The notes under the pieces were generated by a model. That model was not told where the DNA came from and did no database searches. It saw nothing but the letters and a program-made list of their open reading frames with translations. A stretch of DNA of 64,000 nt from Mesorhizobium loti (lineage in GTDB: Bacteria; Pseudomonadota; Alphaproteobacteria; Rhizobiales; Rhizobiaceae). The translations under genes were made by a program, and so were the position numbers. Where the stretch lies: assembly GCA_002356515.1 (NCBI GenBank), contig AP017605.1, positions 1,860,001 to 1,924,000 of the forward strand. Reading direction: 5' to 3'. This document shows positions 1 through 64,000 of the stretch, in pieces (position 1 is the stretch's first letter; each line of letters opens with the position of its first letter).

Positions 1-116
1 AAACAAGTGTTACTACCGGGCACGCGCATGGGTTGCTTGAGGTTGATAAAAGGCTGGAAGATATTTTCCACCACAGATTGTAGAGAGAACAATGACCAGC
101 AGAAAGGGCAGTTGAC

Positions 117-1301
117 ATGACCCCCGCTGAGGCTGCCCCGGCCGAAGTCGACGTGGCGATCATTGGCGCCGGAATGGCTGGCACCACTCTGGCAACGGTG
201 TTGGGAAACGCCGGCCGCAAGGTGGCGCTGATCGACCCGCACCGCGTCCATCACGACGAGTTCCGGGCCGAGAAGATCGGCGCGAACCAGATGCAACTGT
301 TCGAGAAGCTCGGTCTCGACAAGATGGTCATGCCTCTCGTCACCCCGTTTACCGACGTCGATGTCTTCCGCCTCGGTCAATTCTTCGCGCGTGAAAAGAA
401 GTGGGAATACGCATTTTCCTACGGCGCGCTGATCAATGGCCTGCGCGATGCCTTGCCGTCGCAGGTACCGCTGACAGTCGGCAAGGTAACCGAGGTCTTG
501 ACCGGGCCGGACCGGCAGCGGCTTGTGCTGGCCGACGGCACCGTCATCAATGCCCGCCTGCTGGTGGTGGCCACCGGCTACAGCGAATTGGTGCGGCGCG
601 CCATCGGCGTCGAGCGCATCGAACTGTCGAAGGCGCATTCGCTGTCGATGGGATTCGACCTCGCCATTGCGCCGCGTGATTGCGCCTTTCGGGCCGTCAC
701 CTGCTACGGCAAGCGGGCCTCGGACCGCGTCGCCTATCTCACCGTCTTTCCCATCGGCGACCGGATGCGGGCGAACATGTTCGTCTATCGCACCGTCGCC
801 GACCAGTGGACGCGCGATTTCCGCGCCGATCCGCAAAAGATGCTTTGCGAACTGATGCCCGAAATATCGGCGCAGTGCGGCAACTTCGAAGTGGCAAGCC
901 CCGTCGAGGTCAGGCAGGTCAATCTGACCACGACGCAAGGCCATCGTCGCGACGGGGTCGTCTTCATTGGCGATGCATTCGTGACGACATGCCCGACGCC
1001 GGGCGTCGGCATCGGGCGGGTCATGATCGATGTCGATCAGCTCCATTCGGTTCACATTCCGCGCTGGCTGGAAACGCCAGGCATGGCGGCTGACAAGATC
1101 AGCGCTTTCTATGACGACCCGGTCAAGGTGGCCTCCGATGAGGAAGGCATGCGCGTGAGCATCTACGCCAAGCAGATCACCACCGAAACCGGACTGGAAT
1201 GGCGCGTGCGGCGCCTGCGCAACAACACGGCGCGGCAGCTGATGATCCTCGGCCGCAAGGTGCGCCAACTGGCACCGCGGCGGGAGCCCGGCATGGCGTG
1301 A
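117..1301 (+). CDS. NAD(P)/FAD-dependent oxidoreductase
   Basis: Flavin-dependent oxidoreductase of 394 aa, probably cytosolic and acting as a monooxygenase or dehydrogenase; the substrate is unknown. The N-terminus has a Rossmann dinucleotide motif (GAGMAG, residues about 17-22) followed by an acidic end of the second strand (LIDPH). A late FIGDAF segment (about residue 285) matches the second FAD-contact motif (GD) of the PHBH/geranylgeranyl-reductase fold. The ATG at 117 follows a GAAAGGG ribosome site. It stands alone on the plus strand and converges on the sugar isomerase gene 13 bases downstream. Fold is confident, reaction is not. Confidence 0.8.
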   Translation: MTPAEAAPAEVDVAIIGAGMAGTTLATVLGNAGRKVALIDPHRVHHDEFRAEKIGANQMQLFEKLGLDKMVMPLVTPFTDVDVFRLGQFFAREKKWEYAFSYGALINGLRDALPSQVPLTVGKVTEVLTGPDRQRLVLADGTVINARLLVVATGYSELVRRAIGVERIELSKAHSLSMGFDLAIAPRDCAFRAVTCYGKRASDRVAYLTVFPIGDRMRANMFVYRTVADQWTRDFRADPQKMLCELMPEISAQCGNFEVASPVEVRQVNLTTTQGHRRDGVVFIGDAFVTTCPTPGVGIGRVMIDVDQLHSVHIPRWLETPGMAADKISAFYDDPVKVASDEEGMRVSIYAKQITTETGLEWRVRRLRNNTARQLMILGRKVRQLAPRREPGMA

Positions 1302-1314
1302 GGGTCTTCCCCCC

Positions 1315-2169
1315 TCACCCCAGCTGCAAGCCGGCCTTCCTCGCCGCCTCGCGCAGGAACGGCAGGCCGACGCCGATCACATCGTCGGGATTCTCCGCCA
1401 CCGGCCGCCACACGGCGAGCCCGCCGGCGATGTCGACATCGACATGGTTCATGCTTTCCAGCGTGATGGCGCCGGTGTAGCCGATATCGGCTATGGCCTT
1501 CATGCAGGCCGCCCAGTTGAGCATGCCGCGACCCGGCACGCCGCGATTGGCTTCCGAGACGTGGACATAGCCGAGATAGGGTGCTGCCGCCCGGAAACCG
1601 GCCTCGAAACTCTCCTCCTCGATATGCATGTGATAGGTGTCGAGATGGATGAAGATGTTGTCGGCGCCGACACGTTCGATGATGCGCGTGGCGTCGATGC
1701 CGCGGTTGATCAGATGCGTCTCGTAGCGGTTGCAGGGCTCGATGCCGAGCTTCAGCCCATGCGCCTTGGCGGCCTTGGCGGCGCGCACCAGGAAGCGGCA
1801 CATGCCGTCGATCTCCTGTTCGGTTGGCGCCCGTCCGGACGTCTTGCCGATCGTGCCATAGGTGACGCCGCCCAGCCCGCCGCTGCCCACCGCTTCGCAG
1901 ACGCCGAAGGCCGGTTCGAGAAAGGCCAGCGCCTCATCCGGCCGTGCCACAACATCGAGTGAAGCAGGCAGCCCAAGCGACGGAATAAGCTCGACATTCC
2001 ACCGTTCAGCGAAAGCGCGCGTGCGCACAGTGTCGATCTCCTCGGGACGCAGCAGCGGGATTTCGAGCAGGCCGATGCCGAGCCCCTTCAGCCGCTCCAT
2101 CTGCGGTTCGATCAGCTCCAGATCCCAGACCGGGGCGATGGCGAAAGTGTGCAGTCCAAAAATGTTCAT
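1315..2169 (-). CDS. sugar phosphate isomerase/epimerase (TIM barrel)
   Basis: A 284-aa xylose-isomerase-like TIM-barrel protein of the IolE/IolI/hydroxypyruvate-isomerase type, expected to interconvert sugars or sugar derivatives with a divalent metal. Family-typical metal or acid positions include GIEPCN, HLDTYHMHIEE and the final TLESMNH segment. The ATG at 2169 was chosen over the longer open frame because GAGAGGCTGAG sits just upstream and the barrel starts at once (MNIFGLHTF). It lies 53 bases downstream of the LacI regulator on the same strand, so the two probably form one transcript, implying regulation by a sugar ligand. Substrate not deducible. Confidence 0.82.
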   Translation of the reverse strand: MNIFGLHTFAIAPVWDLELIEPQMERLKGLGIGLLEIPLLRPEEIDTVRTRAFAERWNVELIPSLGLPASLDVVARPDEALAFLEPAFGVCEAVGSGGLGGVTYGTIGKTSGRAPTEQEIDGMCRFLVRAAKAAKAHGLKLGIEPCNRYETHLINRGIDATRIIERVGADNIFIHLDTYHMHIEEESFEAGFRAAAPYLGYVHVSEANRGVPGRGMLNWAACMKAIADIGYTGAITLESMNHVDVDIAGGLAVWRPVAENPDDVIGVGLPFLREAARKAGLQLG

Positions 2170-2222
2170 CTCAGCCTCTCTGTTCGTGCGCCGCCGCGGC
2201 CGCGGCGTTGCCAGCGGTGCGG

Positions 2223-3290
2223 CTATTGCAGGCTTCCGGAATGCGGGCCGTTGCCTGGCGAGCCAACGGATTCCCGCATCAAAACCCGGCAAGGCTCGAG
2301 CCGCGCGGTCGGCGGCCCCGCCTCGCCTTCAATCCTGGCAAACAGCGCCTCCATGGCGTGGCCGGCGATCTGGCGCACCGGCTGCACGACGGCGGCGATG
2401 GCCGGCCAGGTCACCTGCATCCATTCGGCATCATCGAAGCCGACCAGCGAAATGTCGTTGGGGCAGTGCCAGCCGCGCCGGCGGAACTCCGACAGCGCCA
2501 CCAGCGTGCCCTTGAGGAACAGCGAATAGACCGCCGTCGGGCGTTCGTTCCGGCCTTCGCCCTTGTCAAAATAGTCGCGCAACTGCGCCCTGAGCGGCTC
2601 GACATCGGTTTCGGCAAGCACGACATCGATGCGCACATCCGGCGCCAGTTGCAGCGCGGTGGTGCGGAACCCGTCGAGACGGGCGCGCACCGTCGCCGCC
2701 TGCTCGCCAAGGCCGACCACCAATATGTGGCGATGCCCCTTGCCGATCAGCGCGTGCGCCACTTCGGCGCTGGCCGCGGCACTGTCAGCCGACACCGTGT
2801 CGAAAGCGTCGTCGGAGAGCACGCGGTCGATCAGCACGCCGGTCATGCCGTTGGCCTTCATGAAGGCGGCCGCCGGGCCGTGCTCGTTGCGCACCGGCGC
2901 CAGCACCACGCCCGCGACGCGCCAGTCATGCATGCGGGCGAGGATTTCCGTTTCACGTGCTTCGGATTCGCGGCTCGATGCCGCCACCAGCGTGTAGCCG
3001 CGCTGCTCGGCGAGGCTTTCGAGCTGGGTGACCATCTGACCGAAGAATTCGCTTTCGAATTCCGGCATGATGGCGCCGATGATGCGGCGCTTGGCCCGGC
3101 GCATGTCCGAGGCCAGCGGATCGACGCGGTAACCAAGCTGTTCGATGGCATCGAGGACGCGCTGCGCATTCTCGGGCTTGACCGTAGTGACGCCGGCCAT
3201 GACCTTGGAGACGGTGGCGGCGGACACGCCGGCGCGGCTGGCCACGTCGTGGATCGACGCACGCCGCTGCTGGTCCTGCCTATGCGCCAT
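2223..3290 (-). CDS. LacI family transcriptional regulator
   Basis: A 355-aa LacI/GalR repressor. The N-terminal helix-turn-helix (IHDVASRAGVSAATVSKVMAG, residues about 12-32) is followed by the hinge and a periplasmic-binding-protein-like ligand domain ending in a FDDAEW segment typical of the family. The ATG at 3290 has GAGGAGGAGC just upstream. It is transcribed divergently from the hydroxyacid dehydrogenase gene and co-directionally with the sugar isomerase. Palindromes in the divergent gap (3347-3379) are plausible operators, so it probably controls both sides. The inducer is unknown. Confidence 0.9.
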   Translation of the reverse strand: MAHRQDQQRRASIHDVASRAGVSAATVSKVMAGVTTVKPENAQRVLDAIEQLGYRVDPLASDMRRAKRRIIGAIMPEFESEFFGQMVTQLESLAEQRGYTLVAASSRESEARETEILARMHDWRVAGVVLAPVRNEHGPAAAFMKANGMTGVLIDRVLSDDAFDTVSADSAAASAEVAHALIGKGHRHILVVGLGEQAATVRARLDGFRTTALQLAPDVRIDVVLAETDVEPLRAQLRDYFDKGEGRNERPTAVYSLFLKGTLVALSEFRRRGWHCPNDISLVGFDDAEWMQVTWPAIAAVVQPVRQIAGHAMEALFARIEGEAGPPTARLEPCRVLMRESVGSPGNGPHSGSLQ

Positions 3291-3346
3291 TGCTCCTCCT
3301 CCCGAGGCGCGGACAGAGGCATTTTCTGTCCGCTCGAGAAATGAGT

Positions 3347-3379
3347 AAATCGATTTTTCGCGGTTGTAAATCGGTTCAC
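3347..3379. promoter_or_regulatory. Putative LacI-family operators
   Basis: The gap between the divergent LacI and dehydrogenase genes has a perfect 10-bp palindrome AAATCGATTT (3347-3356) and, 10 bases on, GTAAATCGGTTCAC (3366-3379), an imperfect palindrome centred on CG as is usual for LacI-family sites. Assignment to this regulator is inference from position and symmetry. Confidence 0.5.
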
Positions 3380-3494
3380 CGGCGGTATTTTAACCGCCGA
3401 GCCGCATATCGCCCCGCAACTGTACAACGGTTTTGGGATAACGACATGCGCAAAGCAAAAACGCGCGATAGCATCGCGCCGGGGAGGAATCGTC

Positions 3495-4526
3495 ATGCCA
3501 AACAAGACCTTGCCGCTGGTCGTCAGCGCGCCGGAACCACGCTCGCTCGAGTTGATCTTCACGCCGCCGCAGCTGGCGCGCTTCAGGGCAAAATACCGCA
3601 TCGTCGAAACCACGGCCGATGGCGTCGCCAAGCTGCCGGCCGATGTGCTGGCCGAGGCCCGCTATATCGTCGGCCAGCCGCCGATCTCGCCGGAAACGCT
3701 GGCTGAGATGAAAGCGCTGCGCTGCGTCTTCAATGTCGAGACCAACCTGCTCAACAACATGCCATACGAGACGCTGTTCGCGCGCGGCATCCATGTCGTC
3801 ACCACCGGTCTGGTCTTTGCCGAGCCGGTGGCCGAGCTTGGCCTCGCCATGGCGCTCAACCTTGCCCGCGGTATCGTCGATGCCGATCTCGCCTTCCGCA
3901 AGGGCGAGGAACTGTGGGGCGGCGACGGCAATCTGACGGCCCGGCTCTTGTCCGGCGCCGATGTCGGCATCATCGGCTTCGGCGATCTCGGCCGCGCGCT
4001 CAACCGCCTGTTGTCGGGCTTCCGCACCCGCACCAAAGTCTTCGATCCCTGGCTGCCGCCGTCGATCCTGACCGACAATGGCGTCGAGCCGGCCTCACTC
4101 GACGATGTGCTGACGCAGAGCGACTTCGTCTTCGTCGTCGCCTCGGTGACCTCCGAGAACCAGGGTTTTCTCGGCGCCGACGCCTTTGCCTCGATGCGCA
4201 GGGGCGCCGCCTTCATCCTGCTCAGCCGCGCCGGCGTGGTCGATTTCCCGGCGCTGATGGCGGCGGTGAAGAGCGGCCACATCGTCGCTGCCAGCGACGT
4301 CTTCCCGGAAGAGCCGCTGGCGAGCGACCATCCGGTCCGCGCCCTGCCCGGCTTCCTGCGCTCCGCCCACCGCGCCGGCGCGCTCGACATTGCCTTCAAG
4401 CGCATGGGCGACATGGTGCTGGAGGACATGGACCTGATCGACCGCGGCCTGCCGCCGCTGCGCTCCAAGCGCGCCGAGCGCGAGACGGTCTCGCGCATGC
4501 GCTCCAAGCCGGTGGACAGGAACTGA
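3495..4526 (+). CDS. D-isomer-specific 2-hydroxyacid dehydrogenase family protein
   Basis: A 343-aa NAD-dependent oxidoreductase of the phosphoglycerate-dehydrogenase/glyoxylate-reductase superfamily, reducing 2-oxo acids or oxidising D-2-hydroxy acids. The Rossmann motif GIIGFGDLG lies near residue 155. The family Glu (PEEPL) and His (SAHRAG) of the catalytic relay are visible late in the protein. Start ATG 3495 follows GAGGAATCGTC. It is divergent from LacI. Its last 41 codons (from 4404) recur, almost unchanged, at the end of the next gene, an unusual tail duplication. Confidence 0.85.
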   Translation: MPNKTLPLVVSAPEPRSLELIFTPPQLARFRAKYRIVETTADGVAKLPADVLAEARYIVGQPPISPETLAEMKALRCVFNVETNLLNNMPYETLFARGIHVVTTGLVFAEPVAELGLAMALNLARGIVDADLAFRKGEELWGGDGNLTARLLSGADVGIIGFGDLGRALNRLLSGFRTRTKVFDPWLPPSILTDNGVEPASLDDVLTQSDFVFVVASVTSENQGFLGADAFASMRRGAAFILLSRAGVVDFPALMAAVKSGHIVAASDVFPEEPLASDHPVRALPGFLRSAHRAGALDIAFKRMGDMVLEDMDLIDRGLPPLRSKRAERETVSRMRSKPVDRN

Positions 4527-4727
4527 TAGAAGGCGGTCGTTTCGCTGATTTGTCCGTGGCTTGAGAAACACCGCACGCCATACACAGGCTCAAACTCCAA
4601 TGGCCGCGCCATGACCGTGCTCGCGGTTGCCAATTGCACTATTGCTAATTTAGTGACAACTTAATTAAAGGATGCTGGCATTGGATGGATTCCAACCCAC
4701 GGGTTGGAAATGGGGGTGGAAAGCGAT

Positions 4728-5057
4728 ATGTACTTTCCGCAATTTCTGGTCGGGATGTCCGCAACGACCATCGGCGTTGCGATCTGGGCCTATTTGGCGA
4801 CCGGGTCGATCTGGGCGACCCTTGGCTGGTCGGCGTTGACGCTGGTCGTCCTGCAGGCCGGTTACTTCGGCCTGGTCATGCGCCTGATATTCAGGCGATC
4901 ATCGGAACCATCGGACGCACGCCCGGCGACAGATTCGACAAGCATGGTCGACATGGTGCTGGAAGACATGAACCTGATCGACCGCGGCCTGCAGCCGCTG
5001 CGCTCCAAGCGCAAGACGGTCTCGCGCATGCGCTCCAAGCCGATGGACAAGAACTGA
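4728..5057 (+). CDS. ExoX/SyrA-like small membrane protein with a borrowed C-terminal tail
   Basis: A 109-aa protein. Residues 1-55 form two hydrophobic helices beginning MYFPQFLVGM, resembling rhizobial ExoX/SyrA inner-membrane proteins that repress exopolysaccharide production. ATG 4728 is preferred (GGTGGAAAG upstream, family-like first residues); an in-frame ATG exists at 4704. The C-terminal 37 residues (from MVDMVLEDM) do not belong to that family: they copy the tail of the neighbouring hydroxyacid dehydrogenase with three codons missing. The membrane part is probably the functional unit; the role of the tail is unknown. Confidence 0.65.
   Translation: MYFPQFLVGMSATTIGVAIWAYLATGSIWATLGWSALTLVVLQAGYFGLVMRLIFRRSSEPSDARPATDSTSMVDMVLEDMNLIDRGLQPLRSKRKTVSRMRSKPMDKN
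4944..5057 (+). repeat. Direct duplication of the 3' end of the dehydrogenase gene
   Basis: Bases 4944-5057 match 4404-4526 nearly throughout; both run from an ATG through the stop codon. The second copy lacks nine bases (the codons for AER between SKR and ETV in the first). The copy is fused in frame to the ExoX-like gene. Confidence 0.9.
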
Positions 5058-5155
5058 CAGAAGAGCAGAAAGGCGCATTTGCGCCGTCCTGCCTGCTCGC
5101 TTGACAATGAGCCGGCATGCAACGACCCTGAACAATTCGAACGGGAGGGGGACTC

Positions 5156-5263
5156 ATGCGAAAGCCCTATGACAAGCCGACCTTGGTCAAGCGGCAGAAG
5201 CTGTCGGCGGTGACAGCGCAGCAAGCAGCCTCGGGCAGTGGTCCAATCGGCCCGGCCGGTTAG
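5156..5263 (+). CDS. Putative RiPP precursor peptide 1 (lasso-type leader)
   Basis: A 35-aa ORF behind the ribosome site GGGAGGGGGACTC. The leader MRKPYDKPTLVKRQKLSAVT fits the lasso-peptide leader pattern Y-x2-P-x-L-x9-T, with Tyr5, Pro8, Leu10 and Thr20; the usual Gly is replaced by Gln14. A 15-residue Gly/Ala/Pro-rich putative core follows Thr20. It is the first of three tandem paralogues. Small Mesorhizobium proteins of this sort are commonly annotated as putative RiPP precursors. No processing genes (asparagine-synthetase-like cyclase, RRE, protease) lie nearby, so maturation is unproven. Confidence 0.65.
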   Translation: MRKPYDKPTLVKRQKLSAVTAQQAASGSGPIGPAG

Positions 5264-5368
5264 TTTCTCGACACATTTTGAGTGATTGAAGACCTGCCGC
5301 CGGCAGGCAATATCCATCGCGCGTTGCACTACCGCAAACCGTGGAGATTGGCCGGCGCCTCTCCGAGA

Positions 5369-5547
5369 TTCGTCATCCTAGGGCGAAGCAGCCGCGCAGC
5401 GGCGTCGCGTAGACCCTGGGATCCATGCCGTGACCTTGGTCGAAGGGCGCAGCGGAGCAGGACCGCGGCAACGCTTCGGAGTCCCGGCATGGATCCTCGG
5501 GTCTGCGCTGCGTCGCTTCGCTCCTTGCTTCGCCCGTGGATGACGAA
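5369..5547. repeat. Mesorhizobium-type intergenic inverted-repeat element
   Basis: In the 455-base gap between precursors 1 and 2 is an element bounded by inverted ends: 5369-5391 (ATTCGTCATCC..GGGCGAAGCA) and 5526-5547 (TGCTTCGCCC..GGATGACGAA). Internal inverted segments include GGATCCATGCCG and CGGCATGGATCC. Long ORFs across it are by-products. Such elements recur in rhizobial intergenic DNA. The rest of the gap shows no gene. Confidence 0.7.
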
Positions 5548-5718
5548 GCAATGGGCGTTTGCACCAATCGTCAAACGGTATCCGTCTGGAAGCGCGCCGC
5601 AGCCAAGCGCCCCCTCGATCCCGCTCGGCTCGGTCCGCAGGCCCCTATTTTAGCGCCAACTTGACAAAAGTCGCGTGCATGCGCTTACCTCAGCCATTGC
5701 CAAGGAAAGGGGGATTGC

Positions 5719-5814
5719 ATGAAAAAGACCTATCAGAAGCCGCTTTTGGTGAAACGTGACAGGCTGTCGGCCATAACCGCTAACTGCACCCCATCGAATC
5801 CCTGCGCGGCCTGA
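5719..5814 (+). CDS. Putative RiPP precursor peptide 2 (two Cys in core)
   Basis: A 31-aa ORF with GGAAAGGGGGATTGC before its ATG. The leader [20 protein letters not shown] keeps Tyr5, Pro8, Leu10, Leu16 and Thr20 of its neighbours. The 11-residue putative core [11 protein letters not shown] has two cysteines six residues apart, unlike peptide 1. The stop is followed by a run of six T. A conserved leader with a variable core is what RiPP families show; the modifying enzymes, if any, must be elsewhere. Confidence 0.65.
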
Positions 5815-5837
5815 TTTTTTACACGGGGGACGAGGCC

Positions 5838-5927
5838 ATGAAGAAAACCTACGCCAAGCCGACGCTTTTGAAGCGGGAGAAACTCTCGGCGGTTACCGCG
5901 GATACTTGCACCTCGGTTTGCGTCTGA
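5838..5927 (+). CDS. Putative RiPP precursor peptide 3 (two Cys in core)
   Basis: A 29-aa ORF 23 bases after peptide 2, with GGGGGACGAGGCC before its ATG. The leader [20 protein letters not shown] is nearly the same as in peptides 1 and 2 (Tyr5, Pro8, Leu10, Thr20). The short 9-residue putative core ADTCTSVCV has cysteines four apart. A 9-bp-stem hairpin (5964-5985, loop TTGC) follows and may end or stabilise the transcript. No maturation gene is adjacent. Confidence 0.65.
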
Positions 5928-6120
5928 ATCGAAGGCCTGTCGAAGGACTGAGGCCTGAAACATCGCGAGGTCTTGCGACCTCGCGCCACGAAGATTTGGC
6001 TGATCCGCAAGGCCCCCAAAGCTCTAGCCCCGAGATGGCGGCCTCCTGTTGTGATGGAACGATCGTCCCGCTGACAGGTTGTGCAAACGGCCGGGCGGTG
6101 GGACGCCCGGCCTACTCCAG

Positions 6121-6161
6121 AAGGCCCGTCACGATTCGCGTCGGTGGCGGGCCTTTTCGTT
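6121..6161 (+). terminator. Probable Rho-independent terminator
   Basis: Inverted repeat AAGGCCCG (6121-6128) / CGGGCCTT (6148-6155) followed by a T-rich stretch (TTTTCGTTT). It lies between the RiPP-like ORFs and the csbD promoter. A separate GC hairpin (6089-6112) precedes it. Confidence 0.5.
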
Positions 6162-6183
6162 TGGCGTCCTCCCTTCGAGGAGC

Positions 6184-6208
6184 GGAACTTTCCAAACAAA
6201 GCGACGTT
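6184..6208 (+). promoter_or_regulatory. EcfG-type general stress promoter of the CsbD gene
   Basis: GGAAC (6184-6188), a 16-base spacer and CGTT (6205-6208) exactly match the GGAAC-N16/17-CGTT consensus recognised by EcfG/RpoE2 sigma factors in alphaproteobacteria. It ends 33 bases before the CsbD start codon. Confidence 0.8.
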
Positions 6209-6241
6209 GGTCTCCGCAAACATTCCGCGAAAGGAAATCCC

Positions 6242-6457
6242 ATGGGAAGCACCAGCGACAAGGCCTCGGGTCTCGCCAATCAGGCCGTCGGCAAGGCCAA
6301 GGAAGGTGTCGGCAAGGCCGTCGGCAATGACCGCCTGCGCGCCGAAGGCGCCGCACAGGAAGCCAAGGGCAAGGTCCAGAAGGCTGTCGGCGACGCGAAG
6401 TCGGCCGTCAAGGACGCGACCAACAAGACCGCCGCCGCGATCAACAAGAACCTCTGA
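6242..6457 (+). CDS. CsbD family stress protein
   Basis: A 71-aa CsbD-family protein: small, hydrophilic, Ala/Lys/Gly-rich, with the repeated [34 protein letters not shown] pattern of the family (quoted here in outline only). CsbD proteins are abundant under general stress but their mechanism is unknown. ATG 6242 is set by AAAGGAAA five bases upstream; a longer open frame exists upstream but crosses the promoter. A perfect EcfG-type promoter precedes it and a strong terminator follows, so it is a single-gene transcript of the general stress response. Confidence 0.9.
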
Positions 6458-6479
6458 GGGTTCTTCGCTCTCAAAGTTG

Positions 6480-6513
6480 AAGGCCGCCGTGCGAACGGCG
6501 GCCTTCTTCATTT
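6480..6513 (+). terminator. Rho-independent terminator after CsbD
   Basis: Perfect 10-bp inverted repeat AAGGCCGCCG (6480-6489) / CGGCGGCCTT (6496-6505) with a TGCGAA loop, followed by CTTCATTT. Confidence 0.8.
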
Positions 6514-6602
6514 GTGGATTTGAAAACGGCAGGGAACACATTGCCATCCCGGAGATTGAGGAACCAGCGCAGCCCGCGCATTGGCCCCAGGGATTTCCAG
6601 TC

Positions 6603-8711
<2,109 letters not shown>

Positions 8712-8808
8712 CTTCGAACATAGCTCGGTCCGCTCGAGAGCAAAGGCGCCGTGACCAAGTAAGCACGGCGGCTTCGCCCTTTCGACAGGGCTTGCGTATA
8801 TAAGCGGT

Positions 8809-9189
8809 ATGTCGGTCCTCGATTCTGCGAAGCAATGGGCGCGCAACATCAAGCGCGATGTCGTGGCACTCTGGCTGGCCGCGCGTGATCCGCGCGTTCC
8901 ATGGTATGCAAAGGCCACTGCTGGCGCGGTCGCGGCCTACGCTCTAAGCCCTATCGACCTGATACCGGACTTTATTCCGATCATCGGCTATCTGGACGAC
9001 CTCATCATTGTGCCGCTCGGCATCATGCTTGCCGTCAAGCTGGTGCCAGCCGATCTCATGCAAGAGTTCCGAGACGAGGCGACACGCCGCGCCAAGCCGG
9101 TAGGCAAGGCAGGGCTGGCGTTCGTGGTCGCGGTCTGGATCCTGGCGGCGCTTGTGTTGCTCTGGCTGTTCTGGCCGAAGCCAGCTTAG
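8809..9189 (+). CDS. YkvA family protein (DUF1232)
   Basis: A 126-aa small membrane protein. The DUF1232 signature is clear: an amphipathic start, then YAKATAGAVAAYALSPIDLIP-type core (residues about 38-58) continuing into DFIPIIGYLDD, followed by hydrophobic segments and a C-terminal helix (about 103-121). Function of the family is unknown; members often occur with stress genes. It follows the catalase gene with a 97-base gap that contains a possible GC hairpin (8745-8771). Confidence 0.85.
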   Translation: MSVLDSAKQWARNIKRDVVALWLAARDPRVPWYAKATAGAVAAYALSPIDLIPDFIPIIGYLDDLIIVPLGIMLAVKLVPADLMQEFRDEATRRAKPVGKAGLAFVVAVWILAALVLLWLFWPKPA

Positions 9190-9199
9190 GCCGCCAAAG

Positions 9200-9355
9200 T
9201 CATGACGGACCTGAAGCCTGCAGTCTGGACAGTTGCTTCTCGGCTTCTTCGACAGCATTGGCCTTCACCCTGTCGAAGTCGATCATCGCTTCCAGGTGGC
9301 CATGGTCCGTGATGGATTTCCGCACCATCCGCATTGCCAGGATGGCGTCCGCCAT
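9200..9355 (-). CDS. Small hypothetical protein
   Basis: A 51-aa ORF starting MADAILAMRMV at ATG 9355 and rich in Glu, Lys and Ala (ANAVEEAEKQLSRL looks like a helix). No family recognised. It converges on the YkvA gene. The frame is open further upstream, so the start is uncertain; it may be a remnant. Confidence 0.35.
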   Translation of the reverse strand: MADAILAMRMVRKSITDHGHLEAMIDFDRVKANAVEEAEKQLSRLQASGPS

Positions 9356-9377
9356 GTTCGATGGGACAGGCTGAGCC

Positions 9378-9581
9378 CTACGCGTCCGAAGGGTCACTCC
9401 GCGTCGTGTCCGGGTTGGTCCGGAAAATCCGGCTGAGAATGTCGCGCGCGATCTCGGCCCGATGCCTGTCCTGGCCGCGCAACTCAGCCCCACCTAGCTT
9501 TGCGGGCGCGCCGCCCTTGTGATCCCACACCATCCAGTTGCCGGAATCTTCCTTCAGGCACTCGAATCTGTCCCCTGGCAT
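9378..9581 (-). CDS. Small conserved-type hypothetical protein
   Basis: A 67-aa soluble ORF. Its N-terminus (MPGDRFECLKEDSGNWMVWD) has the composition of a real folded domain, with a WMVWD strand and a following helix (EIARDILSRIF). I recall similar short proteins in rhizobial genomes but cannot name a family. It is on the minus strand, opposite the small plus-strand genes that follow. Start ATG at 9581 lacks a strong ribosome site. Confidence 0.45.
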   Translation of the reverse strand: MPGDRFECLKEDSGNWMVWDHKGGAPAKLGGAELRGQDRHRAEIARDILSRIFRTNPDTTRSDPSDA

Positions 9582-9771
9582 CAGGCGGGTCTATCTCTCG
9601 GCATCAGCGTCTCCATTCACAGGCCCCGCAATCGAGGCATTTTCACCGCTGGCCATGCCGGGTTGGATTTGGATGGTGGCCGTGTCCCGTGTCGGCCAAG
9701 GCGGCATCCGAGGTCCGCCGCGTCTGGAGGCTAGCGAGTTGCCGGTGACCGAACAATGAAGAAGGTCGCTT

Positions 9772-9824
9772 GGTACGTTTCCGACAGTTCGCGGCACTGG
9801 CTAACCGATTGTCGGAAGCGTACA
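9772..9824. promoter_or_regulatory. Pair of inverted Crp/Fnr-type boxes
   Basis: GGTACGTTTCCGACA (9772-9786) and TGTCGGAAGCGTACA (9810-9824) are the same 15-bp box in opposite orientations, 23 bases apart, ahead of the gene at 9905. The box recurs at least eight more times in the next 10 kb, twice before Crp/Fnr regulator genes. Regulator identity is inference. The remaining DNA between 9582 and 9904 shows no gene. Confidence 0.6.
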
Positions 9825-9904
9825 GTCGCCCGTCGCTGGCCGTTGAATGGGCGCTGGCGCTTGAAAGAGCCGATCGCGCTTTCGCCCCACCGATGGGAAA
9901 AGCG

Positions 9905-10297
9905 ATGATGCCAAACGGTTCGGTGGACTCAAATCAGCTTTTGATCCTGGCCAAAGTGCTCGACGAGTATTGTCGCCGGGCCGGCATTGGTGCCGGGCAC
10001 GCGGCGCGGGAACGGCTTGGCCGCCGCGTCATGGAGCTGTTCCAGGGCGGCATGGACAAGTCCTCGGAATTGCATGCCGCCATGAACTCCAGCTACGCCG
10101 AATGGCTCGGCGAAGTCGATCGCCTGCCTTCATCTTCGCAACAGCCTGCCTTGTGGGCGATCGACCCTGCAATCACGGAACCATCCTGTGCCGAGACTGT
10201 TGATTCAGGTGGCGGCGGAGCATTGCGCTTCCCTCAAGCTGATGCGGTGGAGCACTCCGCCAATTCGTCGCCACACCCCTCCACAGAAGAGTTGTAA
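9905..10297 (+). CDS. Hypothetical protein
   Basis: A 130-aa soluble protein. The first 75 residues look structured: an aliphatic helix (NQLLILAKVLDEYCRR) and a second helix with ARERLGRRVMELFQGG. The last 40 are Ser/Pro/Gly-rich and probably disordered. Two adjacent ATGs (9905, 9908) follow GGGAAAAGCG; the ORF is open to 9770 but that part overlaps the regulatory boxes. The order helix-helix-disordered tail resembles other small rhizobial stress-region proteins; no function can be given. A terminator follows. Confidence 0.65.
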   Translation: MMPNGSVDSNQLLILAKVLDEYCRRAGIGAGHAARERLGRRVMELFQGGMDKSSELHAAMNSSYAEWLGEVDRLPSSSQQPALWAIDPAITEPSCAETVDSGGGGALRFPQADAVEHSANSSPHPSTEEL

Positions 10298-10303
10298 GTA
10301 AGC

Positions 10304-10336
10304 AGCGCATCCAGCTGCAGGTGCGCTTTTGTTTTC
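10304..10336 (+). terminator. Probable Rho-independent terminator
   Basis: AGCGCA (10304-10309) pairs with TGCGCT (10322-10327), with further pairing inside the loop, and is followed by TTTGTTTT. Confidence 0.55.
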
Positions 10337-10360
10337 CTTGGCTATGCCCGGAATGACTCG

Positions 10361-10455
10361 CTATCGGAATGTCGAAAGCGTACAGTTCTCCTGTCGCTAG
10401 CCACTGAACGGGCGCTGGCGCTTGAGAGTGTCGATCGTACTCCCGCCCCTGCGGG
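10361..10455 (+). repeat. Repeated composite leader module (box + GGGCGCTGGCGCTTGAGAG + hairpin)
   Basis: The stretch from the box through GGGCGCTGGCGCTTGAGAG (10410-10428) to the hairpin CTCCCGCCCCTGCGGGAG (10441-10457), whose 3' arm supplies the GGGAG ribosome site, recurs upstream of other genes. Copies of the 19-mer are at 9849-9867, 11751-11769 and, on the minus strand, 16265-16283. A degenerate form is near 11293 and a CTTGAGAGTGAG fragment near 13140. The Shine-Dalgarno hairpin also precedes the gene at 11806. Confidence 0.65.
10370..10384 (+). promoter_or_regulatory. Crp/Fnr-type box before the first regulator gene
   Basis: TGTCGAAAGCGTACA, one mismatch from the box at 9810, lies 81 bases before the Crp/Fnr gene at 10465, suggesting autoregulation. 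Confidence 0.55.
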
Positions 10456-10464
10456 AGTTGCGCA

Positions 10465-11250
10465 TTGAACTACGAAATTCCAAAATCGACTGTCACCGGC
10501 GAGGCACTGGCCGACGAAACCTTGGCTCAGCCAAGATTCCGAAATGAACTGTTGCGCAAGATGAGCGAGCAGGACCTTGCGCTGCTTGAGCCCGGTCTGC
10601 AGCGGACAGCTCTGCCGCTGAGAATGCCGCTTGTGACGCCCGGCGTGCCGATCGCAGCCGCCTACTTTATCGAGCACGGAATTGCGTCGGTGGTCGCGCG
10701 CACGTCCGGCGGCCAGGAGGCGGAGATCGGGTTCATCGGCTTTGAGGGAATGGCTGGATATTCGCTGGTGATGGCCGACAACCGCTCGCCGCAAGCCTGC
10801 TTCGTGCAACTCGAAGGCGAAGCGATGCGCCTTGATGCAAGCAGCTTTGACGCCGCTCTGACGACCAGCCCTACATTGCGATTGTTCCTGTTGCGCTTCG
10901 TCAATTCCCTGCAGATCCAGACCGGGTATACCGCACTTGTCAACGCACGGCTGAAGTTGGCAGGTCGCCTGGCTCGGTGGTTGCTGATGTGCGACGACCG
11001 CGTGGTGGGCGTGCGGTTTTCCATTACCCACGAATTCCTCGCCACGATGCTTGGCGTAAGACGGCCAGGCGTCACCATCGCCCTGCAAGAATTGGAAGGT
11101 CTCGCTCTGATCCGATCGCGCCGGGGTGAGGTTGTCATCCTGGACCGGCCTGGGCTGATTGCGCTGGCGCGCGGCGGATATGGGGTACCGGAAGCTGAAT
11201 ATGCCAGGCTTTTGGGAGAGGTCGGTTCGGAGTCTGAATTGACTGGCTAA
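10465..11250 (+). CDS. Crp/Fnr family transcriptional regulator (paralogue 1)
   Basis: A 261-aa regulator with an N-terminal cyclic-nucleotide-binding-type beta barrel (from LALLEPGLQRTALPLRM through EIGFIGFEGMAGYS) and a C-terminal winged helix-turn-helix (ITHEFLATMLGVRRPGVT, about residues 190-207). It has no FNR-type cysteine cluster, so the signal is not obvious; it belongs to a group common in Mesorhizobium and Bradyrhizobium. The start appears to be TTG 10465, behind a GGGAG that lies in a hairpin. The closely similar paralogue is at 18037. A box before each gene suggests self- and cross-regulation. Confidence 0.88.
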   Translation: MNYEIPKSTVTGEALADETLAQPRFRNELLRKMSEQDLALLEPGLQRTALPLRMPLVTPGVPIAAAYFIEHGIASVVARTSGGQEAEIGFIGFEGMAGYSLVMADNRSPQACFVQLEGEAMRLDASSFDAALTTSPTLRLFLLRFVNSLQIQTGYTALVNARLKLAGRLARWLLMCDDRVVGVRFSITHEFLATMLGVRRPGVTIALQELEGLALIRSRRGEVVILDRPGLIALARGGYGVPEAEYARLLGEVGSESELTG

Positions 11251-11255
11251 CGGAT

Positions 11256-11270
11256 TGTCGGAAGCGTACA
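11256..11270 (+). promoter_or_regulatory. Crp/Fnr-type box
   Basis: TGTCGGAAGCGTACA, identical to the box at 9810-9824, and preceded by the same GGCTAACnGAT context. It lies 81 bases before the start codon of the small gene at 11352, the same distance as for the regulator at 10465. Confidence 0.6.
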
Positions 11271-11351
11271 ATTCTCAAGTCGTCCGCCGTCTACGGCACA
11301 CGGACGCTTGGGAGCCAAATCAGGTGCTTTCGCCCTTTCGGGAGGAAAGTC

Positions 11352-11561
11352 ATGACTGAAGCAGAACAACCAAACATTATGCCGCCCAATCTTATTCCAG
11401 ATGGCGTCGAAGTCACCGAGACCATGGGCGAATGGCGTGTTCGGGTCGTTATCAACGGCAAAGCGCACTTGAGCACGTTTGATGTGGAATCCTACGCCCG
11501 GTCCTTTGCCGATAGCCAGCGCATGCGCGTAGGGCTGACCCGGCTCGCTTCACGCCTTTAG
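11352..11561 (+). CDS. Small conserved protein, paralogue of the one at 12823
   Basis: A 69-aa protein with a strong ribosome site (GGGAGGAAAGTC). Residues 20-65 share a pattern with the minus-strand protein at 12823-13014: EW/FRVRVV, then STFDVESYARSFADSQRMRVGL. So both contain the same small domain, predicted as two strands and a helix. No function known. It is headed by a Crp/Fnr-type box, placing it in the presumed regulon. Confidence 0.7.
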   Translation: MTEAEQPNIMPPNLIPDGVEVTETMGEWRVRVVINGKAHLSTFDVESYARSFADSQRMRVGLTRLASRL

Positions 11562-11585
11562 CGCGAATTGCCCGCGCCTCCAGAT

Positions 11586-11632
11586 TGTCGGTTTGGTACC
11601 AATACTAACCAAAGAAATGTCGGAACCGTACG
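11586..11632 (+). promoter_or_regulatory. Tandem Crp/Fnr-type boxes
   Basis: TGTCGGTTTGGTACC (11586-11600) and TGTCGGAACCGTACG (11618-11632) are direct repeats of the box, 17 bases apart. They lie upstream of the small genes beginning at 11806; the DNA between is AT-rich and without a gene. Confidence 0.55.
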
Positions 11633-11805
11633 GTTTTCACCAAGCAAACATCGAAGTCTATAAAAATTTAATATTATTCGACCGATGCGCCATAGTTAAT
11701 AGACGGCGCCTTTTTTAAATGCTTAATCAAAATGTCATCAGCTTTTGCACGGGCGCTGGTGCTTGAGAGCGCTTAACATTCTCCCGCCCAAGCGGGAGCT
11801 ATGCA

Positions 11806-11982
11806 GTGACCGTCAACCGGCCAAACATGTTTTCCGGAATTCCGAATGAGCGAAGTGGCGGCACCATTTCGGTGCTTTGTACACTTCCTCAAATGGCCGA
11901 CGCCCTGGCAGACGGCTGGCCATCCGATGGCCCCATGTTTCTGGCGGCACTTGCCGCTCCCGACAGCTACATGAAGGAGTGA
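11806..11982 (+). CDS. Small protein, DUF982-like
   Basis: A 58-aa ORF with GTG start behind the hairpin-borne GGGAGCTATGCA leader. The middle (QMADALADGWPSDGPMF) resembles the DUF982 core, in which a helix is followed by WP and a second helix, but the domain is short. It ends 7 bases before the next gene (11990), whose ribosome site AAGGAG overlaps its stop, indicating translational coupling. Confidence 0.5.
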   Translation: MTVNRPNMFSGIPNERSGGTISVLCTLPQMADALADGWPSDGPMFLAALAAPDSYMKE

Positions 11983-11989
11983 ACGCGAA

Positions 11990-12463
11990 ATGCCCCTCAC
12001 CCTGCGCACGACACTTTGTGAAACGAGAGATGCGTTGCACGTGCTGCGACGGGCTTTGTTTGTCCGTGGGCATATCGACGCCATGGAAGAGATCGACTCC
12101 CTCATTGGGGTCGCAGAAGACAAGGCAGTCCACGCGATCGGCACCATTGACCGGACGGAGATTCGAAAGCCTGTCCTGGCTGCGGTCGCACATCCGGCGG
12201 AGCCGGCAGGTATTGTTCTGCTGATTGCGGGGCCGAAGAACCTTGGCGAGCTTCGGGACCAAGGCATGGGCCTCAGCGCGTATTGCGGCAATCCACGCTG
12301 CGGTCATCTGCGTTCGCTGGATCTCGATGGCCTGATCGAGACCTACGGCACCCACTATGATTTCAACACCGAAAGGCGGCTGGCATCGAAGCTCGTCTGC
12401 AAACGGTGCCAGAATGTGGGAGGAAGGCTGGTGGTGGTCTCCGACAAAAGACCCCGGTATTGA
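11990..12463 (+). CDS. Hypothetical protein with C-terminal zinc ribbon
   Basis: A 157-aa protein. The first 90 residues are helical with no family I recognise. The C-terminal third has two cysteine pairs, YCGNPRCGH (about 98-106) and CKRC (about 139-142), spaced as in small rhizobial zinc-ribbon proteins. ATG 11990 follows AAGGAGTGAACGCGA. It is coupled to the 58-aa ORF upstream. Functions of such proteins are unknown; nucleic-acid or protein binding is only a guess. Confidence 0.65.
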   Translation: MPLTLRTTLCETRDALHVLRRALFVRGHIDAMEEIDSLIGVAEDKAVHAIGTIDRTEIRKPVLAAVAHPAEPAGIVLLIAGPKNLGELRDQGMGLSAYCGNPRCGHLRSLDLDGLIETYGTHYDFNTERRLASKLVCKRCQNVGGRLVVVSDKRPRY

Positions 12464-12601
12464 AGCCCCGGGGCGCCCCCGGATGCGAACCGCTACGGAC
12501 CCGCAGGCGACGAGGTCGACTGGCCGTGGCGGCTGCATGAGGCGAGCCTGCGCCTTGTGGCATCCCTTGGCGATGTGCGGGATAATTCCCGGGTTGAGTC
12601 A

Positions 12602-12627
12602 GGAACCATTGCGTGTGGCGCACCGTT
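12602..12627 (+). promoter_or_regulatory. EcfG-type general stress promoter
   Basis: GGAAC (12602-12606), 17-base spacer, CGTT (12624-12627), 27 bases before the start at 12654. It fits the alphaproteobacterial general-stress consensus exactly. Confidence 0.7.
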
Positions 12628-12653
12628 GGGTCGAACGGAAGGGACATCCGAAA

Positions 12654-12836
12654 ATGACTGACAAGCCACAGAGGCCACCGGCGGAAACGGGCGGCATTGC
12701 TCGCCGTTTGGTCGACGAAACCGGCATCACCGATGCACAGGCCCGAGAGCTTATCGCTTTCCTTGGGCCGCACAATTGGACGTCGCTTTTGCGAGAAGCC
12801 CGGATATTGAATCCGACGGCGCCTAGATCCGTTTGA
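12654..12836 (+). CDS. Small conserved-type hypothetical protein
   Basis: A 60-aa soluble protein starting MTDKPQRPPAETGG; the rest (ARRLVDETGITDAQARELIAF and so on) reads as two amphipathic helices around a Gly-Pro-His-Asn turn. ATG 12654 follows GAAGGGACAT. The EcfG-type promoter just upstream makes it a likely general-stress gene. Its last 14 bases overlap the converging gene at 12823-13014. No function assigned. Confidence 0.65.
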   Translation: MTDKPQRPPAETGGIARRLVDETGITDAQARELIAFLGPHNWTSLLREARILNPTAPRSV

Positions 12837-13014
12837 AATCGGCAAGCCCCAGGCGCACCCGCTGGCCTTCCGCGAAGGCCAGCGCGTAGGACTCCAACTC
12901 GAATGACCGGGTTAGTTCTTGGTCTTCCTCGACCACGCGGACAAACCATTCTCCGCAGGCTTCGACCACTTCGACGCAAGGGCAAACCTTGCTGTTCAAC
13001 GTCACGTCATCCAT
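12823..13014 (-). CDS. Small conserved protein, paralogue of the one at 11352
   Basis: A 63-aa protein from ATG 13014, which has AGGGAGGCTGCG upstream; the longer frame to 13035 is not needed. Shares WFVRVV, then RSFELESYALAFAEGQRVRLGL with the protein at 11352. It contains two Cys near the N-terminus (KVCPCVEVV) that the paralogue lacks. The 3' ends of this gene and the 12654 gene overlap by 14 bases tail to tail. Confidence 0.68.
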   Translation of the reverse strand: MDDVTLNSKVCPCVEVVEACGEWFVRVVEEDQELTRSFELESYALAFAEGQRVRLGLADFKRI

Positions 13015-13187
13015 CGCAGCCTCCCTGGAAAGCAATGGGGAACGCGATTTTTATAAGGCAGAGCCGCAGCGATTTTCAACATCAAATGTATGCTGTTTGA
13101 TCCCTGCATTCCCGGCTTCCAAAAGACAGTTTTTTCGTTGCTTGAGAGTGAGATTGCGGGCTTCCAAAAAATGATCTCAAGTGACCT

Positions 13188-13212
13188 GGAACCGGCCGTA
13201 CCCATTCTCGTT
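13188..13212 (+). promoter_or_regulatory. EcfG-type general stress promoter
   Basis: GGAAC (13188-13192), 16-base spacer, CGTT (13209-13212), 32 bases before the start at 13245; an exact consensus match. Confidence 0.75.
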
Positions 13213-13244
13213 TTTCGCTGAATAGCGGAAAAGGGAGAGATGCC

Positions 13245-13562
13245 ATGCCGCGCGGAGACAAATCCAAATACACAGACAAGCAGGAACGCAAAGCCGACCA
13301 CATAGCCGAAAGCTATGAGGACAAGGGCGTGTCCGAGAAGGAGGCTGAACGACGCGCATGGGCCACCGTCAACAAGGACGATGGCGGTGGAAAGAAGGAA
13401 GGCGGCTCAGGCCGTGGCAAACATACGGGCCATCCCGCCGCCCACAAAGGCGGCGAGCTCGGCGGCAAAGCGTCTGCGTCACGATCAGCGGCGAGCAAAT
13501 CTGCCTCGGCAAAGAAGGCAGCCACCACGAGAAAGCGAAATGAGGGGCATGCCAGTCGATAG
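13245..13562 (+). CDS. Basic Gly/Lys/Ala-rich protein ('plasmid stabilization protein'-like)
   Basis: A 105-aa, very basic and low-complexity protein. The N-terminal 50 residues (MPRGDKSKYTDKQERKADHI.. then GVSEKEAERRAWATVNK) match small rhizobial proteins often labelled plasmid stabilization protein, a label without experimental basis as far as I know. The C-terminal half is Lys/Ala/Ser-rich like histone-H1 tails, so DNA binding is plausible. Ribosome site AAGGGAGAGATGCC. The exact EcfG promoter upstream makes it a general-stress gene. Confidence 0.8.
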   Translation: MPRGDKSKYTDKQERKADHIAESYEDKGVSEKEAERRAWATVNKDDGGGKKEGGSGRGKHTGHPAAHKGGELGGKASASRSAASKSASAKKAATTRKRNEGHASR

Positions 13563-13571
13563 GACGCTGCC

Positions 13572-13847
13572 TCACAACGCGTTTGGCTGATTCCTGCCTC
13601 TGTTCGATTGCGCCTGACGCAAGGCCGCAGATTTATCCCTTTCGTTGTTTCGGCTGCTTTCGATCTCATATGTCAGCCAGCGGCAGAACATGCCGACGAT
13701 GGATAAGGCTGCGCCACCAACCAGACAGGCGGTAAGCGCTATGCTCTTCGAAGCGCTCGACCAGCTTACGATAGCGAGCAGGATCACACTCGCTGTGGAG
13801 ATTACATAGCCCACCCCTTTAAGCATATGCAGAGACGATTTGGTCAT
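13572..13847 (-). CDS. Small membrane protein
   Basis: A 91-aa protein with two hydrophobic helices (about residues 12-29 and 38-56) and a basic, hydrophilic C-terminus (SSRNNERDKSAALRQAQ). ATG 13847 is preferred to the longer frame. No family recognised. It is divergent from the pyrophosphatase gene; the gap has GGAAC (13876-13880) facing GTTCC (13898-13902), a possible weak two-way stress promoter. Confidence 0.55.
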   Translation of the reverse strand: MTKSSLHMLKGVGYVISTASVILLAIVSWSSASKSIALTACLVGGAALSIVGMFCRWLTYEIESSRNNERDKSAALRQAQSNRGRNQPNAL

Positions 13848-13979
13848 GTCGGGCACTCTCTTCAGCCGGCTGTTTGGAACATTCCGCGAGCCATGAAGTT
13901 CCATCGCGTGCACCGCGCCGGGGCGATTGGTGATGGAAGTCGCGGCGATCGCCGCCTCAACTGAAGGAGAGGCATCTTG

Positions 13980-14519
13980 ATGCCCAACTACCTGAAACTG
14001 CCGACAACGACCAAGGGCCTCATTCGGGTGGTGATCGAAACGCCTCGCGGCGCGACGGCCAAACTTGCCTTTGATCCAGGAATGCAGGCGTTCGGCTATG
14101 TCCGCCCTTTGCCGGTCGGCATGATGTACCCCTATGACTGGGGGTTCATCCCCTCCACATTAGGTCAGGACGGCGATCCGCTCGACGGGCTTGTCATCCA
14201 CCAAGCGTCAACCGCTCCGGGTGTGATAATCAAATGCAATCTTCTGGGCGCCTTGCGTGTCAAACAGAAGGACGAGGGCAGGAAAGTCTTGCGCAACGAC
14301 CGCTACATCTTTTGTCCCCACAGAGAAGACGCTGCGGACGAACTGGTGGCTGCCGATCATGTGCCCGACGACCTGCGACGCGAGATCGAACAATTTTTCC
14401 TCTCATCGGTGGTCGGAACCGGCAAGACGATCAAGTTCAAGGGTTGGCAAGATGCTGCGGGAGCTCGCAAGCAAATCAAGAAGGGCATGAATGCCTTCAG
14501 TCGCCAGTCACCTCCGTGA
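13980..14519 (+). CDS. ppa: Inorganic pyrophosphatase family protein
   Basis: A 179-aa family I inorganic pyrophosphatase, hydrolysing PPi to phosphate with Mg2+. The signature segment DGDPLDGLV (about residues 61-69) carries the metal-binding aspartates, and YPYDWGFIP precedes it. It starts at ATG 13980 (GAAGGAGAGGCATCTTG upstream). The sequence departs from housekeeping Ppa (GATAKLAFDPGMQAF instead of the usual KYExD region), so it is likely a second, specialised copy near stress genes. A partly overlapping isochorismatase-type gene follows. Confidence 0.82.
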   Translation: MPNYLKLPTTTKGLIRVVIETPRGATAKLAFDPGMQAFGYVRPLPVGMMYPYDWGFIPSTLGQDGDPLDGLVIHQASTAPGVIIKCNLLGALRVKQKDEGRKVLRNDRYIFCPHREDAADELVAADHVPDDLRREIEQFFLSSVVGTGKTIKFKGWQDAAGARKQIKKGMNAFSRQSPP

Positions 14520-14553
14520 ATTGTCTTTGGATAACAGCGTCGGAGAGAAGCTG

Positions 14554-15162
14554 ATGTCGATGCCGCGTCTGGAGTATGGACCGTTGGGACACCGCAGCAT
14601 GCATGTCTGTGTCGACATGCAGAGGCTTTTCGCCGAGCCATCGGACTGGGCGACACCATGGATAACGCGGGTGCTCCCACAAATAGAGCGGTTGCTCGAA
14701 AAGCGGGCACAACAGACCGTGTTCACGCGGTTTGTTCCTGCCCAAAAACCAGGGCAAGGCGCGGGGACGTGGAGACGCTATTATCAGCGCTGGTCGTCGA
14801 TGACGATCGACAATATCGGCCCCGAGATGGTCGACCTGCTACCGGCGTTGGCAGGCTACTGTCCGCCGGCAATCGTCATTGACAAGCATATCTACTCACC
14901 GTGGTTCGAAAGTCACCTAAGAGCACTCTTGGTCGAACGCGGCATCGACACGCTGGTGATCACGGGAGGCGAAACCGATGTGTGCGTGTTGGCCACTGTG
15001 CTCGGCGCCATCGATTTCGGCTATCGTGTGGTCCTCGTCACCGATGCGCTCTGCAGTTCTTCCGACGCCACGCACGACGCACTGCTGACGGTCTATCATC
15101 AACGATTCGCGCAGCAGGTCGAAACAGTCGAGATGGAAACCGTGCTCTCGAATTGGAACTGA
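14554..15162 (+). CDS. Isochorismatase-like cysteine hydrolase
   Basis: A 202-aa hydrolase of the isochorismatase/nicotinamidase superfamily. The triad is visible: Asp in VCVDMQRLF, Lys in VIDKHIYSPW and Cys in TDVCVLATVLGA. ATG 14554 has GGAGAG five bases upstream; an in-frame ATG at 14491 lies inside the pyrophosphatase gene. The 34-base gap to that gene suggests co-transcription. Substrate not predictable; amidase activity on small molecules is usual for the family. Confidence 0.85.
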   Translation: MSMPRLEYGPLGHRSMHVCVDMQRLFAEPSDWATPWITRVLPQIERLLEKRAQQTVFTRFVPAQKPGQGAGTWRRYYQRWSSMTIDNIGPEMVDLLPALAGYCPPAIVIDKHIYSPWFESHLRALLVERGIDTLVITGGETDVCVLATVLGAIDFGYRVVLVTDALCSSSDATHDALLTVYHQRFAQQVETVEMETVLSNWN

Positions 15163-15244
15163 GCTCCGTGATTTTCCAGTCAGCGAGTTGCGGTGGTGGA
15201 CTCACATTTGTCGGTTTCGCTGGCCACTGAGCAGTCAATTGCTG

Positions 15245-15538
15245 TCAGGCGGCGCGGCCAAACTCGTTCTGGACGATGTCGAGAAGCAGGCCGTCATTGT
15301 CCCAGCCGACAGGCTCTTTCAGTCGCCAATCGCACCCCGAGCGGTCGAACACGACCGGTGCCGAATAGAGCTGTGCGAAGCCAAGCACCATCCGTTCGGC
15401 GTCGGCGAACGACAGGTCTCCGTGGCGGTCGGCCAGTTGAGCGGCCAGGACCGGAACGTTCACAATTCCAAACTCGTAGATTGTCTTGACCAAGGTGTAA
15501 TTCAGGTCGTCGCGCAGTTCGACCGGGTGGTTGTGCAT
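15245..15538 (-). CDS. Hypothetical protein
   Basis: A 97-aa soluble protein with GGACAGGAGTTTGCC before the ATG. It is helical at the N-terminus (LNYTLVKTIYEFGIVNVPVLA) with WRLKEPVGWDNDGLL toward the end. No domain recognised. It faces the isochorismatase gene tail to tail. A degenerate Crp/Fnr-type box (15209-15223) and part of the composite module lie just beyond its 3' end, probably as a decayed copy. Confidence 0.6.
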   Translation of the reverse strand: MHNHPVELRDDLNYTLVKTIYEFGIVNVPVLAAQLADRHGDLSFADAERMVLGFAQLYSAPVVFDRSGCDWRLKEPVGWDNDGLLLDIVQNEFGRAA

Positions 15539-15804
15539 GGCAAACTCCTGTCCGAAGGACTGGGTTTTCCCTCACTTTCACCATGCGCCAGGCGCTTCGG
15601 GAAAGCAAGACAATTGTAAAAAAAATATTAATAAAATCAATTAGTTAGTATGTTTAGCCAGTGACGCAACCGAGGCACTTTGAGTAGCTGATGCAACAAA
15701 TGTATTTGGCTACTTCGGAACCAAACAGGCCATTGGCAGATTGTGAGGCACATAAGTCACTTACTCATTCGGCTCACCGGCTGGATTGCCGGAAGCGGGA
15801 GGCC

Positions 15805-16053
15805 ATGATGCCTGACAATCTTGAACGCCCCGAACGACTGCAGGTCATGCTGAACGAAGAGGAATTCGCGGCGCTCGACACATGGCGTTTCGACAAGCGC
15901 ATGCCGAGCCGCGCGGCTGCGGTGCGTGAGCTGCTGCGCCGCGGCCTGGCCGCCGAGGGCTTTCTGCATGCCAACAGCGGCACCCGTTCCGCCGACTTCG
16001 GTCTTCTGAGCGGCGAACAGGGCGTCAGCAAGACCAAGCGTGCGGATGGATGA
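15805..16053 (+). CDS. Ribbon-helix-helix-like small protein
   Basis: An 82-aa protein starting at one of two adjacent ATGs (15805, 15808) behind GCGGGAGGCC. The N-terminal half (RLQVMLNEEEFAALDTW... then SRAAAVRELLRRGL) has the strand-helix-helix pattern of CopG/Arc-type DNA-binding proteins. The C-terminus is Gly/Ser-rich. Such proteins act as dimeric repressors or toxin-antitoxin antidotes; no toxin gene is seen next to it. The upstream 120 bases are AT-rich. Confidence 0.65.
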   Translation: MMPDNLERPERLQVMLNEEEFAALDTWRFDKRMPSRAAAVRELLRRGLAAEGFLHANSGTRSADFGLLSGEQGVSKTKRADG

Positions 16054-16063
16054 GGATATCTGG

Positions 16064-16261
16064 CTACCGCGCCGACGGCGGCTCGATGGCGTCCGCCGGG
16101 TCTTCGAAGTTTAAGACCTCGATGAGCATTTCGACAGGCGCGGCCAGGCCCTCGAGGGTGGCACGTATGCCCAATGTCACCACAACAAGGTGATCTTCAG
16201 CCTCGCAATTGTCGTTCGCCAGCCTGGCGGGGAGCGGCCTCTTCACTTGCGGATGATCCAC
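16064..16261 (-). CDS. Small hypothetical protein
   Basis: A 65-aa ORF with a GTG start at 16261. It has an aliphatic, acidic C-terminal half (LEGLAAPVEMLIEVLNFEDPAD). The composite leader 19-mer (16265-16283, minus strand) sits immediately before the start, its GAGAG probably acting as ribosome site, which supports expression from this strand. No family recognised. Confidence 0.5.
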   Translation of the reverse strand: MDHPQVKRPLPARLANDNCEAEDHLVVVTLGIRATLEGLAAPVEMLIEVLNFEDPADAIEPPSAR

Positions 16262-16345
16262 TGGCTCTCAAGCACCAGCGCCCGTTTCGTGGCCGGTGAC
16301 CCTCACCTCTAAGGCGATTGCGAGCGCGCACAACAACAAATGTGG

Positions 16346-16360
16346 TGTCGTTTTCGTACC
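16346..16360 (+). promoter_or_regulatory. Crp/Fnr-type box
   Basis: TGTCGTTTTCGTACC, one member of the recurring 15-bp box, 71 bases before the gene at 16432. Confidence 0.5.
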
Positions 16361-16431
16361 GAGCGGCCCGGTTGCTGGAACGTTTTCAGTCGGCTCGCAT
16401 TTTGAGTGCCACCGAAGCAAAGGAGAATACC

Positions 16432-16647
16432 GTGGCCCGACTGCCTCAGGACAAGGACCGGATTGAACGCGCCACCCGCGAAGCTCAATCGATCATTGCC
16501 ATCGAACGCGAGGCGCGTGAGGCAAAGACCGCCCGGCTGCGAGAGCAGCGGCTTTCATCGGAGGCCCCGGCTTCCGCCGGCGCCGCTGCGGCAAAACGCA
16601 AGCCTGGCGCCCGAAAGGCGACGCACAAAACTCCCGACGCGAGGTGA
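16432..16647 (+). CDS. Small basic coiled-coil-like protein
   Basis: A 71-aa protein with a GTG start set by AGGAGAATACC. Residues 8-40 form a highly charged helix (IERATREAQSIIAIEREARE), and the C-terminus is Ala/Lys-rich (AAAAKRKPGARKATHK), similar in style to small DNA-associated proteins. It is in the presumed Crp/Fnr-box regulon. The opposite strand is open across most of it (16493-16843). Confidence 0.5.
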   Translation: MARLPQDKDRIERATREAQSIIAIEREAREAKTARLREQRLSSEAPASAGAAAAKRKPGARKATHKTPDAR

Positions 16648-16843
16648 ACTCGTGCTCGACGATGTATTCGAACACGTCGCCCTCGTCTTCGTCGACCACT
16701 CTGAACCAGCGGCTCTGCAAAGCCGGCGTCCAAATCGTTTTGCCGGTGATCTTCTGCAGGGCTTCAAGAGCGGTTGTGCCGCTGGCGAGATGCGATGCCG
16801 AAGGCTCACCGCCGTCCATTTCGGGGATCTGATAGCGTGGCAT
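16493..16843 (-). CDS. Hypothetical protein with long antisense overlap
   Basis: A 116-aa ORF with GAGGAAGGGCAGCC before its ATG. Residues 24-70 look like a real domain (ALEALQKITGKTIWTPALQS, then an acidic VVDEDEGDVFEYIVEHEF). After about residue 70 the sequence turns Arg/Pro-rich and lies wholly opposite the 16432-16647 gene; that part probably arose by loss of an earlier stop. Function unknown. Confidence 0.55.
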   Translation of the reverse strand: MPRYQIPEMDGGEPSASHLASGTTALEALQKITGKTIWTPALQSRWFRVVDEDEGDVFEYIVEHEFTSRREFCASPFGRQACVLPQRRRRKPGPPMKAAALAAGRSLPHAPRVRWQ

Positions 16844-16962
16844 GGCTGCCCTTCCTCTCAGCCAAACTTCGAGAGGTCGCCTAGATTCCTGGAACGAAAT
16901 TCCTTCGACGAACTTGCTGGCATTATGGGACCCGGTGCGCGTTACGACCATTGGTGGGTGGC

Positions 16963-17307
16963 ATGAACAAATTCCTTTTCGCCGCCGCAGATTTCCTGTC
17001 TCGCCCGCCGGGTTTCTACGTCATGATCATCGCCATGATGGTGTGTACCGCATTGGTGCCTTTCGGTCTGACAAACGCCGTCACCTATGCGCTGTCGGTC
17101 GCGGCCATCGTCATCACCGGCGTCGTCTTGATCCAGGGCTACCGCGACACCGCCGCCATCCATGCCAAGCTCGACGAGATCATCGTCGCTCTCGACGACA
17201 CCAGAAACGACGTTGTCGGGCTGGAACATGCCGACCCGGAGGAGATCAAGGCAAAGCTTACCAAGCTCGAGGAAGAGGCGGCGCGAACCGCCACGGACCA
17301 GGCGTAA
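16963..17307 (+). CDS. Low-affinity iron permease-like membrane protein
   Basis: A 114-aa protein resembling the short bacterial 'low affinity iron permease' family: two hydrophobic helices (about 16-34 and 38-60) followed by the conserved RDTAAIHAKLDEIIVAL and VGLEHADPEEIKAKLTKLEEE helices. Whether the family moves iron is doubtful; the name comes from distant similarity to fungal Fet4. ATG 16963 has only a weak site (GGTGGGTGGC). It is divergent from the 16843 gene. Confidence 0.7.
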   Translation: MNKFLFAAADFLSRPPGFYVMIIAMMVCTALVPFGLTNAVTYALSVAAIVITGVVLIQGYRDTAAIHAKLDEIIVALDDTRNDVVGLEHADPEEIKAKLTKLEEEAARTATDQA

Positions 17308-17318
17308 ATCGGTAAGAC

Positions 17319-17513
17319 CTACCTGCGCACGATCCACTCCACAATGTCCGGGTCGATCTCGTCAAGTTCGGTCAATTCGCGCGCCAGCACCCGGGCGTGC
17401 ATGCGCCATTCGCGTTCGGTGATGCGATTTTCCACGACCAATTTCCTGAAGGCGCCGCGAAGAATCTCGCAGTCGAACGCTGTTACCCCGTTGCCTGAAT
17501 GGTCCTCTGCCAT
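17319..17513 (-). CDS. Small hypothetical protein
   Basis: A 64-aa acidic protein from ATG 17513 (GGAGGCTGAA just upstream). It is mostly helical, with CEILRGAFRKLVVENRITERE and ELTELDEIDPDIVEW. No named family recognised, though it reads like a conserved rhizobial small protein. It shares an intergenic Crp/Fnr-type palindrome with the small ORF at 17683. Confidence 0.6.
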   Translation of the reverse strand: MAEDHSGNGVTAFDCEILRGAFRKLVVENRITEREWRMHARVLARELTELDEIDPDIVEWIVRR

Positions 17514-17595
17514 TTCAGCCTCCGCGTCGATGGCGGGAGCACCTGAGTTGGCTACCAAGCGTCCGTATGCCGTGTAAGGCGGACGACTGGGGAAA

Positions 17596-17611
17596 TGTAC
17601 GCTTTCGTACC
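17596..17611. promoter_or_regulatory. Palindromic Crp/Fnr-type box
   Basis: TGTACGCTTTCGTACC contains GTACG-N4-CGTAC, a perfect 5-bp-arm palindrome. It sits between the divergent small genes at 17513 (minus) and 17683 (plus). Confidence 0.6.
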
Positions 17612-17682
17612 GAAATAGCGAGTCAATTCGCGGTGGAACGTTGCCACTGCTGCAGGGTTTGTATCCGACAGGAGGGCCGCCC

Positions 17683-17778
17683 GTGCCAGACCAACCTAGC
17701 GTCGTCGAGACCCTGCGTATTGTCCGGGGGTTCCTCAGTCTGGCGCGAATTGCTCATGACCAGCCGGCGGATTTTTAA
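17683..17778 (+). CDS. Very small ORF (31 aa)
   Basis: GTG-started ORF behind a strong AGGAGGGCCGCCC site. The peptide MPDQPSVVETLRIVRGFLSL continues ARIAHDQPADF; it is a single amphipathic helix. A Crp/Fnr-type palindrome is 72 bases upstream and a GGAAC..GGTT near-match to the stress promoter overlaps the gap. Coding status rests on the ribosome site and composition only. Confidence 0.45.
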   Translation: MPDQPSVVETLRIVRGFLSLARIAHDQPADF

Positions 17779-17812
17779 CCGCAGCTCCTCCAAGCCAAGG
17801 GCCCAAGAGATA

Positions 17813-17853
17813 TGTCGGTTTCGTACCAAGCTGAGTTTGGTACGTTTCCGACA
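17813..17853. promoter_or_regulatory. Pair of inverted Crp/Fnr-type boxes before the second regulator
   Basis: TGTCGGTTTCGTACC (17813-17827) and GGTACGTTTCCGACA (17839-17853) face each other 11 bases apart, upstream of the Crp/Fnr gene at 18037. The arrangement mirrors 9772-9824. Confidence 0.65.
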
Positions 17854-18036
17854 CTAACGCTGCGGCCGATCTTCTCGTATGCGAAACGATGAGAGGGGAC
17901 GCCGTGCATCGAATTCCAGACCGCATTCCTAGGTTTCTTGGTCCCGAGTCCCCATATCCATGCAATCGTCGGCACGTTGATACGGGCGCGGACGGCTGGG
18001 AGATCGGATGGCTCTTGCCCTGCATTGGGCCGCGCC

Positions 18037-18765
18037 ATGACTGAATCTGATCTCGACCGAAATCAATACCAAAACCAGCTGCTGCTGCGCATGAGCGCGG
18101 ATGATCTCGCATTGCTGGAGCCGCATATGCAGCGTTGCGAATTGCCGCTGCGCATGATGCTTGTCACGCCCAATGTCGCGATAGAGGCCGTCTACTTCAT
18201 CGAACAAGGCATTGGTTCGGTTGTCGCCAGTACGACGAGCGGCCGAGACGCGGAGGTGGGCTTCATCGGCTTCGAGGGCATGACCGGGTCAACGCTGGTG
18301 ATGGGCGACGATCGTGCCACGCATGCCTGTTTCGTGCAGCTCGAAGGCGAGGCCATCCGCATCGATGCCGCCCCGTTCAACGCGGCCCTTGCGGCGAGCC
18401 CGACCTTGCGCCTGTTCCTGCTGCGCTTCGTCAACACGCTGCACACCCAGGCCGGCTGCACAGCGCTGGTCAATGCAAGGCTGAAACTCGAGGAGCGGCT
18501 GGCGCGCTGGCTGCTGATGTGCGACGACCGGGTGCCCGGCGAACGCCTCGCCATCACCCACGAATTTCTTTCCATCATGCTTGGCGTGCGGCGGCCTGGC
18601 GTCACAGTCGCCCTGCAATTGCTGGAAGGCCGCGCGCTCATCCGCTCGCGCCGTGGCGAGATCGTCATTCGCGACCGCGCCGGGCTGCTGGAACTCGCCA
18701 ATGGCAGTTACGGCGAACCCGAAGCCGAATATGCCAGGCTGATCGGCGAGATCGTGCCGGGCTGA
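18037..18765 (+). CDS. Crp/Fnr family transcriptional regulator (paralogue 2)
   Basis: A 242-aa regulator closely similar over its whole length to the one at 10465 (shared ALLEP, PLRM, EVGFIGFEGMTGS, ARWLLMCDDRV, EFLSIMLGVRRPGVT). Sensor barrel at the N-terminus, winged HTH at about 170-190, no FNR-type Fe-S cysteines. ATG 18037 aligns with the start of the conserved part; no clear ribosome site, so an upstream start in the same frame is possible. Paired boxes upstream imply regulation by itself or by its paralogue. Confidence 0.88.
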   Translation: MTESDLDRNQYQNQLLLRMSADDLALLEPHMQRCELPLRMMLVTPNVAIEAVYFIEQGIGSVVASTTSGRDAEVGFIGFEGMTGSTLVMGDDRATHACFVQLEGEAIRIDAAPFNAALAASPTLRLFLLRFVNTLHTQAGCTALVNARLKLEERLARWLLMCDDRVPGERLAITHEFLSIMLGVRRPGVTVALQLLEGRALIRSRRGEIVIRDRAGLLELANGSYGEPEAEYARLIGEIVPG

Positions 18766-18824
18766 TCAGGGCGATGATACCGGGCCTATTTCCGCGCGGC
18801 CGGCGCGAAGTCTGGCGAAAAGGC

Positions 18825-19184
18825 TCAAGGCAGGCGCCGTACGCGCGTCGCTGCCTCGCCCGCGCCCAGCTGCTTGGCCGGCCTTGCCTGGAAGCGGGCT
18901 ACAGTGCCGCTTCCGCCGACGGGCTCATCCCTGCCAACTGGCCCATCCCTGCCAACTGGCCCATCCCTGCCGACCGGCCCATCCCTCCCAACGGGCATGC
19001 CGGCATGTTCCAGGCCAGCGAGCTTGCACCTGGTCTGCTCGGCCGCCGCGCCGATCAGGCAATCGATGGCGAACATGGTGCCCGCATGATCGCTCGCCGC
19101 GACCGCCTGGCGGATCTTGCTCAATTGAGTGTAAGTATAGTCGAGAATATCGATCAGCTCTGCGTGGTCCAAAGCACTCTCCAT
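18825..19184 (-). CDS. Small protein with tandem PVGRDG repeats
   Basis: A 119-aa protein (ATG 19184; another ATG at 19187). Residues 1-60 form a structured helical domain (MESALDHAELIDILDYTYTQ, then AIDCLIGAAAEQTRC). Then come four to five PVGRD(G/E) hexapeptides encoded by 18-bp tandem repeats, and a basic tail. The repeat number probably varies between strains. It is divergent from the 19410 regulator across a perfect Crp/Fnr-type palindrome. No family recognised. Confidence 0.65.
   Translation of the reverse strand: MESALDHAELIDILDYTYTQLSKIRQAVAASDHAGTMFAIDCLIGAAAEQTRCKLAGLEHAGMPVGRDGPVGRDGPVGRDGPVGRDEPVGGSGTVARFQARPAKQLGAGEAATRVRRLP
18914..19000. repeat. 18-bp tandem repeats inside the gene
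   Basis: About four and a half copies of CCATCCCTGCCAACTGGC-like units (minus strand codes PVGRDG). The two middle copies are identical; the outer ones differ by one to three bases. Confidence 0.85.
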
Positions 19185-19262
19185 CATTCGATGTCGAGAG
19201 GCCGATCCAGGGTCGCTCTTCGCCTGAAGCTACGCCCATTCGCATGGCTTGCATAGGCGATA

Positions 19263-19278
19263 TGTACGAAATCGTACA
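19263..19278. promoter_or_regulatory. Perfect Crp/Fnr-type palindrome
   Basis: TGTACGAAATCGTACA is a perfect inverted repeat (7-bp arms around AA), the most symmetric copy of the box. It lies between the divergent genes starting at 19184 (minus) and 19410 (plus). Confidence 0.65.
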
Positions 19279-19409
19279 GTTTCCGCGCCTCCGCGCCGGC
19301 CACGCTATTGGCCAAAGGTCCCATTCGCGGCAGCGCGATGTTGTGCGAGATTGGCGCAATATAAGAAATTGCTGAATAACGGTCCGGACGGCTGTCGAGG
19401 GGCGGTGTC

Positions 19410-20153
19410 GTGCCAATTCGCAGGAATCTTGCCGCGAATCTGCGACGGCTGGTCTCCAGCCATGCGTCGGTGGCCGCCGTATGCCGCGGCCTGAACATGA
19501 ACCGCACGCAGTTCGAGCGCTATTTGCAAGGCAAGAGCGTGCCCAACCGGGCGACGGCGAAGCTGATCTGCGCCTATTTCCGCATCGACGAGGATGAATT
19601 GTACCGCGCGCCGGAGACTGCCGCGCCCCCACACCCGACCCTGTTGCCGATCCACCAGAGGCTTTACGAGAACATGGTGCGCGGCCCGGCTCCCGCCATC
19701 GCCGGCGGCACCTATTTCACCTACTTTGCGGTTCCCGACCGGCCCGATCTTGTGATGCGGTCGGTCACCTTCGTGCGGCGCGAGGCCGAGCTGGTGACCT
19801 TCAGGCGCGTGACCCGCTGGGCCGAGGGCCTCCGCCGGGGCGGAGCGCGGGCGCCGGGCTGGCACTATGGCGTGGCGATCTCGCAGCTGAACTGGATCTA
19901 TTTCGCCGGCATCAACCGCCGGCAGACCGGCGAACCGTCAATCGTTGCCGTGCAGTGGGCGCCGTTCTCGGAGCCGGTCCTGGTCGGCAACGCCTTCGTC
20001 CTGACCGGAACGAGGCCGGTCTGCGTCAAGGTCATCATGCGCCAGCAGGTCGGCAGGATCAGCCTGAGGCAGACACTGCAGATGTCCGGCATCGTCAGCC
20101 TCGACGATCCGCGCCTCGATCAGCTGGTGGCCAGCCTTTTCCGCGAAGGCTAG
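19410..20153 (+). CDS. XRE-type helix-turn-helix regulator
   Basis: A 247-aa protein with GTG start. Residues 5-55 form a lambda-repressor-like HTH (LAANLRRLVSSHASVAAVCR through FERYLQGKSVPNRATAKLI). The remainder (about 75-240) is a beta-rich domain of unknown type (GGTYFTYFAVPDRP, then FAGINRRQTGEPSI). Similar two-part regulators are frequent in Mesorhizobium; ligand unknown. Its promoter region contains the perfect palindrome at 19263. Confidence 0.75.
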   Translation: MPIRRNLAANLRRLVSSHASVAAVCRGLNMNRTQFERYLQGKSVPNRATAKLICAYFRIDEDELYRAPETAAPPHPTLLPIHQRLYENMVRGPAPAIAGGTYFTYFAVPDRPDLVMRSVTFVRREAELVTFRRVTRWAEGLRRGGARAPGWHYGVAISQLNWIYFAGINRRQTGEPSIVAVQWAPFSEPVLVGNAFVLTGTRPVCVKVIMRQQVGRISLRQTLQMSGIVSLDDPRLDQLVASLFREG

Positions 20154-20203
20154 AGTGCCGTCCCAAACCAAAGGACGTTGGCTCGGGCTAACAGGGATTC
20201 GCG

Positions 20204-20872
20204 ATGCTCAACAGTTTCGACTATGGCGGCAAGGAAGCCGACACCGTTCACGCGCTGGAGGAGGACATCATCTTCGGCCGGCTGGCGCCGGGCGAACGAC
20301 TGGTCGAGGACGTGCTGCTCGCCCGCTTTCCGGTCTCGCGCCACACCATCCGCCAGGCGCTCTACCAGCTGGAAAAGCTCGGCATCGTCACGCGCGAGCG
20401 CAACAAGGGCGCCATGGTGCGCCGGCTGTTACCCGACGAAGTCAGGCAGATTTACGAAGTGCGCGAAATGCTGCAGCGCCAGGCCGCGCTGATGATCCGC
20501 CTGCCGGCCAGCGAGGAGCTGATCGCCGAATTGACCGAGATCCACCGCATCTACAGCGGCCATGTCGACGCAGGCTATCTCAGGGGCATCCACGAGGCCA
20601 ATGACCGCTTCCACCTGACCATGTTCTCGGCCTGCGGCAACGCCTATCTCGTCTCCTCGATCGAACATTACATGCGGCTCAGCCTGCCGGTGCGGGCCAA
20701 TTCGCTGGCCGACAAGGAAAAGCTCGACGTCTCGCGCCAGCACCACCGGATGATGATCGAGGCGATGAAGCGGCGCGACAATTGGGTGCTGGCACAGCTC
20801 TGCGTCGACCATCTGCAGCCGAGCAAGGTGTTTTATCTCCAGGAGATCGAGACGGCTTCTGGCGCGGGTTAG
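20204..20872 (+). CDS. GntR family transcriptional regulator (FCD domain)
   Basis: A 222-aa regulator: winged HTH at residues 12-75 (RLVEDVLLARFPVSRHTIRQ, then GIVTRERNKGAMVRRL), then an all-helical FCD ligand domain with metal-type residues (NDRFHLTMFS, and HHRMMIEAMKRRD). It ends with a 4-base tail-to-tail overlap with the D-amino-acid dehydrogenase gene. FadR/FCD regulators usually sense organic or amino acids, so control of that gene or of the polyamine-type transporter is possible. Confidence 0.88.
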   Translation: MLNSFDYGGKEADTVHALEEDIIFGRLAPGERLVEDVLLARFPVSRHTIRQALYQLEKLGIVTRERNKGAMVRRLLPDEVRQIYEVREMLQRQAALMIRLPASEELIAELTEIHRIYSGHVDAGYLRGIHEANDRFHLTMFSACGNAYLVSSIEHYMRLSLPVRANSLADKEKLDVSRQHHRMMIEAMKRRDNWVLAQLCVDHLQPSKVFYLQEIETASGAG

Positions 20873-22137
20873 AACCGCCCAGCCGCGAAAGGCGCAAGTC
20901 TGTCGCTGTTGGGTCGCCGGTCGGCGATGAGGTCGCCGACCAGCCGCGCGGTGACGGCCGAGAGCGTCAGCCCGAGATGGCCGTGGCCGAAGGCGTAGAT
21001 GATGTTGGCATTGCCGGGCGACGGGCCGATGACCGGCCTCGAATCCGGCAGGGACGGCCGAAAGCCCAGCCATTTTGACGACGGCTGGCCGAGCGCGGGA
21101 AAGAACTGGCGCACGCCGCGATCGAGCAGCGCCAGCCGGCGCGGATTGGGTGGCGAGGACAGCCGGCCGAGTTCGACCGTGCCGGCGACGCGCAGCCGGC
21201 CAGCCATCGGCGTCATGTAGAAGCCGAGATCGACCGGGCACACCGGCCGCGTCAGCACCGGCATTTCGGTCGGAAATTCCAGGTGATAGCCACGCTCGGT
21301 TTCGAGTGGGATGCGGTCGCCGGCCTGTGCCGCCAGCGGCCGCGAGAAGGCGCCGGCGGCGATCACCACCTTGCCGGCGCGCAGGCTGAAGCCCGGCCCG
21401 CTGAGGTCGACACCACCGGCATCGGCGCGCAGCCCTGTCACCTCGCCCCGCAGCAAGGCGGCACCCCGGTCCGTCGCCGCCTTGAGCAGCCGCGCCATCA
21501 TGGTCCGGGGATCGGTCAGGTTCATCGACTGCGGGAAAAACAGCCCGCCGCCCTGCACCGCCGGCAGGTTCGGTTCCAGCGCGGCCACTTCCCCGGGGTT
21601 CAGCACTGCCTGGTCGATGCCGAATTCGGCGCGCAACGCCCGGCTCGACGCGCCGCCGGCAAGATCATTCGGGCGGCGGTAGAGATAGAGGCAGCCATTG
21701 CGGCGCAGCAGATCCCCGGCGTCGGCCTCAACAGCCATCTCCTCCCACGCAGGCAGGGAATCGGCCAGCAGGCCGGCCATCGCGACGGCATTGGCATGGG
21801 TGGCGGCCGGCAGCGACTGCCTGACGAAGCGCAGCAGCCACGGTGCCAGCTGCAGCAGCGCTGTCCAGCGCAGCGAAAACGGACTGTCGGCGTTAAGAAG
21901 CAGCTTTGGCAGCGCGCGCAGCACCGCGGGATTGCCGACCGGCATGCAGGCATATTCGGCCAGCGTGCCGGCATTGCCTGATGAGGCGCCGGAACCGGGC
22001 TCGTTGGGATCGATGAGCAGCACTTCGCGGCCGTCGCTGGCCAGCCGCAGCGCCGTGGCCAGCCCGACCACGCCGGCACCGATGACGGCGATCTCGACGT
22101 TTTTCTCTGTCACAATGTGGTTCCTGACCTCAGACAA
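20869..22137 (-). CDS. FAD-dependent D-amino acid dehydrogenase-like oxidoreductase
   Basis: A 422-aa DAO-fold flavoprotein, closest in layout to DadA-type D-amino acid dehydrogenases, which deaminate D-amino acids to 2-oxo acids. The FAD motif GAGVVGLATA is at residues 20-29, with LLIDPNEPGSGASSGNAGT after it. The late GHGHLGLTLS segment is the family's C-terminal flavin contact. Its start overlaps the end of the MocR gene by 8 bases, so the two are co-transcribed. DadA-like with polyamine/amino-acid transport is a common catabolic pairing. Confidence 0.85.
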   Translation of the reverse strand: MSEVRNHIVTEKNVEIAVIGAGVVGLATALRLASDGREVLLIDPNEPGSGASSGNAGTLAEYACMPVGNPAVLRALPKLLLNADSPFSLRWTALLQLAPWLLRFVRQSLPAATHANAVAMAGLLADSLPAWEEMAVEADAGDLLRRNGCLYLYRRPNDLAGGASSRALRAEFGIDQAVLNPGEVAALEPNLPAVQGGGLFFPQSMNLTDPRTMMARLLKAATDRGAALLRGEVTGLRADAGGVDLSGPGFSLRAGKVVIAAGAFSRPLAAQAGDRIPLETERGYHLEFPTEMPVLTRPVCPVDLGFYMTPMAGRLRVAGTVELGRLSSPPNPRRLALLDRGVRQFFPALGQPSSKWLGFRPSLPDSRPVIGPSPGNANIIYAFGHGHLGLTLSAVTARLVGDLIADRRPNSDRLAPFAAGRF

Positions 22138-23560
22138 AACCGGGCAGTTGCAGATGCCCGGCCGACAGCAGATCGGCCATGGTGGTCAGCGCCGTGCGCA
22201 GATCGTCCTGCGAGCGCGCCGCACCGACATTGATGCGCACCCCGTGCTGGACCGGCTCGCGGCCGACGGCGAAGGCATCGCCCGGCAGCAGCGCCACGCC
22301 GCGCTCCAGGCAGGTGCGGGCAAAGCCGGCGCCGCGCCACGGCTCGGGCAGGCGCAGCCAGGCATGGGTGGCGCTCGGCTGGCTCTGCACATCGTAGCGG
22401 CCGAGGATTTCGCTCAAGATTGCCTGGCGCTGGCGCAGTTCGTGTTTCTGCACCTCGATGATGCGCGCTGCCGCGCCGTCCTCGATCATCCGCGCGCCGA
22501 TCAGCGCCGTCAGCGGGCTGATGCTCCAGCAATTGATGCGCAGCGCCGCCGCCACCTGGCCGGCAATGGCGCGCGGCGCGATGACGAAGCCGAGCCTGAG
22601 GCCCGGCGCCAGGCATTTCGACAGCGCCCCGATATGCACCGTCAGTTCCGGCTCCAGGCTGGCGAAGGAAGGCAGCGCCTCGTCCGCCAAGGGTCGGTAG
22701 ACGTCGTCCTCGATGATCAGGACATTGTGGCGGCGCGCGACGGCCGCAAGCTCATGGCGGCGCGCTTCGCTGAGCGTAATGGTGGTGGGATTGTGCAGCG
22801 TCGGCACCAGGAACACCGCGCGGGGGCGCAGCTGCGCGCAGGCAGCGTCGAAAGCATCCGGCCGCATACCGCCGCGATCCATGGCGACGCCTCTGAGATC
22901 GAGCCCATGCACCCGGCAGAGCGCGTTGATGCCCTGATAGGTCACCTCGTCGGCCAGCACCACCTCGCCCTGCCTTGTCACCGCGCCAAGCAGGCAGTCG
23001 AGCCCGTGCTGGGCGCCGGCCGCCAGCACCACGCGGCCGGGGTCGCCGTCGCCGGCAACGGTCTTCAGCCAGTCGGCGACGGCCACGCGTGCCCACAGCG
23101 GCCCTTCCGGCGGATGGTAGTCCTGCAGCGAGGCATAGTGCTGATCCCTGGGCAGGCGCGGCAGCAGCGCCGCCAGCGCGTCGAGATAGGCCGAGGTGGC
23201 GGGGCGATTGACCGAGAGATCGATGATGCCGCTCTCGTCGCTCGGCGCCGAGACGAAGCCGGGTCGCTCGGCCGCCTGCCTGGCGGCGACCGTCGTGCCC
23301 CGCCCCGGCCGCGCCTCCAGCAGGCCGCGCTGCTGCAGCGTCGCCAGCGCCCGCGTCACCGTGGTGACGTTGATGCCGAGCGCCCGCGCAATGTCGCGCT
23401 GCGGCGGCAGCCGGTCGCCGACCGCCAGCGTGCCGGCGGCAATGCGCTCGGCGATCGCGTCGGCGAGACGGCGATAGACCGGACTTTCATCCTCGGTAAG
23501 GCGGAGATCACTGAGCATGCGGACAGGATTCGGCTGGAACTGATGTAAGCGCTCTAGCAT
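22130..23560 (-). CDS. MocR-type regulator (GntR HTH + aminotransferase domain)
   Basis: A 476-aa PLP-dependent MocR regulator. A GntR winged HTH (about residues 25-90: PVYRRLADAIAERIAAG through DIARALGINVTTVTRALATL) is followed by a type I aminotransferase fold with the PLP lysine in HIGALSKCLAPGLRLG. ATG 23560 opens the frame; ATG 23518 is an alternative, neither with a clear ribosome site. It is divergent from the polyamine-type ABC operon and overlaps the D-amino-acid dehydrogenase. MocR proteins sense amino compounds through PLP; TTGTGTGA repeats in the gap are candidate operators. Confidence 0.88.
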   Translation of the reverse strand: MLERLHQFQPNPVRMLSDLRLTEDESPVYRRLADAIAERIAAGTLAVGDRLPPQRDIARALGINVTTVTRALATLQQRGLLEARPGRGTTVAARQAAERPGFVSAPSDESGIIDLSVNRPATSAYLDALAALLPRLPRDQHYASLQDYHPPEGPLWARVAVADWLKTVAGDGDPGRVVLAAGAQHGLDCLLGAVTRQGEVVLADEVTYQGINALCRVHGLDLRGVAMDRGGMRPDAFDAACAQLRPRAVFLVPTLHNPTTITLSEARRHELAAVARRHNVLIIEDDVYRPLADEALPSFASLEPELTVHIGALSKCLAPGLRLGFVIAPRAIAGQVAAALRINCWSISPLTALIGARMIEDGAAARIIEVQKHELRQRQAILSEILGRYDVQSQPSATHAWLRLPEPWRGAGFARTCLERGVALLPGDAFAVGREPVQHGVRINVGAARSQDDLRTALTTMADLLSAGHLQLPGFV

Positions 23561-23585
23561 AAGACAATTCGCCGGACAATAGCGC

Positions 23586-23699
23586 TTGTGTGACTAAAAA
23601 CCGGAGAACTCCGAGCGAAAATATCACACAATCGCCGAAAAACTGGCTTGACGCCCAAAGTTGTCTGCATCTATGCTCGATTTCAGATAGATTGTGTGA
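23586..23699. promoter_or_regulatory. TTGTGTGA repeats in the MocR/ABC divergent gap
   Basis: TTGTGTGA occurs at 23586-23593 and 23692-23699 and in inverse (TCACACAA) at 23624-23631. Three copies of an octamer in a 245-base gap, in both orientations, suit a MocR or GntR operator array. Confidence 0.5.
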
Positions 23700-23805
23700 G
23701 CATACAAGTTTGGACGACCCGTCGAGATGCGGGCTTCCAATGGGATGGAACCATGCATCACAAGCCGCAAACTGCTTCAGCCGCCGCGTTCCGGGGTCGC
23801 GCCCG

Positions 23806-24933
23806 ATGAGCGCCCTGGCCGCATCATCGCCAGCCTCGGCACCCGGCCCGGCTTTCGTCGATTTCGTCGATGTCGAGAAATCCTATGACGGCCGCGCCTT
23901 CGCGGTGACGCGTCTGAACCTCGGCGTGGCGCGCGGCGAATTCCTGACGCTGCTCGGCCCTTCCGGTTCGGGCAAGACGACGACGCTCAACATGCTGGCC
24001 GGCTTCGAACGGCCGACCAGCGGCACCATCACGCTGGAAGGCAAGCCGGTCGACCGCTTGCCGCCCTACCAGCGCAACATCGGCATGGTGTTCCAGAACT
24101 ACGCGCTGTTCCCGCATATGAGTGTGGCGGAAAACGTCGCCTTCCCGCTCTCCGTCCGCCAGGTCGGCAAGGCCGACATTGCCGGCCGCGTCGGCCGTGC
24201 GCTCGACATGGTGCGGCTGAAACAGTTCGGTGACCGCAAGCCGGCGCAGCTTTCCGGCGGCCAGCAGCAGCGCGTGGCGCTCGCCCGCGCCCTGGTGTTC
24301 GAACCGAGCCTGGTGCTGATGGACGAGCCGCTGGGCGCGCTCGACAAGAAATTGCGCGAGCACATGCAGCTCGAGATCAAGCAGATCCACACAATGCTCG
24401 GCGTCACCATCGTCTACGTCACCCATGACCAGAGCGAGGCGCTGACCATGTCGGACCGCGTCGCCGTCTTCAACAATGGCGCCATCGCCCAGCTCGGCTC
24501 GCCCGACGACCTCTACAACGCTCCGCAAAGCTCGTTCGTGGCGAGCTTCATCGGCGAGAACAACACGCTGGAAGGCGTCGTCGACCGCGTCTCCGGCAAG
24601 GAATGCCGCGTTAAGCTGACCGGCGGCGGCGAGCTGACGGCGCTCGCCATCGGCGTGGCGCAGGGAGCCGCCTGCCACGTCGCCATCCGCCCCGAGCGGC
24701 TCAGCCTTATGCCAGCCGGCGGCAACGCGCTGCCCGCCACGGTCGACGGCCGCATCTATCTCGGCGACCATCTGCGGCTGCTGGCCCGGCTCGGCAACGA
24801 CCAGGTGCTGACCGTCAAGGTCGGCCCGGAGGCGACCATGGCCAATGGCGAGGCCGTCACGGTCTCCTGCGCGCCGCAGGACTGCCGCGCCTTTCCCGCC
24901 GATGCCACGGCCGCCAAGACAGGCCCATCCTGA
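23806..24933 (+). CDS. ABC transporter ATP-binding protein (polyamine type)
   Basis: A 375-aa PotA-type ATPase. Walker [11 protein letters not shown]-loop YALFPHM, signature LSGGQQQR and Walker [13 protein letters not shown] are intact; a C-terminal TOBE-like domain follows (from about residue 255). ATG 23806 precedes the conserved start; the open frame extends back through the regulatory gap. It is the first gene of a four-gene operon with a solute-binding protein and two permeases, importing polyamine-like or other cationic organic solutes. Confidence 0.92.
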
Positions 24934-24976
24934 ACCAAACCAAAACAGGTCCATCTCAAAAACAGGGGAAGAAAAA

Positions 24977-26026
24977 ATGAAAATCGCCAAGACCCGGATG
25001 CTCGCTTTCGCCGCCGCCACGGCACTGTTCGGCATCGGCCACGCCTTCGCCGATGAATTGTCGATCATGGCCAGCGGCGGCGCCTGGCAGGACGCCCAGC
25101 GCAAGGCCTGGTTCGAGCCGTTCAGCAAGGAGACCGGCGCAAAAATCCTCGAGCAGGAATATCTCGGCGATCTCGGCAAGGTCAAAGCCATGGTCGACAC
25201 CGGCAACGTGCCGATCGACCTGGTGACGGTGGAAACCGCGACCGTGCTGCAAGGCTGCGACGCCGGCATCCTCGAGCGCCTCGACTATTCCAAGATCGGC
25301 CCGCGCGACAAATTCATCGAGGGCTCGGCGCTCGATTGCGGTGTCGGTCTCGATGCTTACGGCGACATCCTCGCCTATGACCCGACCGTGCTGAAGGAAG
25401 CGCCGACATCGGTGCTCGACCTGTTCGACACCAAGAAATTCCCGGGAAAACGCGCCATGCGCAAATTCCCGGCGCAGAATTTGGAATGGGCGCTGATGGC
25501 CGATGGCGTCGCCCCCGCCGATGTCTACAAGGTGCTGGCGACTCCAGAAGGTGTCGACCGCGCCTTCAAGAAGCTCGACACCATCAAGAAGGACATTGTC
25601 TGGTGGGATGCCGGCGCGCAGCCGGCGCAGTTGCTCGCCTCCAAGGAGGTGGTGATGACCACCGCCTGGAACGGCCGCATCCAGAACGCCATCGACACCG
25701 ACAAGAAGCCCTTCAAGATCGTCTGGAACAACCAGATCCTCGAATATGACATGATCGCCATCCCGAAGGGCGCCAAGAACCCGGAACTCGCCTACAAATA
25801 CCTTGCCTATATCTCGAAGCCGGAAAACAACGCCAAGCTCGCCAGCTACATCACCTACGGGCCGGTGCGCACCGATGCGGCCTCCTTCGTCGCGGCCGAT
25901 GCCTTGCCGAAACTGCCCAACGCGCCCGACCATCTCGCCGGCGCTTACCTCGTCGCCGACACCGAATTCTGGGGCGACTATGGCGAGGACCTGGTCAAGC
26001 GCTTCAACGCCTGGCTGGCGCAGTAA
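24977..26026 (+). CDS. ABC transporter periplasmic solute-binding protein
   Basis: A 349-aa extracellular solute-binding protein of the spermidine/putrescine (PotD/PotF) class. A Sec signal peptide (MKIAKTRMLAFAAATALFGI, cleavage near AFA) precedes the mature part. ATG 24977 is behind AGGGGAAGAAAAA. Sits 43 bases after the ATPase. The family binds polyamines, amino-acid derivatives or opine-like solutes; the exact ligand is not readable. Confidence 0.9.
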   Translation: MKIAKTRMLAFAAATALFGIGHAFADELSIMASGGAWQDAQRKAWFEPFSKETGAKILEQEYLGDLGKVKAMVDTGNVPIDLVTVETATVLQGCDAGILERLDYSKIGPRDKFIEGSALDCGVGLDAYGDILAYDPTVLKEAPTSVLDLFDTKKFPGKRAMRKFPAQNLEWALMADGVAPADVYKVLATPEGVDRAFKKLDTIKKDIVWWDAGAQPAQLLASKEVVMTTAWNGRIQNAIDTDKKPFKIVWNNQILEYDMIAIPKGAKNPELAYKYLAYISKPENNAKLASYITYGPVRTDAASFVAADALPKLPNAPDHLAGAYLVADTEFWGDYGEDLVKRFNAWLAQ

Positions 26027-26028
26027 GG

Positions 26029-27309
26029 ATGTCGGCGCTGCAGCCCAGCGAACTCGACCGGCCCGCGCTGGCCCGCGGCCGGCCGGCCGCCGGCGCGGAT
26101 CCCGGAACCGCGTCGGCGGCGCTGCGCCGCGCCGAATTCGGCGACCGGCTGCGTACGCTGGCGCTGGCCGCGCCGCTGCTCCTGCTTCTGGCGCTGAGCT
26201 TCGGCATCCCGATCGTGCTGCTCTTGTCGCGCGCCGTCTACGACCCGACCATCGCCGATGCCTTGCCGCGCACCAGCGTGGCCCTTGCCGACTGGAACGG
26301 CCAGGGCCCGCCTGCAGATGCCGCCTTCATCGCACTCGCCGCCGACCTCAGCGAAAACCAGGCCAAGGGCACCGCTTATGAGCTGGCCAAGGCGCTCAAC
26401 GCCCGCTTGCCCGGCGCCCGCAGCCAGGTGCTGAAGACCGTGCGCCAGCTCGAAGGCGCGGGCGGCAGGCCGCCGCTCGAGATCATGAAAGCCGTGCCCT
26501 TCTGGTCGGCGCCAGGCACCTGGCCGACCATCGCCAACGGCACCCGCGCCATCACCTCGTTCTATCTGCTCAGCGCCCTCGATCTCAGGTGGAACGCCGA
26601 TGGCGGCATCGAGCGCGTGCCGCCCGAACAGGCGATCTTCCTGCAAGTGTTCCTGCGCACCTTCTTCGTTGCCGCCGCCGTCACGCTCGCCACCTTGCTG
26701 CTCGGTTTTCCCCTCGCCTATCTCATATCGAGCGTGCCGAAGGGGCTGGCGGCGATCCTGATCGTGGCGGTGCTGCTGCCGTTCTGGACCTCGATCCTGG
26801 TGCGCACCGCCGCCTGGACGGTGCTCTTGCAGAAATTTGGCCTGGTCAATGACCTGTTGCTGTGGCTCGGCATCGCCTCCGAGCGGCTCGACCTGATGTA
26901 CAGCCGCATCGGCCTGATCATCGCCATGACGCATATCCAGCTGCCGTTCACGCTGCTGCCGATCTACTCCGTCATGCGCACCATCGCGCCCTCGCAGATG
27001 AAGGCCGCCTATTCGCTCGGCGCAAGGCCGTTCACCGCCTTCCGCCGCGTCTATCTTCCGCAGGTTTTCCCCGGAATCATGGCCGGCTGCCTGCTCACCT
27101 TCATCCTGTGCCTCGGCTACTACATCACCCCTGCCCTGATCGGCGGCGCCAGCGACCAGCTGATCAGCAATTTCATCGCCAACTACGTCAATGTCGAACT
27201 GAACTGGGAGATGGCGGCGGCGCTCAGCTTCATCCTGCTTGTCTTCACCCTGGCCCTGTTCGGCATCTTCGCCCGGATCCTCGGCCTCGACCGCCTGAAG
27301 ATGGTGTAG
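26029..27309 (+). CDS. ABC transporter permease (PotB type)
   Basis: A 426-aa inner-membrane permease. After one helix near residue 45 there is an unusually long periplasmic loop (about 70-200), then five helices with the EAA-type cytoplasmic loop (SLGARPFTAFRRVYLPQV). It begins 2 bases after the binding-protein stop, AAGG before ATG. Forms the channel with the next gene. Confidence 0.9.
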   Translation: MSALQPSELDRPALARGRPAAGADPGTASAALRRAEFGDRLRTLALAAPLLLLLALSFGIPIVLLLSRAVYDPTIADALPRTSVALADWNGQGPPADAAFIALAADLSENQAKGTAYELAKALNARLPGARSQVLKTVRQLEGAGGRPPLEIMKAVPFWSAPGTWPTIANGTRAITSFYLLSALDLRWNADGGIERVPPEQAIFLQVFLRTFFVAAAVTLATLLLGFPLAYLISSVPKGLAAILIVAVLLPFWTSILVRTAAWTVLLQKFGLVNDLLLWLGIASERLDLMYSRIGLIIAMTHIQLPFTLLPIYSVMRTIAPSQMKAAYSLGARPFTAFRRVYLPQVFPGIMAGCLLTFILCLGYYITPALIGGASDQLISNFIANYVNVELNWEMAAALSFILLVFTLALFGIFARILGLDRLKMV

Positions 27310-27311
27310 CC

Positions 27312-28139
27312 ATGCTGCTCTCGCCCTACCCGACCCCTGGCGAACGCATCCGCATAGCGCTGCTCTGGCTGTGGTGCGGACTGGTCATCCTGTTCCTGCT
27401 GGTGCCGATCCTCATCCCGGTGCCGCTCTCCTTCAACAGCGGCGCCTTCTTCATCTTCCCGCTCGAAGGCCTGTCGACTCGCTGGTACGAGGTGGTGCTG
27501 GGCACGCAGCGCTGGCAGTCGGCGATCGGCAACAGCCTGATCGTCGCCTTCGGCACGACGCTGATCGCCACCACGCTCGGCACGCTGACGGCCATCGCGC
27601 TGTCGAACGAGAAATTCCCCGGCCGCCGCATCGTCATGCCGTTGTTGCTGTCGCCGCTGATCGTGCCGGTGGTGATCACCGCCGTCGGCTCCTATCTGTT
27701 CTACGCCCGCGTTGGCCTCGCCAGCACCTATGCCGGCATCATCCTGGCGCATACGGCGCTTGCCAGCCCCTTCGTCGTCGTCACCGTCGGCGCCAGCCTC
27801 ACCGGCTTCGACCGCAATCTCATGCGCGCCGCCGCCATATCAGGCGCGAAGCCGCTGACCGCGTTCTTCCGCGTCATGCTGCCGCTGATCCTGCCCGGCG
27901 TGCTTTCGGGCGCGGCCTTCGCCTTCGTTTCCTCCTTCGACGAGGTGGTGGTGGTGCAGTTCCTGGCCAGTGCCGGCCAGCGCACCATGCCGCTCGAAAT
28001 GTTCATCGGCCTGCGCGAAAAACTCTCGCCCGCCATCACCGCCGCCGCGACGCTAATGATGGCACTGTCGATCGTGCTTCTGGTGGTGGCGAACGTTCTG
28101 GCCCGGCGCGGCCAGAGCCGCCGGTCAGCAGCCGGCTGA
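27312..28139 (+). CDS. ABC transporter permease (PotC type)
   Basis: A 275-aa permease with six predicted helices and the EAA-loop segment (AAAISGAKPLTAFFRVMLPL). It starts 2 bases after the preceding stop and ends the operon; a strong terminator follows 114 bases later. Together with the ATPase (23806) and binding protein (24977) it completes a polyamine-type importer. Confidence 0.9.
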   Translation: MLLSPYPTPGERIRIALLWLWCGLVILFLLVPILIPVPLSFNSGAFFIFPLEGLSTRWYEVVLGTQRWQSAIGNSLIVAFGTTLIATTLGTLTAIALSNEKFPGRRIVMPLLLSPLIVPVVITAVGSYLFYARVGLASTYAGIILAHTALASPFVVVTVGASLTGFDRNLMRAAAISGAKPLTAFFRVMLPLILPGVLSGAAFAFVSSFDEVVVVQFLASAGQRTMPLEMFIGLREKLSPAITAAATLMMALSIVLLVVANVLARRGQSRRSAAG

Positions 28140-28252
28140 GGCCGGTTTCGACAGCCATCGGCAAGCCAGCGCGGAAAACGGTGAAACTTTTCGCACGCCG
28201 TTCCCGTTTCTCCCGAGATCGCCTCCCAGGCGATCGCAGACCTCCGATCAAT

Positions 28253-28286
28253 GCCCCGCCGGCCCCCTGCTGGTGGGGCTTTTTTT
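28253..28286 (+). terminator. Rho-independent terminator of the ABC operon
   Basis: GCCCCGCC (28253-28260) pairs with GGTGGGGC (28272-28279), eight pairs including one G-T, followed by seven T. Confidence 0.9.
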
Positions 28287-28422
28287 GAGGCAGCCGGCGC
28301 GGAGCGATCAGGGAGCCGGAAGTTTCAAATCGGCCGGACCCCGGCACCTCTGGTCAACTCCCGGCGCCCTTGCCGCTCCGGCGCCCTCTCGGCCATAATC
28401 CGTCCTCTCGCGGAGAACACCG

Positions 28423-28956
28423 ATGTCGTTCAGCCCCTTGCTCCATGCTTCGCCCGTCATTCAACTCCATGCGCTGATCGCCATGGCCGCGCTGCTGCTC
28501 GGCGCCATGCAGCTCTGGCGCAGCAAGGGCGACCGGCTGCACCGGGCGCTTGGCCGCGTCTGGGTGGCGCTGATGGCGACGGTCGCCGGCTCCGGCCTGT
28601 TCATCTGGACGATCCGGCTGTGGGGGCCGTTCAGCCCGATCCACCTTCTGTCGCTGTTCGTGCTGGTGATGCTGTGGCGCGGCGTACGCGCCGCGCGCGG
28701 CGGCAACATTGCCGCCCACCGCCGCATCATGCAGGGCACCTACATTTTCGGCCTGATCATTACCGGGCTTTTGACCTTCATTCCCGGCCGCACCATGTAT
28801 GCCGTCGCCTTCGGCCCACAGGGCGCGACGCCACAAAAGCTGCTGGTGTTTGCCGCCCTGGTGATCCTCGCGGCAGCGGCCGGCCTCTATGCCGCGCGCG
28901 GTGCACGGGCGGCAATGCCGCCCATGCGTGGAGAATCCCGGCCCGGAAGCGCATAA
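28423..28956 (+). CDS. DUF2306 family membrane protein
   Basis: A 177-aa protein with about four hydrophobic helices and the DUF2306 pattern: QLHALIAMAALLLGAMQLW, an HRALGRVWV segment, then AAHRRIMQGTYIFGLIITGL and a PGR motif. Conserved histidines hint at haem or metal contact, but the family is uncharacterised. It is monocistronic; upstream is the ABC terminator. Confidence 0.85.
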   Translation: MSFSPLLHASPVIQLHALIAMAALLLGAMQLWRSKGDRLHRALGRVWVALMATVAGSGLFIWTIRLWGPFSPIHLLSLFVLVMLWRGVRAARGGNIAAHRRIMQGTYIFGLIITGLLTFIPGRTMYAVAFGPQGATPQKLLVFAALVILAAAAGLYAARGARAAMPPMRGESRPGSA

Positions 28957-29081
28957 GGCCGCCAGTTGCAGGCTGGCTGACGGATGGCGTCGAGCTCCGG
29001 CCAACCTGTCAGCCTTGTGGCGGCGACCGGAAAGCCCGCCCTATTCCATTGTCACCACGAACGGTCCGGTGAAATCCCCGC

Positions 29082-29168
29082 TCAGACCGGACCGGACGCC
29101 ACGAACGCGACGACGGCGGACAGTTTCTCGCGCTTCACCAGAACCGGCTTTTCGTAAGTCTTCTTCAT
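29082..29168 (-). CDS. Putative RiPP precursor peptide 4
   Basis: A 28-aa ORF on the minus strand. [20 protein letters not shown] is nearly the same leader as the three peptides at 5.1-5.9 kb (Tyr5, Pro8, Leu10, Leu16), but the leader Thr20 is Val. The short tail AFVASGPV would be the core. A G-rich stretch (TGGGGCATTCC) precedes the ATG, as in the others. It stands alone in the 480-base gap 28957-29436, in which I see no other gene. Confidence 0.6.
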   Translation of the reverse strand: MKKTYEKPVLVKREKLSAVVAFVASGPV

Positions 29169-29436
29169 GGAATGCCCCAAAACCCCAGGATTTGCCCGCG
29201 CAGGTCGCTACGGAAGCCCTTGCTTGTCAAGCAAACGCCCAACAAGGTTCCGTGATCGCCGACCCGCATTCGCGGCCGTGCCATCCATCGCGGGTCGAGG
29301 CATCCTGCCTCTTTCCCTCCTTTTTTCGGGCCCCTCCTTCTTCTGGCCATGTTGCACTGCGAAAAACTTGCTGCATTGCGATATCGGCTGACCAGGCCGA
29401 CATGCGCGGCGGGCTGGGCATAACGAAGGAGCTGTC

Positions 29437-31413
29437 GTGGCGGCATCGTTTCGGCCTGATATACAGGGATTGCGCGCGCTGGCGGTCGGCGGCGTCGTTG
29501 CCTATCATTTCGGCCTCACCGCGCTGCCCGGCGGCTTTGCCGGCGTCGACATCTTCTTCGTCATCTCCGGCTGGCTGATCACGACGCATTTGATGCGCGA
29601 GATCACCGAGACCGGACGGCTCGACCTCTGGCGCTTCTATGCCCGCCGTGCCCGGCGCCTTTTGCCGGCGGCCCTGTTCGTCATCCTGGCGACGCTCGCC
29701 GCCGGCACTTTCATCCTGGCGCCGCAGGAGCAGGCGCTCTATTCGCGCGGCGCCATGTTCGCCTCGGCCTATGCCATCAATCTGTGGCTGCTGCGCTGGT
29801 CCTTCGACTATTTCGCCTCGGACGCTGCCAGCAATCCCTTCATCCATTTCTGGTCGCTGTCGGTGGAGGAGCAGTTCTATCTCTTCTGGCCGGCGCTGCT
29901 GGTGTTCGCCGCCTGGCTGCATCCGGGCAAGCGCATGGCCGTGCTGGTGATCGGCGTCGCTGGCCTCGCCTCCTTTACCGCCTGCCTGTGGCTCACCAGC
30001 CTCTCGCCGGCCTGGGCCTTCTACTTCTCGCCGCTGCGCGCCTGGGAGTTCGCCGCCGGCGGCCTGGCGACGCTGGCGCCGGCAACATCGTTGCGCAACC
30101 GCGCATGGCTTCGCGCGGCACAGGGCTGGCTCGGCCTGGCGCTGATCGCGGCGGCCTATCTCCTATTGAGCGAAGACCTGCCCTTCCCCGGCTGGTACGC
30201 GCTGCTGCCGGTTGCCGGCACGGTGCTGGTGCTGCTGAGCGGCGCGGGCAAGGAGCGAGACGAAGAGACTGCCAGCCCGACCGGCTGGCAGGCCCTCACG
30301 CCCGCCGCAGCACTGTCGCTGCCGCCCTTGCAATGGATCGGCGCGCTCTCCTATTCGCTCTATCTCTGGCATTGGCCCATCATCGTCTATGCCGGCATGC
30401 TGGCGCCGGATCTCAGCGTCCTCCAGCGCCTCGGCTGCGGCGCGCTGGCGGTGGCGCTGGCGTTCCTCACCTATCATTTGATCGAGAACCCGGCGCGACG
30501 CGGCGGCTGGCTGACCGTTGGCGTTCGAGCGCTGGTTCCGGCGCTTGCGCTGACCGGCGTGGGCGTGGCGGTGGCCTATGCCAATGCGCATCTGGCCACC
30601 CGCAATATCGACCCCACCCAGCGCGGCATCGAACAGGCCGCCGAACAGCCCTCCATCGCGCGCGCCGTGGACAAAAACTGCCTGCTCGATTTCCACACGG
30701 TAAAGCCGAAACCCTGTACCTTCGGCTCCGCGGATGCCGCCCACACCATCGTGCTGTTCGGCGATTCACATGCCGACCACTGGTCGACACCGCTGGTCGA
30801 GGCGGCCAAGCGCAACGACACCAAAGTGGTCACCTATCTCAAATCCTCGTGCCGCGCCTCGCGGCTTTCGACCTTCAACACCGTGCTGAAGCGCGACTAC
30901 ACCGAATGCGACGCCTGGCGCGAACAGGCAATCGCCGACATCATCCGCCGCAAGCCGCGCCTGGTGGTGATCTCGGAATTCTCAATCGGCAACCTGACGC
31001 GCGACATGCCCGCCGCCGGCCGCAAGGCCGAGACCGCGCGCTGGCAGGCCGGCCTGCGCTCCACATTGCAGGCCTTCAGCCAGGCCGGCGTCGAGACGGC
31101 GGTGATCCGCGACACGCCCATCGGCGACAATTTCGCCGATTCCTGCGTGGCCCGCGCATTGTGGTGGCGCGAAGCCCCCTCGCGCTGCGACACGCCGAGA
31201 GCCCAGGCCGCCAATGACGGCGCCGCAGCGCAAGAGCGCGCCGTGGTCAAAAGCGTGCCCGACACGCTCTACGTCGACCTCACCGACCGCTTCTGCGGCC
31301 CGACCGAGTGCCACGTTTTCATCGGTGGCAGGCTGGCGTTTCGGGACCGGCATCACCTGGCGACGGCGTTCGCAGAGACCTTGGAGGGGCCGATTGAGAA
31401 GGCGCTGTTTTGA
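29437..31413 (+). CDS. OafA/YrhL-type acyltransferase with SGNH domain
   Basis: A 658-aa inner-membrane protein. Residues 1-370 form the ten-helix acyltransferase-3 domain (RPDIQGLRALAVGGVVAYHF with its His, FFVISGWLI). Residues about 420-658 form a periplasmic SGNH hydrolase-like domain (VLFGDSHADHW with the nucleophile Ser; late DRHHL with Asp/His). Such proteins O-acetylate lipopolysaccharide or exopolysaccharide sugars. GTG 29437 is set by GAAGGAGCTGTC. A RIME palindrome follows. Confidence 0.92.
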   Translation: MAASFRPDIQGLRALAVGGVVAYHFGLTALPGGFAGVDIFFVISGWLITTHLMREITETGRLDLWRFYARRARRLLPAALFVILATLAAGTFILAPQEQALYSRGAMFASAYAINLWLLRWSFDYFASDAASNPFIHFWSLSVEEQFYLFWPALLVFAAWLHPGKRMAVLVIGVAGLASFTACLWLTSLSPAWAFYFSPLRAWEFAAGGLATLAPATSLRNRAWLRAAQGWLGLALIAAAYLLLSEDLPFPGWYALLPVAGTVLVLLSGAGKERDEETASPTGWQALTPAAALSLPPLQWIGALSYSLYLWHWPIIVYAGMLAPDLSVLQRLGCGALAVALAFLTYHLIENPARRGGWLTVGVRALVPALALTGVGVAVAYANAHLATRNIDPTQRGIEQAAEQPSIARAVDKNCLLDFHTVKPKPCTFGSADAAHTIVLFGDSHADHWSTPLVEAAKRNDTKVVTYLKSSCRASRLSTFNTVLKRDYTECDAWREQAIADIIRRKPRLVVISEFSIGNLTRDMPAAGRKAETARWQAGLRSTLQAFSQAGVETAVIRDTPIGDNFADSCVARALWWREAPSRCDTPRAQAANDGAAAQERAVVKSVPDTLYVDLTDRFCGPTECHVFIGGRLAFRDRHHLATAFAETLEGPIEKALF

Positions 31414-31427
31414 GAAGGACTTAGCTC

Positions 31428-31480
31428 CCTTCTCCCCGTCACTATACGGGGAGAAGGTGCCGGCAGGCGGATGAAGGGCA
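31428..31480. repeat. RIME-type palindromic repeat
   Basis: CCTTCTCCCCGT (31428-31439) / ACGGGGAGAAGG (31446-31457), then GTGCCGGCAGGCGGATGAAG, the typical order of rhizobial intergenic mosaic elements. Similar copies occur at 42214, 43514, 47881 and 50574. The hairpin may also end transcription of the acyltransferase gene. Confidence 0.8.
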
Positions 31481-31941
31481 GAGCCGCCGCTGCCTTGTTT
31501 CGCATCTTAGCCGCCAGCCTAGCTACATCCAGCGACCAGCCGCCCTCACCCGCCATCCGCCCGTTCCGCCACATAGCGCCCAAGCGTCACCCCTTCCACA
31601 CTCGGGTGTGCCCGGCGGGTCATAGGTTTCGTCCAGGTCACCTCCATCATGCGACCATGGAAGGCTTCTCGAAATCAAATAGTCGTTGGAGAATCATAAA
31701 GGTGCCTGGAAGACAGGCTGCGATCGGCTATCATCATTGGTCGAGGCCTCGATATTGAGGTAATTGCCCTTTGACCAATCGCCGGGTTAGAAAACGCCGT
31801 GTGCTGCGCTCAATTCGAACATTCTCCGTGACTTTAGGATGCACAATTTTGTATTTACAATCATAAGCTTCCTAAAGCCACGTCTCTGGATCACCCAGGG
31901 AGACCAGGGCCTGAGTAGCTGAAATTCCGAGTAAGAGAAAA
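31481..31941. other. Non-coding left margin of the AT-rich island
   Basis: No convincing gene. Up to about 31650 the DNA is GC-rich like its surroundings; from about 31670 it turns AT-rich and remains so into the DCD-like gene, so the junction of acquired DNA is probably near here. No tRNA or clear attachment repeat was seen. Confidence 0.45.
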
Positions 31942-32931
31942 ATGGCCAAAGCTGTTTCAAAGCCTCAAATACCAGTGTGGCTTAAGCACCGGGGGAAGGA
32001 CCCTTATCCTGACATTCGACCGGCGCTTCTTTCGCGAGAGCACATCAAAATTTATGCCGAAACCACTGACATGATCGAGGAATTCGAAGAGAAGAGGTTG
32101 AAGGCAGCGTCTTATGAAATGAAAATTGGTCGGCAGGTTTGGAGGTGGGAGCCCAATTCACCCGAGCCGATTTCTGTAACATTGAAAGAAGGGGATCTAC
32201 TTTACCTTCAACCGAACTCTATAACATTTGTTCAGCTATCTAGCGAACTGCGATTACCGCTTTATATAGCTATGCGTTTCAATTTGAAGATTAGATTTGT
32301 TCATAGCGGAATACTTCTTGGAACCGGCCCCCTTGTTGACCCAGGCTACAGGGGAAATCTTCTTATACCGCTACATAATTTGACCGACACTGAATGCGTG
32401 ATGGATTTGGACGAGGGTCTTATATGGGCCGAATTTACCAAGACCACGTATGATGAATCGTCTGACACAGAAATTTTCGGGACACAAGAACCGATAGATC
32501 CAGCAAAACTATCAAAACCTCCTACTTGGTGGTTCAAGCACGCCAACGGCGGAAAGCCTGTGAGAAGCTCAATACCCATGGCAGTGAGGACGGCAGAACA
32601 ATCAGCTAAGATCGCGGCTAATCAGGTATCATTTCTGACGTCGGTGGGCGTCGTTGCAATAATTCTTGGTTTAGGCGGAATTTTTGCGGTCTTGCAGGGC
32701 GTTAACAGCAATATCGCAGACTCGAACGCAGTGGCGAGAAGTGCTCGGTCATCGATTGACGATTTCCGCAAGGAGATAGCCGAAAGCAATACGCAACAGA
32801 TTTCAAGATCGACAGCACCACTGTCGTCATCACTTGCCGACGCTATTGATAAAATTAAAGGCCTTCAGAAAGAAGTTTCGGACTTAAATGCGAAGATTGA
32901 GACGCTCGAATCACAGAAGAAAGCCCCCTGA
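31942..32931 (+). CDS. DCD/dUTPase-fold protein with membrane anchor and coiled coil
   Basis: A 329-aa protein. Residues about 25-170 match the dCTP-deaminase/dUTPase trimer fold: SYEMKIG (57-63), LQPNSITFVQLS, GILLGTGPLVDPGYRGNLLI. The deaminase's catalytic Glu (in VLEF after the DPG turn) is replaced by Pro143 and the RSSxxR segment is not kept, so deaminase activity is unlikely. A transmembrane helix (about 231-252) and a coiled coil (about 300-325) follow. Inference: a membrane-tethered nucleotide sensor. The gene is AT-rich and its end is 4 bases from the converging PurZ-like gene. Ribosome site weak (AAGAGAAAA). Confidence 0.75.
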   Translation: MAKAVSKPQIPVWLKHRGKDPYPDIRPALLSREHIKIYAETTDMIEEFEEKRLKAASYEMKIGRQVWRWEPNSPEPISVTLKEGDLLYLQPNSITFVQLSSELRLPLYIAMRFNLKIRFVHSGILLGTGPLVDPGYRGNLLIPLHNLTDTECVMDLDEGLIWAEFTKTTYDESSDTEIFGTQEPIDPAKLSKPPTWWFKHANGGKPVRSSIPMAVRTAEQSAKIAANQVSFLTSVGVVAIILGLGGIFAVLQGVNSNIADSNAVARSARSSIDDFRKEIAESNTQQISRSTAPLSSSLADAIDKIKGLQKEVSDLNAKIETLESQKKAP

Positions 32932-32935
32932 ACCA

Positions 32936-33988
32936 TCAGGCGGCACCCAATACAGGCGCAGACCTGTCAATGACATTTAACGGAGAAAATCCAAACCAGT
33001 CTATTCTTCTAGATACTTTTGTTTCGAAAGAATTTATAAAACGCCTAACGGCACTTGATTTTTTCTCAATATCTTCGATTTCACCAATATAATCCAAATG
33101 ATTAACAACAATGCGGGTGGGGTTATTCGCGTCAATTGCTCGCTTGACCAAATCAAATTCAAACAATCCGACACGACGCAGTTTCTTTGTGACAGTTGTA
33201 TATTCCCGAATATCCATTTTCAGCCCACTTTGGCGAGCTATCTCCTCCCACGTTGTTTCATGTGTTAGGGGACCTGATTGACCAGCAACTCGTATCGGAT
33301 AAGATCTGAGAACCATTGTTACGTCATCGACGTCCAATGGGCTTAATCCTGCTTCGGATAACGCCCCAGCTGCTGTAGTGGAGCGAGAGGTTACTTTTGG
33401 CCAAAAACCACTCTCGAGCAATGAGAGGCCAAAACCCTGTGTTCCCTCAATAATGATCCTACAGCCGTTCACAAGGGAGCTGCGCAGTTTTTGTGTGGTA
33501 TCACACAAAAACTGCTCCAACGGTGCTGAGTGTCGAGCATCAAGTGATGTTAGATAGATGTTTGGAGCTTCTCTAGCTACTGTAGCCAGGACTGCCGCTC
33601 CGACACCCGAGCCCGTTGAGCCGATGGTGCTAACAAGCTCCGCGTCACGCTCCCATTTTTTGTGTTCTTCCGAAATAATCCGGGCATGCGGGCTAATGAA
33701 AATACGCTCCTGTGGATAGTGAAGGGCGTCAATTTCGGCAAAAAGTAGTTCAACATCGAGATATGATCCAGCCGGAAATACGACGTCCACATTTCGATCA
33801 ATGCAACCAGCGGGCATTTGTCGTAGCGCCCATTTCCTACCGGAGTGATCATACCCAGTATGGCCTGAATTAGGGCCGCCGACCCGAACTACCGTCACAG
33901 GTTCTCTCGCCCTACGAGCAATCTCGAGAGCGACTTTGCCTTTTCCCTCAGAGCCGAATTGTCCGCCAACTACAATTGAGACTGGCAC
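32936..33988 (-). CDS. PurZ-like adenylosuccinate synthetase paralogue
   Basis: A 350-aa protein, far shorter than housekeeping PurA (about 430). PurA motifs remain: P-loop GGQFGSEGKGK (8-18), GHT (42-44), STIGSTGSG (120-128), EGTQGF (181-186), VTKKLRRV (246-253) and NHLDY (276-280). Position 13, the catalytic Asp in PurA (GDEGKG), is Ser. As I recall, phage PurZ enzymes, which condense dGMP with aspartate to make the 2-aminoadenine precursor, share this change, the length and the QFGS, GRKW, EGxQGF and TTVTKK segments. GTG start 33988. Its 5' end overlaps the fusion gene's 3' end by 19 bases: one operon. AT-rich. Substrate untested. Confidence 0.8.
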   Translation of the reverse strand: MPVSIVVGGQFGSEGKGKVALEIARRAREPVTVVRVGGPNSGHTGYDHSGRKWALRQMPAGCIDRNVDVVFPAGSYLDVELLFAEIDALHYPQERIFISPHARIISEEHKKWERDAELVSTIGSTGSGVGAAVLATVAREAPNIYLTSLDARHSAPLEQFLCDTTQKLRSSLVNGCRIIIEGTQGFGLSLLESGFWPKVTSRSTTAAGALSEAGLSPLDVDDVTMVLRSYPIRVAGQSGPLTHETTWEEIARQSGLKMDIREYTTVTKKLRRVGLFEFDLVKRAIDANNPTRIVVNHLDYIGEIEDIEKKSSAVRRFINSFETKVSRRIDWFGFSPLNVIDRSAPVLGAA

Positions 33989-35859
33989 TTTTCCATCCCG
34001 TCCATGCTTTGCACAACACTGTCAACCCTTGCCAAAATCTCAGCTTTGGTCGTCTCATTCACAAATATCTCATGCGCCAACGGCCTCAACTCTCCAACTC
34101 TGCCTTCCACTTCCGATTGCGTTGCAGCCTCGAACCTTCCTTCTAGGGCTCGTTCTTGATACCGCCCGCGTCTTATTCGCTCCCCAGCGTCGATAAAGAC
34201 ATGACGAAAACGCGCACCGAATTTTTCCACCAGATACGCATGATCTTCAGGAAAACGAAGCCCGTCGACAACGATTCGTTGAGCGCCTTCGACGCGTCTC
34301 AACGTTTGCTCGGCTAACCATCTTTGACGCCCTGTATCCTGTATCTGGCGACCCAATTCCTGGCGACTCTCTCTGTCAAGCTTTCGGCCCTGTTCGATGA
34401 GCAGATCATCCAAGACAAGGCTGAATCGCGTATACGCAAACCCACAGCGCTCCAAAGCCTTGGCGAAGGTTGTCTTTCCAGCTGCGATTGGGCCGCTCAC
34501 CCCTACGACGATCGGGCCGGTTGCGGCATCCAGTTTGGGAATGATCAATGGTGGCTCCTCCGCAGTGCCTAGCGCTTCGGAAATGCCCGCCAAATGGAAT
34601 GTGCCGACAAGTGCAGAGGTAATCGCATCAAGCTCATCATGGGAGACGTTACCATCCACAAAGTCGCCTTCAATTCCAAATTCGCTCAGACCGAGTTTCA
34701 GCCACTCGACTCCCGCTCCTTTGCGGGGTATCCGCATAATGTCCTGGGCAGCCCCTGGGTAGCTCTCGATAACCGGAATGCCTTGTTCTCTTAGCACGCT
34801 TGCAAGGCGAATACCCCGAGCAGTCAGTTTCTGCATGCTTGGCAAGAGGCAAGGGTAGACGTTCACCCCGCGCCGTTTGAGTTCCCGCTCGCACACCCTC
34901 ATGATGCCGAACTGCTCACGTCCTGGATCGGAATCGTCGACAGTGATCCTGCCAACGGGCAGGCAAAGCGGAGAGTCAATCGAAACAAGGTCCGGCTTCG
35001 CACCGATAGTGCGACCCAGGATTGCGTCATCACTGAAGATCGTTTCAGTGATGGCCTGACTGCCGTCCAACAAGCACCACCCTGAGCCGCGACTTTCCGA
35101 GCCGGTGAGATCGATACCGACAACGCGTGCTTCGGCAGCGGGACCATCCGCAAGAAGTTGATTGAAGTGAGGCGCAGAGGCCAGGTCGAAGGTCGCGGGC
35201 CGAAGCGCAGGCAGATTTGTCCAGCCAGACGGAGCAGCCCAAGACAAAAATCTGGTTATCCCCGAAAACAAATCCGGATCGATCTCCAATCGATCCAGCA
35301 CATGATCGAAGATAGCACCCATTGCGGCTATATCAGCGCGGTTATAGCGAACAAGAGTTTGAAGCGCACCGAAATCACCTCGGAGGTACCGATGCCACAA
35401 CAAGACGGCAGCGAACCCATCTAAATCACCGATATCGCTCCGCAGTTGGATACCGAGCTGCTTCTCGATTGCCTTTTGTCCTCCGGTCAGACCTACCCGA
35501 CGGCAAAGGTACATCAGGTCGAGATGTGTGCCGGGCAACTCTATATCGGGAAACTCCTGCCGGATGAACCGCTGGTCGAATCGAATACCATTGAACGTCA
35601 CCATGGCGATTGCGTTTTTCGCATCCTCGGCCAACTCTCGGTGATGGTCACCCTTCACCAAGGTTGAAGCGCGCCCTCCAATGGACCAACCTATGACCGT
35701 TATCTCATCGTAATGGTGGCTAAGACCTGTCGTCTCGATATCGAGAAATAGAACTCTATCCGGCTGTGTCGCGCATAGCGCAAGTTGCTCCCTAAGCCGG
35801 AGAGGCAGCGGCCTTCTGCGCATCGAAGGCCGAGTTTCACCTATTGAGGGGGCCAACAT
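33970..35859 (-). CDS. Exonuclease (YprB-type) - DUF429 - dNMP-kinase-like fusion protein
   Basis: A 629-aa three-domain protein from ATG 35859 (frame open to a GTG at 35940). Residues about 33-190: DEDDy 3'-5' exonuclease of the YprB/RNase H-like kind (LFLDIETTG at 37-45, FNGIRFD, and YNRAD). About 244-443: DUF429, also an RNase H-like fold (GIDLTG, SIDSPL, RVCERELKRRG, ESYPGAAQ, HDELDAITSAL). About 452-620: P-loop kinase resembling phage dNMP kinases (GPIAAGKT at 456-463, then RQELGRQIQDTGRQRWLA). First gene of an operon with the PurZ-like gene. I know of no named family with this order. Confidence 0.8.
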   Translation of the reverse strand: MLAPSIGETRPSMRRRPLPLRLREQLALCATQPDRVLFLDIETTGLSHHYDEITVIGWSIGGRASTLVKGDHHRELAEDAKNAIAMVTFNGIRFDQRFIRQEFPDIELPGTHLDLMYLCRRVGLTGGQKAIEKQLGIQLRSDIGDLDGFAAVLLWHRYLRGDFGALQTLVRYNRADIAAMGAIFDHVLDRLEIDPDLFSGITRFLSWAAPSGWTNLPALRPATFDLASAPHFNQLLADGPAAEARVVGIDLTGSESRGSGWCLLDGSQAITETIFSDDAILGRTIGAKPDLVSIDSPLCLPVGRITVDDSDPGREQFGIMRVCERELKRRGVNVYPCLLPSMQKLTARGIRLASVLREQGIPVIESYPGAAQDIMRIPRKGAGVEWLKLGLSEFGIEGDFVDGNVSHDELDAITSALVGTFHLAGISEALGTAEEPPLIIPKLDAATGPIVVGVSGPIAAGKTTFAKALERCGFAYTRFSLVLDDLLIEQGRKLDRESRQELGRQIQDTGRQRWLAEQTLRRVEGAQRIVVDGLRFPEDHAYLVEKFGARFRHVFIDAGERIRRGRYQERALEGRFEAATQSEVEGRVGELRPLAHEIFVNETTKAEILARVDSVVQSMDGMEKCQSQL

Positions 35860-36059
35860 TACGCGTTCGTTCCAATTGCTGCCTCTAAGGGCAAAAGAGT
35901 CATACGAGTGGGGCAATCGGCACAAAAAGCGGATATACACATTTCACGCTTGCGGCCCCGCCGAACGCTACCCATTTTATGGCTCATTGGCGACACCCCT
36001 GATTCGGATATTCAGAGGATAGTGGACGCAAACGTGAAGCGCACGGGAGCCTTTCAGGT

Positions 36060-36353
36060 TTGAAACGCGTTAAGTCAGAATTCAAAGTTGGCCCCTACGA
36101 GGTGACGATCGAATCAGTGGTCGACCGCGAATCGCGCCTTCACGACTATGGCTTTGAAAAAGCCACCTGGCATCGTGGTGTCAGGATAATGCAGCGCTAT
36201 GGTTCTGATAAGGCGCTTGAGTTGATGGACGAACGTGCAGATAGGGCTCTGGCACGAAATGACGTTAAACGCTGCCACAGATGGCGCGACTTAATGGCTG
36301 TAATTCATGCAATAGAAAATGACGAGCCCCAGCCCACGGACAGAGTCCATTAG
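36060..36353 (+). CDS. Small hypothetical protein
   Basis: A 97-aa soluble protein. MKRVKSEFKVGPYEVTIESV suggests paired strands; RALARNDVKRCHRWRDLMAVIHAI suggests helices. TTG start 36060 with CAGG close by is tentative. It is divergent from the fusion gene and overlaps the end of the RlmJ gene by 4 bases. Lower GC than the flanks. No family recognised. Confidence 0.6.
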   Translation: MKRVKSEFKVGPYEVTIESVVDRESRLHDYGFEKATWHRGVRIMQRYGSDKALELMDERADRALARNDVKRCHRWRDLMAVIHAIENDEPQPTDRVH

Positions 36354-37177
36354 GCTCCGCCAGCTACCCATTCGACAGACCATTTTCCTTTGGGGCCGCC
36401 AATTAACGTCATCAATTCATGGCACAAATTCCGCAAACTCTCGTCCACCGTCCAAGGAGTGTTGCAAATGATGATTCCGCTACCGGCGAGCCGAATGCCA
36501 TCTCTTTCATAAGGCAAGAATTCCGCGCGCAACGTTTTTTGGAACTCAGCCGAAACAGTTGCACCTGCAATTTCATCACCGATGGCCGAATCCTTGATTG
36601 GGTACCAAACAAAAAACACGCCTGTTGCCCATTTTTTCGCGCCGATTCGTAAGGCGTTCGCAAGTTGCGTTGTTTCATCCCTCTGTTCGAAAGGAGGGTC
36701 TATGAAGACCAGTCCTCGGCGTTCCTGAGGTGGCAGGAGGGCCTTGATGGCCTCATAGCCGTTGCGCAGTTGCACCGAGATCTTTTGGTCAAACTGGTAG
36801 CGCCTCTCCAATCGAAGGCCATCTTCGGGGTGCAACTCACATGCTATCAGTCGATCACCTTCTCTGAGCATTCTCCGAATAATCTCCGGCGAACCCGGAT
36901 ACGTGGTGATGGAATCTCCGTTCATTTCGGCCAAGAGATCGACATATTGCGGGGCGGATATAAGCTTTCGACCAAATATCCTCTCGACCCCGGCTGCCTT
37001 TTCGCCGGTTCTCTTCGCCTCCTCTGATGTCAGATCATACGAACCAATGCCGGCGTGGGTATCCAGCACCATGAAGGGCTGAGGTTTCTGAGCCAACCGT
37101 TTGAGCACTATGGTCAGAGCCGCATGTTTAAAGACTTCGGTGTGGTTGCCGGCGTGAAAGGCGTGCCGATAGTTCAT
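36350..37177 (-). CDS. rlmJ: 23S rRNA (adenine-2030-N6)-methyltransferase family protein RlmJ
   Basis: A 275-aa RlmJ/DUF519 methyltransferase, which methylates N6 of A2030 in 23S rRNA. It starts with the family's NYRHAFHAGNHTEVFKHA. The SAM motif is VLDTHAGIGSYDL and the catalytic FIDPPFEQRDE (D/N-PP-F/Y type) is near residue 165. Compared with its GC-rich neighbours it is AT-richer, so it may have come with the island; whether the genome has another rlmJ cannot be seen here. Confidence 0.88.
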   Translation of the reverse strand: MNYRHAFHAGNHTEVFKHAALTIVLKRLAQKPQPFMVLDTHAGIGSYDLTSEEAKRTGEKAAGVERIFGRKLISAPQYVDLLAEMNGDSITTYPGSPEIIRRMLREGDRLIACELHPEDGLRLERRYQFDQKISVQLRNGYEAIKALLPPQERRGLVFIDPPFEQRDETTQLANALRIGAKKWATGVFFVWYPIKDSAIGDEIAGATVSAEFQKTLRAEFLPYERDGIRLAGSGIIICNTPWTVDESLRNLCHELMTLIGGPKGKWSVEWVAGGA

Positions 37178-37188
37178 ATTTTGTAACC

Positions 37189-37449
37189 TTAGTGGCTCGT
37201 GCCCTCTGTAGTATTTTCATCTATCCGGTGTCGATGGGTTGTCATGGCTCCTCGCCGCCCTCGTCCATCATCCCCATAGTACACCACCAGGAGGGTCCAA
37301 GCCGCCTTCAAGAGCTTCGTCACTAAGTCCTTGGCCTCGCCTGCTCGGCCTAGCTCTTTATCAAGCCGCCCGTAGAGCAGACTCTGAACCACGGCGGCTC
37401 CAGCGCCAGGAAACAAGACCGGGAGCATTTCGCGCGTCGCTGTCGGCAT
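37189..37449 (-). pseudogene. Decayed copy of a DUF6456 gene (C-terminal fragment)
   Basis: The frame encodes GEAKDLVTKLLKAAWTLLVV and YYG, matching the last part of the DUF6456 protein at 37893 (GEGRDVVTKLLKVGLDLLAV, HYG). At DNA level 37255-37378 aligns with 37899-38012 in the same orientation. The upstream part of the gene is missing. It marks the right edge of the AT-rich island and may be a by-product of its insertion. Confidence 0.65.
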
Positions 37450-37529
37450 GGCTGGTCACATTTTGCAAATTGTGGAACGAGCCCGCGTCCCGCGAGTTAT
37501 ATTAGATCAACCTTGAGAAGGAGGTAGCC

Positions 37530-37835
37530 ATGAAGAAGCTCCTGCTTGCCTCGGTTATCGCCATTGCTTCGGCGGCGGCGATGATCGCGCCTGCCGCCGC
37601 CCGCAGTCACGTCTTTATCGGCATCGGCGGCGGCTACAACGACTATTATGGCAACGATTATTATGATGGATATGGGAACTATGGCGGCCGCTACGTCTAC
37701 AGCCCTTACGACCCCTACGATGACGGCTACCGGCCGCGTTATTTCCACCGGCACCACCACCGCTGCCACATCGAAGTGATCAACCACTGGCGCCACCACC
37801 ACCGGATCGTCGAGGAAGTCCGCGTCTGCGGATGA
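37530..37835 (+). CDS. Small secreted Tyr/Gly/His-rich protein
   Basis: A 101-aa protein with a Sec signal peptide (MKKLLLASVIAIASAAAMIA, cleavage after AAA near residue 24). The mature part is Gly/Tyr/Asp-rich (NDYYGNDYYDGYGNYGG), then His-rich (HRHHHRCHIEVINHWRHHH) with two Cys. The His cluster could bind metal. GAGAAGGAGGTAGCC precedes ATG. GC-rich, unlike the island to its left. No named family. Confidence 0.75.
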   Translation: MKKLLLASVIAIASAAAMIAPAAARSHVFIGIGGGYNDYYGNDYYDGYGNYGGRYVYSPYDPYDDGYRPRYFHRHHHRCHIEVINHWRHHHRIVEEVRVCG

Positions 37836-37892
37836 CCTGATCCGAGTGAAAACGGATCCGGCCGGCATCGCCGGCCGGATTGGTGCGCCGCC

Positions 37893-38486
37893 TCACCGCG
37901 CCATCATCATCCCGTAGTGCACCGCCAGCAGGTCGAGCCCGACCTTCAGCAGCTTCGTCACCACGTCCCTTCCCTCACCCGTCTGTTCCGCCAGGCTCTT
38001 GATCGAGCCACCGGCGCAGCAGACCTGTCGCACCACCGCCGCGACCTCCCAATGGCATAGCGCTCTCGTGGCGGCGGCATGCGCCCGGCCGGCGTCGAGC
38101 ACGCTGTCAGCGATGCCGCCGCCATGGCGGCCGCCGTCGACGCGTTCGGTCCAGCGCATCGGTTTGACGCTGGCCTGCTGGCTGCATTGGAAATCCTCGC
38201 GGTAGCGCTGGCCGGCCTCGCGCTGCTGGCGCGACAGCGAGGTGATGCCGATGAGCGGATCGACATTGCGCACCCGCACGATGCCGCCTGTCGAGGTGTA
38301 GCCGTCATTCGACACTTCGTAGACGCGTCGCGCTTCAGCCGTGCCGGCGTTGAGCCGCTTGCGGCCGAAGGCGTCGTCGCTGAGTGCGAAATCATGGCCG
38401 ATCTCGCGGCGGATGCGCACCTGCTCGGCCTCGCCCTTCGGCAGTTTCGGCGCCTGCGGTTTGGCGGCTTTGGCTTTTTTGGGCAT
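37893..38486 (-). CDS. DUF6456 domain protein (phage-type)
   Basis: A 197-aa protein. Lys/Pro-rich N-terminus (MPKKAKAAKPQAPKLPKG), then the DUF6456 core: QRYREDFQCSQ, DAGRAHAAATRAL, VVRQVCCAGGSIKSLAEQTG, VVTKLLKVGLDLLAVHYG. This domain is frequent in rhizobial prophages and regulatory genes; role unknown. GGAGCCACCCC precedes the ATG. It is the distal member of the leftward phage early operon; a decayed copy is at 37189. Confidence 0.75.
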   Translation of the reverse strand: MPKKAKAAKPQAPKLPKGEAEQVRIRREIGHDFALSDDAFGRKRLNAGTAEARRVYEVSNDGYTSTGGIVRVRNVDPLIGITSLSRQQREAGQRYREDFQCSQQASVKPMRWTERVDGGRHGGGIADSVLDAGRAHAAATRALCHWEVAAVVRQVCCAGGSIKSLAEQTGEGRDVVTKLLKVGLDLLAVHYGMMMAR

Positions 38487-38546
38487 GGGGTGGCTCCTTG
38501 GGCTTGGGGTGTGGTGTCTTTGGTTGGAGAGGTCGGCGGAGATGAA

Positions 38547-38852
38547 TCATCGCGCCACCTGCTTCGCCGGTACTTGCGCTCCCCGCCGCGCCATCAGCTC
38601 GCGCATCGTCCGCCGCTCCCGCACCTCAATGCAGAGCTGCGCGCTTGACGGGCAGAACTGGGCGTTGCCGCTCTTCACCTCGCCGCGCACGAAGCGCTGG
38701 ATGGCGGCCTGCAGGTCGGCAAGCTCGGCGTCGCGCACAGCACCGAGATAGCCGCGCATCTGCATCTCGACATCAGTCAGGGCGGATTGCGGGAAGCATG
38801 AGAACATCGCCGCCAGCGCCTTCGTCGCCTGCTGCAGTTCGGCTGCGGTCAT
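38547..38852 (-). CDS. Hypothetical phage-type protein
   Basis: A 101-aa helical protein starting MTAAELQQATKALAAMFSCF at ATG 38852. It ends with basic residues (RRTMRELMARRGAQVP). Its first 80 bases overlap the end of the DUF1376 gene in another frame, as is usual in compact phage operons. The segment VEMQMRGYLGAVRDAELADL with FCPSSAQL resembles small proteins next to phage replication genes. No known function. Confidence 0.65.
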   Translation of the reverse strand: MTAAELQQATKALAAMFSCFPQSALTDVEMQMRGYLGAVRDAELADLQAAIQRFVRGEVKSGNAQFCPSSAQLCIEVRERRTMRELMARRGAQVPAKQVAR

Positions 38853-39465
38853 GGCTGCGGATCTCCTCGATGATGGCGTTGGCGGCGTCGGTATGGGTTT
38901 TCGGCCGCTGCCAGCCGGGCTTCTTTCCCGAGAAAACGGGAGCTGTTCTGGTCTTCCCCGCAGAAGATAAATGCTGCGCATTTTCAGGGGAGGACACCTC
39001 TTGTTCTTCATGAGCCGAAAAATGCTGCGCATTTTCAGGGGAAAAAGCGGAAGCTTTTTCACTCTGGTTTCTGGAGTCTGGAGAATGCCGCGGCAAAGCG
39101 CCGGCATCTGCTGGAGGATGCGCCTTTGTTTTCAAGGCGGTAGCAGCACCACCACGTGCCCCGGCGGCGGCCCTCGCCTCGCTTTTGACCTGCGCCTTAT
39201 GCAGCTCTCTGGTCAGCCTCTTGTGGCCGATCTCGCCTGACTCGCGCTCGAAGAAGGTCAACAGATCGCCACTGATGGCGCGCCATCTCTTGAGCGACAG
39301 CCGCGCCACCCGCGCCAGCTTGGCGTCGTCGTCGGGCAGCCGGCCGCCGGCGTTCCACATCGCCATCAGGATGAGCATGTAGGCGCCGATCTGCTCGGTG
39401 GAGAGCTGCAACGTGTCGCCGACGAAATCGGAGACGTAGAGCTGCATGAAGGGCCGCTCGCTCAT
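38773..39465 (-). CDS. DUF1376 phage replication-type protein
   Basis: A 230-aa protein. Residues 5-75 are a clear DUF1376 domain (LYVSDFVGDTLQLSTEQIGA, then GRLPDDDAKLARVARLSL), found in phage replication-initiation (O-like) proteins. The rest is low-complexity and includes two copies of SPENAQH encoded by a 22-bp direct repeat near 38972 and 39029. It probably recruits the host helicase or binds phage origin DNA. Overlaps the 38547 gene. Confidence 0.8.
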   Translation of the reverse strand: MSERPFMQLYVSDFVGDTLQLSTEQIGAYMLILMAMWNAGGRLPDDDAKLARVARLSLKRWRAISGDLLTFFERESGEIGHKRLTRELHKAQVKSEARAAAGARGGAATALKTKAHPPADAGALPRHSPDSRNQSEKASAFSPENAQHFSAHEEQEVSSPENAQHLSSAGKTRTAPVFSGKKPGWQRPKTHTDAANAIIEEIRSHDRSRTAAGDEGAGGDVLMLPAIRPD

Positions 39466-39551
39466 ACCTGCCCCATGCTTGCACGCACGCTAATGGAACC
39501 AGCCGCCAGCCCGCACGTTATGACGCGACCATGCCAGAGGGAGGTGTTTCG

Positions 39552-39833
39552 ATGACGGCTTTCATGCCGATTACGCTGCGCTTTTGCGACAACAAGACCA
39601 TGCTGGTCGGCTCGGTCGCCGACGCCGAGACGGCGTTGCGGCACCATTGGCCCGACAAGACCGCACCCGCCTATGTCGAAGCCGTGCGGCTGGTCAGGTT
39701 GGCGGTCGATGGCAGTTGCTGCCCGCGCACCGCCTTCGAGGCCTTCAGCAAGGCCGCCTGGCAACAGGGAATATTGATGGTCAAGCCGAGAAGCCGGGCG
39801 CATGATTGGCTCGACGCCGCCGCCAACCCGTGA
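39552..39833 (+). CDS. DUF982 protein 1
   Basis: A 93-aa DUF982 protein: VGSVADAETALRHHWPDKTA, a Tyr/Glu helix, CCPRTAFEAFSKAAWQQGIL. The helix-WP-helix pattern and length are typical. GGGAGGTGTTTCG precedes ATG 39552. Rhizobial genomes hold many DUF982 genes; no function established. It is divergent from the DUF1376 gene within the phage remnant. Confidence 0.8.
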   Translation: MTAFMPITLRFCDNKTMLVGSVADAETALRHHWPDKTAPAYVEAVRLVRLAVDGSCCPRTAFEAFSKAAWQQGILMVKPRSRAHDWLDAAANP

Positions 39834-39923
39834 AGCCCGCGCGAAGGCGATGCAACCGCCTGGCGGCCTCGCGCGTTTATGAGCGTCGGCTTGAATGCCG
39901 CGCCGAGATCGAGGGTGAACGCC

Positions 39924-40235
39924 GTGGGTACGATGAAAACGCCGCTCAAAGTAAGCCTGGACGGACATGTCGAGGAGATCGACAGCGTCAGCGATGCCGC
40001 CGATTTCCTGCAACGCTGGCCGATCGATCGGCGCGGCCATGTCTACCGCAGCGCGCTCAACGCCTGCAGTGCCGCGATCGCGGCACAGATTTCCGAATCC
40101 GACGCGATGAAAGTGTTCACCGGCTTTGCCCGCGTCGCCGGCATCCTGGTTGCCGAAGCCGGCCCGGCCATGCGGCTGGAGGCACGCACCGTGCAAAGCC
40201 GCATGCCCAAACAGGGCCGGCAGATACCGAAATAG
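39924..40235 (+). CDS. DUF982 protein 2
   Basis: A 103-aa DUF982 protein (IDSVSDAADFLQRWPIDRRG, then AMKVFTGFARVAGILV). GTG 39924 is preferred because GAGGGTGAACGCC lies in front; ATG 39933 is the alternative. A basic C-terminal extension (QSRMPKQGRQIPK) follows the domain. It lies 90 bases after DUF982 protein 1 and converges on the GcrA-type gene with a 2-base gap. Confidence 0.75.
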   Translation: MGTMKTPLKVSLDGHVEEIDSVSDAADFLQRWPIDRRGHVYRSALNACSAAIAAQISESDAMKVFTGFARVAGILVAEAGPAMRLEARTVQSRMPKQGRQIPK

Positions 40236-40237
40236 GC

Positions 40238-40915
40238 TCACTGGCAAACCCGGCGTTGAAACCGCGCCTGGTGGTAGCCGCAGTAGCTCTTCAGCCCTTT
40301 GGTCCGCATGCCGCAGCACAGCATGTCGCCGCCGGGCCGGCCGCCCGGCGCGTCGTTCTCCGGGTCCTCTTCCAGCGTCAGGTCGAGCGGCGCGCGGCAT
40401 CGGGCAAACAGGCAGTCGATGAAGCGCATCGCCACGCCATGCGGCTGGCGGCCGATGGGTCCGCGCGGCGGCGCCGGCACCTTGAGACGGTAGGCCTCGC
40501 CATCGGCGATCAGCACGCCCACCTCGCGCACGAATAGGCGCGGCGGCAGCCAGGCCGGCGAGGAATCGCGTCTGGTCCGGGCGTTGCTCTTGCGCGCTGC
40601 GGTACCCTTGTCGGCATGGACGCCGACGCGCTTTTCCGCGGCCGCCTTGCCGCTCGCCTTGCCCTGCTTTGCAGCCGCCGGCTTGCGTATTGCCTGTTCG
40701 CCGGCGGCCTGTCTCACAACCTTCGGCATCCCCCGGCCATTGGCAAAGCCGATCGCGCCCAGCATGGCGTTGCGGTGGACGATGCCGATGATGGCGTTGC
40801 GCGACACCGCGCTGCCGCGCAGCGCACTGAACGCCGCCGCGATCCTCGAGGCCGAAAGCCCCTCCTTCAGCCAGCGGGCGATCTCTTGCAGTTCGGCGTC
40901 GCTGTAGCTTGCCAT
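40238..40915 (-). CDS. gcrA: GcrA cell cycle regulator family protein (phage-type)
   Basis: A 225-aa GcrA-like protein. The N-terminal DNA-binding module (YSDAELQEIARWLKEGLSAS, then GSAVSRNAIIGIVHR) is followed by a basic Ala/Lys linker and a C-terminal zinc-type Cys cluster (CRAP, CCG, YCGYH). Host GcrA activates sigma-70 promoters bearing methylated GANTC; prophage copies are common and may redirect that control. The insert makes it larger than the chromosomal GcrA (about 170 aa). It is in the leftward arm of the phage remnant. Confidence 0.82.
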   Translation of the reverse strand: MASYSDAELQEIARWLKEGLSASRIAAAFSALRGSAVSRNAIIGIVHRNAMLGAIGFANGRGMPKVVRQAAGEQAIRKPAAAKQGKASGKAAAEKRVGVHADKGTAARKSNARTRRDSSPAWLPPRLFVREVGVLIADGEAYRLKVPAPPRGPIGRQPHGVAMRFIDCLFARCRAPLDLTLEEDPENDAPGGRPGGDMLCCGMRTKGLKSYCGYHQARFQRRVCQ

Positions 40916-41042
40916 GTCCAGGCTCCATCCAGGGGGCCGCCTTCGGCCGCGCCGGTGAGCGCGCCGTCGGCCAGGCGTCAGGGTTCAGGCCCGGTCCGGG
41001 CCACAGTCAGAGGTTCGGTGCGAAAGCCGGCTCGCGGGCGGA

Positions 41043-41423
41043 TCAGCCGGAGCGGATCGAATGCCCGGCGCTCAGGCGCGCCAGCCGCGCCTCGGCTGTC
41101 TTTCTGTCAGGGGCGGAAACCGCCCTGCCCGTCATCGGCTCGAACAGGATGACGGTGCCGTCCTGCGTGCGGATGCAGGAGCGCGCGTATGGACCGGCAT
41201 CATGCCGGTCGAATGGGGGGCCGGAGCCGAGGGGAGCGGCGGCTCCGGCCGTTCCGGCCGCCAGAGACGGGCAGACCGGACCCGAGGCATCAAAGCGCTC
41301 GGGCTTCGCCCCGGCCGGGGAGGACGGCCGGGACGGAAGGGAATGGCTGGCGACTTCGGTCGCCTTGTTCGCCTCACGCGAGGCTGGCGCTACCGCGCCA
41401 TGAAGACTGGACAGGTTCTGCAT
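41043..41423 (-). CDS. Hypothetical protein next to the phage repressor
   Basis: A 126-aa ORF, Ala/Ser/Pro-rich for 75 residues, then a compact part (CIRTQDGTVILFEPMTG, then APDRKTAEARLARLSAG). ATG 41423 is chosen because it lies next to the operator-bearing divergent gap; no strong ribosome site. In temperate-phage layout this is the position of the first rightward/leftward early gene opposite the repressor. No family recognised. Confidence 0.5.
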   Translation of the reverse strand: MQNLSSLHGAVAPASREANKATEVASHSLPSRPSSPAGAKPERFDASGPVCPSLAAGTAGAAAPLGSGPPFDRHDAGPYARSCIRTQDGTVILFEPMTGRAVSAPDRKTAEARLARLSAGHSIRSG

Positions 41424-41433
41424 GACCAGATAT

Positions 41434-41450
41434 AAGCATAACTCAAAAAT
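41434..41450. promoter_or_regulatory. Phage operator, copy 1
   Basis: AAGCATAACTCAAAAAT in the gap between the divergent 41423 and 41498 genes. Its exact reverse complement is at 43992-44008. A 17-base perfect match at two early promoters suggests a repressor operator. Confidence 0.65.
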
Positions 41451-41497
41451 ATATGCAAGCCATTCTTTCATAGACGAGAGCCGCTTTCATCGCTCAC

Positions 41498-42202
41498 ATG
41501 GGCGCCATGGCAAAAACGGAACTGTCGATCAAGGTCGGAGCGGCGATACGCCAGGCGCGCAAGCAGCGCGGCCTGGTCATGCGCCACATTGCCGAGCATA
41601 ACGACACCGATGTCGCCGCCGTCGGCAATTGGGAAACCGGCCGCAACCTGCCCAAGACCGAGAACCTGCTGAAGACCGCCGCCTTCCTGCGCGTCGACCC
41701 GGTGGCGCTCGGCCAAGGGCAGGTCGTCTTCCTTGACGATGCCGGCCCGGTGGCCGACGCCGAGATCGTCACCGATGCCGGCCCGATGCCGGCCGGCTCA
41801 ATGGATATCGAGGTGCTGGGGGCCGCGGTCGGCGGCGACGACGGCGACTTCACCTTCAACGGCGAGCCCGCCGGCTACGTCCAGCGCCCGCCGGGCGTGC
41901 GCAACCTGCCGAAAGTCTTCGCCCTGCATGTGCTGTCCGATTCCATGGTGCCGCGCTACGAACCCGGCGACCTCATCTATTGCGGCGGCCGCGACGCCGT
42001 GCCCGGCGACCATGTGGTGATCGAGACGTTTCCGGAAGAAAACGAGAAGAACGGCAAGGCCTTCATCAAGAAGCTGGTCAAGCGCACAGCGGGCGAGCTG
42101 GTGGTCGAGCAATACAATCCGCCGAAGACGCTGACCTTCAACCGCTACGCGATCAAGCATGTCTGGCGGGTGATCCCGCTGAAGGAATTGCTGGGGTATT
42201 AG
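41498..42202 (+). CDS. Phage-type repressor (HTH + S24 LexA-like peptidase domain)
   Basis: A 234-aa CI-like repressor. HTH at about residues 12-65 (VGAAIRQARKQRGL, then VAAVGNWETGRNLPKTENLL). The S24 domain has the candidate nucleophile Ser149 (LSDSMVPRY), a Lys at 191/192 (AFIKKLVKR) and a possible Ala125-Gly126 cleavage bond. So it could be inactivated by RecA-stimulated self-cleavage. ATG 41498 or 41507. It is divergent from the 41043 gene; a 17-bp operator lies in the gap and another before 44060. Confidence 0.88.
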   Translation: MGAMAKTELSIKVGAAIRQARKQRGLVMRHIAEHNDTDVAAVGNWETGRNLPKTENLLKTAAFLRVDPVALGQGQVVFLDDAGPVADAEIVTDAGPMPAGSMDIEVLGAAVGGDDGDFTFNGEPAGYVQRPPGVRNLPKVFALHVLSDSMVPRYEPGDLIYCGGRDAVPGDHVVIETFPEENEKNGKAFIKKLVKRTAGELVVEQYNPPKTLTFNRYAIKHVWRVIPLKELLGY

Positions 42203-42213
42203 CGCCTCTTTTT

Positions 42214-42272
42214 CCTTCTCCCCCTTGCGGGAGAAGGTGGATCGGCGCGTCAGCGCCGAGACGGATGAGGGG
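42214..42272. repeat. RIME-type palindrome, left of IS110
   Basis: CCTTCTCCC (42214-42222) / GGGAGAAGG (42229-42237), then GTGGATCGGCGCGTCAGCGC and GAGACGGATGAGGGG. It is the near-perfect mirror image of 43514-43568, so the IS110 element sits inside a RIME doublet. Confidence 0.8.
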
Positions 42273-42282
42273 TGCGTGACGG

Positions 42283-43504
<1,222 letters not shown>

Positions 43505-43513
43505 AACACGGTT

Positions 43514-43568
43514 GCTCATCCGTCTCGTCGCTGCACGCCGATCCACCTTCTCCCACAAGGGGAGAAGG
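43514..43568. repeat. RIME-type palindrome, right of IS110 (inverted)
   Basis: CTCATCCGTCTCG..GCCGATCCAC then CCTTCTCCC (43546-43554) / GGGAGAAGG (43560-43568). The reverse complement matches the left copy (42214-42272) with few differences. Confidence 0.8.
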
Positions 43569-43583
43569 CAAGTCAGCACCCCC

Positions 43584-43886
43584 TCAAGCCCTTCTCGCCC
43601 CCTCCACCAGCACCTCCCGCTCGCTCAGCATCTGCGCTTCGCTGCGCACGCGCTGGCGCTCGTCGATGAAGGCGGCCTGGATCGAAACCGCCGTGCCCGG
43701 CAGCCCGTCGGCGCGGCAGGCCGAGCAGACGATGCGACCCGAAAGCTCCGCCAGCGGCGTGTTGCCCGTCACGCCGAAACGCCGGAGTTCATCCGGTTTC
43801 CACCACCTGTTGCGGCCGCAATCTGCGCACTCGACCGATAGCGAGACGACATGCGCGATGACTGGTCTTCTGCCCGGCAATGCCAT
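43584..43886 (-). CDS. Hypothetical protein with zinc-ribbon cysteines
   Basis: A 100-aa protein: VECADCGRNRWWKPDELRRF and IVCSACRADGLPG give two CxxC pairs (about residues 20-23 and 54-57), a probable zinc ribbon, and then a charged helix. Such proteins occur in rhizobial prophages and their remnants. ATG 43886 without a strong ribosome site. It is divergent from the 44060 gene across the second operator. Confidence 0.65.
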   Translation of the reverse strand: MALPGRRPVIAHVVSLSVECADCGRNRWWKPDELRRFGVTGNTPLAELSGRIVCSACRADGLPGTAVSIQAAFIDERQRVRSEAQMLSEREVLVEGARRA

Positions 43887-43991
43887 TGCCTCTCTACCTC
43901 GTTTGTTCCTGATTTGTTCGTATATTCCTGTGTTTTAACCCAGGAGTCGAGTCGCAGTTTTAACACTTTCCCACAAGTTTCTCTTTTATCA

Positions 43992-44008
43992 ATTTTTGAG
44001 TTATGCTT
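43992..44008. promoter_or_regulatory. Phage operator, copy 2
   Basis: ATTTTTGAGTTATGCTT, the exact reverse complement of 41434-41450, in the AT-rich gap before the gene at 44060. The following CTTTCATAAACTCG also resembles CTTTCATAGACGAG near 41465 in the first gap. Confidence 0.65.
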
Positions 44009-44059
44009 TCATAAACTCGCAAATGTGAGTCGCCTGCCGCATCAGACCCGGGAGCCATA

Positions 44060-44422
44060 ATGGATGCCGCCGATTTCGCCCGCGCCTGCGGTTACACCGG
44101 CGACAGCCCAGCTCTGCTCGAAGCCTTCGAGGCGATCCGCCGCAACGGCATCGCGCAGGCCCGCCAGGATCATTTCCGGCGCAAGGCCGTCATCGACGAA
44201 TTGAAACAATCCGAACCGCTGTTCCTGGCCGCGATCGGCCCGGCGCTGTCGGCGGACGAGGCCATCGATGACACCGCCCGCTTCATCGCCTGCTGGCGCA
44301 ACATGCCGCGCTGGCGCCAGGAGCGGCGGCTGCCCGACCTCGTCAGGGCCAGGCAGCAGCGTCTCATCGCGCGCTTCTTCCGCCGCTACGGCCATCGCCT
44401 GTGGGCGCTCGAAGCAGCCTGA
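44060..44422 (+). CDS. Hypothetical phage-type protein
   Basis: A 120-aa basic, helical protein (MDAADFARACGYTGDSPALL at the start; ARQQRLIARFFRRYGHRLW at the end). ATG 44060 follows CGGGAGCCATA. The promoter region carries the phage operator, so it probably belonged to the early regulon of the former prophage. No domain recognised. It is the last gene of the remnant before host envelope genes. Confidence 0.6.
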   Translation: MDAADFARACGYTGDSPALLEAFEAIRRNGIAQARQDHFRRKAVIDELKQSEPLFLAAIGPALSADEAIDDTARFIACWRNMPRWRQERRLPDLVRARQQRLIARFFRRYGHRLWALEAA

Positions 44423-44541
44423 AGTCCGGCACGGCTGGACCAGCCATTTACGGGCTCCCCAGCCATTTCTGGGTTCCAATGCCAGCTTTTTCTTTCTAGA
44501 TTGCCGAGGGGTGGCTGTTCGTTCGACGTGCATGATTTGGA

Positions 44542-45138
44542 ATGTTCAGGACTGCCCGCTCAAAAATTCAAACCTGGATCACGGCCGGCGCAGGCACCAT
44601 CGCGGCGCTGTTCGTCGCCAGCCTGATGGGCGCCTTCGGTGCCCTCCCCGCCCACCCTCCACCGCAGCTGCCGCCTGATACCGCCATCGATGCGGGGCGC
44701 TGGCGCGTCCAGCCGGTGCGCGCCTATGTCAGCCATGCCAGGGTTTACGGCGTGCTGGCGAAGCCCGGCCAGAAGGCGCTGGTGCTTGAGGCCGACCTCA
44801 CCAACCGCACCGCGCAATCCGACAAGGCCTATTTCGACGTCTTCAAACCGGACGGCATCACCCTGCCCGATCCCATGCCGATGATCGCGCTGACGCGCGA
44901 TGCGACACTGACGCCGGAACTGCATCCGGGGATGACCGAGCGCATGGCCTATGTCTGGCCGCTGGCCGATGACGCCACTGTCCCGGCCAGCCTGAGCTTC
45001 GGCGTCACCGCCGAGATCTTCAAGCCGCGCGACAACCTCTACGGCATGCCCGGCTGGTTCAATCCCTACCGGCTCGGCTCCATCACCTTGCCGATCGCCG
45101 ACGTGCCGGCGCCGAACGCGCCGGGAAACGGCTCATGA
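44542..45138 (+). CDS. Membrane-anchored periplasmic protein, envelope operon gene 1
   Basis: A 198-aa protein with one N-terminal hydrophobic helix (ITAGAGTIAALFVASLMGAF, about residues 14-33) and a beta-rich outer part (DAGRWRVQPVRAYVSHARVY, then VLEADLTNRTAQSDKAYFDV), suggesting an immunoglobulin-like or DUF4352-type fold. It overlaps the next gene by ATGA, so translation is coupled. Function unknown; the three genes of the operon look like divergent copies of one theme. Confidence 0.65.
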   Translation: MFRTARSKIQTWITAGAGTIAALFVASLMGAFGALPAHPPPQLPPDTAIDAGRWRVQPVRAYVSHARVYGVLAKPGQKALVLEADLTNRTAQSDKAYFDVFKPDGITLPDPMPMIALTRDATLTPELHPGMTERMAYVWPLADDATVPASLSFGVTAEIFKPRDNLYGMPGWFNPYRLGSITLPIADVPAPNAPGNGS

Positions 45139-45731
45139 GAATCCGCGTCCTCGGCAATCTCGTCGTCCTCGCCGCCACCGTGGCGCTGAGCTACGGCATG
45201 CAGGTGACGAAGCCGCATTATGCCGACCTCACCGCGCCGATCCCGGTCGACGGCACCATGCACGACACGGTGCACGCGCGCAGCTTCGATGTCCGGCTCG
45301 ACAAGGTGATCTTCGCCCGCCAGCTCAAGACCAACCAGTTCGGCCAGGAAAAACTGCTGACCACCAGCGGCCTGTGGGCGGTGGTGACGACAAATCTCAC
45401 CGCCACCGCCGCCTCCACCACGATCGCCGACGGCACCTGGCAGGGCCCGACCGGACTGCGCTATCACCAGACGGAGCGGCTCGGCTACCGCCAGGACATG
45501 CCGCCGCATGGCGTCGATCCCGGCCTGGAGAAGCGCGGCCTGTTCGTGTTCGAAGTGCCGCCGGACCAGATAGACGGCGCCAGGCTGCTCATCGCAGCAC
45601 GCCAGTTCGGCCCGCTCGACGCGCAAGCCCGCATCAGCGTCGACGGGGTGCCGACCGGAACAGACGGTCAGCCGGTGGATGTGCTGCCGGAATACGACCT
45701 CGATGCCCCTCCACCACAGGGCAAGTCATGA
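45135..45731 (+). CDS. Membrane-anchored periplasmic protein, envelope operon gene 2
   Basis: A 198-aa protein with an N-terminal signal/anchor (RIRVLGNLVVLAATVALSYG). The outer part has alternating strands (SFDVRLDKVIFARQLKTN, WAVVTTNLTATAAS, FEVPPDQIDGARLLIAARQF), again like DUF4352-type domains. ATGA overlaps on both sides link it to genes 1 and 3. Unknown function. Confidence 0.65.
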   Translation: MRIRVLGNLVVLAATVALSYGMQVTKPHYADLTAPIPVDGTMHDTVHARSFDVRLDKVIFARQLKTNQFGQEKLLTTSGLWAVVTTNLTATAASTTIADGTWQGPTGLRYHQTERLGYRQDMPPHGVDPGLEKRGLFVFEVPPDQIDGARLLIAARQFGPLDAQARISVDGVPTGTDGQPVDVLPEYDLDAPPPQGKS

Positions 45732-46303
45732 GCGCCGTTTCAACAGACCTGGAGCCGACGGCCGACCCGCAGGCCGAGAAAAAATGGCGGCGGCGCAGCC
45801 TTGTGGCGCTCGCCATCCTGCTGCCGCTAACGCTGGCTGAGACCAGCTACGACAGCACGCGCGAATGGCTGCGTGGTGAGGATCTCATCGCTCGGGATGT
45901 CGATTTTGGCCAGTCCGTGTCGTTTGGCGGCAGCGACTGGAAACTGGCCGATCTGCGCGGCGGCAAGGCCGGCCGCCTGCCCGACCACGCCTTCGCCATC
46001 ATCGCCACCTTCACCGTCACCATTGGCGACCCCGACCTGCAAAGGCAGTGGCTGGGCTGCAAGCTGATGCTGACCGACGCCGCCGGGCGCCGCTGGCTGC
46101 CGGACGTCATCGCCGGCGTCAGCCTGCCGCAGGGCGTGATGAACTGCAGCTCGGCGATCTTCTCCGGCGCTGGGAAGGGCGACGTCCTCACCATCGGCGA
46201 CACTTTCATCGTGCCGGAGGACGCCATCAAGACCATCCGGCCCGCTGTTGGGCTGGGCAGCGAGCGGCCGTGGTATCTGCGGTTCCAAAGGCCGCCGAAG
46301 TGA
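45728..46303 (+). CDS. Membrane-anchored periplasmic protein, envelope operon gene 3
   Basis: A 191-aa protein with a basic cytoplasmic start (KKWRRRSLVALAILLPLTLA), one membrane helix, then a beta-rich domain (FAIIATFTVTIGDPDLQRQW, CKLMLTDAAGRRWLPDVI). Two Cys in the outer part may form a disulfide. ATG overlaps the preceding stop. It converges on the polytopic protein at 46424, which may be a partner. Confidence 0.65.
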   Translation: MSAVSTDLEPTADPQAEKKWRRRSLVALAILLPLTLAETSYDSTREWLRGEDLIARDVDFGQSVSFGGSDWKLADLRGGKAGRLPDHAFAIIATFTVTIGDPDLQRQWLGCKLMLTDAAGRRWLPDVIAGVSLPQGVMNCSSAIFSGAGKGDVLTIGDTFIVPEDAIKTIRPAVGLGSERPWYLRFQRPPK

Positions 46304-46423
46304 GCGTCCTCTCGGGACCCAGGTTTTGCCATGTCAGCGTTGCCTCTCATCCGCCGCACCTGCCCTTCGCTGCCGCTCCGGGCGTTCGCCGCTCGAAAAG
46401 CCAAGCAATTGGCTTTCCGTCCG

Positions 46424-47716
46424 CTACGCGGACCGCGCCTCACCCCCGTAAACGGGGCGAAGGGAGCTGAGCGAAAACGCCGTCTCCAGCACAGCGGCCA
46501 GAAAACATATCCTGATCGGCTCGATCAGAATGCCGGTCGAGGAATCCTGGAACGGGCTGCCGAACAGCAGCGTCACGCCGTGCGAGAAGATCTGCCAGAC
46601 ATCGAGTTCGTGCGGGCCGATCAGCCGTGTTGCACCGAGCCACAGCCAGGCGGCGCCCCAGTCGATGAGGCGGTAGCCGATGACCAGCGTGCACAGAAGC
46701 AGCAGGCTGGAACTCACCGTCAGCCGCACGCCATTGGCGATCGGCAGATAGCGCGAGCGGTAGCCGGCGATGAAATGCTCGACGAAATCGCGCAGGAATT
46801 TCGGCAGGCCGGCATAGCGCTCGCCGAACCGCTCCACCCGGTTGTGCACGCGCATCAACGCGGCATCGTCGTGAACGTCATAGCCGTAGATCAGCGCCGC
46901 CATCACCAGCCAGATCAGCGGCAGGAGCATGTAGAAGAACAGATTGATCGCCGCCGTCGAAGGCGCGATCGAGGTGAACTCGACCGGCACCATGGGGGCG
47001 GCCGTCGCCACCGGCACCGGGCTCGCCAGTCCGTCGGCGGCGGCCTGCACCATCGACCAGAAGGAGCGGCTCATCAGCCATTGCAGCGCCGTGTCCTTCC
47101 AGCGGCTGATCACGTAGAGACCGACGAAGATCCAGTTGGTCTCGCAGATCACCACCACGATCTGCCAGAACGAGGCGGTTTTCGTCTTGGTCTGCATGAA
47201 CTTGGCCAGCCGGCGGATCAGCCAGGACACCGCCACCGAGATCAGCAGCCAGCGTGAATCCAGCACGTCGAGCACATTGGCGCTCTGGCCGAAGTCGGCC
47301 TGGTCGAGCGTTTCGCGCGAATATTGCCGCACGATATCGCCGAGGAAGCCCCAGGCGGCGTAGTAGGCGAAGAACGGCAAGAGCGCGATGGTGATCATGC
47401 GCACCAGCCGCGAACCGCGCCGGTCGGCCGCCGGCTCGTCGGCGGCCTTGTCCGCGCCGCGCTGCGCGGCCGCGAGATGCGGCAGGCCGGGGCGCAGCAC
47501 ATGGAACATCGCCACCGTCACCACCAGCTGCGCCAGCGCCACCAGCGTCAGCATGGCGAGCCCGGCGAAATGATTGGCGAGCGCCACCTTGGCCGCTAGC
47601 TGCAGCAGGAGATCGCCGGCCAGCACCCCGGCCAGCATCAGAACCACAAGCTGCGGCCAGAACCGCCGCAACAGCGAAAAACTCAAGCTGATCGGCCTGA
47701 TGATGTCGGCAAACAT
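46424..47716 (-). CDS. Polytopic membrane protein of unknown function
   Basis: A 430-aa protein with about eight hydrophobic helices (for example RRFWPQLVVLMLAGVLAGDL near the start and LTVSSSLLLLCTLVIGYRLI late). ATG 47716 is preferred to the frame opening at 47869, which runs through GC-rich, Arg/Pro-rich non-coding sequence. No family recognised. It lies tail to tail with the envelope operon. Confidence 0.65.
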   Translation of the reverse strand: MFADIIRPISLSFSLLRRFWPQLVVLMLAGVLAGDLLLQLAAKVALANHFAGLAMLTLVALAQLVVTVAMFHVLRPGLPHLAAAQRGADKAADEPAADRRGSRLVRMITIALLPFFAYYAAWGFLGDIVRQYSRETLDQADFGQSANVLDVLDSRWLLISVAVSWLIRRLAKFMQTKTKTASFWQIVVVICETNWIFVGLYVISRWKDTALQWLMSRSFWSMVQAAADGLASPVPVATAAPMVPVEFTSIAPSTAAINLFFYMLLPLIWLVMAALIYGYDVHDDAALMRVHNRVERFGERYAGLPKFLRDFVEHFIAGYRSRYLPIANGVRLTVSSSLLLLCTLVIGYRLIDWGAAWLWLGATRLIGPHELDVWQIFSHGVTLLFGSPFQDSSTGILIEPIRICFLAAVLETAFSLSSLRPVYGGEARSA

Positions 47717-47880
47717 GAGGTCTCTCACGATGCCACCCGCCCCGCGCCTTTCTACCAAGGCCCGATCGTTTTGCAACCGGGCCGGGAAATGGGGGGTAGC
47801 GGTTTGATCATGACGGGCAGCTGGTGCTGGGTTAGGCGCGGGTGATTGAGGAGACGTTGCGCGGGTCATGCGCGGTCTTC

Positions 47881-47903
47881 CCTTCTCCCCCTGTGGGAGA
47901 AGG
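47881..47903. repeat. RIME-type hairpin
   Basis: CCTTCTCCC (47881-47889) / GGGAGAAGG (47895-47903), just after the end of the ribose-type transporter operon (minus strand), where it may serve as a terminator. Confidence 0.65.
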
Positions 47904-47912
47904 AAGAAGCGC

Positions 47913-48929
47913 TCACCGCCTCACCCGCGACTTCAGCCACCGATCGAACGCCACCGCCAGGATCAGGATCAGCCCGATGACGATGCTTTGCGTGTAGGAC
48001 GACACATTGTTGAACTGCAGCCCGTTCTGCAGCACGCCGATCAGGGCCGCGCCGACCACCGTGCCGCCGACCGAGCCGATGCCGCCGAACAGTGAGGTGC
48101 CGCCGATGACGACGGCGGAAATCACCGTCAGCTCGTAGCCGATGCCGGCGACCGCTTCGGAAGAGTTCAGCCGCGCCGACAGCACGAAAGCGGCGAGCCC
48201 GGCGAAGAAGCCGACGATGACATAGACCGAGACTAGGATGCGGTCGACGCGCAGGCCTGACAGCCGCGCGGCCTCCGCATTGCCGCCGACGGCATAGACG
48301 GCGCGGCCATAGCGTGTGTAACGCAGCACGATGTGGCACAGGATCGCGGCAATGGCGAAGATGATCGCCGGCACCGGCACCGGGCCGATCAACCCCGTGC
48401 CGAACCAGCGCATCGAGGCGTCGAAGCCGGAAATCGGGCCGCCATTGGAGATGGTCAGCGTCAGCCCGCGAAACACCGTCAGCCCGCCCAGCGTGACGAC
48501 GAAGGGCGGCACTTTCAGCCTGGTGATGGCAAGCCCCTGCACGCCGCCGGCGGCGGCACCGACAATGACGGCGGCGAGCAGCGCCGCAAACCAGCCATAG
48601 CCCTGCGTGCCCGAGGTCGACAGCGACAGCGTGTTGGCCGCACCGCCCTTGGCGACGACGGCGGCGACCATGCCGCAGAAGGCGAGCAGCGAGCCGACCG
48701 ACAGGTCGATGCCGGCGGTGAGGATGACGAAGGTCATGCCGAGCGCGATCAGCCCGGTGATCGAGATCTGCCTTGTGATGTTGAACAGGTTGATCGGGTC
48801 GATGAAGCTCGGCTTCAGCACGGTGAAGACGACGACCAGCGCCGCCAGGAACAGCAGCGGCCCGAAACTCATCAGCAGCCGCGCGAAATTGATGCCGCCG
48901 CGCTCGCTCTGTTCCCCCGCCACGCTCAT
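47913..48929 (-). CDS. Sugar ABC transporter permease (RbsC type)
   Basis: A 338-aa permease with about nine helices and the family segments AGIDLSVGSLLAFCGMVAA and GYELTVISAVVIGGTSLFGG. It imports a pentose, polyol or similar sugar. It overlaps the ATPase gene's end (ATGA, 48926-48929). Last gene of a binding protein-ATPase-permease operon. Confidence 0.93.
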   Translation of the reverse strand: MSVAGEQSERGGINFARLLMSFGPLLFLAALVVVFTVLKPSFIDPINLFNITRQISITGLIALGMTFVILTAGIDLSVGSLLAFCGMVAAVVAKGGAANTLSLSTSGTQGYGWFAALLAAVIVGAAAGGVQGLAITRLKVPPFVVTLGGLTVFRGLTLTISNGGPISGFDASMRWFGTGLIGPVPVPAIIFAIAAILCHIVLRYTRYGRAVYAVGGNAEAARLSGLRVDRILVSVYVIVGFFAGLAAFVLSARLNSSEAVAGIGYELTVISAVVIGGTSLFGGIGSVGGTVVGAALIGVLQNGLQFNNVSSYTQSIVIGLILILAVAFDRWLKSRVRR

Positions 48930-50524
48930 TGTGCCTGCCTCTCCGCGTCCGGGCTCTGCGCGTCCTGCCCCTGCACATCTTGCTTGTCGAGCGCCATCAA
49001 TTCCATCAGTTTTTCCTCGTTTGCCTCGACGCCCGGCATCTCGCCGGTAATACGGCCCCGGCGCATGGTGACGATGCGGTCCGACACCGCCAGCACTTCG
49101 GGCAGTTCGGATGAGATCATCATCACCGCGATGCCGCGCGCCGCCAGCTGCACCAGGATCTGGTGCACCTCCGCCTTGGCGCCGACATCGACGCCGCGCG
49201 TCGGCTCGTCGACGATCAGCACCTTCGGATCGCGCGCCAGCCAGCGCGCCAGGATCACCTTCTGCTGGTTGCCGCCCGACAGGCCCTCGATCGCCTGCTC
49301 CGCTGAGGCCATGCGGATCGACAGCATCTTCCTGAAACCCGACAGCGCGTCCCGCTCGCGCCGCTCAGCCATGAAACCGAAACCATTGCTGAATGTGCCG
49401 AGCGAAGCGACGGAGAAATTCGGCAGGATGCCGAGTGCTGCGAAGATCGCCTGATGTTTGCGGTCCTCCGGCACCAGACCGATGCCGAGCGCGATGGCGT
49501 CGGCCGGCGAGGCCGGCGCAATCTGCTTGCCGTCCAGCGTGATGGTGCCCGCCGCGATCCGGTCGGCGCCGAAAATGGCGCGCGCCAGCTCCGTGCGGCC
49601 TGAGCCGACAAGCCCGGCAACGCCGAGGATTTCGCCAGCCTTGAGGTCGATGTCGACGCCGTCGAGCACGATGGCATGCGGCGCCTCGGGATCGCGCACG
49701 GTGCGCAAGCTGCGCACCGACAGCACGATATCGCCGGCGACCGCGCGCTGCGCCGGCCGCGCGTAAAGTTCGGAAGCCGCGCGGCCGACCATTTTTTCGA
49801 TGATGCGCGGCAACTGGATCGGCCGTCCGCGATCGCGGTCGAGATGCCCGGCCAGCCGGCCGTCGCGCAGCACCGTCATGCGGTCGCAGATGGCCGACGC
49901 CTCCTCCAGCCGGTGGGTGACGAACATGATGGCGACCTTGTCCTGGCGCAGCCGGTCCATGATCGACAACAGCCGCTGCACCTCCGTCTCGGTCAGCGCC
50001 GAAGTCGGCTCGTCCATGATGATCAGCCGGCTCTTCAGCGAGAGCGCCCGGGCGATCTCGACCAGTTGCTGCTCGGCCACCGATAGCGCCGAGACCGGCG
50101 TCATCGGATCGATGGAAAGACCGACGCGGGCGATAATGTCGCGCGAATCCCGCTCCATGCGCTTCCAGCTCACCAGGCCGAGCGGCCCGACCGGCGCGCG
50201 GCCGATGAAAATATTCTCGGCCACCGTCAGCGTCGGGATCAGGCTGAGTTCCTGGTAGATGGTGACGATGCCGAGCCGCTTGGCATCCTGCGGGCTGGAG
50301 GGCGCATAGTCGGCGCCGTCGAAAGTGATGCGTCCGCTGGACGGCGGCATGACGCCCGACAGGATTTTCAAGAGCGTCGATTTCCCGGCGCCGTTTTCGC
50401 CAAGCAGGCCGAGGATTTCGCCAGGGCGGATGTCGAGAGAGACATCGCTCAGCGCGGTGACACCGGAAAAATGCTTGGTGACGCCCTCGACGGCGAGCAG
50501 GGCGGGTGCGGCTTCAGCTGGCAA
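48926..50524 (-). CDS. Sugar ABC transporter ATP-binding protein (RbsA type)
   Basis: A 532-aa tandem ATPase. First half: Walker A GENGAGKST, signature LSVAEQQ, Walker B IIMDEPTSAL. Second half: a degenerate Walker A (GLVGSGRTEL) and signature LSGGNQQKV with IVDEPTRGVD, as usual for this family. A Gln/Asp-rich C-terminal tail of about 20 residues is extra. Preceded by 250 bases containing an inverted RIME pair that separates it from the binding-protein gene. Confidence 0.93.
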   Translation of the reverse strand: MPAEAAPALLAVEGVTKHFSGVTALSDVSLDIRPGEILGLLGENGAGKSTLLKILSGVMPPSSGRITFDGADYAPSSPQDAKRLGIVTIYQELSLIPTLTVAENIFIGRAPVGPLGLVSWKRMERDSRDIIARVGLSIDPMTPVSALSVAEQQLVEIARALSLKSRLIIMDEPTSALTETEVQRLLSIMDRLRQDKVAIMFVTHRLEEASAICDRMTVLRDGRLAGHLDRDRGRPIQLPRIIEKMVGRAASELYARPAQRAVAGDIVLSVRSLRTVRDPEAPHAIVLDGVDIDLKAGEILGVAGLVGSGRTELARAIFGADRIAAGTITLDGKQIAPASPADAIALGIGLVPEDRKHQAIFAALGILPNFSVASLGTFSNGFGFMAERRERDALSGFRKMLSIRMASAEQAIEGLSGGNQQKVILARWLARDPKVLIVDEPTRGVDVGAKAEVHQILVQLAARGIAVMMISSELPEVLAVSDRIVTMRRGRITGEMPGVEANEEKLMELMALDKQDVQGQDAQSPDAERQAQ

Positions 50525-50573
50525 GGGTTGCTCCCGGATTGTGGATCATGCTGGCTCCGTCAGCGCGCGAACA

Positions 50574-50729
50574 CCCCCCTCTGTCCTGCCGGACATCTCC
50601 CCCTCAAGGGGGGAGATTGGCCGTGTCACCGGTGGCGCTTTTCCTCGAACGTTGACGAATTGGCGAAAGCAGAAAAACCAGCCGATCTCCCCCCTTGAGG
50701 GGGAGATGCCCGGCAGGGCAGAGGGGGGG
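50574..50729. repeat. Inverted pair of RIME-type repeats inside the sugar operon
   Basis: Left arm 50574-50621 and right arm 50681-50729 are near-perfect reverse complements (CCGGACATCTCCCCCTCAAG versus its mirror). Each arm also folds on itself (CTCCCCCTCAAGGGGGGAG). In RNA this could form one long stem between the binding-protein and ATPase genes, lowering downstream expression. Confidence 0.85.
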
Positions 50730-50774
50730 CGATGCCCCGCCTGCCTTGCCAATCGACCGATCCCCACCGGCCCC

Positions 50775-51722
50775 CTACTTCGTCTCGCTCAACCTCTCCG
50801 CCTTATCAAGATTGTCCTTGCCGATGACGATCGGCGTCAACAGCACCAGCTTCTCCTTCGGCTCGGTCTTGTTCTTGGCGTAGGCGACCGCGATCTGCAC
50901 GGCGGTGCGCGACTGCTGGCCGGGGAACTGTTCGACCGTGCCGGCGAGCTTGCCGTCGCGCACGGCAACCAGCGCTTCCGGCAGCGCATCGAAGCCGTAG
51001 ATCTTGACGTCGGTGAAGTTGCGCGCCGCGCACGCCTCGAGCGCGCCGAGCGCCATATCGTCATTGGCGCAGATGATGGCGTCCGGCTTGCCGTTGGCGG
51101 CGAGGCCGGCTTCCGTCACCGACAGCGCTTCGGCGCGGGCGAAGTTGGCGGTCTGCTCGAAGATGATCTGGTACTTGTCCTTCAAGGGATCGAGCACATT
51201 GTGCACGCCCTTGTTGCGGTCGATGGCCGGACCGGCACCCGGCTGACCCTGCAGATGGAACAGCTTGGCGCCGTTGGGGAACGCCGCCACCATGGCGCTG
51301 GCTTCCGCCTCGCCGCCCTTGACGTTGTCGGCGCCGACATGGGCGAGGATGCCCTGGACACCGTCGACACGGCGGTCGATCGTCACCACGGGAACGCCGG
51401 CCTTGACCGCTTCCTCGATGGCCGGCGCCAGCGCGTTGACGTCGAGCGGCGAAATGACGATGGCGTTGACCTTCTGCACAAGTGCCGCCTCGATATCGGC
51501 GGTCTGCTTGGTGGCCGAGTTCTGGCCGTCGCTCTCGGTCAAATTGACGCCCTGCGCGGCGGCTTCGGCCTTGATCTCGTTCAGCATGTGCACGAAGAAC
51601 GGAAAGCCGAGATTGGGCACCGAGCCCAGTATGGTGAGTTTGTCCTCGGCAAACGCCGACGGCGCGGCCAGCATCATCGCGCCCGCCGCCACGGACGTCA
51701 TCAGGAATTCGCGTCTGTTCAT
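50775..51722 (-). CDS. Sugar-binding periplasmic protein (RbsB type)
   Basis: A 315-aa type I periplasmic binding protein. The signal region MNRREFLMTSVAAGAMMLAA has a twin-arginine-like RREFL, with cleavage near AFA. The mature part starts DKLTILGSVPNLGFPFFVHM as in ribose-type proteins. GAGGAGGATCAACC precedes ATG 51722. First gene of the operon. The 346 bases beyond it (51723-52068) show no gene; the promoter must lie there. Confidence 0.92.
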   Translation of the reverse strand: MNRREFLMTSVAAGAMMLAAPSAFAEDKLTILGSVPNLGFPFFVHMLNEIKAEAAAQGVNLTESDGQNSATKQTADIEAALVQKVNAIVISPLDVNALAPAIEEAVKAGVPVVTIDRRVDGVQGILAHVGADNVKGGEAEASAMVAAFPNGAKLFHLQGQPGAGPAIDRNKGVHNVLDPLKDKYQIIFEQTANFARAEALSVTEAGLAANGKPDAIICANDDMALGALEACAARNFTDVKIYGFDALPEALVAVRDGKLAGTVEQFPGQQSRTAVQIAVAYAKNKTEPKEKLVLLTPIVIGKDNLDKAERLSETK

Positions 51723-52068
51723 GGTTGATCCTCCTCCACAAGAACGCACAATCCCCAAGACCGGGATCGGTCTTGGGAAGGGATCATGCGTCGGTTCAAA
51801 GTGTTGGAGCATCCTCCTTGCGCGGGATCGCGCATGCCGCTCCAGCTGATTGCCGTTGCAAAAACTGCCTCCCATCGGCATCAGCAAATGGATGCTAACC
51901 CAGGGTCAACCATTTGTGCAACATCGATATAACAGTGTTTAGCGGCCAATTATCGGAATTGTCGGAATTTTGATGGAGCTGGGCTGCCCGGCTTCCATTC
52001 TCGCGCCACGGCCCTAGTTTGAACCGCGCCGAGCCCATTCCGTAAGACCAGCCATCCCGGAGAATTGC

Positions 52069-52767
52069 ATGAAGCCGCACATCGTCTGCCATATGCTCAC
52101 CTCGCTCGATGGCAGTCTTCATCCGAGCCGCTACACGGCGAGCCCCGATGGCGGCGTACCGGAGTGGTCGGGCCTCTATGAGAAGATCCACGGCGATCTC
52201 GAAGGTGACGCCTGGATCGTCGGCCGTGTCACCATGGCCGAGATGAGCAAGGCCGGCGCGCACCCGCCGGCACAGATCGGCAAGGTCGAGCGGCCGCATC
52301 ATTTCGCGCAACGCGATGCGGGCAGCTTTGCCGTGGCGCTCGATGCCTCGGGCAAGCTCCATTTCGCCAAGCCGGATGTCGGCGGCGACCATGTCGTGGT
52401 GCTGCTTGGGCGTGACGTTGCCGACAGCCATCTGGCCGAGCTCGCTGCCGATGGCGTGTCCTATATCGTGTCGGAAACGGCCAATATCGATCTCGCCGCC
52501 ATGCTCGACGTGCTCGGGCGCGAGCTCGGTATCAGCCGGCTGTTGCTCGAAGGCGGCGCCGGCATCAACGGCTCCTTCTTCGCGGCAGGGCTTGTCGATG
52601 AATTGAGCCTTCTGGTTGCGCCCGCGCTCGATGCGCGGGCGGGAAACCAGGGCTTTGTCGAGTTCGGCGAAAGCGGCCTCGCCGGCAAAATGCAGTTGTC
52701 GCTGACAAGCTGCGAAACCCTGGCGCATGGGCTCATCCACTTGCGCTACGCTGTCAGCCCTGGCTGA
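52069..52767 (+). CDS. Dihydrofolate reductase/RibD C-terminal-domain protein
   Basis: A 232-aa NADPH-dependent reductase of the RibD_C/DHFR-like family. It shows HIVCHMLTSLDGSLHPSRY at the start, WIVGRVTMAEMSKAG, and LLLEGGAGINGSFFAAGLVDELS, the family's cofactor-binding GGxxxxxxF pattern. Many members act outside riboflavin synthesis as general reductases. It converges on the SDR gene with a 12-base gap. Confidence 0.88.
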   Translation: MKPHIVCHMLTSLDGSLHPSRYTASPDGGVPEWSGLYEKIHGDLEGDAWIVGRVTMAEMSKAGAHPPAQIGKVERPHHFAQRDAGSFAVALDASGKLHFAKPDVGGDHVVVLLGRDVADSHLAELAADGVSYIVSETANIDLAAMLDVLGRELGISRLLLEGGAGINGSFFAAGLVDELSLLVAPALDARAGNQGFVEFGESGLAGKMQLSLTSCETLAHGLIHLRYAVSPG

Positions 52768-52779
52768 AGCCGCAGCCCC

Positions 52780-53664
52780 TCAATACCGCATCGCATCCAG
52801 ATCGGCGATAAGCGTCGGGCCGATCGGGTGCCAGCCGAGCCGTGCCTGGGTGAGCGCGCTGGAGGCCGGCAGGTCCATGGGAGCAAACATTCCCATCCAG
52901 CCAAAGTGCTCCGCTGCCTGTTCCGGTGCGATCGAAACAACAGGCAAATTGAGGCCCCGGCCAAGCGCCTTGGCGATGGCGCGCACTTCGACGCCTTCCT
53001 CGCCGACGGCGTGGTAGCGCGCGCCCGGCTGGCGCTTTTCCACGGCAAGCCGGTAGAGGCGTGCCGCGTCCAGGAGATGACCCGCCGAAAAGCGATTAAC
53101 TCCTTCGCCGACATAGGCCGAGACGCCCTTCTGGCGCGCGATCTCGATGAGCGGCGTGATAAGCCCCTGCTTGACCGGATTGTGCACCTGCGGCAGGCGC
53201 ACCACCGACACATTGATGCCGGCCTCCAGCAAGGCATTGCCGGCGAGTTCCGAGGCGATGCGCGGATTGGGGTGGCTGGCGTTGAAGACGTCCTCGACCG
53301 CCAGCTGGCCATGTCCGGGACTGCCCATGCCGACGCCCGACGTGATCACCAGCGGCCGGTCGGATCCGGCCAATGCCTGGCCGAGTGCCGCGATGACGCG
53401 CTTGTCCTTTTCGCAGTTTTCGGCAAAGCGCGAAAAATCATGGTCGAAGGCGGTGTGGATCACGGCGTCCGCCTTGGCCGCACCGCTGCGCAGGCTCGTC
53501 GGATCCTCGAGGGTTCCGCGATGCACCTCGGCGCCGGCGGCGGCCAGCGCCTCGGCGCCGACATCGGAGCGGGTGACGCCGACCACCTGATGGCCGGCCT
53601 GGATGAGTTCGGGCACCAGCGCTGAGCCGATGAAACCGGTCGCGCCGGTGAGAAAGATACGCAT
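52780..53664 (-). CDS. NAD(P)-dependent epimerase/SDR-family oxidoreductase
   Basis: A 294-aa extended-type SDR. N-terminal GATGFIGSAL (residues 7-16) binds the cofactor; no canonical YxxxK is visible, placing it with the atypical NmrA/epimerase-like group. It is divergent from the MmyB-type regulator (76 bases apart), and regulator-next-to-SDR is a frequent pairing, so it is a likely target. Confidence 0.85.
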   Translation of the reverse strand: MRIFLTGATGFIGSALVPELIQAGHQVVGVTRSDVGAEALAAAGAEVHRGTLEDPTSLRSGAAKADAVIHTAFDHDFSRFAENCEKDKRVIAALGQALAGSDRPLVITSGVGMGSPGHGQLAVEDVFNASHPNPRIASELAGNALLEAGINVSVVRLPQVHNPVKQGLITPLIEIARQKGVSAYVGEGVNRFSAGHLLDAARLYRLAVEKRQPGARYHAVGEEGVEVRAIAKALGRGLNLPVVSIAPEQAAEHFGWMGMFAPMDLPASSALTQARLGWHPIGPTLIADLDAMRY

Positions 53665-53740
53665 GCAAAATCTCCTGCGGTTGCCTGCGTACTATCGACG
53701 GTCTATTATTCCATTAAAGTAGTGATCTTATCATGGTATA

Positions 53741-54574
53741 ATGGCTAACAGGATGCCCACCCCCGGTTCGCTCGCTGCCTTCCTGAAAGACCGCCGCACC
53801 CGGCTCGATCCGGCGTCTTTCGGCTTTTCCGGCCGCCGGCGCACGCCGGGGCTGCGCCGCGAAGAGGTCGCCCAGCGCGCCAACATCAGCCCGACCTGGT
53901 ACACATGGCTGGAACAGGGCCGTGGCGGCGCGCCCTCGGCCGATGTGCTGAACCGCATCGCCAAGGGACTGCTTTTGACCGAGGCCGAGCGCGAACATCT
54001 CTTCATGCTGGGGCTCGGACGCCCGCCCGAGGTCCGCTACCGGGGCGACGAGGGCGTCAGCCCGCGGCTGCAGCGCCTCATCGACACGCTCGAGGCCAGC
54101 CCGGCTCTGGTCAAGACCGCGACCTGGGACGTCGTTGCCTGGAACCGCGCCGCCGAGATCGTGCTGACCGATTACAGCGCCATCCCCGCCGGCCGGCGCA
54201 ACATATTGCGCTTCATGTTCCTCACGCCCCACATCCGCGCCAAGCAGCACGATTGGCAAAACCTCGCCCGTTTCGTCGTCGGCGCGTTCCGGGCCGATGC
54301 GGCGCGCGCCGGCGCGGTCTCCGAGGTCACCCAGCTGGTGGACGAACTGTGCAGCGGCAGTCCCGAATTCGCCACGCTGTGGCAGGAGAACGACGTGCTC
54401 GCCCATGGCGACGGAACAAAGCGCCTGAAGCACCCGGAACTGGGTGACATCGAGCTGGAATACTCGTCCTTCGCGGTCGACGGCAGGCCGGATCTGAACC
54501 TGACCGTCTACAACCCGATCGACAGCAAGGTCGCCGACCGCATCCGGGCGATGGCCCGGTGCCCCAAGGGGTGA
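53741..54574 (+). CDS. XRE/MmyB-family transcriptional regulator
   Basis: A 277-aa regulator. HTH at about residues 12-75 with the family's LRREEVAQRANISPTWYTWL and EQGRGGAPSADVLNRIA. The MmyB-like ligand domain follows (ALVKTATWDVVAWNRAAEIV, then GTKRLKHPELGDIELEYSSF), thought to bind fatty-acid-like molecules. The gap to the divergent SDR gene is AT-rich with ATTATTCCAT-like dyads, a likely operator site. Confidence 0.9.
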   Translation: MANRMPTPGSLAAFLKDRRTRLDPASFGFSGRRRTPGLRREEVAQRANISPTWYTWLEQGRGGAPSADVLNRIAKGLLLTEAEREHLFMLGLGRPPEVRYRGDEGVSPRLQRLIDTLEASPALVKTATWDVVAWNRAAEIVLTDYSAIPAGRRNILRFMFLTPHIRAKQHDWQNLARFVVGAFRADAARAGAVSEVTQLVDELCSGSPEFATLWQENDVLAHGDGTKRLKHPELGDIELEYSSFAVDGRPDLNLTVYNPIDSKVADRIRAMARCPKG

Positions 54575-54606
54575 AAGGCTGGGCGGTCATCTGCTGCGAC
54601 AGCGCC

Positions 54607-55053
54607 TCAACTGCGCTCGCACACCGCATTAAGAATCTGCAAGGTCGGCCCCCAATAGAGATTGGCATGCGGCCGGATCGCCGGTTCGGCGAAGTCGCTG
54701 AGCGTCAGCGTCAGCAGCGTTCCCCCGTCCGCCGGTGCCAGGGCGAAGCTGACCAGCGTGTGGTTTTCCGGCATGTCCGCCAGGCGCGAGGCCGACAGCG
54801 TGCTCCAGTAGCTGTAGGTAAACAGCCGCTCCGGCTCGAACGCGCGGACGGTGCCATGGTTCTCGAACGCCATGCCATGCAGCATCCCGCGTATCACGAT
54901 CGTACCGCCGGCATGCCCTTCCAGGCTGACGCTCAGGTCCTCGTCGGACATCCATTGCGGAATCATCGCGGGCGTCGTCAGCACGCGCCAGACTTTGGCC
55001 GGCGCGGCGGCAATGGCGACGGTCTTGACGATCGGTTCGGAGGGACCGGTCAC
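54607..55053 (-). CDS. SRPBCC (START-like) domain protein
   Basis: A 148-aa protein of the SRPBCC/AHSA1-like fold with a hydrophobic ligand cavity. It shows VAIAAAPAKVWRVLTTPAMI, then VRAFEPERLFTYSYWSTLS and LLTLTLSDF, ending with a helix. GTG 55053 overlaps the IclR stop (55050). Coupling to IclR suggests a shared substrate pathway, not identified. Confidence 0.85.
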   Translation of the reverse strand: MTGPSEPIVKTVAIAAAPAKVWRVLTTPAMIPQWMSDEDLSVSLEGHAGGTIVIRGMLHGMAFENHGTVRAFEPERLFTYSYWSTLSASRLADMPENHTLVSFALAPADGGTLLTLTLSDFAEPAIRPHANLYWGPTLQILNAVCERS

Positions 55054-55832
55054 GACGCGCTTTGGCCTGAGGACTCGGGCGCCAGCACCAGCCCGATCTC
55101 CTGCGCCGCCTGCGCGGCATGGCGGCGCACGGTGGCAAGGTCGAGCATGCTGTAGCTGGTCGCCACATAGGGCACGGTGAGTGCTGCGATGGACTGGCCG
55201 AACGGCCCGATTACGGGAAAGGCAAGATCGATGACACCCGGCTGCAGCCCGTCCGCGACCTCCTCATGGCCGGCGGCGCGGATGCGGGCAAGCGCATCGC
55301 GCATACCGGCCTTTTCGTCAGGGATGCCAGAGGCTTGCAGCCATTGGCTGACTCTGTCCTGTGGCTGGAACGCCATCAGCGTGCGGCCGGTGGCGGTGGC
55401 AAACAGCGGAAACTCGGCGCCGACGCGCACCCGGAAGCCGAACGCCGCCGGACTTTCGACCTGCGCCACGATCAGCACCCTTCCGGCATTGTGGACACCG
55501 AGATTGCAGGATTGCTGGATGGCGTCCGACAGCCGCCGCATCGATGGCAGCGCCGCCTGGACGAGGCCGCGCAGCGGCTCGTGCCGGTGCGCCAGCTCGA
55601 ACAGGCGCGGCGACAGGAAATAGAGCCCGGCCGGGCGGTCGCGGAAGATGTAGCCACGCCGCTCCAGCGCCTGCAGCACGCGGTAGATCTGGTGGATCGA
55701 GCGGCCGACCGCCTCGGAAATCTGGCCCTGGTTCAGCCCGTCCTTCTGCTCCGCCAGCAGTTCGATGATGTCGAACGCCTTTTCCAGGGCTGGTACCGAA
55801 TAATCCGGCGCTTCCGCGATTTTGCCAGCCAT
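55050..55832 (-). CDS. IclR family transcriptional regulator
   Basis: A 260-aa regulator. N-terminal winged HTH (VPALEKAFDIIELLAEQKDG, then SEAVGRSIHQIYRVLQALER), then the IclR ligand domain (GRVLIVAQVESP, GRTLMAF). Usually controls aromatic or short-acid catabolism. Sits 44 bases after the SAH-hydrolase-like gene runs in; both are on the minus strand with the SRPBCC gene. Confidence 0.9.
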   Translation of the reverse strand: MAGKIAEAPDYSVPALEKAFDIIELLAEQKDGLNQGQISEAVGRSIHQIYRVLQALERRGYIFRDRPAGLYFLSPRLFELAHRHEPLRGLVQAALPSMRRLSDAIQQSCNLGVHNAGRVLIVAQVESPAAFGFRVRVGAEFPLFATATGRTLMAFQPQDRVSQWLQASGIPDEKAGMRDALARIRAAGHEEVADGLQPGVIDLAFPVIGPFGQSIAALTVPYVATSYSMLDLATVRRHAAQAAQEIGLVLAPESSGQSAS

Positions 55833-55876
55833 GCGAGCTTTCCAGGACCAGAATCAGGAATTGCGGGCAAGTATAG

Positions 55877-57076
55877 TCAGCGTGCCGCACCCATCGTAGC
55901 CATCATCAGCCGGGCGATGCGCCGGTTGATGTCGTCTGGCACCGGCTGCGCGCCTGTCGCCAGGTTTTCGCCCTTCACCACCCGCTCCAGCGACAGCGCC
56001 TGCAGCATGAAGCCGATATCCATGGATTCGATCGAATTGCCCTTCGGCTCGACGCCGGCAAGGTTGAACATGCGCCCCTCGGCGATGAGGATGACATGCC
56101 TTCCATTGGCGAGGTCGAGACGCCGCAATGTGCCGTCCAGATCCGTGGTGGCGGTGGTCATGGCGGCGAGACCCTCGGTGTCGATCTCCCAAGGAAAATG
56201 CCCGGAATTGGCCAGCACCGCGCCACCCTGCATGGCGGCGATCGCCTCGGCCGGCAGCACGCCGGCGCGGCCGGTGGCGGTGATGAACACTTCCGCCCAC
56301 GGCGCCAGCTCCGCCAGCGGTGCCACGCGATAGCCGTCGAGAGCGGCCTCGAGCGCCTTGATCTCGTCGACCTCGACAACCGCGACGCGGCCGCCGAGCG
56401 CGCGCAGATACTGCGCGATGCCGCGCCCGCACCAGCCATAGCCGATGACGCAGAAGCGCCGGCCGGGGATCATCAGATTGGTGATGCGCATGAAGCTTTC
56501 CACCACCGACTGGCCGACCGCGTGCTTGTTCTCGCCGATCGCTTTCAGCGGGCTGTCATTGATGACGATCGAGGCGAACGGCATCTTGCCGGCCAGCTCG
56601 CCGCGCAGCCGGTCGCCGCCCGAGGTCGTCTCCTCGGTGCCGCCCAGGATGGACGCCGCCCTGCCGCGTTCGACAATGCCGGCGGCAAGGTCGGCGCCAT
56701 TGTCGAGCAGCATGTCGGGCTGCGCGTCCAGCACGCGAGCCAGATTGGCGTGATGGTCGGCCAGCGTATCGGCGCGGCGGCCGAACACGCCGATGCCCTG
56801 GCTTTGCAGGAAGTCCACGACATCGTCCTGCGTCGAGCCGTGATTGCCGGTGCCAATTATCTCGGCGCCGCCTTCGGCCAGCACTTCAAGCAGCACCGCC
56901 GTCTTCGGCTCGATATGCAGCGACATGCCGATGCGGCGGCCGGCGAAGGGGCGACTGGCGCGGAACTCCTCACGCAGCATGGCCAGCATCGCCATGCGCG
57001 AACGGATCCAGGCGACACGGCCGCGGCCGCGCTCGACCAGTTCGGAGGTCGCCGGATTGGCCTGGGCTTGGGTCAT
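55877..57076 (-). CDS. S-adenosylhomocysteine hydrolase-like protein (divergent)
   Basis: A 399-aa AHCY-fold protein. Recognisable correspondences: HIEPKTAVLLEVLAEGGAEI, GNHGSTQDDV (for CNxxSTQD), GGTEETTSGGDRL (for SEETTTG), NDSPLKAIGENKHAVGQS (catalytic Lys and Asn), and NAD site VIGYGWCGRGIAQ. It is shorter than housekeeping AHCY (about 465 aa) and lacks its insert and C-terminal KPxxYRY tail, so it may act on another thioether. ATG 57076. Divergent from blh. Confidence 0.8.
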   Translation of the reverse strand: MTQAQANPATSELVERGRGRVAWIRSRMAMLAMLREEFRASRPFAGRRIGMSLHIEPKTAVLLEVLAEGGAEIIGTGNHGSTQDDVVDFLQSQGIGVFGRRADTLADHHANLARVLDAQPDMLLDNGADLAAGIVERGRAASILGGTEETTSGGDRLRGELAGKMPFASIVINDSPLKAIGENKHAVGQSVVESFMRITNLMIPGRRFCVIGYGWCGRGIAQYLRALGGRVAVVEVDEIKALEAALDGYRVAPLAELAPWAEVFITATGRAGVLPAEAIAAMQGGAVLANSGHFPWEIDTEGLAAMTTATTDLDGTLRRLDLANGRHVILIAEGRMFNLAGVEPKGNSIESMDIGFMLQALSLERVVKGENLATGAQPVPDDINRRIARLMMATMGAAR

Positions 57077-57202
57077 TCGAAGTCTCCGATCATGATCCAG
57101 GTCTAACATTTGCAAAAAAGTTTTTTGCACATGACGAATATGGCAGAAGGTCGTCGGGCGGGCAACCCGCTGCACATTTCCAGGCAGACCCCTTGTGCCG
57201 GC

Positions 57203-57237
57203 TATCATTATACATTATATGCAATTGTATATTGATA
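57203..57237. promoter_or_regulatory. 35-bp palindrome, probable BigR operator
   Basis: Arms TATCATTATACA (57203-57214) and TGTATATTGATA (57226-57237) are reverse complements with one mismatch, around an 11-base AT-rich centre. It lies 23 bases before the Blh start and overlaps any upstream start codon. BigR-regulated operons carry such an AT-rich palindrome at the promoter. Confidence 0.8.
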
Positions 57238-57260
57238 ACAACCCTGGTGCTCGATATACC

Positions 57261-58550
57261 ATGATCCGTGTAAATGACGTGCTGAGCGTCGGTCCCCAGC
57301 CCTCGATCTCCGAAATCCGGTCACTTGCTGGCCATGGGTTTGCAGGAATGATCAACGCCCGTCCTGACGGCGAAGAGGCCTCCCAGCCCGGAAACGCCGC
57401 CGAGCGGGAGGCGACCGGTCACGCCGGTGTTTCCTACACCTTCATACCCGTCACCATGCCGACCATCACCGAGGCGGACGTGCGGGCCTTCCAGGCGGCC
57501 ATGGCCGATGCCGGCGGCCCGGTCTTTGCGCATTGCAAGACCGGCACGCGGGCCCTGACCCTGTATGCATTGGGCGAGGCGCTCGACGGCCGTATGTCAT
57601 CCCGGGATATCGCGGCTCTCGGCTTGAAACTCGGCATCGACCTGTCGGCGGCGTCGCGATGGTTCGAAGCGCACAGGCAATTGCGACCGGACGTGAAGGG
57701 ATTCTTCGATCCCCGGACAGGGAGCGTGCAATATGTGGTTTCGGACCCCGACACCCGGAAATGCGCCCTTATCGATCCGGTTCTTGATTTCGACGAGAAG
57801 TCCGGAGCGACCACGACGCACAACGCCGACGCGATGCTGTCCTATGTCGCGGAGAACAGGTTGAGCGTCGAATGGATTCTCGACACCCATCCTCATGCCG
57901 ACCATTTGTCGGCCGCGCAGTATCTGAAGCAAAAGACGGGCGCCCCGACCGCGATCGGAGCCTCGGTGGTCGATGTCCAGCGCTTGTGGCAGGGCATCTA
58001 CAACTGGCCCGAACTTCGTGTCGACGGTTCGCAGTGGGACAGGCTGTTCTCGGATGGCGACACGTTCAAGGTCGGTTCCATAGCGGCGCGCGTGATGTTT
58101 TCGCCCGGTCACACCCTGGCGTCGATCACCTACGTGATCGGCAACGCGGCCTTTGTTCACGACACCATCTTCATGCCTGACAGCGGCACGGCTCGTGCCG
58201 ATTTTCCCGGTGGTGACGCACGCATCCTGTGGAAATCGATCCAGAAGATCCTGGAGCTCCCGGACGAAACCCGCCTGTTCACAGGCCATGATTACCAGCC
58301 GGGCGGACGCGCGCCGAAATGGGAAAGCACGGTCGGCGAGCAGAAGCGCACCAATGCACACCTGGCCGGCGTGAACGAAGAGGCCTTTGCCGGATTGCGC
58401 GCGGCGCGTGACCGAACGCTGCCGATGCCGAAACTCATCTTGCATGCCTTGCAGGTCAACATCCAGGCGGGGCGCCTGCCGGAGCCGGAAGCAAACGGTA
58501 TGCGCTATCTGAAATTTCCTCTCGATGCGCTGCAAGGAGCCGTGTGGTGA
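57261..58550 (+). CDS. blh: Blh: DUF442 phosphatase-like + persulfide dioxygenase
   Basis: A 429-aa bifunctional protein. Residues 1-110: DUF442, with the PTP-like loop HCKTGTR (about 92-98), expected to act as a sulfur transferase. Residues about 145-429: ETHE1-type metallo-beta-lactamase-fold persulfide dioxygenase with THPHADHL and TGHDYQPGGR metal motifs, oxidising glutathione persulfide to sulfite. ATG 57261 is chosen because the longer frame covers the palindrome. First gene of the sulfide-detoxification operon with bigR, yeeE/yedE and tauE. Confidence 0.9.
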   Translation: MIRVNDVLSVGPQPSISEIRSLAGHGFAGMINARPDGEEASQPGNAAEREATGHAGVSYTFIPVTMPTITEADVRAFQAAMADAGGPVFAHCKTGTRALTLYALGEALDGRMSSRDIAALGLKLGIDLSAASRWFEAHRQLRPDVKGFFDPRTGSVQYVVSDPDTRKCALIDPVLDFDEKSGATTTHNADAMLSYVAENRLSVEWILDTHPHADHLSAAQYLKQKTGAPTAIGASVVDVQRLWQGIYNWPELRVDGSQWDRLFSDGDTFKVGSIAARVMFSPGHTLASITYVIGNAAFVHDTIFMPDSGTARADFPGGDARILWKSIQKILELPDETRLFTGHDYQPGGRAPKWESTVGEQKRTNAHLAGVNEEAFAGLRAARDRTLPMPKLILHALQVNIQAGRLPEPEANGMRYLKFPLDALQGAVW

Positions 58551-58882
58551 GCGAGATCCAGCCTGATGCAGTGAAGATGTCGCCCGCCGACATGGAATCG
58601 CGCGCCGGCGAAGTGGCGGCCTTGTTGAAGACCCTGGCGCATCCAATGCGGCTGATGCTCGTCTGCACCCTTGTCGAAGGCGAGTATTCGGTCAGCCGGC
58701 TGGAGGAAATGCTCGACATCCACCAGCCGAGCCTCTCCCAGCAACTGACGGTGTTGCGCGACGCCAACATTGTGGAAACGCGGCGAGACGGCAAACAGAT
58801 CTTCTACCGGCTGACCGCCGAGAAGGCCGCTCAGTTGGTTGCGGCACTTTACACGATCTTCTGTTCGGACGGCCGGCCATGA
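58547..58882 (+). CDS. bigR: BigR: ArsR-family sulfide/persulfide-sensing repressor
   Basis: A 111-aa winged-helix repressor (LAHPMRLMLVCTLVEGEYSV, then QPSLSQQLTVLRDANIVETR). Two cysteines, in LVCTL and near the C-terminus (IFCSDG), sit where BigR/SqrR form a di- or tetrasulfide that releases DNA. The GTG start (58547 or 58544) overlaps the blh stop, so translation is coupled. It most likely binds the 57203-57237 palindrome. Confidence 0.92.
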   Translation: MSEIQPDAVKMSPADMESRAGEVAALLKTLAHPMRLMLVCTLVEGEYSVSRLEEMLDIHQPSLSQQLTVLRDANIVETRRDGKQIFYRLTAEKAAQLVAALYTIFCSDGRP

Positions 58883-59289
58883 CCTCTTATCTCGTATCCC
58901 TTCTTGGTGGAGCCCTTATCGGTCTTTCCTGCGTCATCCTGTTGATGCTGAACGGCAGGATCGCCGGCGTCAGCGGGATTGTCGGCAAGGTGGTCCAGGG
59001 CATCGATGTCTGGACAAACGCCGCCTTCGTCGCCGGATTGCTGCTTGGCCCGGTGGTGTACTTCGCGGCCTTTCATCATTGGCCAACCGTGACCGTGACG
59101 GCATCGCTGCCCTTGATCATGCTTGCGGGATTGCTGGTCGGCTTTGGGTCCCGAATGGGCTCGGGTTGCACCAGCGGTCATGGCGTGATGGGGCTGGCCC
59201 GGCTATCGCCACGTTCGATCGCCGCAGTCCTGACATTCCTTGCGAGCGGCATCGCGGCCGTCGCGCTTCTTCGCGGAGCCTTCCTGTGA
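58879..59289 (+). CDS. YeeE/YedE family membrane protein (N-terminal half)
   Basis: A 136-aa membrane protein with four helices and the signature GFGSRMGSGCTSGHGVMGLA, including the Cys used for thiosulfate/sulfur transport in YeeE. It overlaps bigR by ATGA and forms a pair with the next gene: the two halves together make one YeeE/YedE channel. Confidence 0.92.
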   Translation: MTSYLVSLLGGALIGLSCVILLMLNGRIAGVSGIVGKVVQGIDVWTNAAFVAGLLLGPVVYFAAFHHWPTVTVTASLPLIMLAGLLVGFGSRMGSGCTSGHGVMGLARLSPRSIAAVLTFLASGIAAVALLRGAFL

Positions 59290-59720
59290 GACACACCAGA
59301 CTACGGCCTGTCGCCGCCTTGGCCGCGGGCACGCTTTTCGGATTTGGCCTGGCACTGTCGGGCATGCTCGATCCTGTCCGCGTCCAGGGCTTTCTCGACG
59401 TTTTTGGTGCGTGGGATCCAAGTCTTGCCTTCGTGCTGGGCGGCGCCGTCGCGGTTGCGATGGCAGGCATGGCCTCTATCCGGCGGATGTCGCGCCCGCT
59501 GCTGGCGGATCGCTTCCATTGGCCGGTGAATACGCGGATCGACGCCCCTCTGGTCGTCGGCTCGGCGATCTTTGGCCTTGGCTGGGGCCTGGGCGGGTTT
59601 TGCCCCGGCCCGGCGATGGCTTCGCTGTCGCTAGGGCTGACGCCAACGCTGGCCTTCGTGGCCTTTATGCTGGCCGGGATGGTTGCCCATGACCGCTTCC
59701 TTCTCGGGAGACTGTCATGA
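59286..59720 (+). CDS. YeeE/YedE family membrane protein (C-terminal half)
   Basis: A 144-aa membrane protein with GFGLALSGMLDPVRVQGFLD and GLGWGLGGFCPGPAMASLSL, which contains the second half's Cys. GTG 59286 overlaps the preceding stop. As in other BigR operons it probably exports or imports sulfur species produced from sulfide. Confidence 0.92.
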   Translation: MRHTRLRPVAALAAGTLFGFGLALSGMLDPVRVQGFLDVFGAWDPSLAFVLGGAVAVAMAGMASIRRMSRPLLADRFHWPVNTRIDAPLVVGSAIFGLGWGLGGFCPGPAMASLSLGLTPTLAFVAFMLAGMVAHDRFLLGRLS

Positions 59721-60499
59721 CAGCAACCTCGTTTGCCGCCGTCGGCTCTGGCGGCCTGGTCGGTTTCACCCTTGGTCTGGTCGGCGGCGGCGGATCGATC
59801 CTTGCCACGCCCCTCCTGCTCTATGTCGTCGGCGTCGCCCAGCCGCACATTGCCATCGGCACAGGCGCGCTTGCGGTGGCCGCCAACGCAATTGCGAACT
59901 TCGGCAGCCATGCCTTGAAGGGTCACGTCTGGTGGCGCTGCGCGCTTGTCTTCGCCGCACTGGGCTCCGTGGGGGCTTTCGCGGGATCGACGCTTGGAAA
60001 GTCGATCGACGGGGCGCATCTGCTTTTCTTCTTCGGGCTGCTGATGCTGGTGGTCGGCGGCCTGATGGTCCGACCCAGGCGCGGCACTTCGGCCACGGTC
60101 CGGCCTGTCGACGCCAAGATGTGCGCGATGACCGCAGCGGTCGCCATCGTCGCCGGCGCGGCCTCCGGCTTCTTCGGCATTGGTGGCGGCTTCCTCATCG
60201 TTCCCGGGCTCATCCTGGCCACCGGAATGCCGACAATCAACGCGATCGGCACCTCGCTGCTTGCCGTCGCGGCCTTCGGTCTCGCCACGGCCTTCAACTA
60301 CGCGCAATCGGGAATGGTTGACTGGCAGTTGGCCGGCGAATTCATCGTTGGTGGTGTTGGCGGGGGCTTGATCGGCATGTTGGCGGCGACCCGCCTGGCA
60401 TCCTACAAGAACGTGCTCAACCGCATCTTTGCCGCACTGATCTTTGTCGTTGCGGGCTATGTTCTCTACCGCAGCATCGGCGCGTTCACCCTGGGATAG
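59717..60499 (+). CDS. TauE/SafE-family sulfite exporter
   Basis: A 260-aa membrane protein with about eight helices and the TauE/SafE pattern (GLVGGGGSILATPLLLYVVG, and the repeat GFFGIGGGFLIVPGLILATG). Exports sulfite made by the Blh dioxygenase. ATG overlaps the preceding stop (ATGA). Last gene of the operon; its 3' end faces the methyltransferase gene 22 bases away. Confidence 0.92.
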   Translation: MTATSFAAVGSGGLVGFTLGLVGGGGSILATPLLLYVVGVAQPHIAIGTGALAVAANAIANFGSHALKGHVWWRCALVFAALGSVGAFAGSTLGKSIDGAHLLFFFGLLMLVVGGLMVRPRRGTSATVRPVDAKMCAMTAAVAIVAGAASGFFGIGGGFLIVPGLILATGMPTINAIGTSLLAVAAFGLATAFNYAQSGMVDWQLAGEFIVGGVGGGLIGMLAATRLASYKNVLNRIFAALIFVVAGYVLYRSIGAFTLG

Positions 60500-60521
60500 C
60501 GGCCGATCCGGACTTTCCGCA

Positions 60522-61118
60522 TCATCCCTTGTGTTCGAACACCGCCCCGTAGTGATACGGCGGCAGATCAACCATTCGCAGAAGCCGGAAACCAGCAGCC
60601 TCCAGAACCGCCGACACCGCTTCGGGTGACATGCGCATCTCCGTCCTGGGGCCGCGCGGTTGGCCCAGCACGGTCGTCTGCTCTCGCGGCAGCTGATGCC
60701 AATTGACGAGCGCAAACAGACCGCGCGGCTTGAGCGTACGGGCCACGGCTTGGACGAGCGCCGGCTGATCGGGCACGCCGTGGAAGGTGTTGGCGATCAG
60801 CACGAAATCGATCTTTTCGGGGACCAGTTCCGCGACTTCGCTGGCATCCGCGACAATCCACTTCAGGACCGAAACGCCGAGCTGCTTCACCTCGGCCTTG
60901 GCCGCCACGATCATGTCCGGGTCGAGGTCGAGCGCATAGACGCGGCCGCTGACGATTTTCGCAAGCGGAGCGGTGAAATAGCCGTCGCCGCAGCACAGGT
61001 CCAGAGCCGTCATGCCCGGCTCGACGCCCAACGACAGCAAGAGGCCCGATGGGTCTGGCCAAAGCGCCTGCCACCAATCGCGGTCAGGCATGGAGGTGGC
61101 GGGAAACATTCCAGTCAT
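60522..61118 (-). CDS. Class I SAM-dependent methyltransferase
   Basis: A 198-aa Rossmann methyltransferase. SAM-binding motif LDLCCGDGYFTAPLA (about residues 36-50), acidic YALDLDP, and VADASEV and IANTFHG further on. Start ATG 61118; an upstream in-frame stretch exists. It lacks the conserved Cys trio of ArsM, so arsenic methylation is unlikely despite the cluster beside it. Substrate unknown. Confidence 0.85.
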   Translation of the reverse strand: MTGMFPATSMPDRDWWQALWPDPSGLLLSLGVEPGMTALDLCCGDGYFTAPLAKIVSGRVYALDLDPDMIVAAKAEVKQLGVSVLKWIVADASEVAELVPEKIDFVLIANTFHGVPDQPALVQAVARTLKPRGLFALVNWHQLPREQTTVLGQPRGPRTEMRMSPEAVSAVLEAAGFRLLRMVDLPPYHYGAVFEHKG

Positions 61119-61244
61119 GTGCGGACGCTCTAGAATTGCGCTGCGGGGCAGCTTTGACCGGCGGGCCGCCAAAGGCAACGCCTCCGTTGCCGATGGCGGA
61201 TCGAACTGATGGCCGTCAGCGAAATCCGGGGGCGCCGGAGACGG

Positions 61245-62486
61245 TCATCCAGCGGCGTGCGGCGCAACCGCGGCCGTGCCGCTCTCCTCAGCCTTGCGTG
61301 ATTGCCGTCTGATCAGGGCGACGGCGGCGAAGGCCGCGATGCCGAACAGGCCGACCACGACATTGAGCCACAAGGCGGGGAAAACACCGAGGCCCGATAT
61401 CATCAAGGTCAGGCCAAACGGCGCGAAGGCGGAACTGAACTGGCGCGCCGCCGTGATCCAGCCGACATAGGAACCGTAGCGCTCCTGGCCGAACAATTCG
61501 AGCGGCAGCGTGCCGCCGACAATGCTCATCAGGCCCGAGCCGAAGCCGAAAAGCACGGCGAACAGCATGGCGCCGGGAACGGAGGGCGCCACCACGAGCA
61601 ACACCGCAAGGCCGCCGGCGAGTGCCGCGGTCGCGCCGAGCGCCAGCAATGTCTGCGACAGACCCCGGCCGAACAGCATGTTGACCAGCCGGCTCGCCAC
61701 TTGCGAAGGGCCAAACAGGCTGGCGACCAGCACCGAGGCGCCGCCGAGGCCGACCAGTGTGAGCAGCGGCACCATCTGCACAAGGATCGCCGAAAGCACG
61801 AATCCCTCTATGGCAAATCCGGCCAGCACCAGGATGAACAGCGGCGACCATCGCCGGCCGGGCGCCACGCCCGATAGGCCTGACGTCGCCGGGATGATCC
61901 GCTCCCTTGCCTTGCCGGCGCGGCCCGAAAGCCGGGCCAGCCACCAATGGATCGGCAGGCAGACAAAGGCGTTGAGCGCGGCAAAGAGAATGAGAACCTC
62001 GCGCCAGCCGAGATGCTGGTGCAGCAGCGTCGTCAACGGCCAGAACAGGGTCGAGGCGAAGCCGGCGATCAAGGTGAGATGGATGATGCCGCGACGCGCG
62101 CCGCCGAGTTGCACGATGGCGACGAAGGCCGTGCTGTAGAGCACGAAGCAGGAGGCAAGTTCCATGGCCAGCACGCCGACGGCAAAGCCGGCGCGCCCCG
62201 GCGCCAGCGCGCACAACAGCAACGCGCCTGCCGCCGCCAGCGAACCCGGCACCATCAGGCGCCCTGCCCCGACCCGGTCCGCCAGGCTGCCCGCGAACGG
62301 CGCCAGGATGGCGCTCGCCAGCAGCGACACCGACAGCACGGCGAAAACCCATTGCTGCGACCAGGCGAGTTCCGCCGCCACCGCCGGCGCCAGGATGCTG
62401 TAGCTGTAATACAGCGTGCCATAGCCGACGATCTGCGTGGCGCCCAGCGCCCAGATGGCGGAAGCGGGGATCTTGCCGTCGCTCAC
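61245..62486 (-). CDS. MFS transporter of the arsenic-type cluster
   Basis: A 413-aa major-facilitator protein with 12 predicted helices (LAPFAGSLADRVGAGRLMVP is the motif-A-like loop). GTG 62486 overlaps the ArsO-like gene's stop (GTGA), so the two are co-translated; the frame is open 400 bases further only because of the upstream gene. An MFS next to an ArsO-like flavoprotein and ArsR suggests efflux of an arsenical. Confidence 0.85.
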   Translation of the reverse strand: MSDGKIPASAIWALGATQIVGYGTLYYSYSILAPAVAAELAWSQQWVFAVLSVSLLASAILAPFAGSLADRVGAGRLMVPGSLAAAGALLLCALAPGRAGFAVGVLAMELASCFVLYSTAFVAIVQLGGARRGIIHLTLIAGFASTLFWPLTTLLHQHLGWREVLILFAALNAFVCLPIHWWLARLSGRAGKARERIIPATSGLSGVAPGRRWSPLFILVLAGFAIEGFVLSAILVQMVPLLTLVGLGGASVLVASLFGPSQVASRLVNMLFGRGLSQTLLALGATAALAGGLAVLLVVAPSVPGAMLFAVLFGFGSGLMSIVGGTLPLELFGQERYGSYVGWITAARQFSSAFAPFGLTLMISGLGVFPALWLNVVVGLFGIAAFAAVALIRRQSRKAEESGTAAVAPHAAG

Positions 62487-63874
62487 TCGGCGGCTTCCAT
62501 CTTGCCCGCGCAACCGCAACCGCTTTTGCCAGCCGCCTTGGCGTCGGCATCCGCCACGCAGCAGGCATCGATCGCCGCCGGCGCCGGCCCGCCGCAACAG
62601 CCCTGCGACGCGCGGCCTGCCGGCACCGTGCAGACACCCGTTTCGGGCAGCACCAATTGCACCGCGTCGGCCGCCGCCATGTCGCCGGCAAGCGCCGCCG
62701 CGACCGAGCGCACCTGTTCGTAGCCGGTCAACAGCAGGAAGGTCGGCGCACGGCCATAGCTCTTGATGCCGACCGTGTAGAAACCGGGCTCCGGATGGCT
62801 GAGCTCGCGGTGGCCATGCGGCGGCACGTCGCCGCAGGAATGCTCGTTGGGATCGATGAGCGGACCGAGCGCCTTGACGCCTTCCAGCCACGGATCGAGG
62901 TCGAGCCTGAGTTCCCTTGTCAGCGACAGATCCGGGCGCTGCCCGGTCGCGGCGATGATGCGGTCGACCGGCCCCAACTCCAGCAAACCGTCTTGGCCCT
63001 GCCCCTCGACGATCAGCCTTCCGTCACGCTCGCGGATCGCAAGCGTCGCAAAGCCGGTGACCAGCTGGACGCGGCCGCTTTCGGCGAGCTCGCGCACATC
63101 GGCGCCAAGCTCACCGCGCGCCGGCAATTGGTCGGCGTCGCCGCCGCCATAGATGCGCACGAGATCGGTTCCGCGCACCGCCCAGATGAAGGCCGTGCCG
63201 GGCGCTTCATCCGCCAGCCTGGCAAGGTCGAGCAAGGCATTGGCCGCCGAGTGGCCGGAACCCGTGACCAGCGTCGTGCGGCCGGCATAAAGCGCGCGAT
63301 CGCGGCCAAGGATATCCGGGATACCGTAGGCAATGCGATCGGCGAAGTCCGCCTCGCCCTCCGCCGCGATGCCGCCGGCGCCGAGCGGGTTGGGCGTGCG
63401 CCATGTCCCCGAGGCGTCGATGACCGCGCGGGCGCTGTCGCGCCTGGTGCCATCGGCGGTCTCGACCACGAGCATGAACGGCCGTGTCCCGCGCTCACTG
63501 CCGCGCACCTTGTCGGCGCCCCAGCGCGATATGGCAACGACACGCGCCTTGGTTTCGATTGCCGGCGTAAGTTCCGGCAGGCTGGCGAGCGGCTCGAGAT
63601 AGTGCGCGACGAGTTCATCGGCGGTCGGGAAGGCTTCCGCGTCCGGCATCCGCCATCCCTGGCTTTCGAGCAGCTTCCTGGCCGCCTCATCGACGCAATA
63701 GCGCCACGGCGTGAACACCCGGACATGGCCCCAATCGCGCAAATTGGCCGCGACACAATCGCCGGCCTCATAGAGTTTCACCGGCAGGCCCCGGGCGATC
63801 AGATGAACGGCGGCCGCCAGGCCAACCGGGCCGGCGCCGATGACGGCGATGGGCAGATCGTTTTGCGTGGCCAT
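62483..63874 (-). CDS. ArsO-like FAD/NAD(P)-binding flavoprotein with Cys-rich tail
   Basis: A 463-aa two-dinucleotide-fold flavoprotein. FAD motif VIGAGPVGLAAA at residues 10-21; NAD(P) motif VTGSGHSAANAL near 205. Similar proteins (ArsO) sit in arsenic islands. The last 55 residues contain CTVPAGR, CCGGPAPAAIDACCVAD, and CGCAG: seven cysteines in CC and CxC clusters, a soft-metal site fused to the enzyme. It overlaps the MFS gene. Confidence 0.85.
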   Translation of the reverse strand: MATQNDLPIAVIGAGPVGLAAAVHLIARGLPVKLYEAGDCVAANLRDWGHVRVFTPWRYCVDEAARKLLESQGWRMPDAEAFPTADELVAHYLEPLASLPELTPAIETKARVVAISRWGADKVRGSERGTRPFMLVVETADGTRRDSARAVIDASGTWRTPNPLGAGGIAAEGEADFADRIAYGIPDILGRDRALYAGRTTLVTGSGHSAANALLDLARLADEAPGTAFIWAVRGTDLVRIYGGGDADQLPARGELGADVRELAESGRVQLVTGFATLAIRERDGRLIVEGQGQDGLLELGPVDRIIAATGQRPDLSLTRELRLDLDPWLEGVKALGPLIDPNEHSCGDVPPHGHRELSHPEPGFYTVGIKSYGRAPTFLLLTGYEQVRSVAAALAGDMAAADAVQLVLPETGVCTVPAGRASQGCCGGPAPAAIDACCVADADAKAAGKSGCGCAGKMEAAE

Positions 63875-63916
63875 AGCTTCTATCCTTCCGGCATTATCGA
63901 AATAACAGGCAAAAAA

Positions 63917-64000
63917 TCAGGCGGCCGCGTCACCCGCCGCCGGGTTGCAGGCGGCATCGGCGCAGCATTCGTCGGCCAGGAAACCGATGAGATCGTTCAT
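63917..64000 (-). CDS. C-terminal end of a probable ArsR-family regulator (partial)
   Basis: Only the last 27 codons are inside the window. MNDLIGFLADECCADAACNP resembles the C-terminus of rhizobial ArsR proteins (DLIGFLTxxCC..), which follow the winged helix and carry a Cys pair; the apparent Met is probably internal. It is 42 bases upstream of the ArsO-like gene on the same strand, so likely the first gene of this operon. Confidence 0.55.
   Translation of the reverse strand: MNDLIGFLADECCADAACNPAAGDAAA

Follow-up and report, generated by a model that had tools for sequence, protein, structure and literature searches.

The closest described relatives of the protein considered here are the PurZ enzymes of the phages phiVC8, S-2L and SH-Ab 15497, and PurZ0, represented in our comparisons by Wayne, Rasovi and Hiyaa. 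The substrate contacts unique to PurZ are, in S-2L, S23, T273 and Q308 (PMC8342488, excerpt). In a 2026 tree for which each phylum contributed at most two prokaryotic homologues of PurA, four archaeal and no bacterial sequences fell with the phage PurZ group (PMC12884076, excerpt). In a different setting, the Kongming system (KomABC) generates from a dNMP, by way of a kinase step, the base-modified deoxynucleotide signal dITP, which is read by a sensor (PMC12948488, excerpt). Defence through nucleotide signals is already a known kind, and the gene cassette analyzed below looks undescribed. No description of it was found in the open PubMed Central literature among the matches listed, the retrieved part of PMC13092281 makes no mention of adenylosuccinate, PurA, PurZ or DUF429, and the literature matches looked at for DUF429 concerned DUF4297.

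The window, a stretch of 64,000 nucleotides of Mesorhizobium loti DNA, encodes on its minus strand a 350-aa PurZ-like synthetase that begins with GTG (32936..33988). The original prediction was of a PurA paralogue of this length with Ser at position 13; the open reading frame is real, and the segments named at the time are all present (GSEGKG, QFGS, GRKW, TIGSTG, EGTQGF and TTVTKK). The catalytic Asp13 of PurA is replaced by Ser13 within GSEGKG, and the serine shows no variation across a ten-row alignment (A1). Ser13, Ser124, Thr264 and Asn296 are all in the phage PurZ state when set against the S-2L contacts (PMC8342488, excerpt). Two of the three contacts unique to PurZ, S13 and T264, are present, and Q308 is replaced by Asp299, the residue found in PurA and PurZ0; this position is occupied by Asn or Gln in the phage PurZ rows.

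The protein has profile matches far beyond chance. In Pfam it matches the family Adenylsucc_synt (2.5e-47), and in PHROG and NCBIfam the top models belong to the phage Z pathway: phrog_1211, 'adenylosuccinate synthetase' (8.9e-75), and NCBIfam PurZ, NF038379 (5.7e-76). The latter match, at 255.5 bits, lies below the cut-off of 300, which phiVC8 PurZ passes at 397.2 bits. The NCBIfam cut-offs for purA are missed too (TIGR00184, 191.3/395.55 bits; NF003295, 246.4/368 bits). The best solved relative is 7vf6, 'PurA-like' (8.5e-51), and the nearest named kin belong to Neorhizobium, Sinorhizobium and Mesorhizobium. A single full PurA (592 bits) is encoded elsewhere in the same genome (8.45 Mb, 4 contigs). 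That gene, the loss of the aspartate and the missed purA cut-offs led us to reject a housekeeping PurA identity.

In our main tree of 43 rows (IQ-TREE, bootstrap/SH-aLRT; 9 of 75 viral loci included) bacterial and haloarchaeal PurA separate at 100/100, and the remaining 34 rows form a clade (100/99). Two Asp-bearing sequences, a PurA from Pyrococcus and a toyocamycin-like enzyme from a rhizobium, take positions between these groups. All 34 rows of the clade have the P-loop Ser, which in the nine viral rows is there by construction because a QFGSEGK pattern was used to fetch them, and the window protein lies among them. Within this superclade phage PurZ groups with two small alphaproteobacterial copies (100/95), the three PurZ0 references group with one viral row (100/99), and a kinase-fused lineage, type C, has its own clade (100/99). 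The window lineage (100/99), which takes in types A and B and also two viral rows, is mostly cellular and stands apart from all three. In it the window protein groups at 100/100 with copies from Sinorhizobium, Mesorhizobium and a gammaproteobacterial MAG. Type A by label is not one clade (two changes are needed), the copy from genome G029 joining type B and the viral rows. A 72-row quick tree with 38 of the 75 viral loci gives the same Ser clade and the same window group.

The view of the protein as PurZ-type rather than housekeeping is upheld by Ser13, the further PurZ-type residues, its position in the Ser-bearing superclade outside the housekeeping PurA clade, and the separate full PurA. 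The likeness to phage PurZ that had been noted stands in Ser13, Thr264, Asn296, length and superclade, but membership of phage PurZ or PurZ0 proper does not follow: the protein lies outside both clades, falls short of the PurZ cut-off and has Asp299, and no Z cluster adjoins it. With PurZ0 it shares Ser13, Thr264 and Asp299, whereas PurZ0 has Thr in place of Asn296. On these PurZ-type features the substrate is probably a guanine-type nucleotide, and we infer that the phosphate donor may be GTP-like.

Most of the meaning of this gene comes from its neighbours, which, like its strand, had not been noticed in the original prediction. Upstream, overlapping the start of purZ by 19 nt, a minus-strand gene (33970..35940) encodes a 656-aa exonuclease-DUF429-NMP-kinase protein. 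An RNase_H_2 3'-5' exonuclease domain occupies residues 64-214, in which D67, E69, D122, Y199 and D203 are invariant; we take these to be the DEDDy-type residues. A DUF429-like RNase-H-fold domain lies at ~270-460, for which Pfam gives weak matches in the L001 and L064 proteins, and an NMP-kinase-like P-loop domain at ~475-650. VIA rows cover the kinase, and the exonuclease and DUF429 folds are predicted from sequence. Of the PADLOC dCTPase profile, positions 152-283 of 630 match the kinase domain alone (2e-5), with no deaminase part.

On the other side, convergent with purZ and 4 nt from it, a plus-strand gene (31942..32931) encodes a protein of 329 aa that combines a DCD/dUTPase-fold domain (~20-170; PF22769, 35 bits, cut-off 27; Foldseek 2qlp, 1.4e-10, TMt 0.78), a hydrophobic (transmembrane) helix at 232-250 and a coiled coil at 262-326. 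The catalytic Glu of dCTP deaminase (E138 in E. coli Dcd) corresponds to Pro143, aligned to the Glu of 4xjc. Pro is found at this position in 116 of 120 DCD homologues, the other four being unmatched. The replacement of the catalytic Glu led us to reject an active dCTP deaminase, and the Pro and the membrane anchor together distinguish it from AvcD/dCTPase. Asp133 of the dUTPase site is kept. We gave no credit to PADLOC matches to LeoBC and LmuB (1e-3 range), which are confined to the coiled coil.

Two further genes accompany the cassette. The first (36060..36353, plus) encodes a 97-aa protein with no assigned function, with counterparts in L001 (57% identity) and L002 (68%) that are positioned and oriented in the same way with respect to the cassette. 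The second (36350..37177, minus) encodes an additional RlmJ-like methyltransferase, which scores 217 bits against 277 for the genome's other RlmJ, located elsewhere. RlmJ-like copies ~60% identical to the cassette-linked one adjoin the cassette in L001 and L002. The RlmJ-like gene at the matching place in L050 is 31% identical and could be the housekeeping copy there. In the G029 cassette a deoxynucleoside kinase gene (L050:10248-10853; PF01712, 2.3e-24) directly follows the DCD gene. Beside two type-A cassettes there are members of a 237-246 aa family starting MQNRY (L064:8943-9683 and L002:10726-11439; 40% identity), for which no Pfam, NCBIfam or PADLOC match was found.

The exonuclease-kinase, PurZ-like and DCD genes occur together in six of six loci including the window, and this association was reached independently from each gene. 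The PurZ query led to three genome loci, all with exonuclease-kinase and DCD protein. The exonuclease query of 398 genomes found one besides that of the window, with PurZ and DCD genes adjoining, and the DCD query of 347 genomes likewise found one, with the exonuclease, a separate kinase and PurZ adjoining. At least 51 of the 120 entries listed for PurZ are also among those listed for the exonuclease, the unshared ones being uninformative. In the window the DCD gene runs opposite to purZ, whereas at the other five loci the two are co-directional. A structure-sequence search for the separate kinase of L064 gave no useful match. When 385 genomes of the class were surveyed with the PurZ model, which also scores ordinary PurA (12 of 14 control genomes, none above the cut-off), six scored >175 bits including the window's own (three type C, two type E), the next being at 152.7. 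The PurZ-like cassette genes are rare and sporadic.

Related lineages have other partners. Type B, on a Sinorhizobium medicae plasmid (L009; PurZ 48% identical), has an HD/YfbR-like gene (below cut-off), PurZ and a DCD-like gene whose product lacks a clear hydrophobic helix. Type C, found at seven loci on rhizobial plasmids and on chromosomes (L010:7449-11916, L012, L013, L014, L048, L049 and, in part, L047), has a kinase-PurZ fusion and DUF7002, with an HD gene and a 450-aa protein in six of the seven. Three generic UvrD-type or HD genes in the L009 and L010 neighbourhoods were left out of the PADLOC and Pfam counts (HD, 20.1 and 22.5 bits against 25.9). Type C shares the superclade and the kinase family of the window and has HD and defence genes nearby, but it has DUF7002 where the window cassette has the DCD protein, and it forms a separate clade. 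Its kinases are specific relatives of the window kinase, at 45-65 bits against <=16 for other P-loop proteins (15 control P-loop ORFs: 5 cassette proteins, 1 deoxynucleoside kinase, and 9 at <=3.8 bits or not listed). A structure-sequence search for DUF7002 gave no useful match.

A cluster on Rhizobium leguminosarum plasmids (L011:7375-15721), type D, comprises folE, a PurA-like gene with Asp kept, purB, QueE, IMPDH, nitrile hydratase, QueC and a phosphoribosyltransferase, and presumably resembles 7-deazapurine biosynthesis of the toyocamycin/sangivamycin type. We rejected membership of the window gene in such a cluster: the type D genes keep Asp, pass NF003295 (443.1/368 bits) and lie outside the Ser clade. 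Phage-type PurZ with Ser (100/97 with phage PurZ) occurs between cmk and Ham1-like plus rpsA genes in G448 (L045:6030-7067) and G643 (L046:6240-7283). These two small genomes, of 1.6 Mb (99% complete) and 1.8 Mb (91% complete), come from a single alphaproteobacterial genus. No canonical PurA was found in either, and the best match to the purB model is below cut-off. Either PurZ serves as PurA in these organisms or Z nucleotides are handled there.

Relatives of the window PurZ were found on 75 viral contigs, in only three of which was a cassette or type-C partner beyond PurZ matched: HD in L079, DUF7002 in L118 and a kinase in L134. In this last case, a 5.9-kb contig, the related kinase (35% identity, E 4e-9) ends just before the start of PurZ at the contig edge. 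A scan of viral contigs with the exonuclease-kinase alignment, using two peptide patterns, yielded 38 stretches but no confirmed relative. With so few partners on viral contigs and no confirmed viral exonuclease-kinase, the cassette as such appears cellular. A close viral relative of the window PurZ (L065:6264-7304; 47%) is isolated among what look like structural genes of a phage contig, on the strand opposite to theirs, and might be a cargo or counter-defence gene. Neither DatZ nor MazZ is seen beside the window purZ, in agreement with the original prediction. We rejected a prophage Z cluster, there being no Z-cluster gene beside purZ and no confirmed viral relative of the exonuclease-kinase. 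The phiVC8 HD protein was found in none of eight genomes searched genome-wide, a search that had no positive control.

The AT-rich island described earlier is real in relative terms, with 47-55% GC over ~31-38 kb (2-kb steps) against 57-70% elsewhere. Further along (37893-43504) are a DUF1376/primosomal phage-type gene, an S24/HTH repressor-like gene and an IS110 transposase, which together suggest mobile DNA next to the island. Using PADLOC on proteins chosen by eye, with no random-locus control, we found a catalogued defence gene near five of ten related loci: RmrA directly after the cassette in L001, BilA and BilD next to the type-B genes in L009, SIR2, HerA and AbiEii in L014, a type I restriction enzyme and PDC-S06 in L047, and PDC-S32 in L013. 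There was no defence gene among the proteins taken from L002 (1), L064 (3) and L049 (1), only a generic UvrD-type match in L010, and only partial helicase-type matches in L048. In the window flanks there were no clear matches in ten proteins, the HTH of the repressor reaching 23.8 bits to RmrA, and the PurZ-like protein itself has no clear PADLOC match.

We tentatively read these genes as a cassette for nucleotide chemistry, mobile and modular and most likely directed against phages, in which a guanine-derived deoxynucleotide would be read by a membrane protein. Gene content, conservation, residues, folds and linkage come from the sequences, and from them we infer substrate, product, signal role and defence. 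The PurZ-like enzyme would join aspartate to a guanine-type dNMP, probably dGMP, giving dSMP, which host PurB may convert to dZMP. The NMP-kinase domain of the cassette would phosphorylate the product of PurZ, with host Ndk completing the triphosphate. The membrane-anchored DCD/dUTPase-fold protein, lacking the deaminase Glu, would bind the unusual nucleotide and serve as sensor and effector at the membrane. As for the exonuclease and DUF429 domains, they may provide dNMPs recovered from broken-down DNA, or attack DNA as part of the response. The trigger could be dNMPs released by phage breakdown of host DNA or by the cassette exonuclease. Several features count against the model: Asp299, the type-B DCD protein without a clear helix, the inverted DCD gene of the window and the lack of a clear defence-gene match among the proteins scanned from its flanks and from L002, L064 and L049. 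Nor does the model readily accommodate DUF429, the second RlmJ or the 97-aa protein.

We propose that the cassette works like Kongming without being a member of it. The likeness is one of idea, a precedent of principle known to us from a review description. Kongming itself involves deamination of adenine, a kinase supplied by the phage and an effector that acts by NAD+ depletion (PMC12948488, excerpt). More doubtful is a fuller version, an immune family in which cellular PurZ would make a 2-aminoadenine-type (or succinylated) deoxynucleotide alarm that the kinase charges and the deaminase-dead DCD protein reads, disabling the cell. If this were true, the signal enzyme would have a common origin with the Z-genome enzyme of phages, and Z-phages, flooding the cell with Z nucleotide, would be natural triggers or evaders.

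The alternative that survives best, though we think it unlikely, is that the exonuclease, PurZ and kinase drain dGMP/dGTP (together with aspartate or GTP) and the DCD protein hydrolyses another dNTP, so that phage replication starves. Depletion of dNTPs is an established defence strategy (the dGTPase of Clover, PMC12265719, excerpt; also the AvcD deaminase), and with its dUTPase-site Asp retained the DCD protein may still hydrolyse a dNTP. However, the DCD protein lacks the deaminase Glu, and a kinase beside or fused to PurZ would phosphorylate its product, a step needless for draining; this arrangement argues that a charged product is made, rather than that a pool is only drained.

Improbable, in our judgement, is a modification system making dZTP so that DNA of the cell or of a mobile element carries 2-aminoadenine, for example against restriction. 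Phage PurZ serves this end (PMC12884076, PMC8342488, excerpts) and ordinary polymerases accept Z (PMC8342488, excerpt), but the type-A cassettes read have no dATP-removing HD gene, MazZ or DNA polymerase, the three cassette genes recur without a polymerase, and the search of eight genomes with the phiVC8 HD protein, which had no positive control, found nothing. The signal or anti-phage nucleotide that the original prediction offered as an alternative fits the gene neighbourhood better than the 2-aminoadenine DNA it also considered. We give equally little credence to a role outside defence, in which the cassette would clean up or salvage nucleotides that are damaged or modified. The exonuclease, the NMP kinase and the dUTPase fold are all of types also met in salvage and sanitation, and the second RlmJ lacks an explanation, but the cassette is rare, sporadic and low in GC, its relatives of types B and C are plasmid-borne with defence genes as neighbours, and a transmembrane, sensor-like protein is left unaccounted for. 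Least probable of all is an adenylosuccinate synthetase paralogue still using IMP, for although Asp299 and much of the scaffold are common to PurA and the G448 and G643 genomes suggest that some PurZ-type proteins might act as PurA, the catalytic Asp is replaced, the PurA cut-offs are missed and a full PurA lies elsewhere in the genome.

A bacterial PurZ cassette suggests modified dNTPs outside phage genomes, and if the signal of the favoured cassette model is a Z-type nucleotide it would constitute a new signal class. The origin of the Z pathway is also at issue, since this PurZ lineage occurs sporadically in bacteria and is constantly accompanied by a nuclease-kinase and a membrane-bound nucleotide-fold protein. 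These are short, cloneable operons with clear catalytic residues, and thus the question of which modified nucleotides signal immunity becomes testable.
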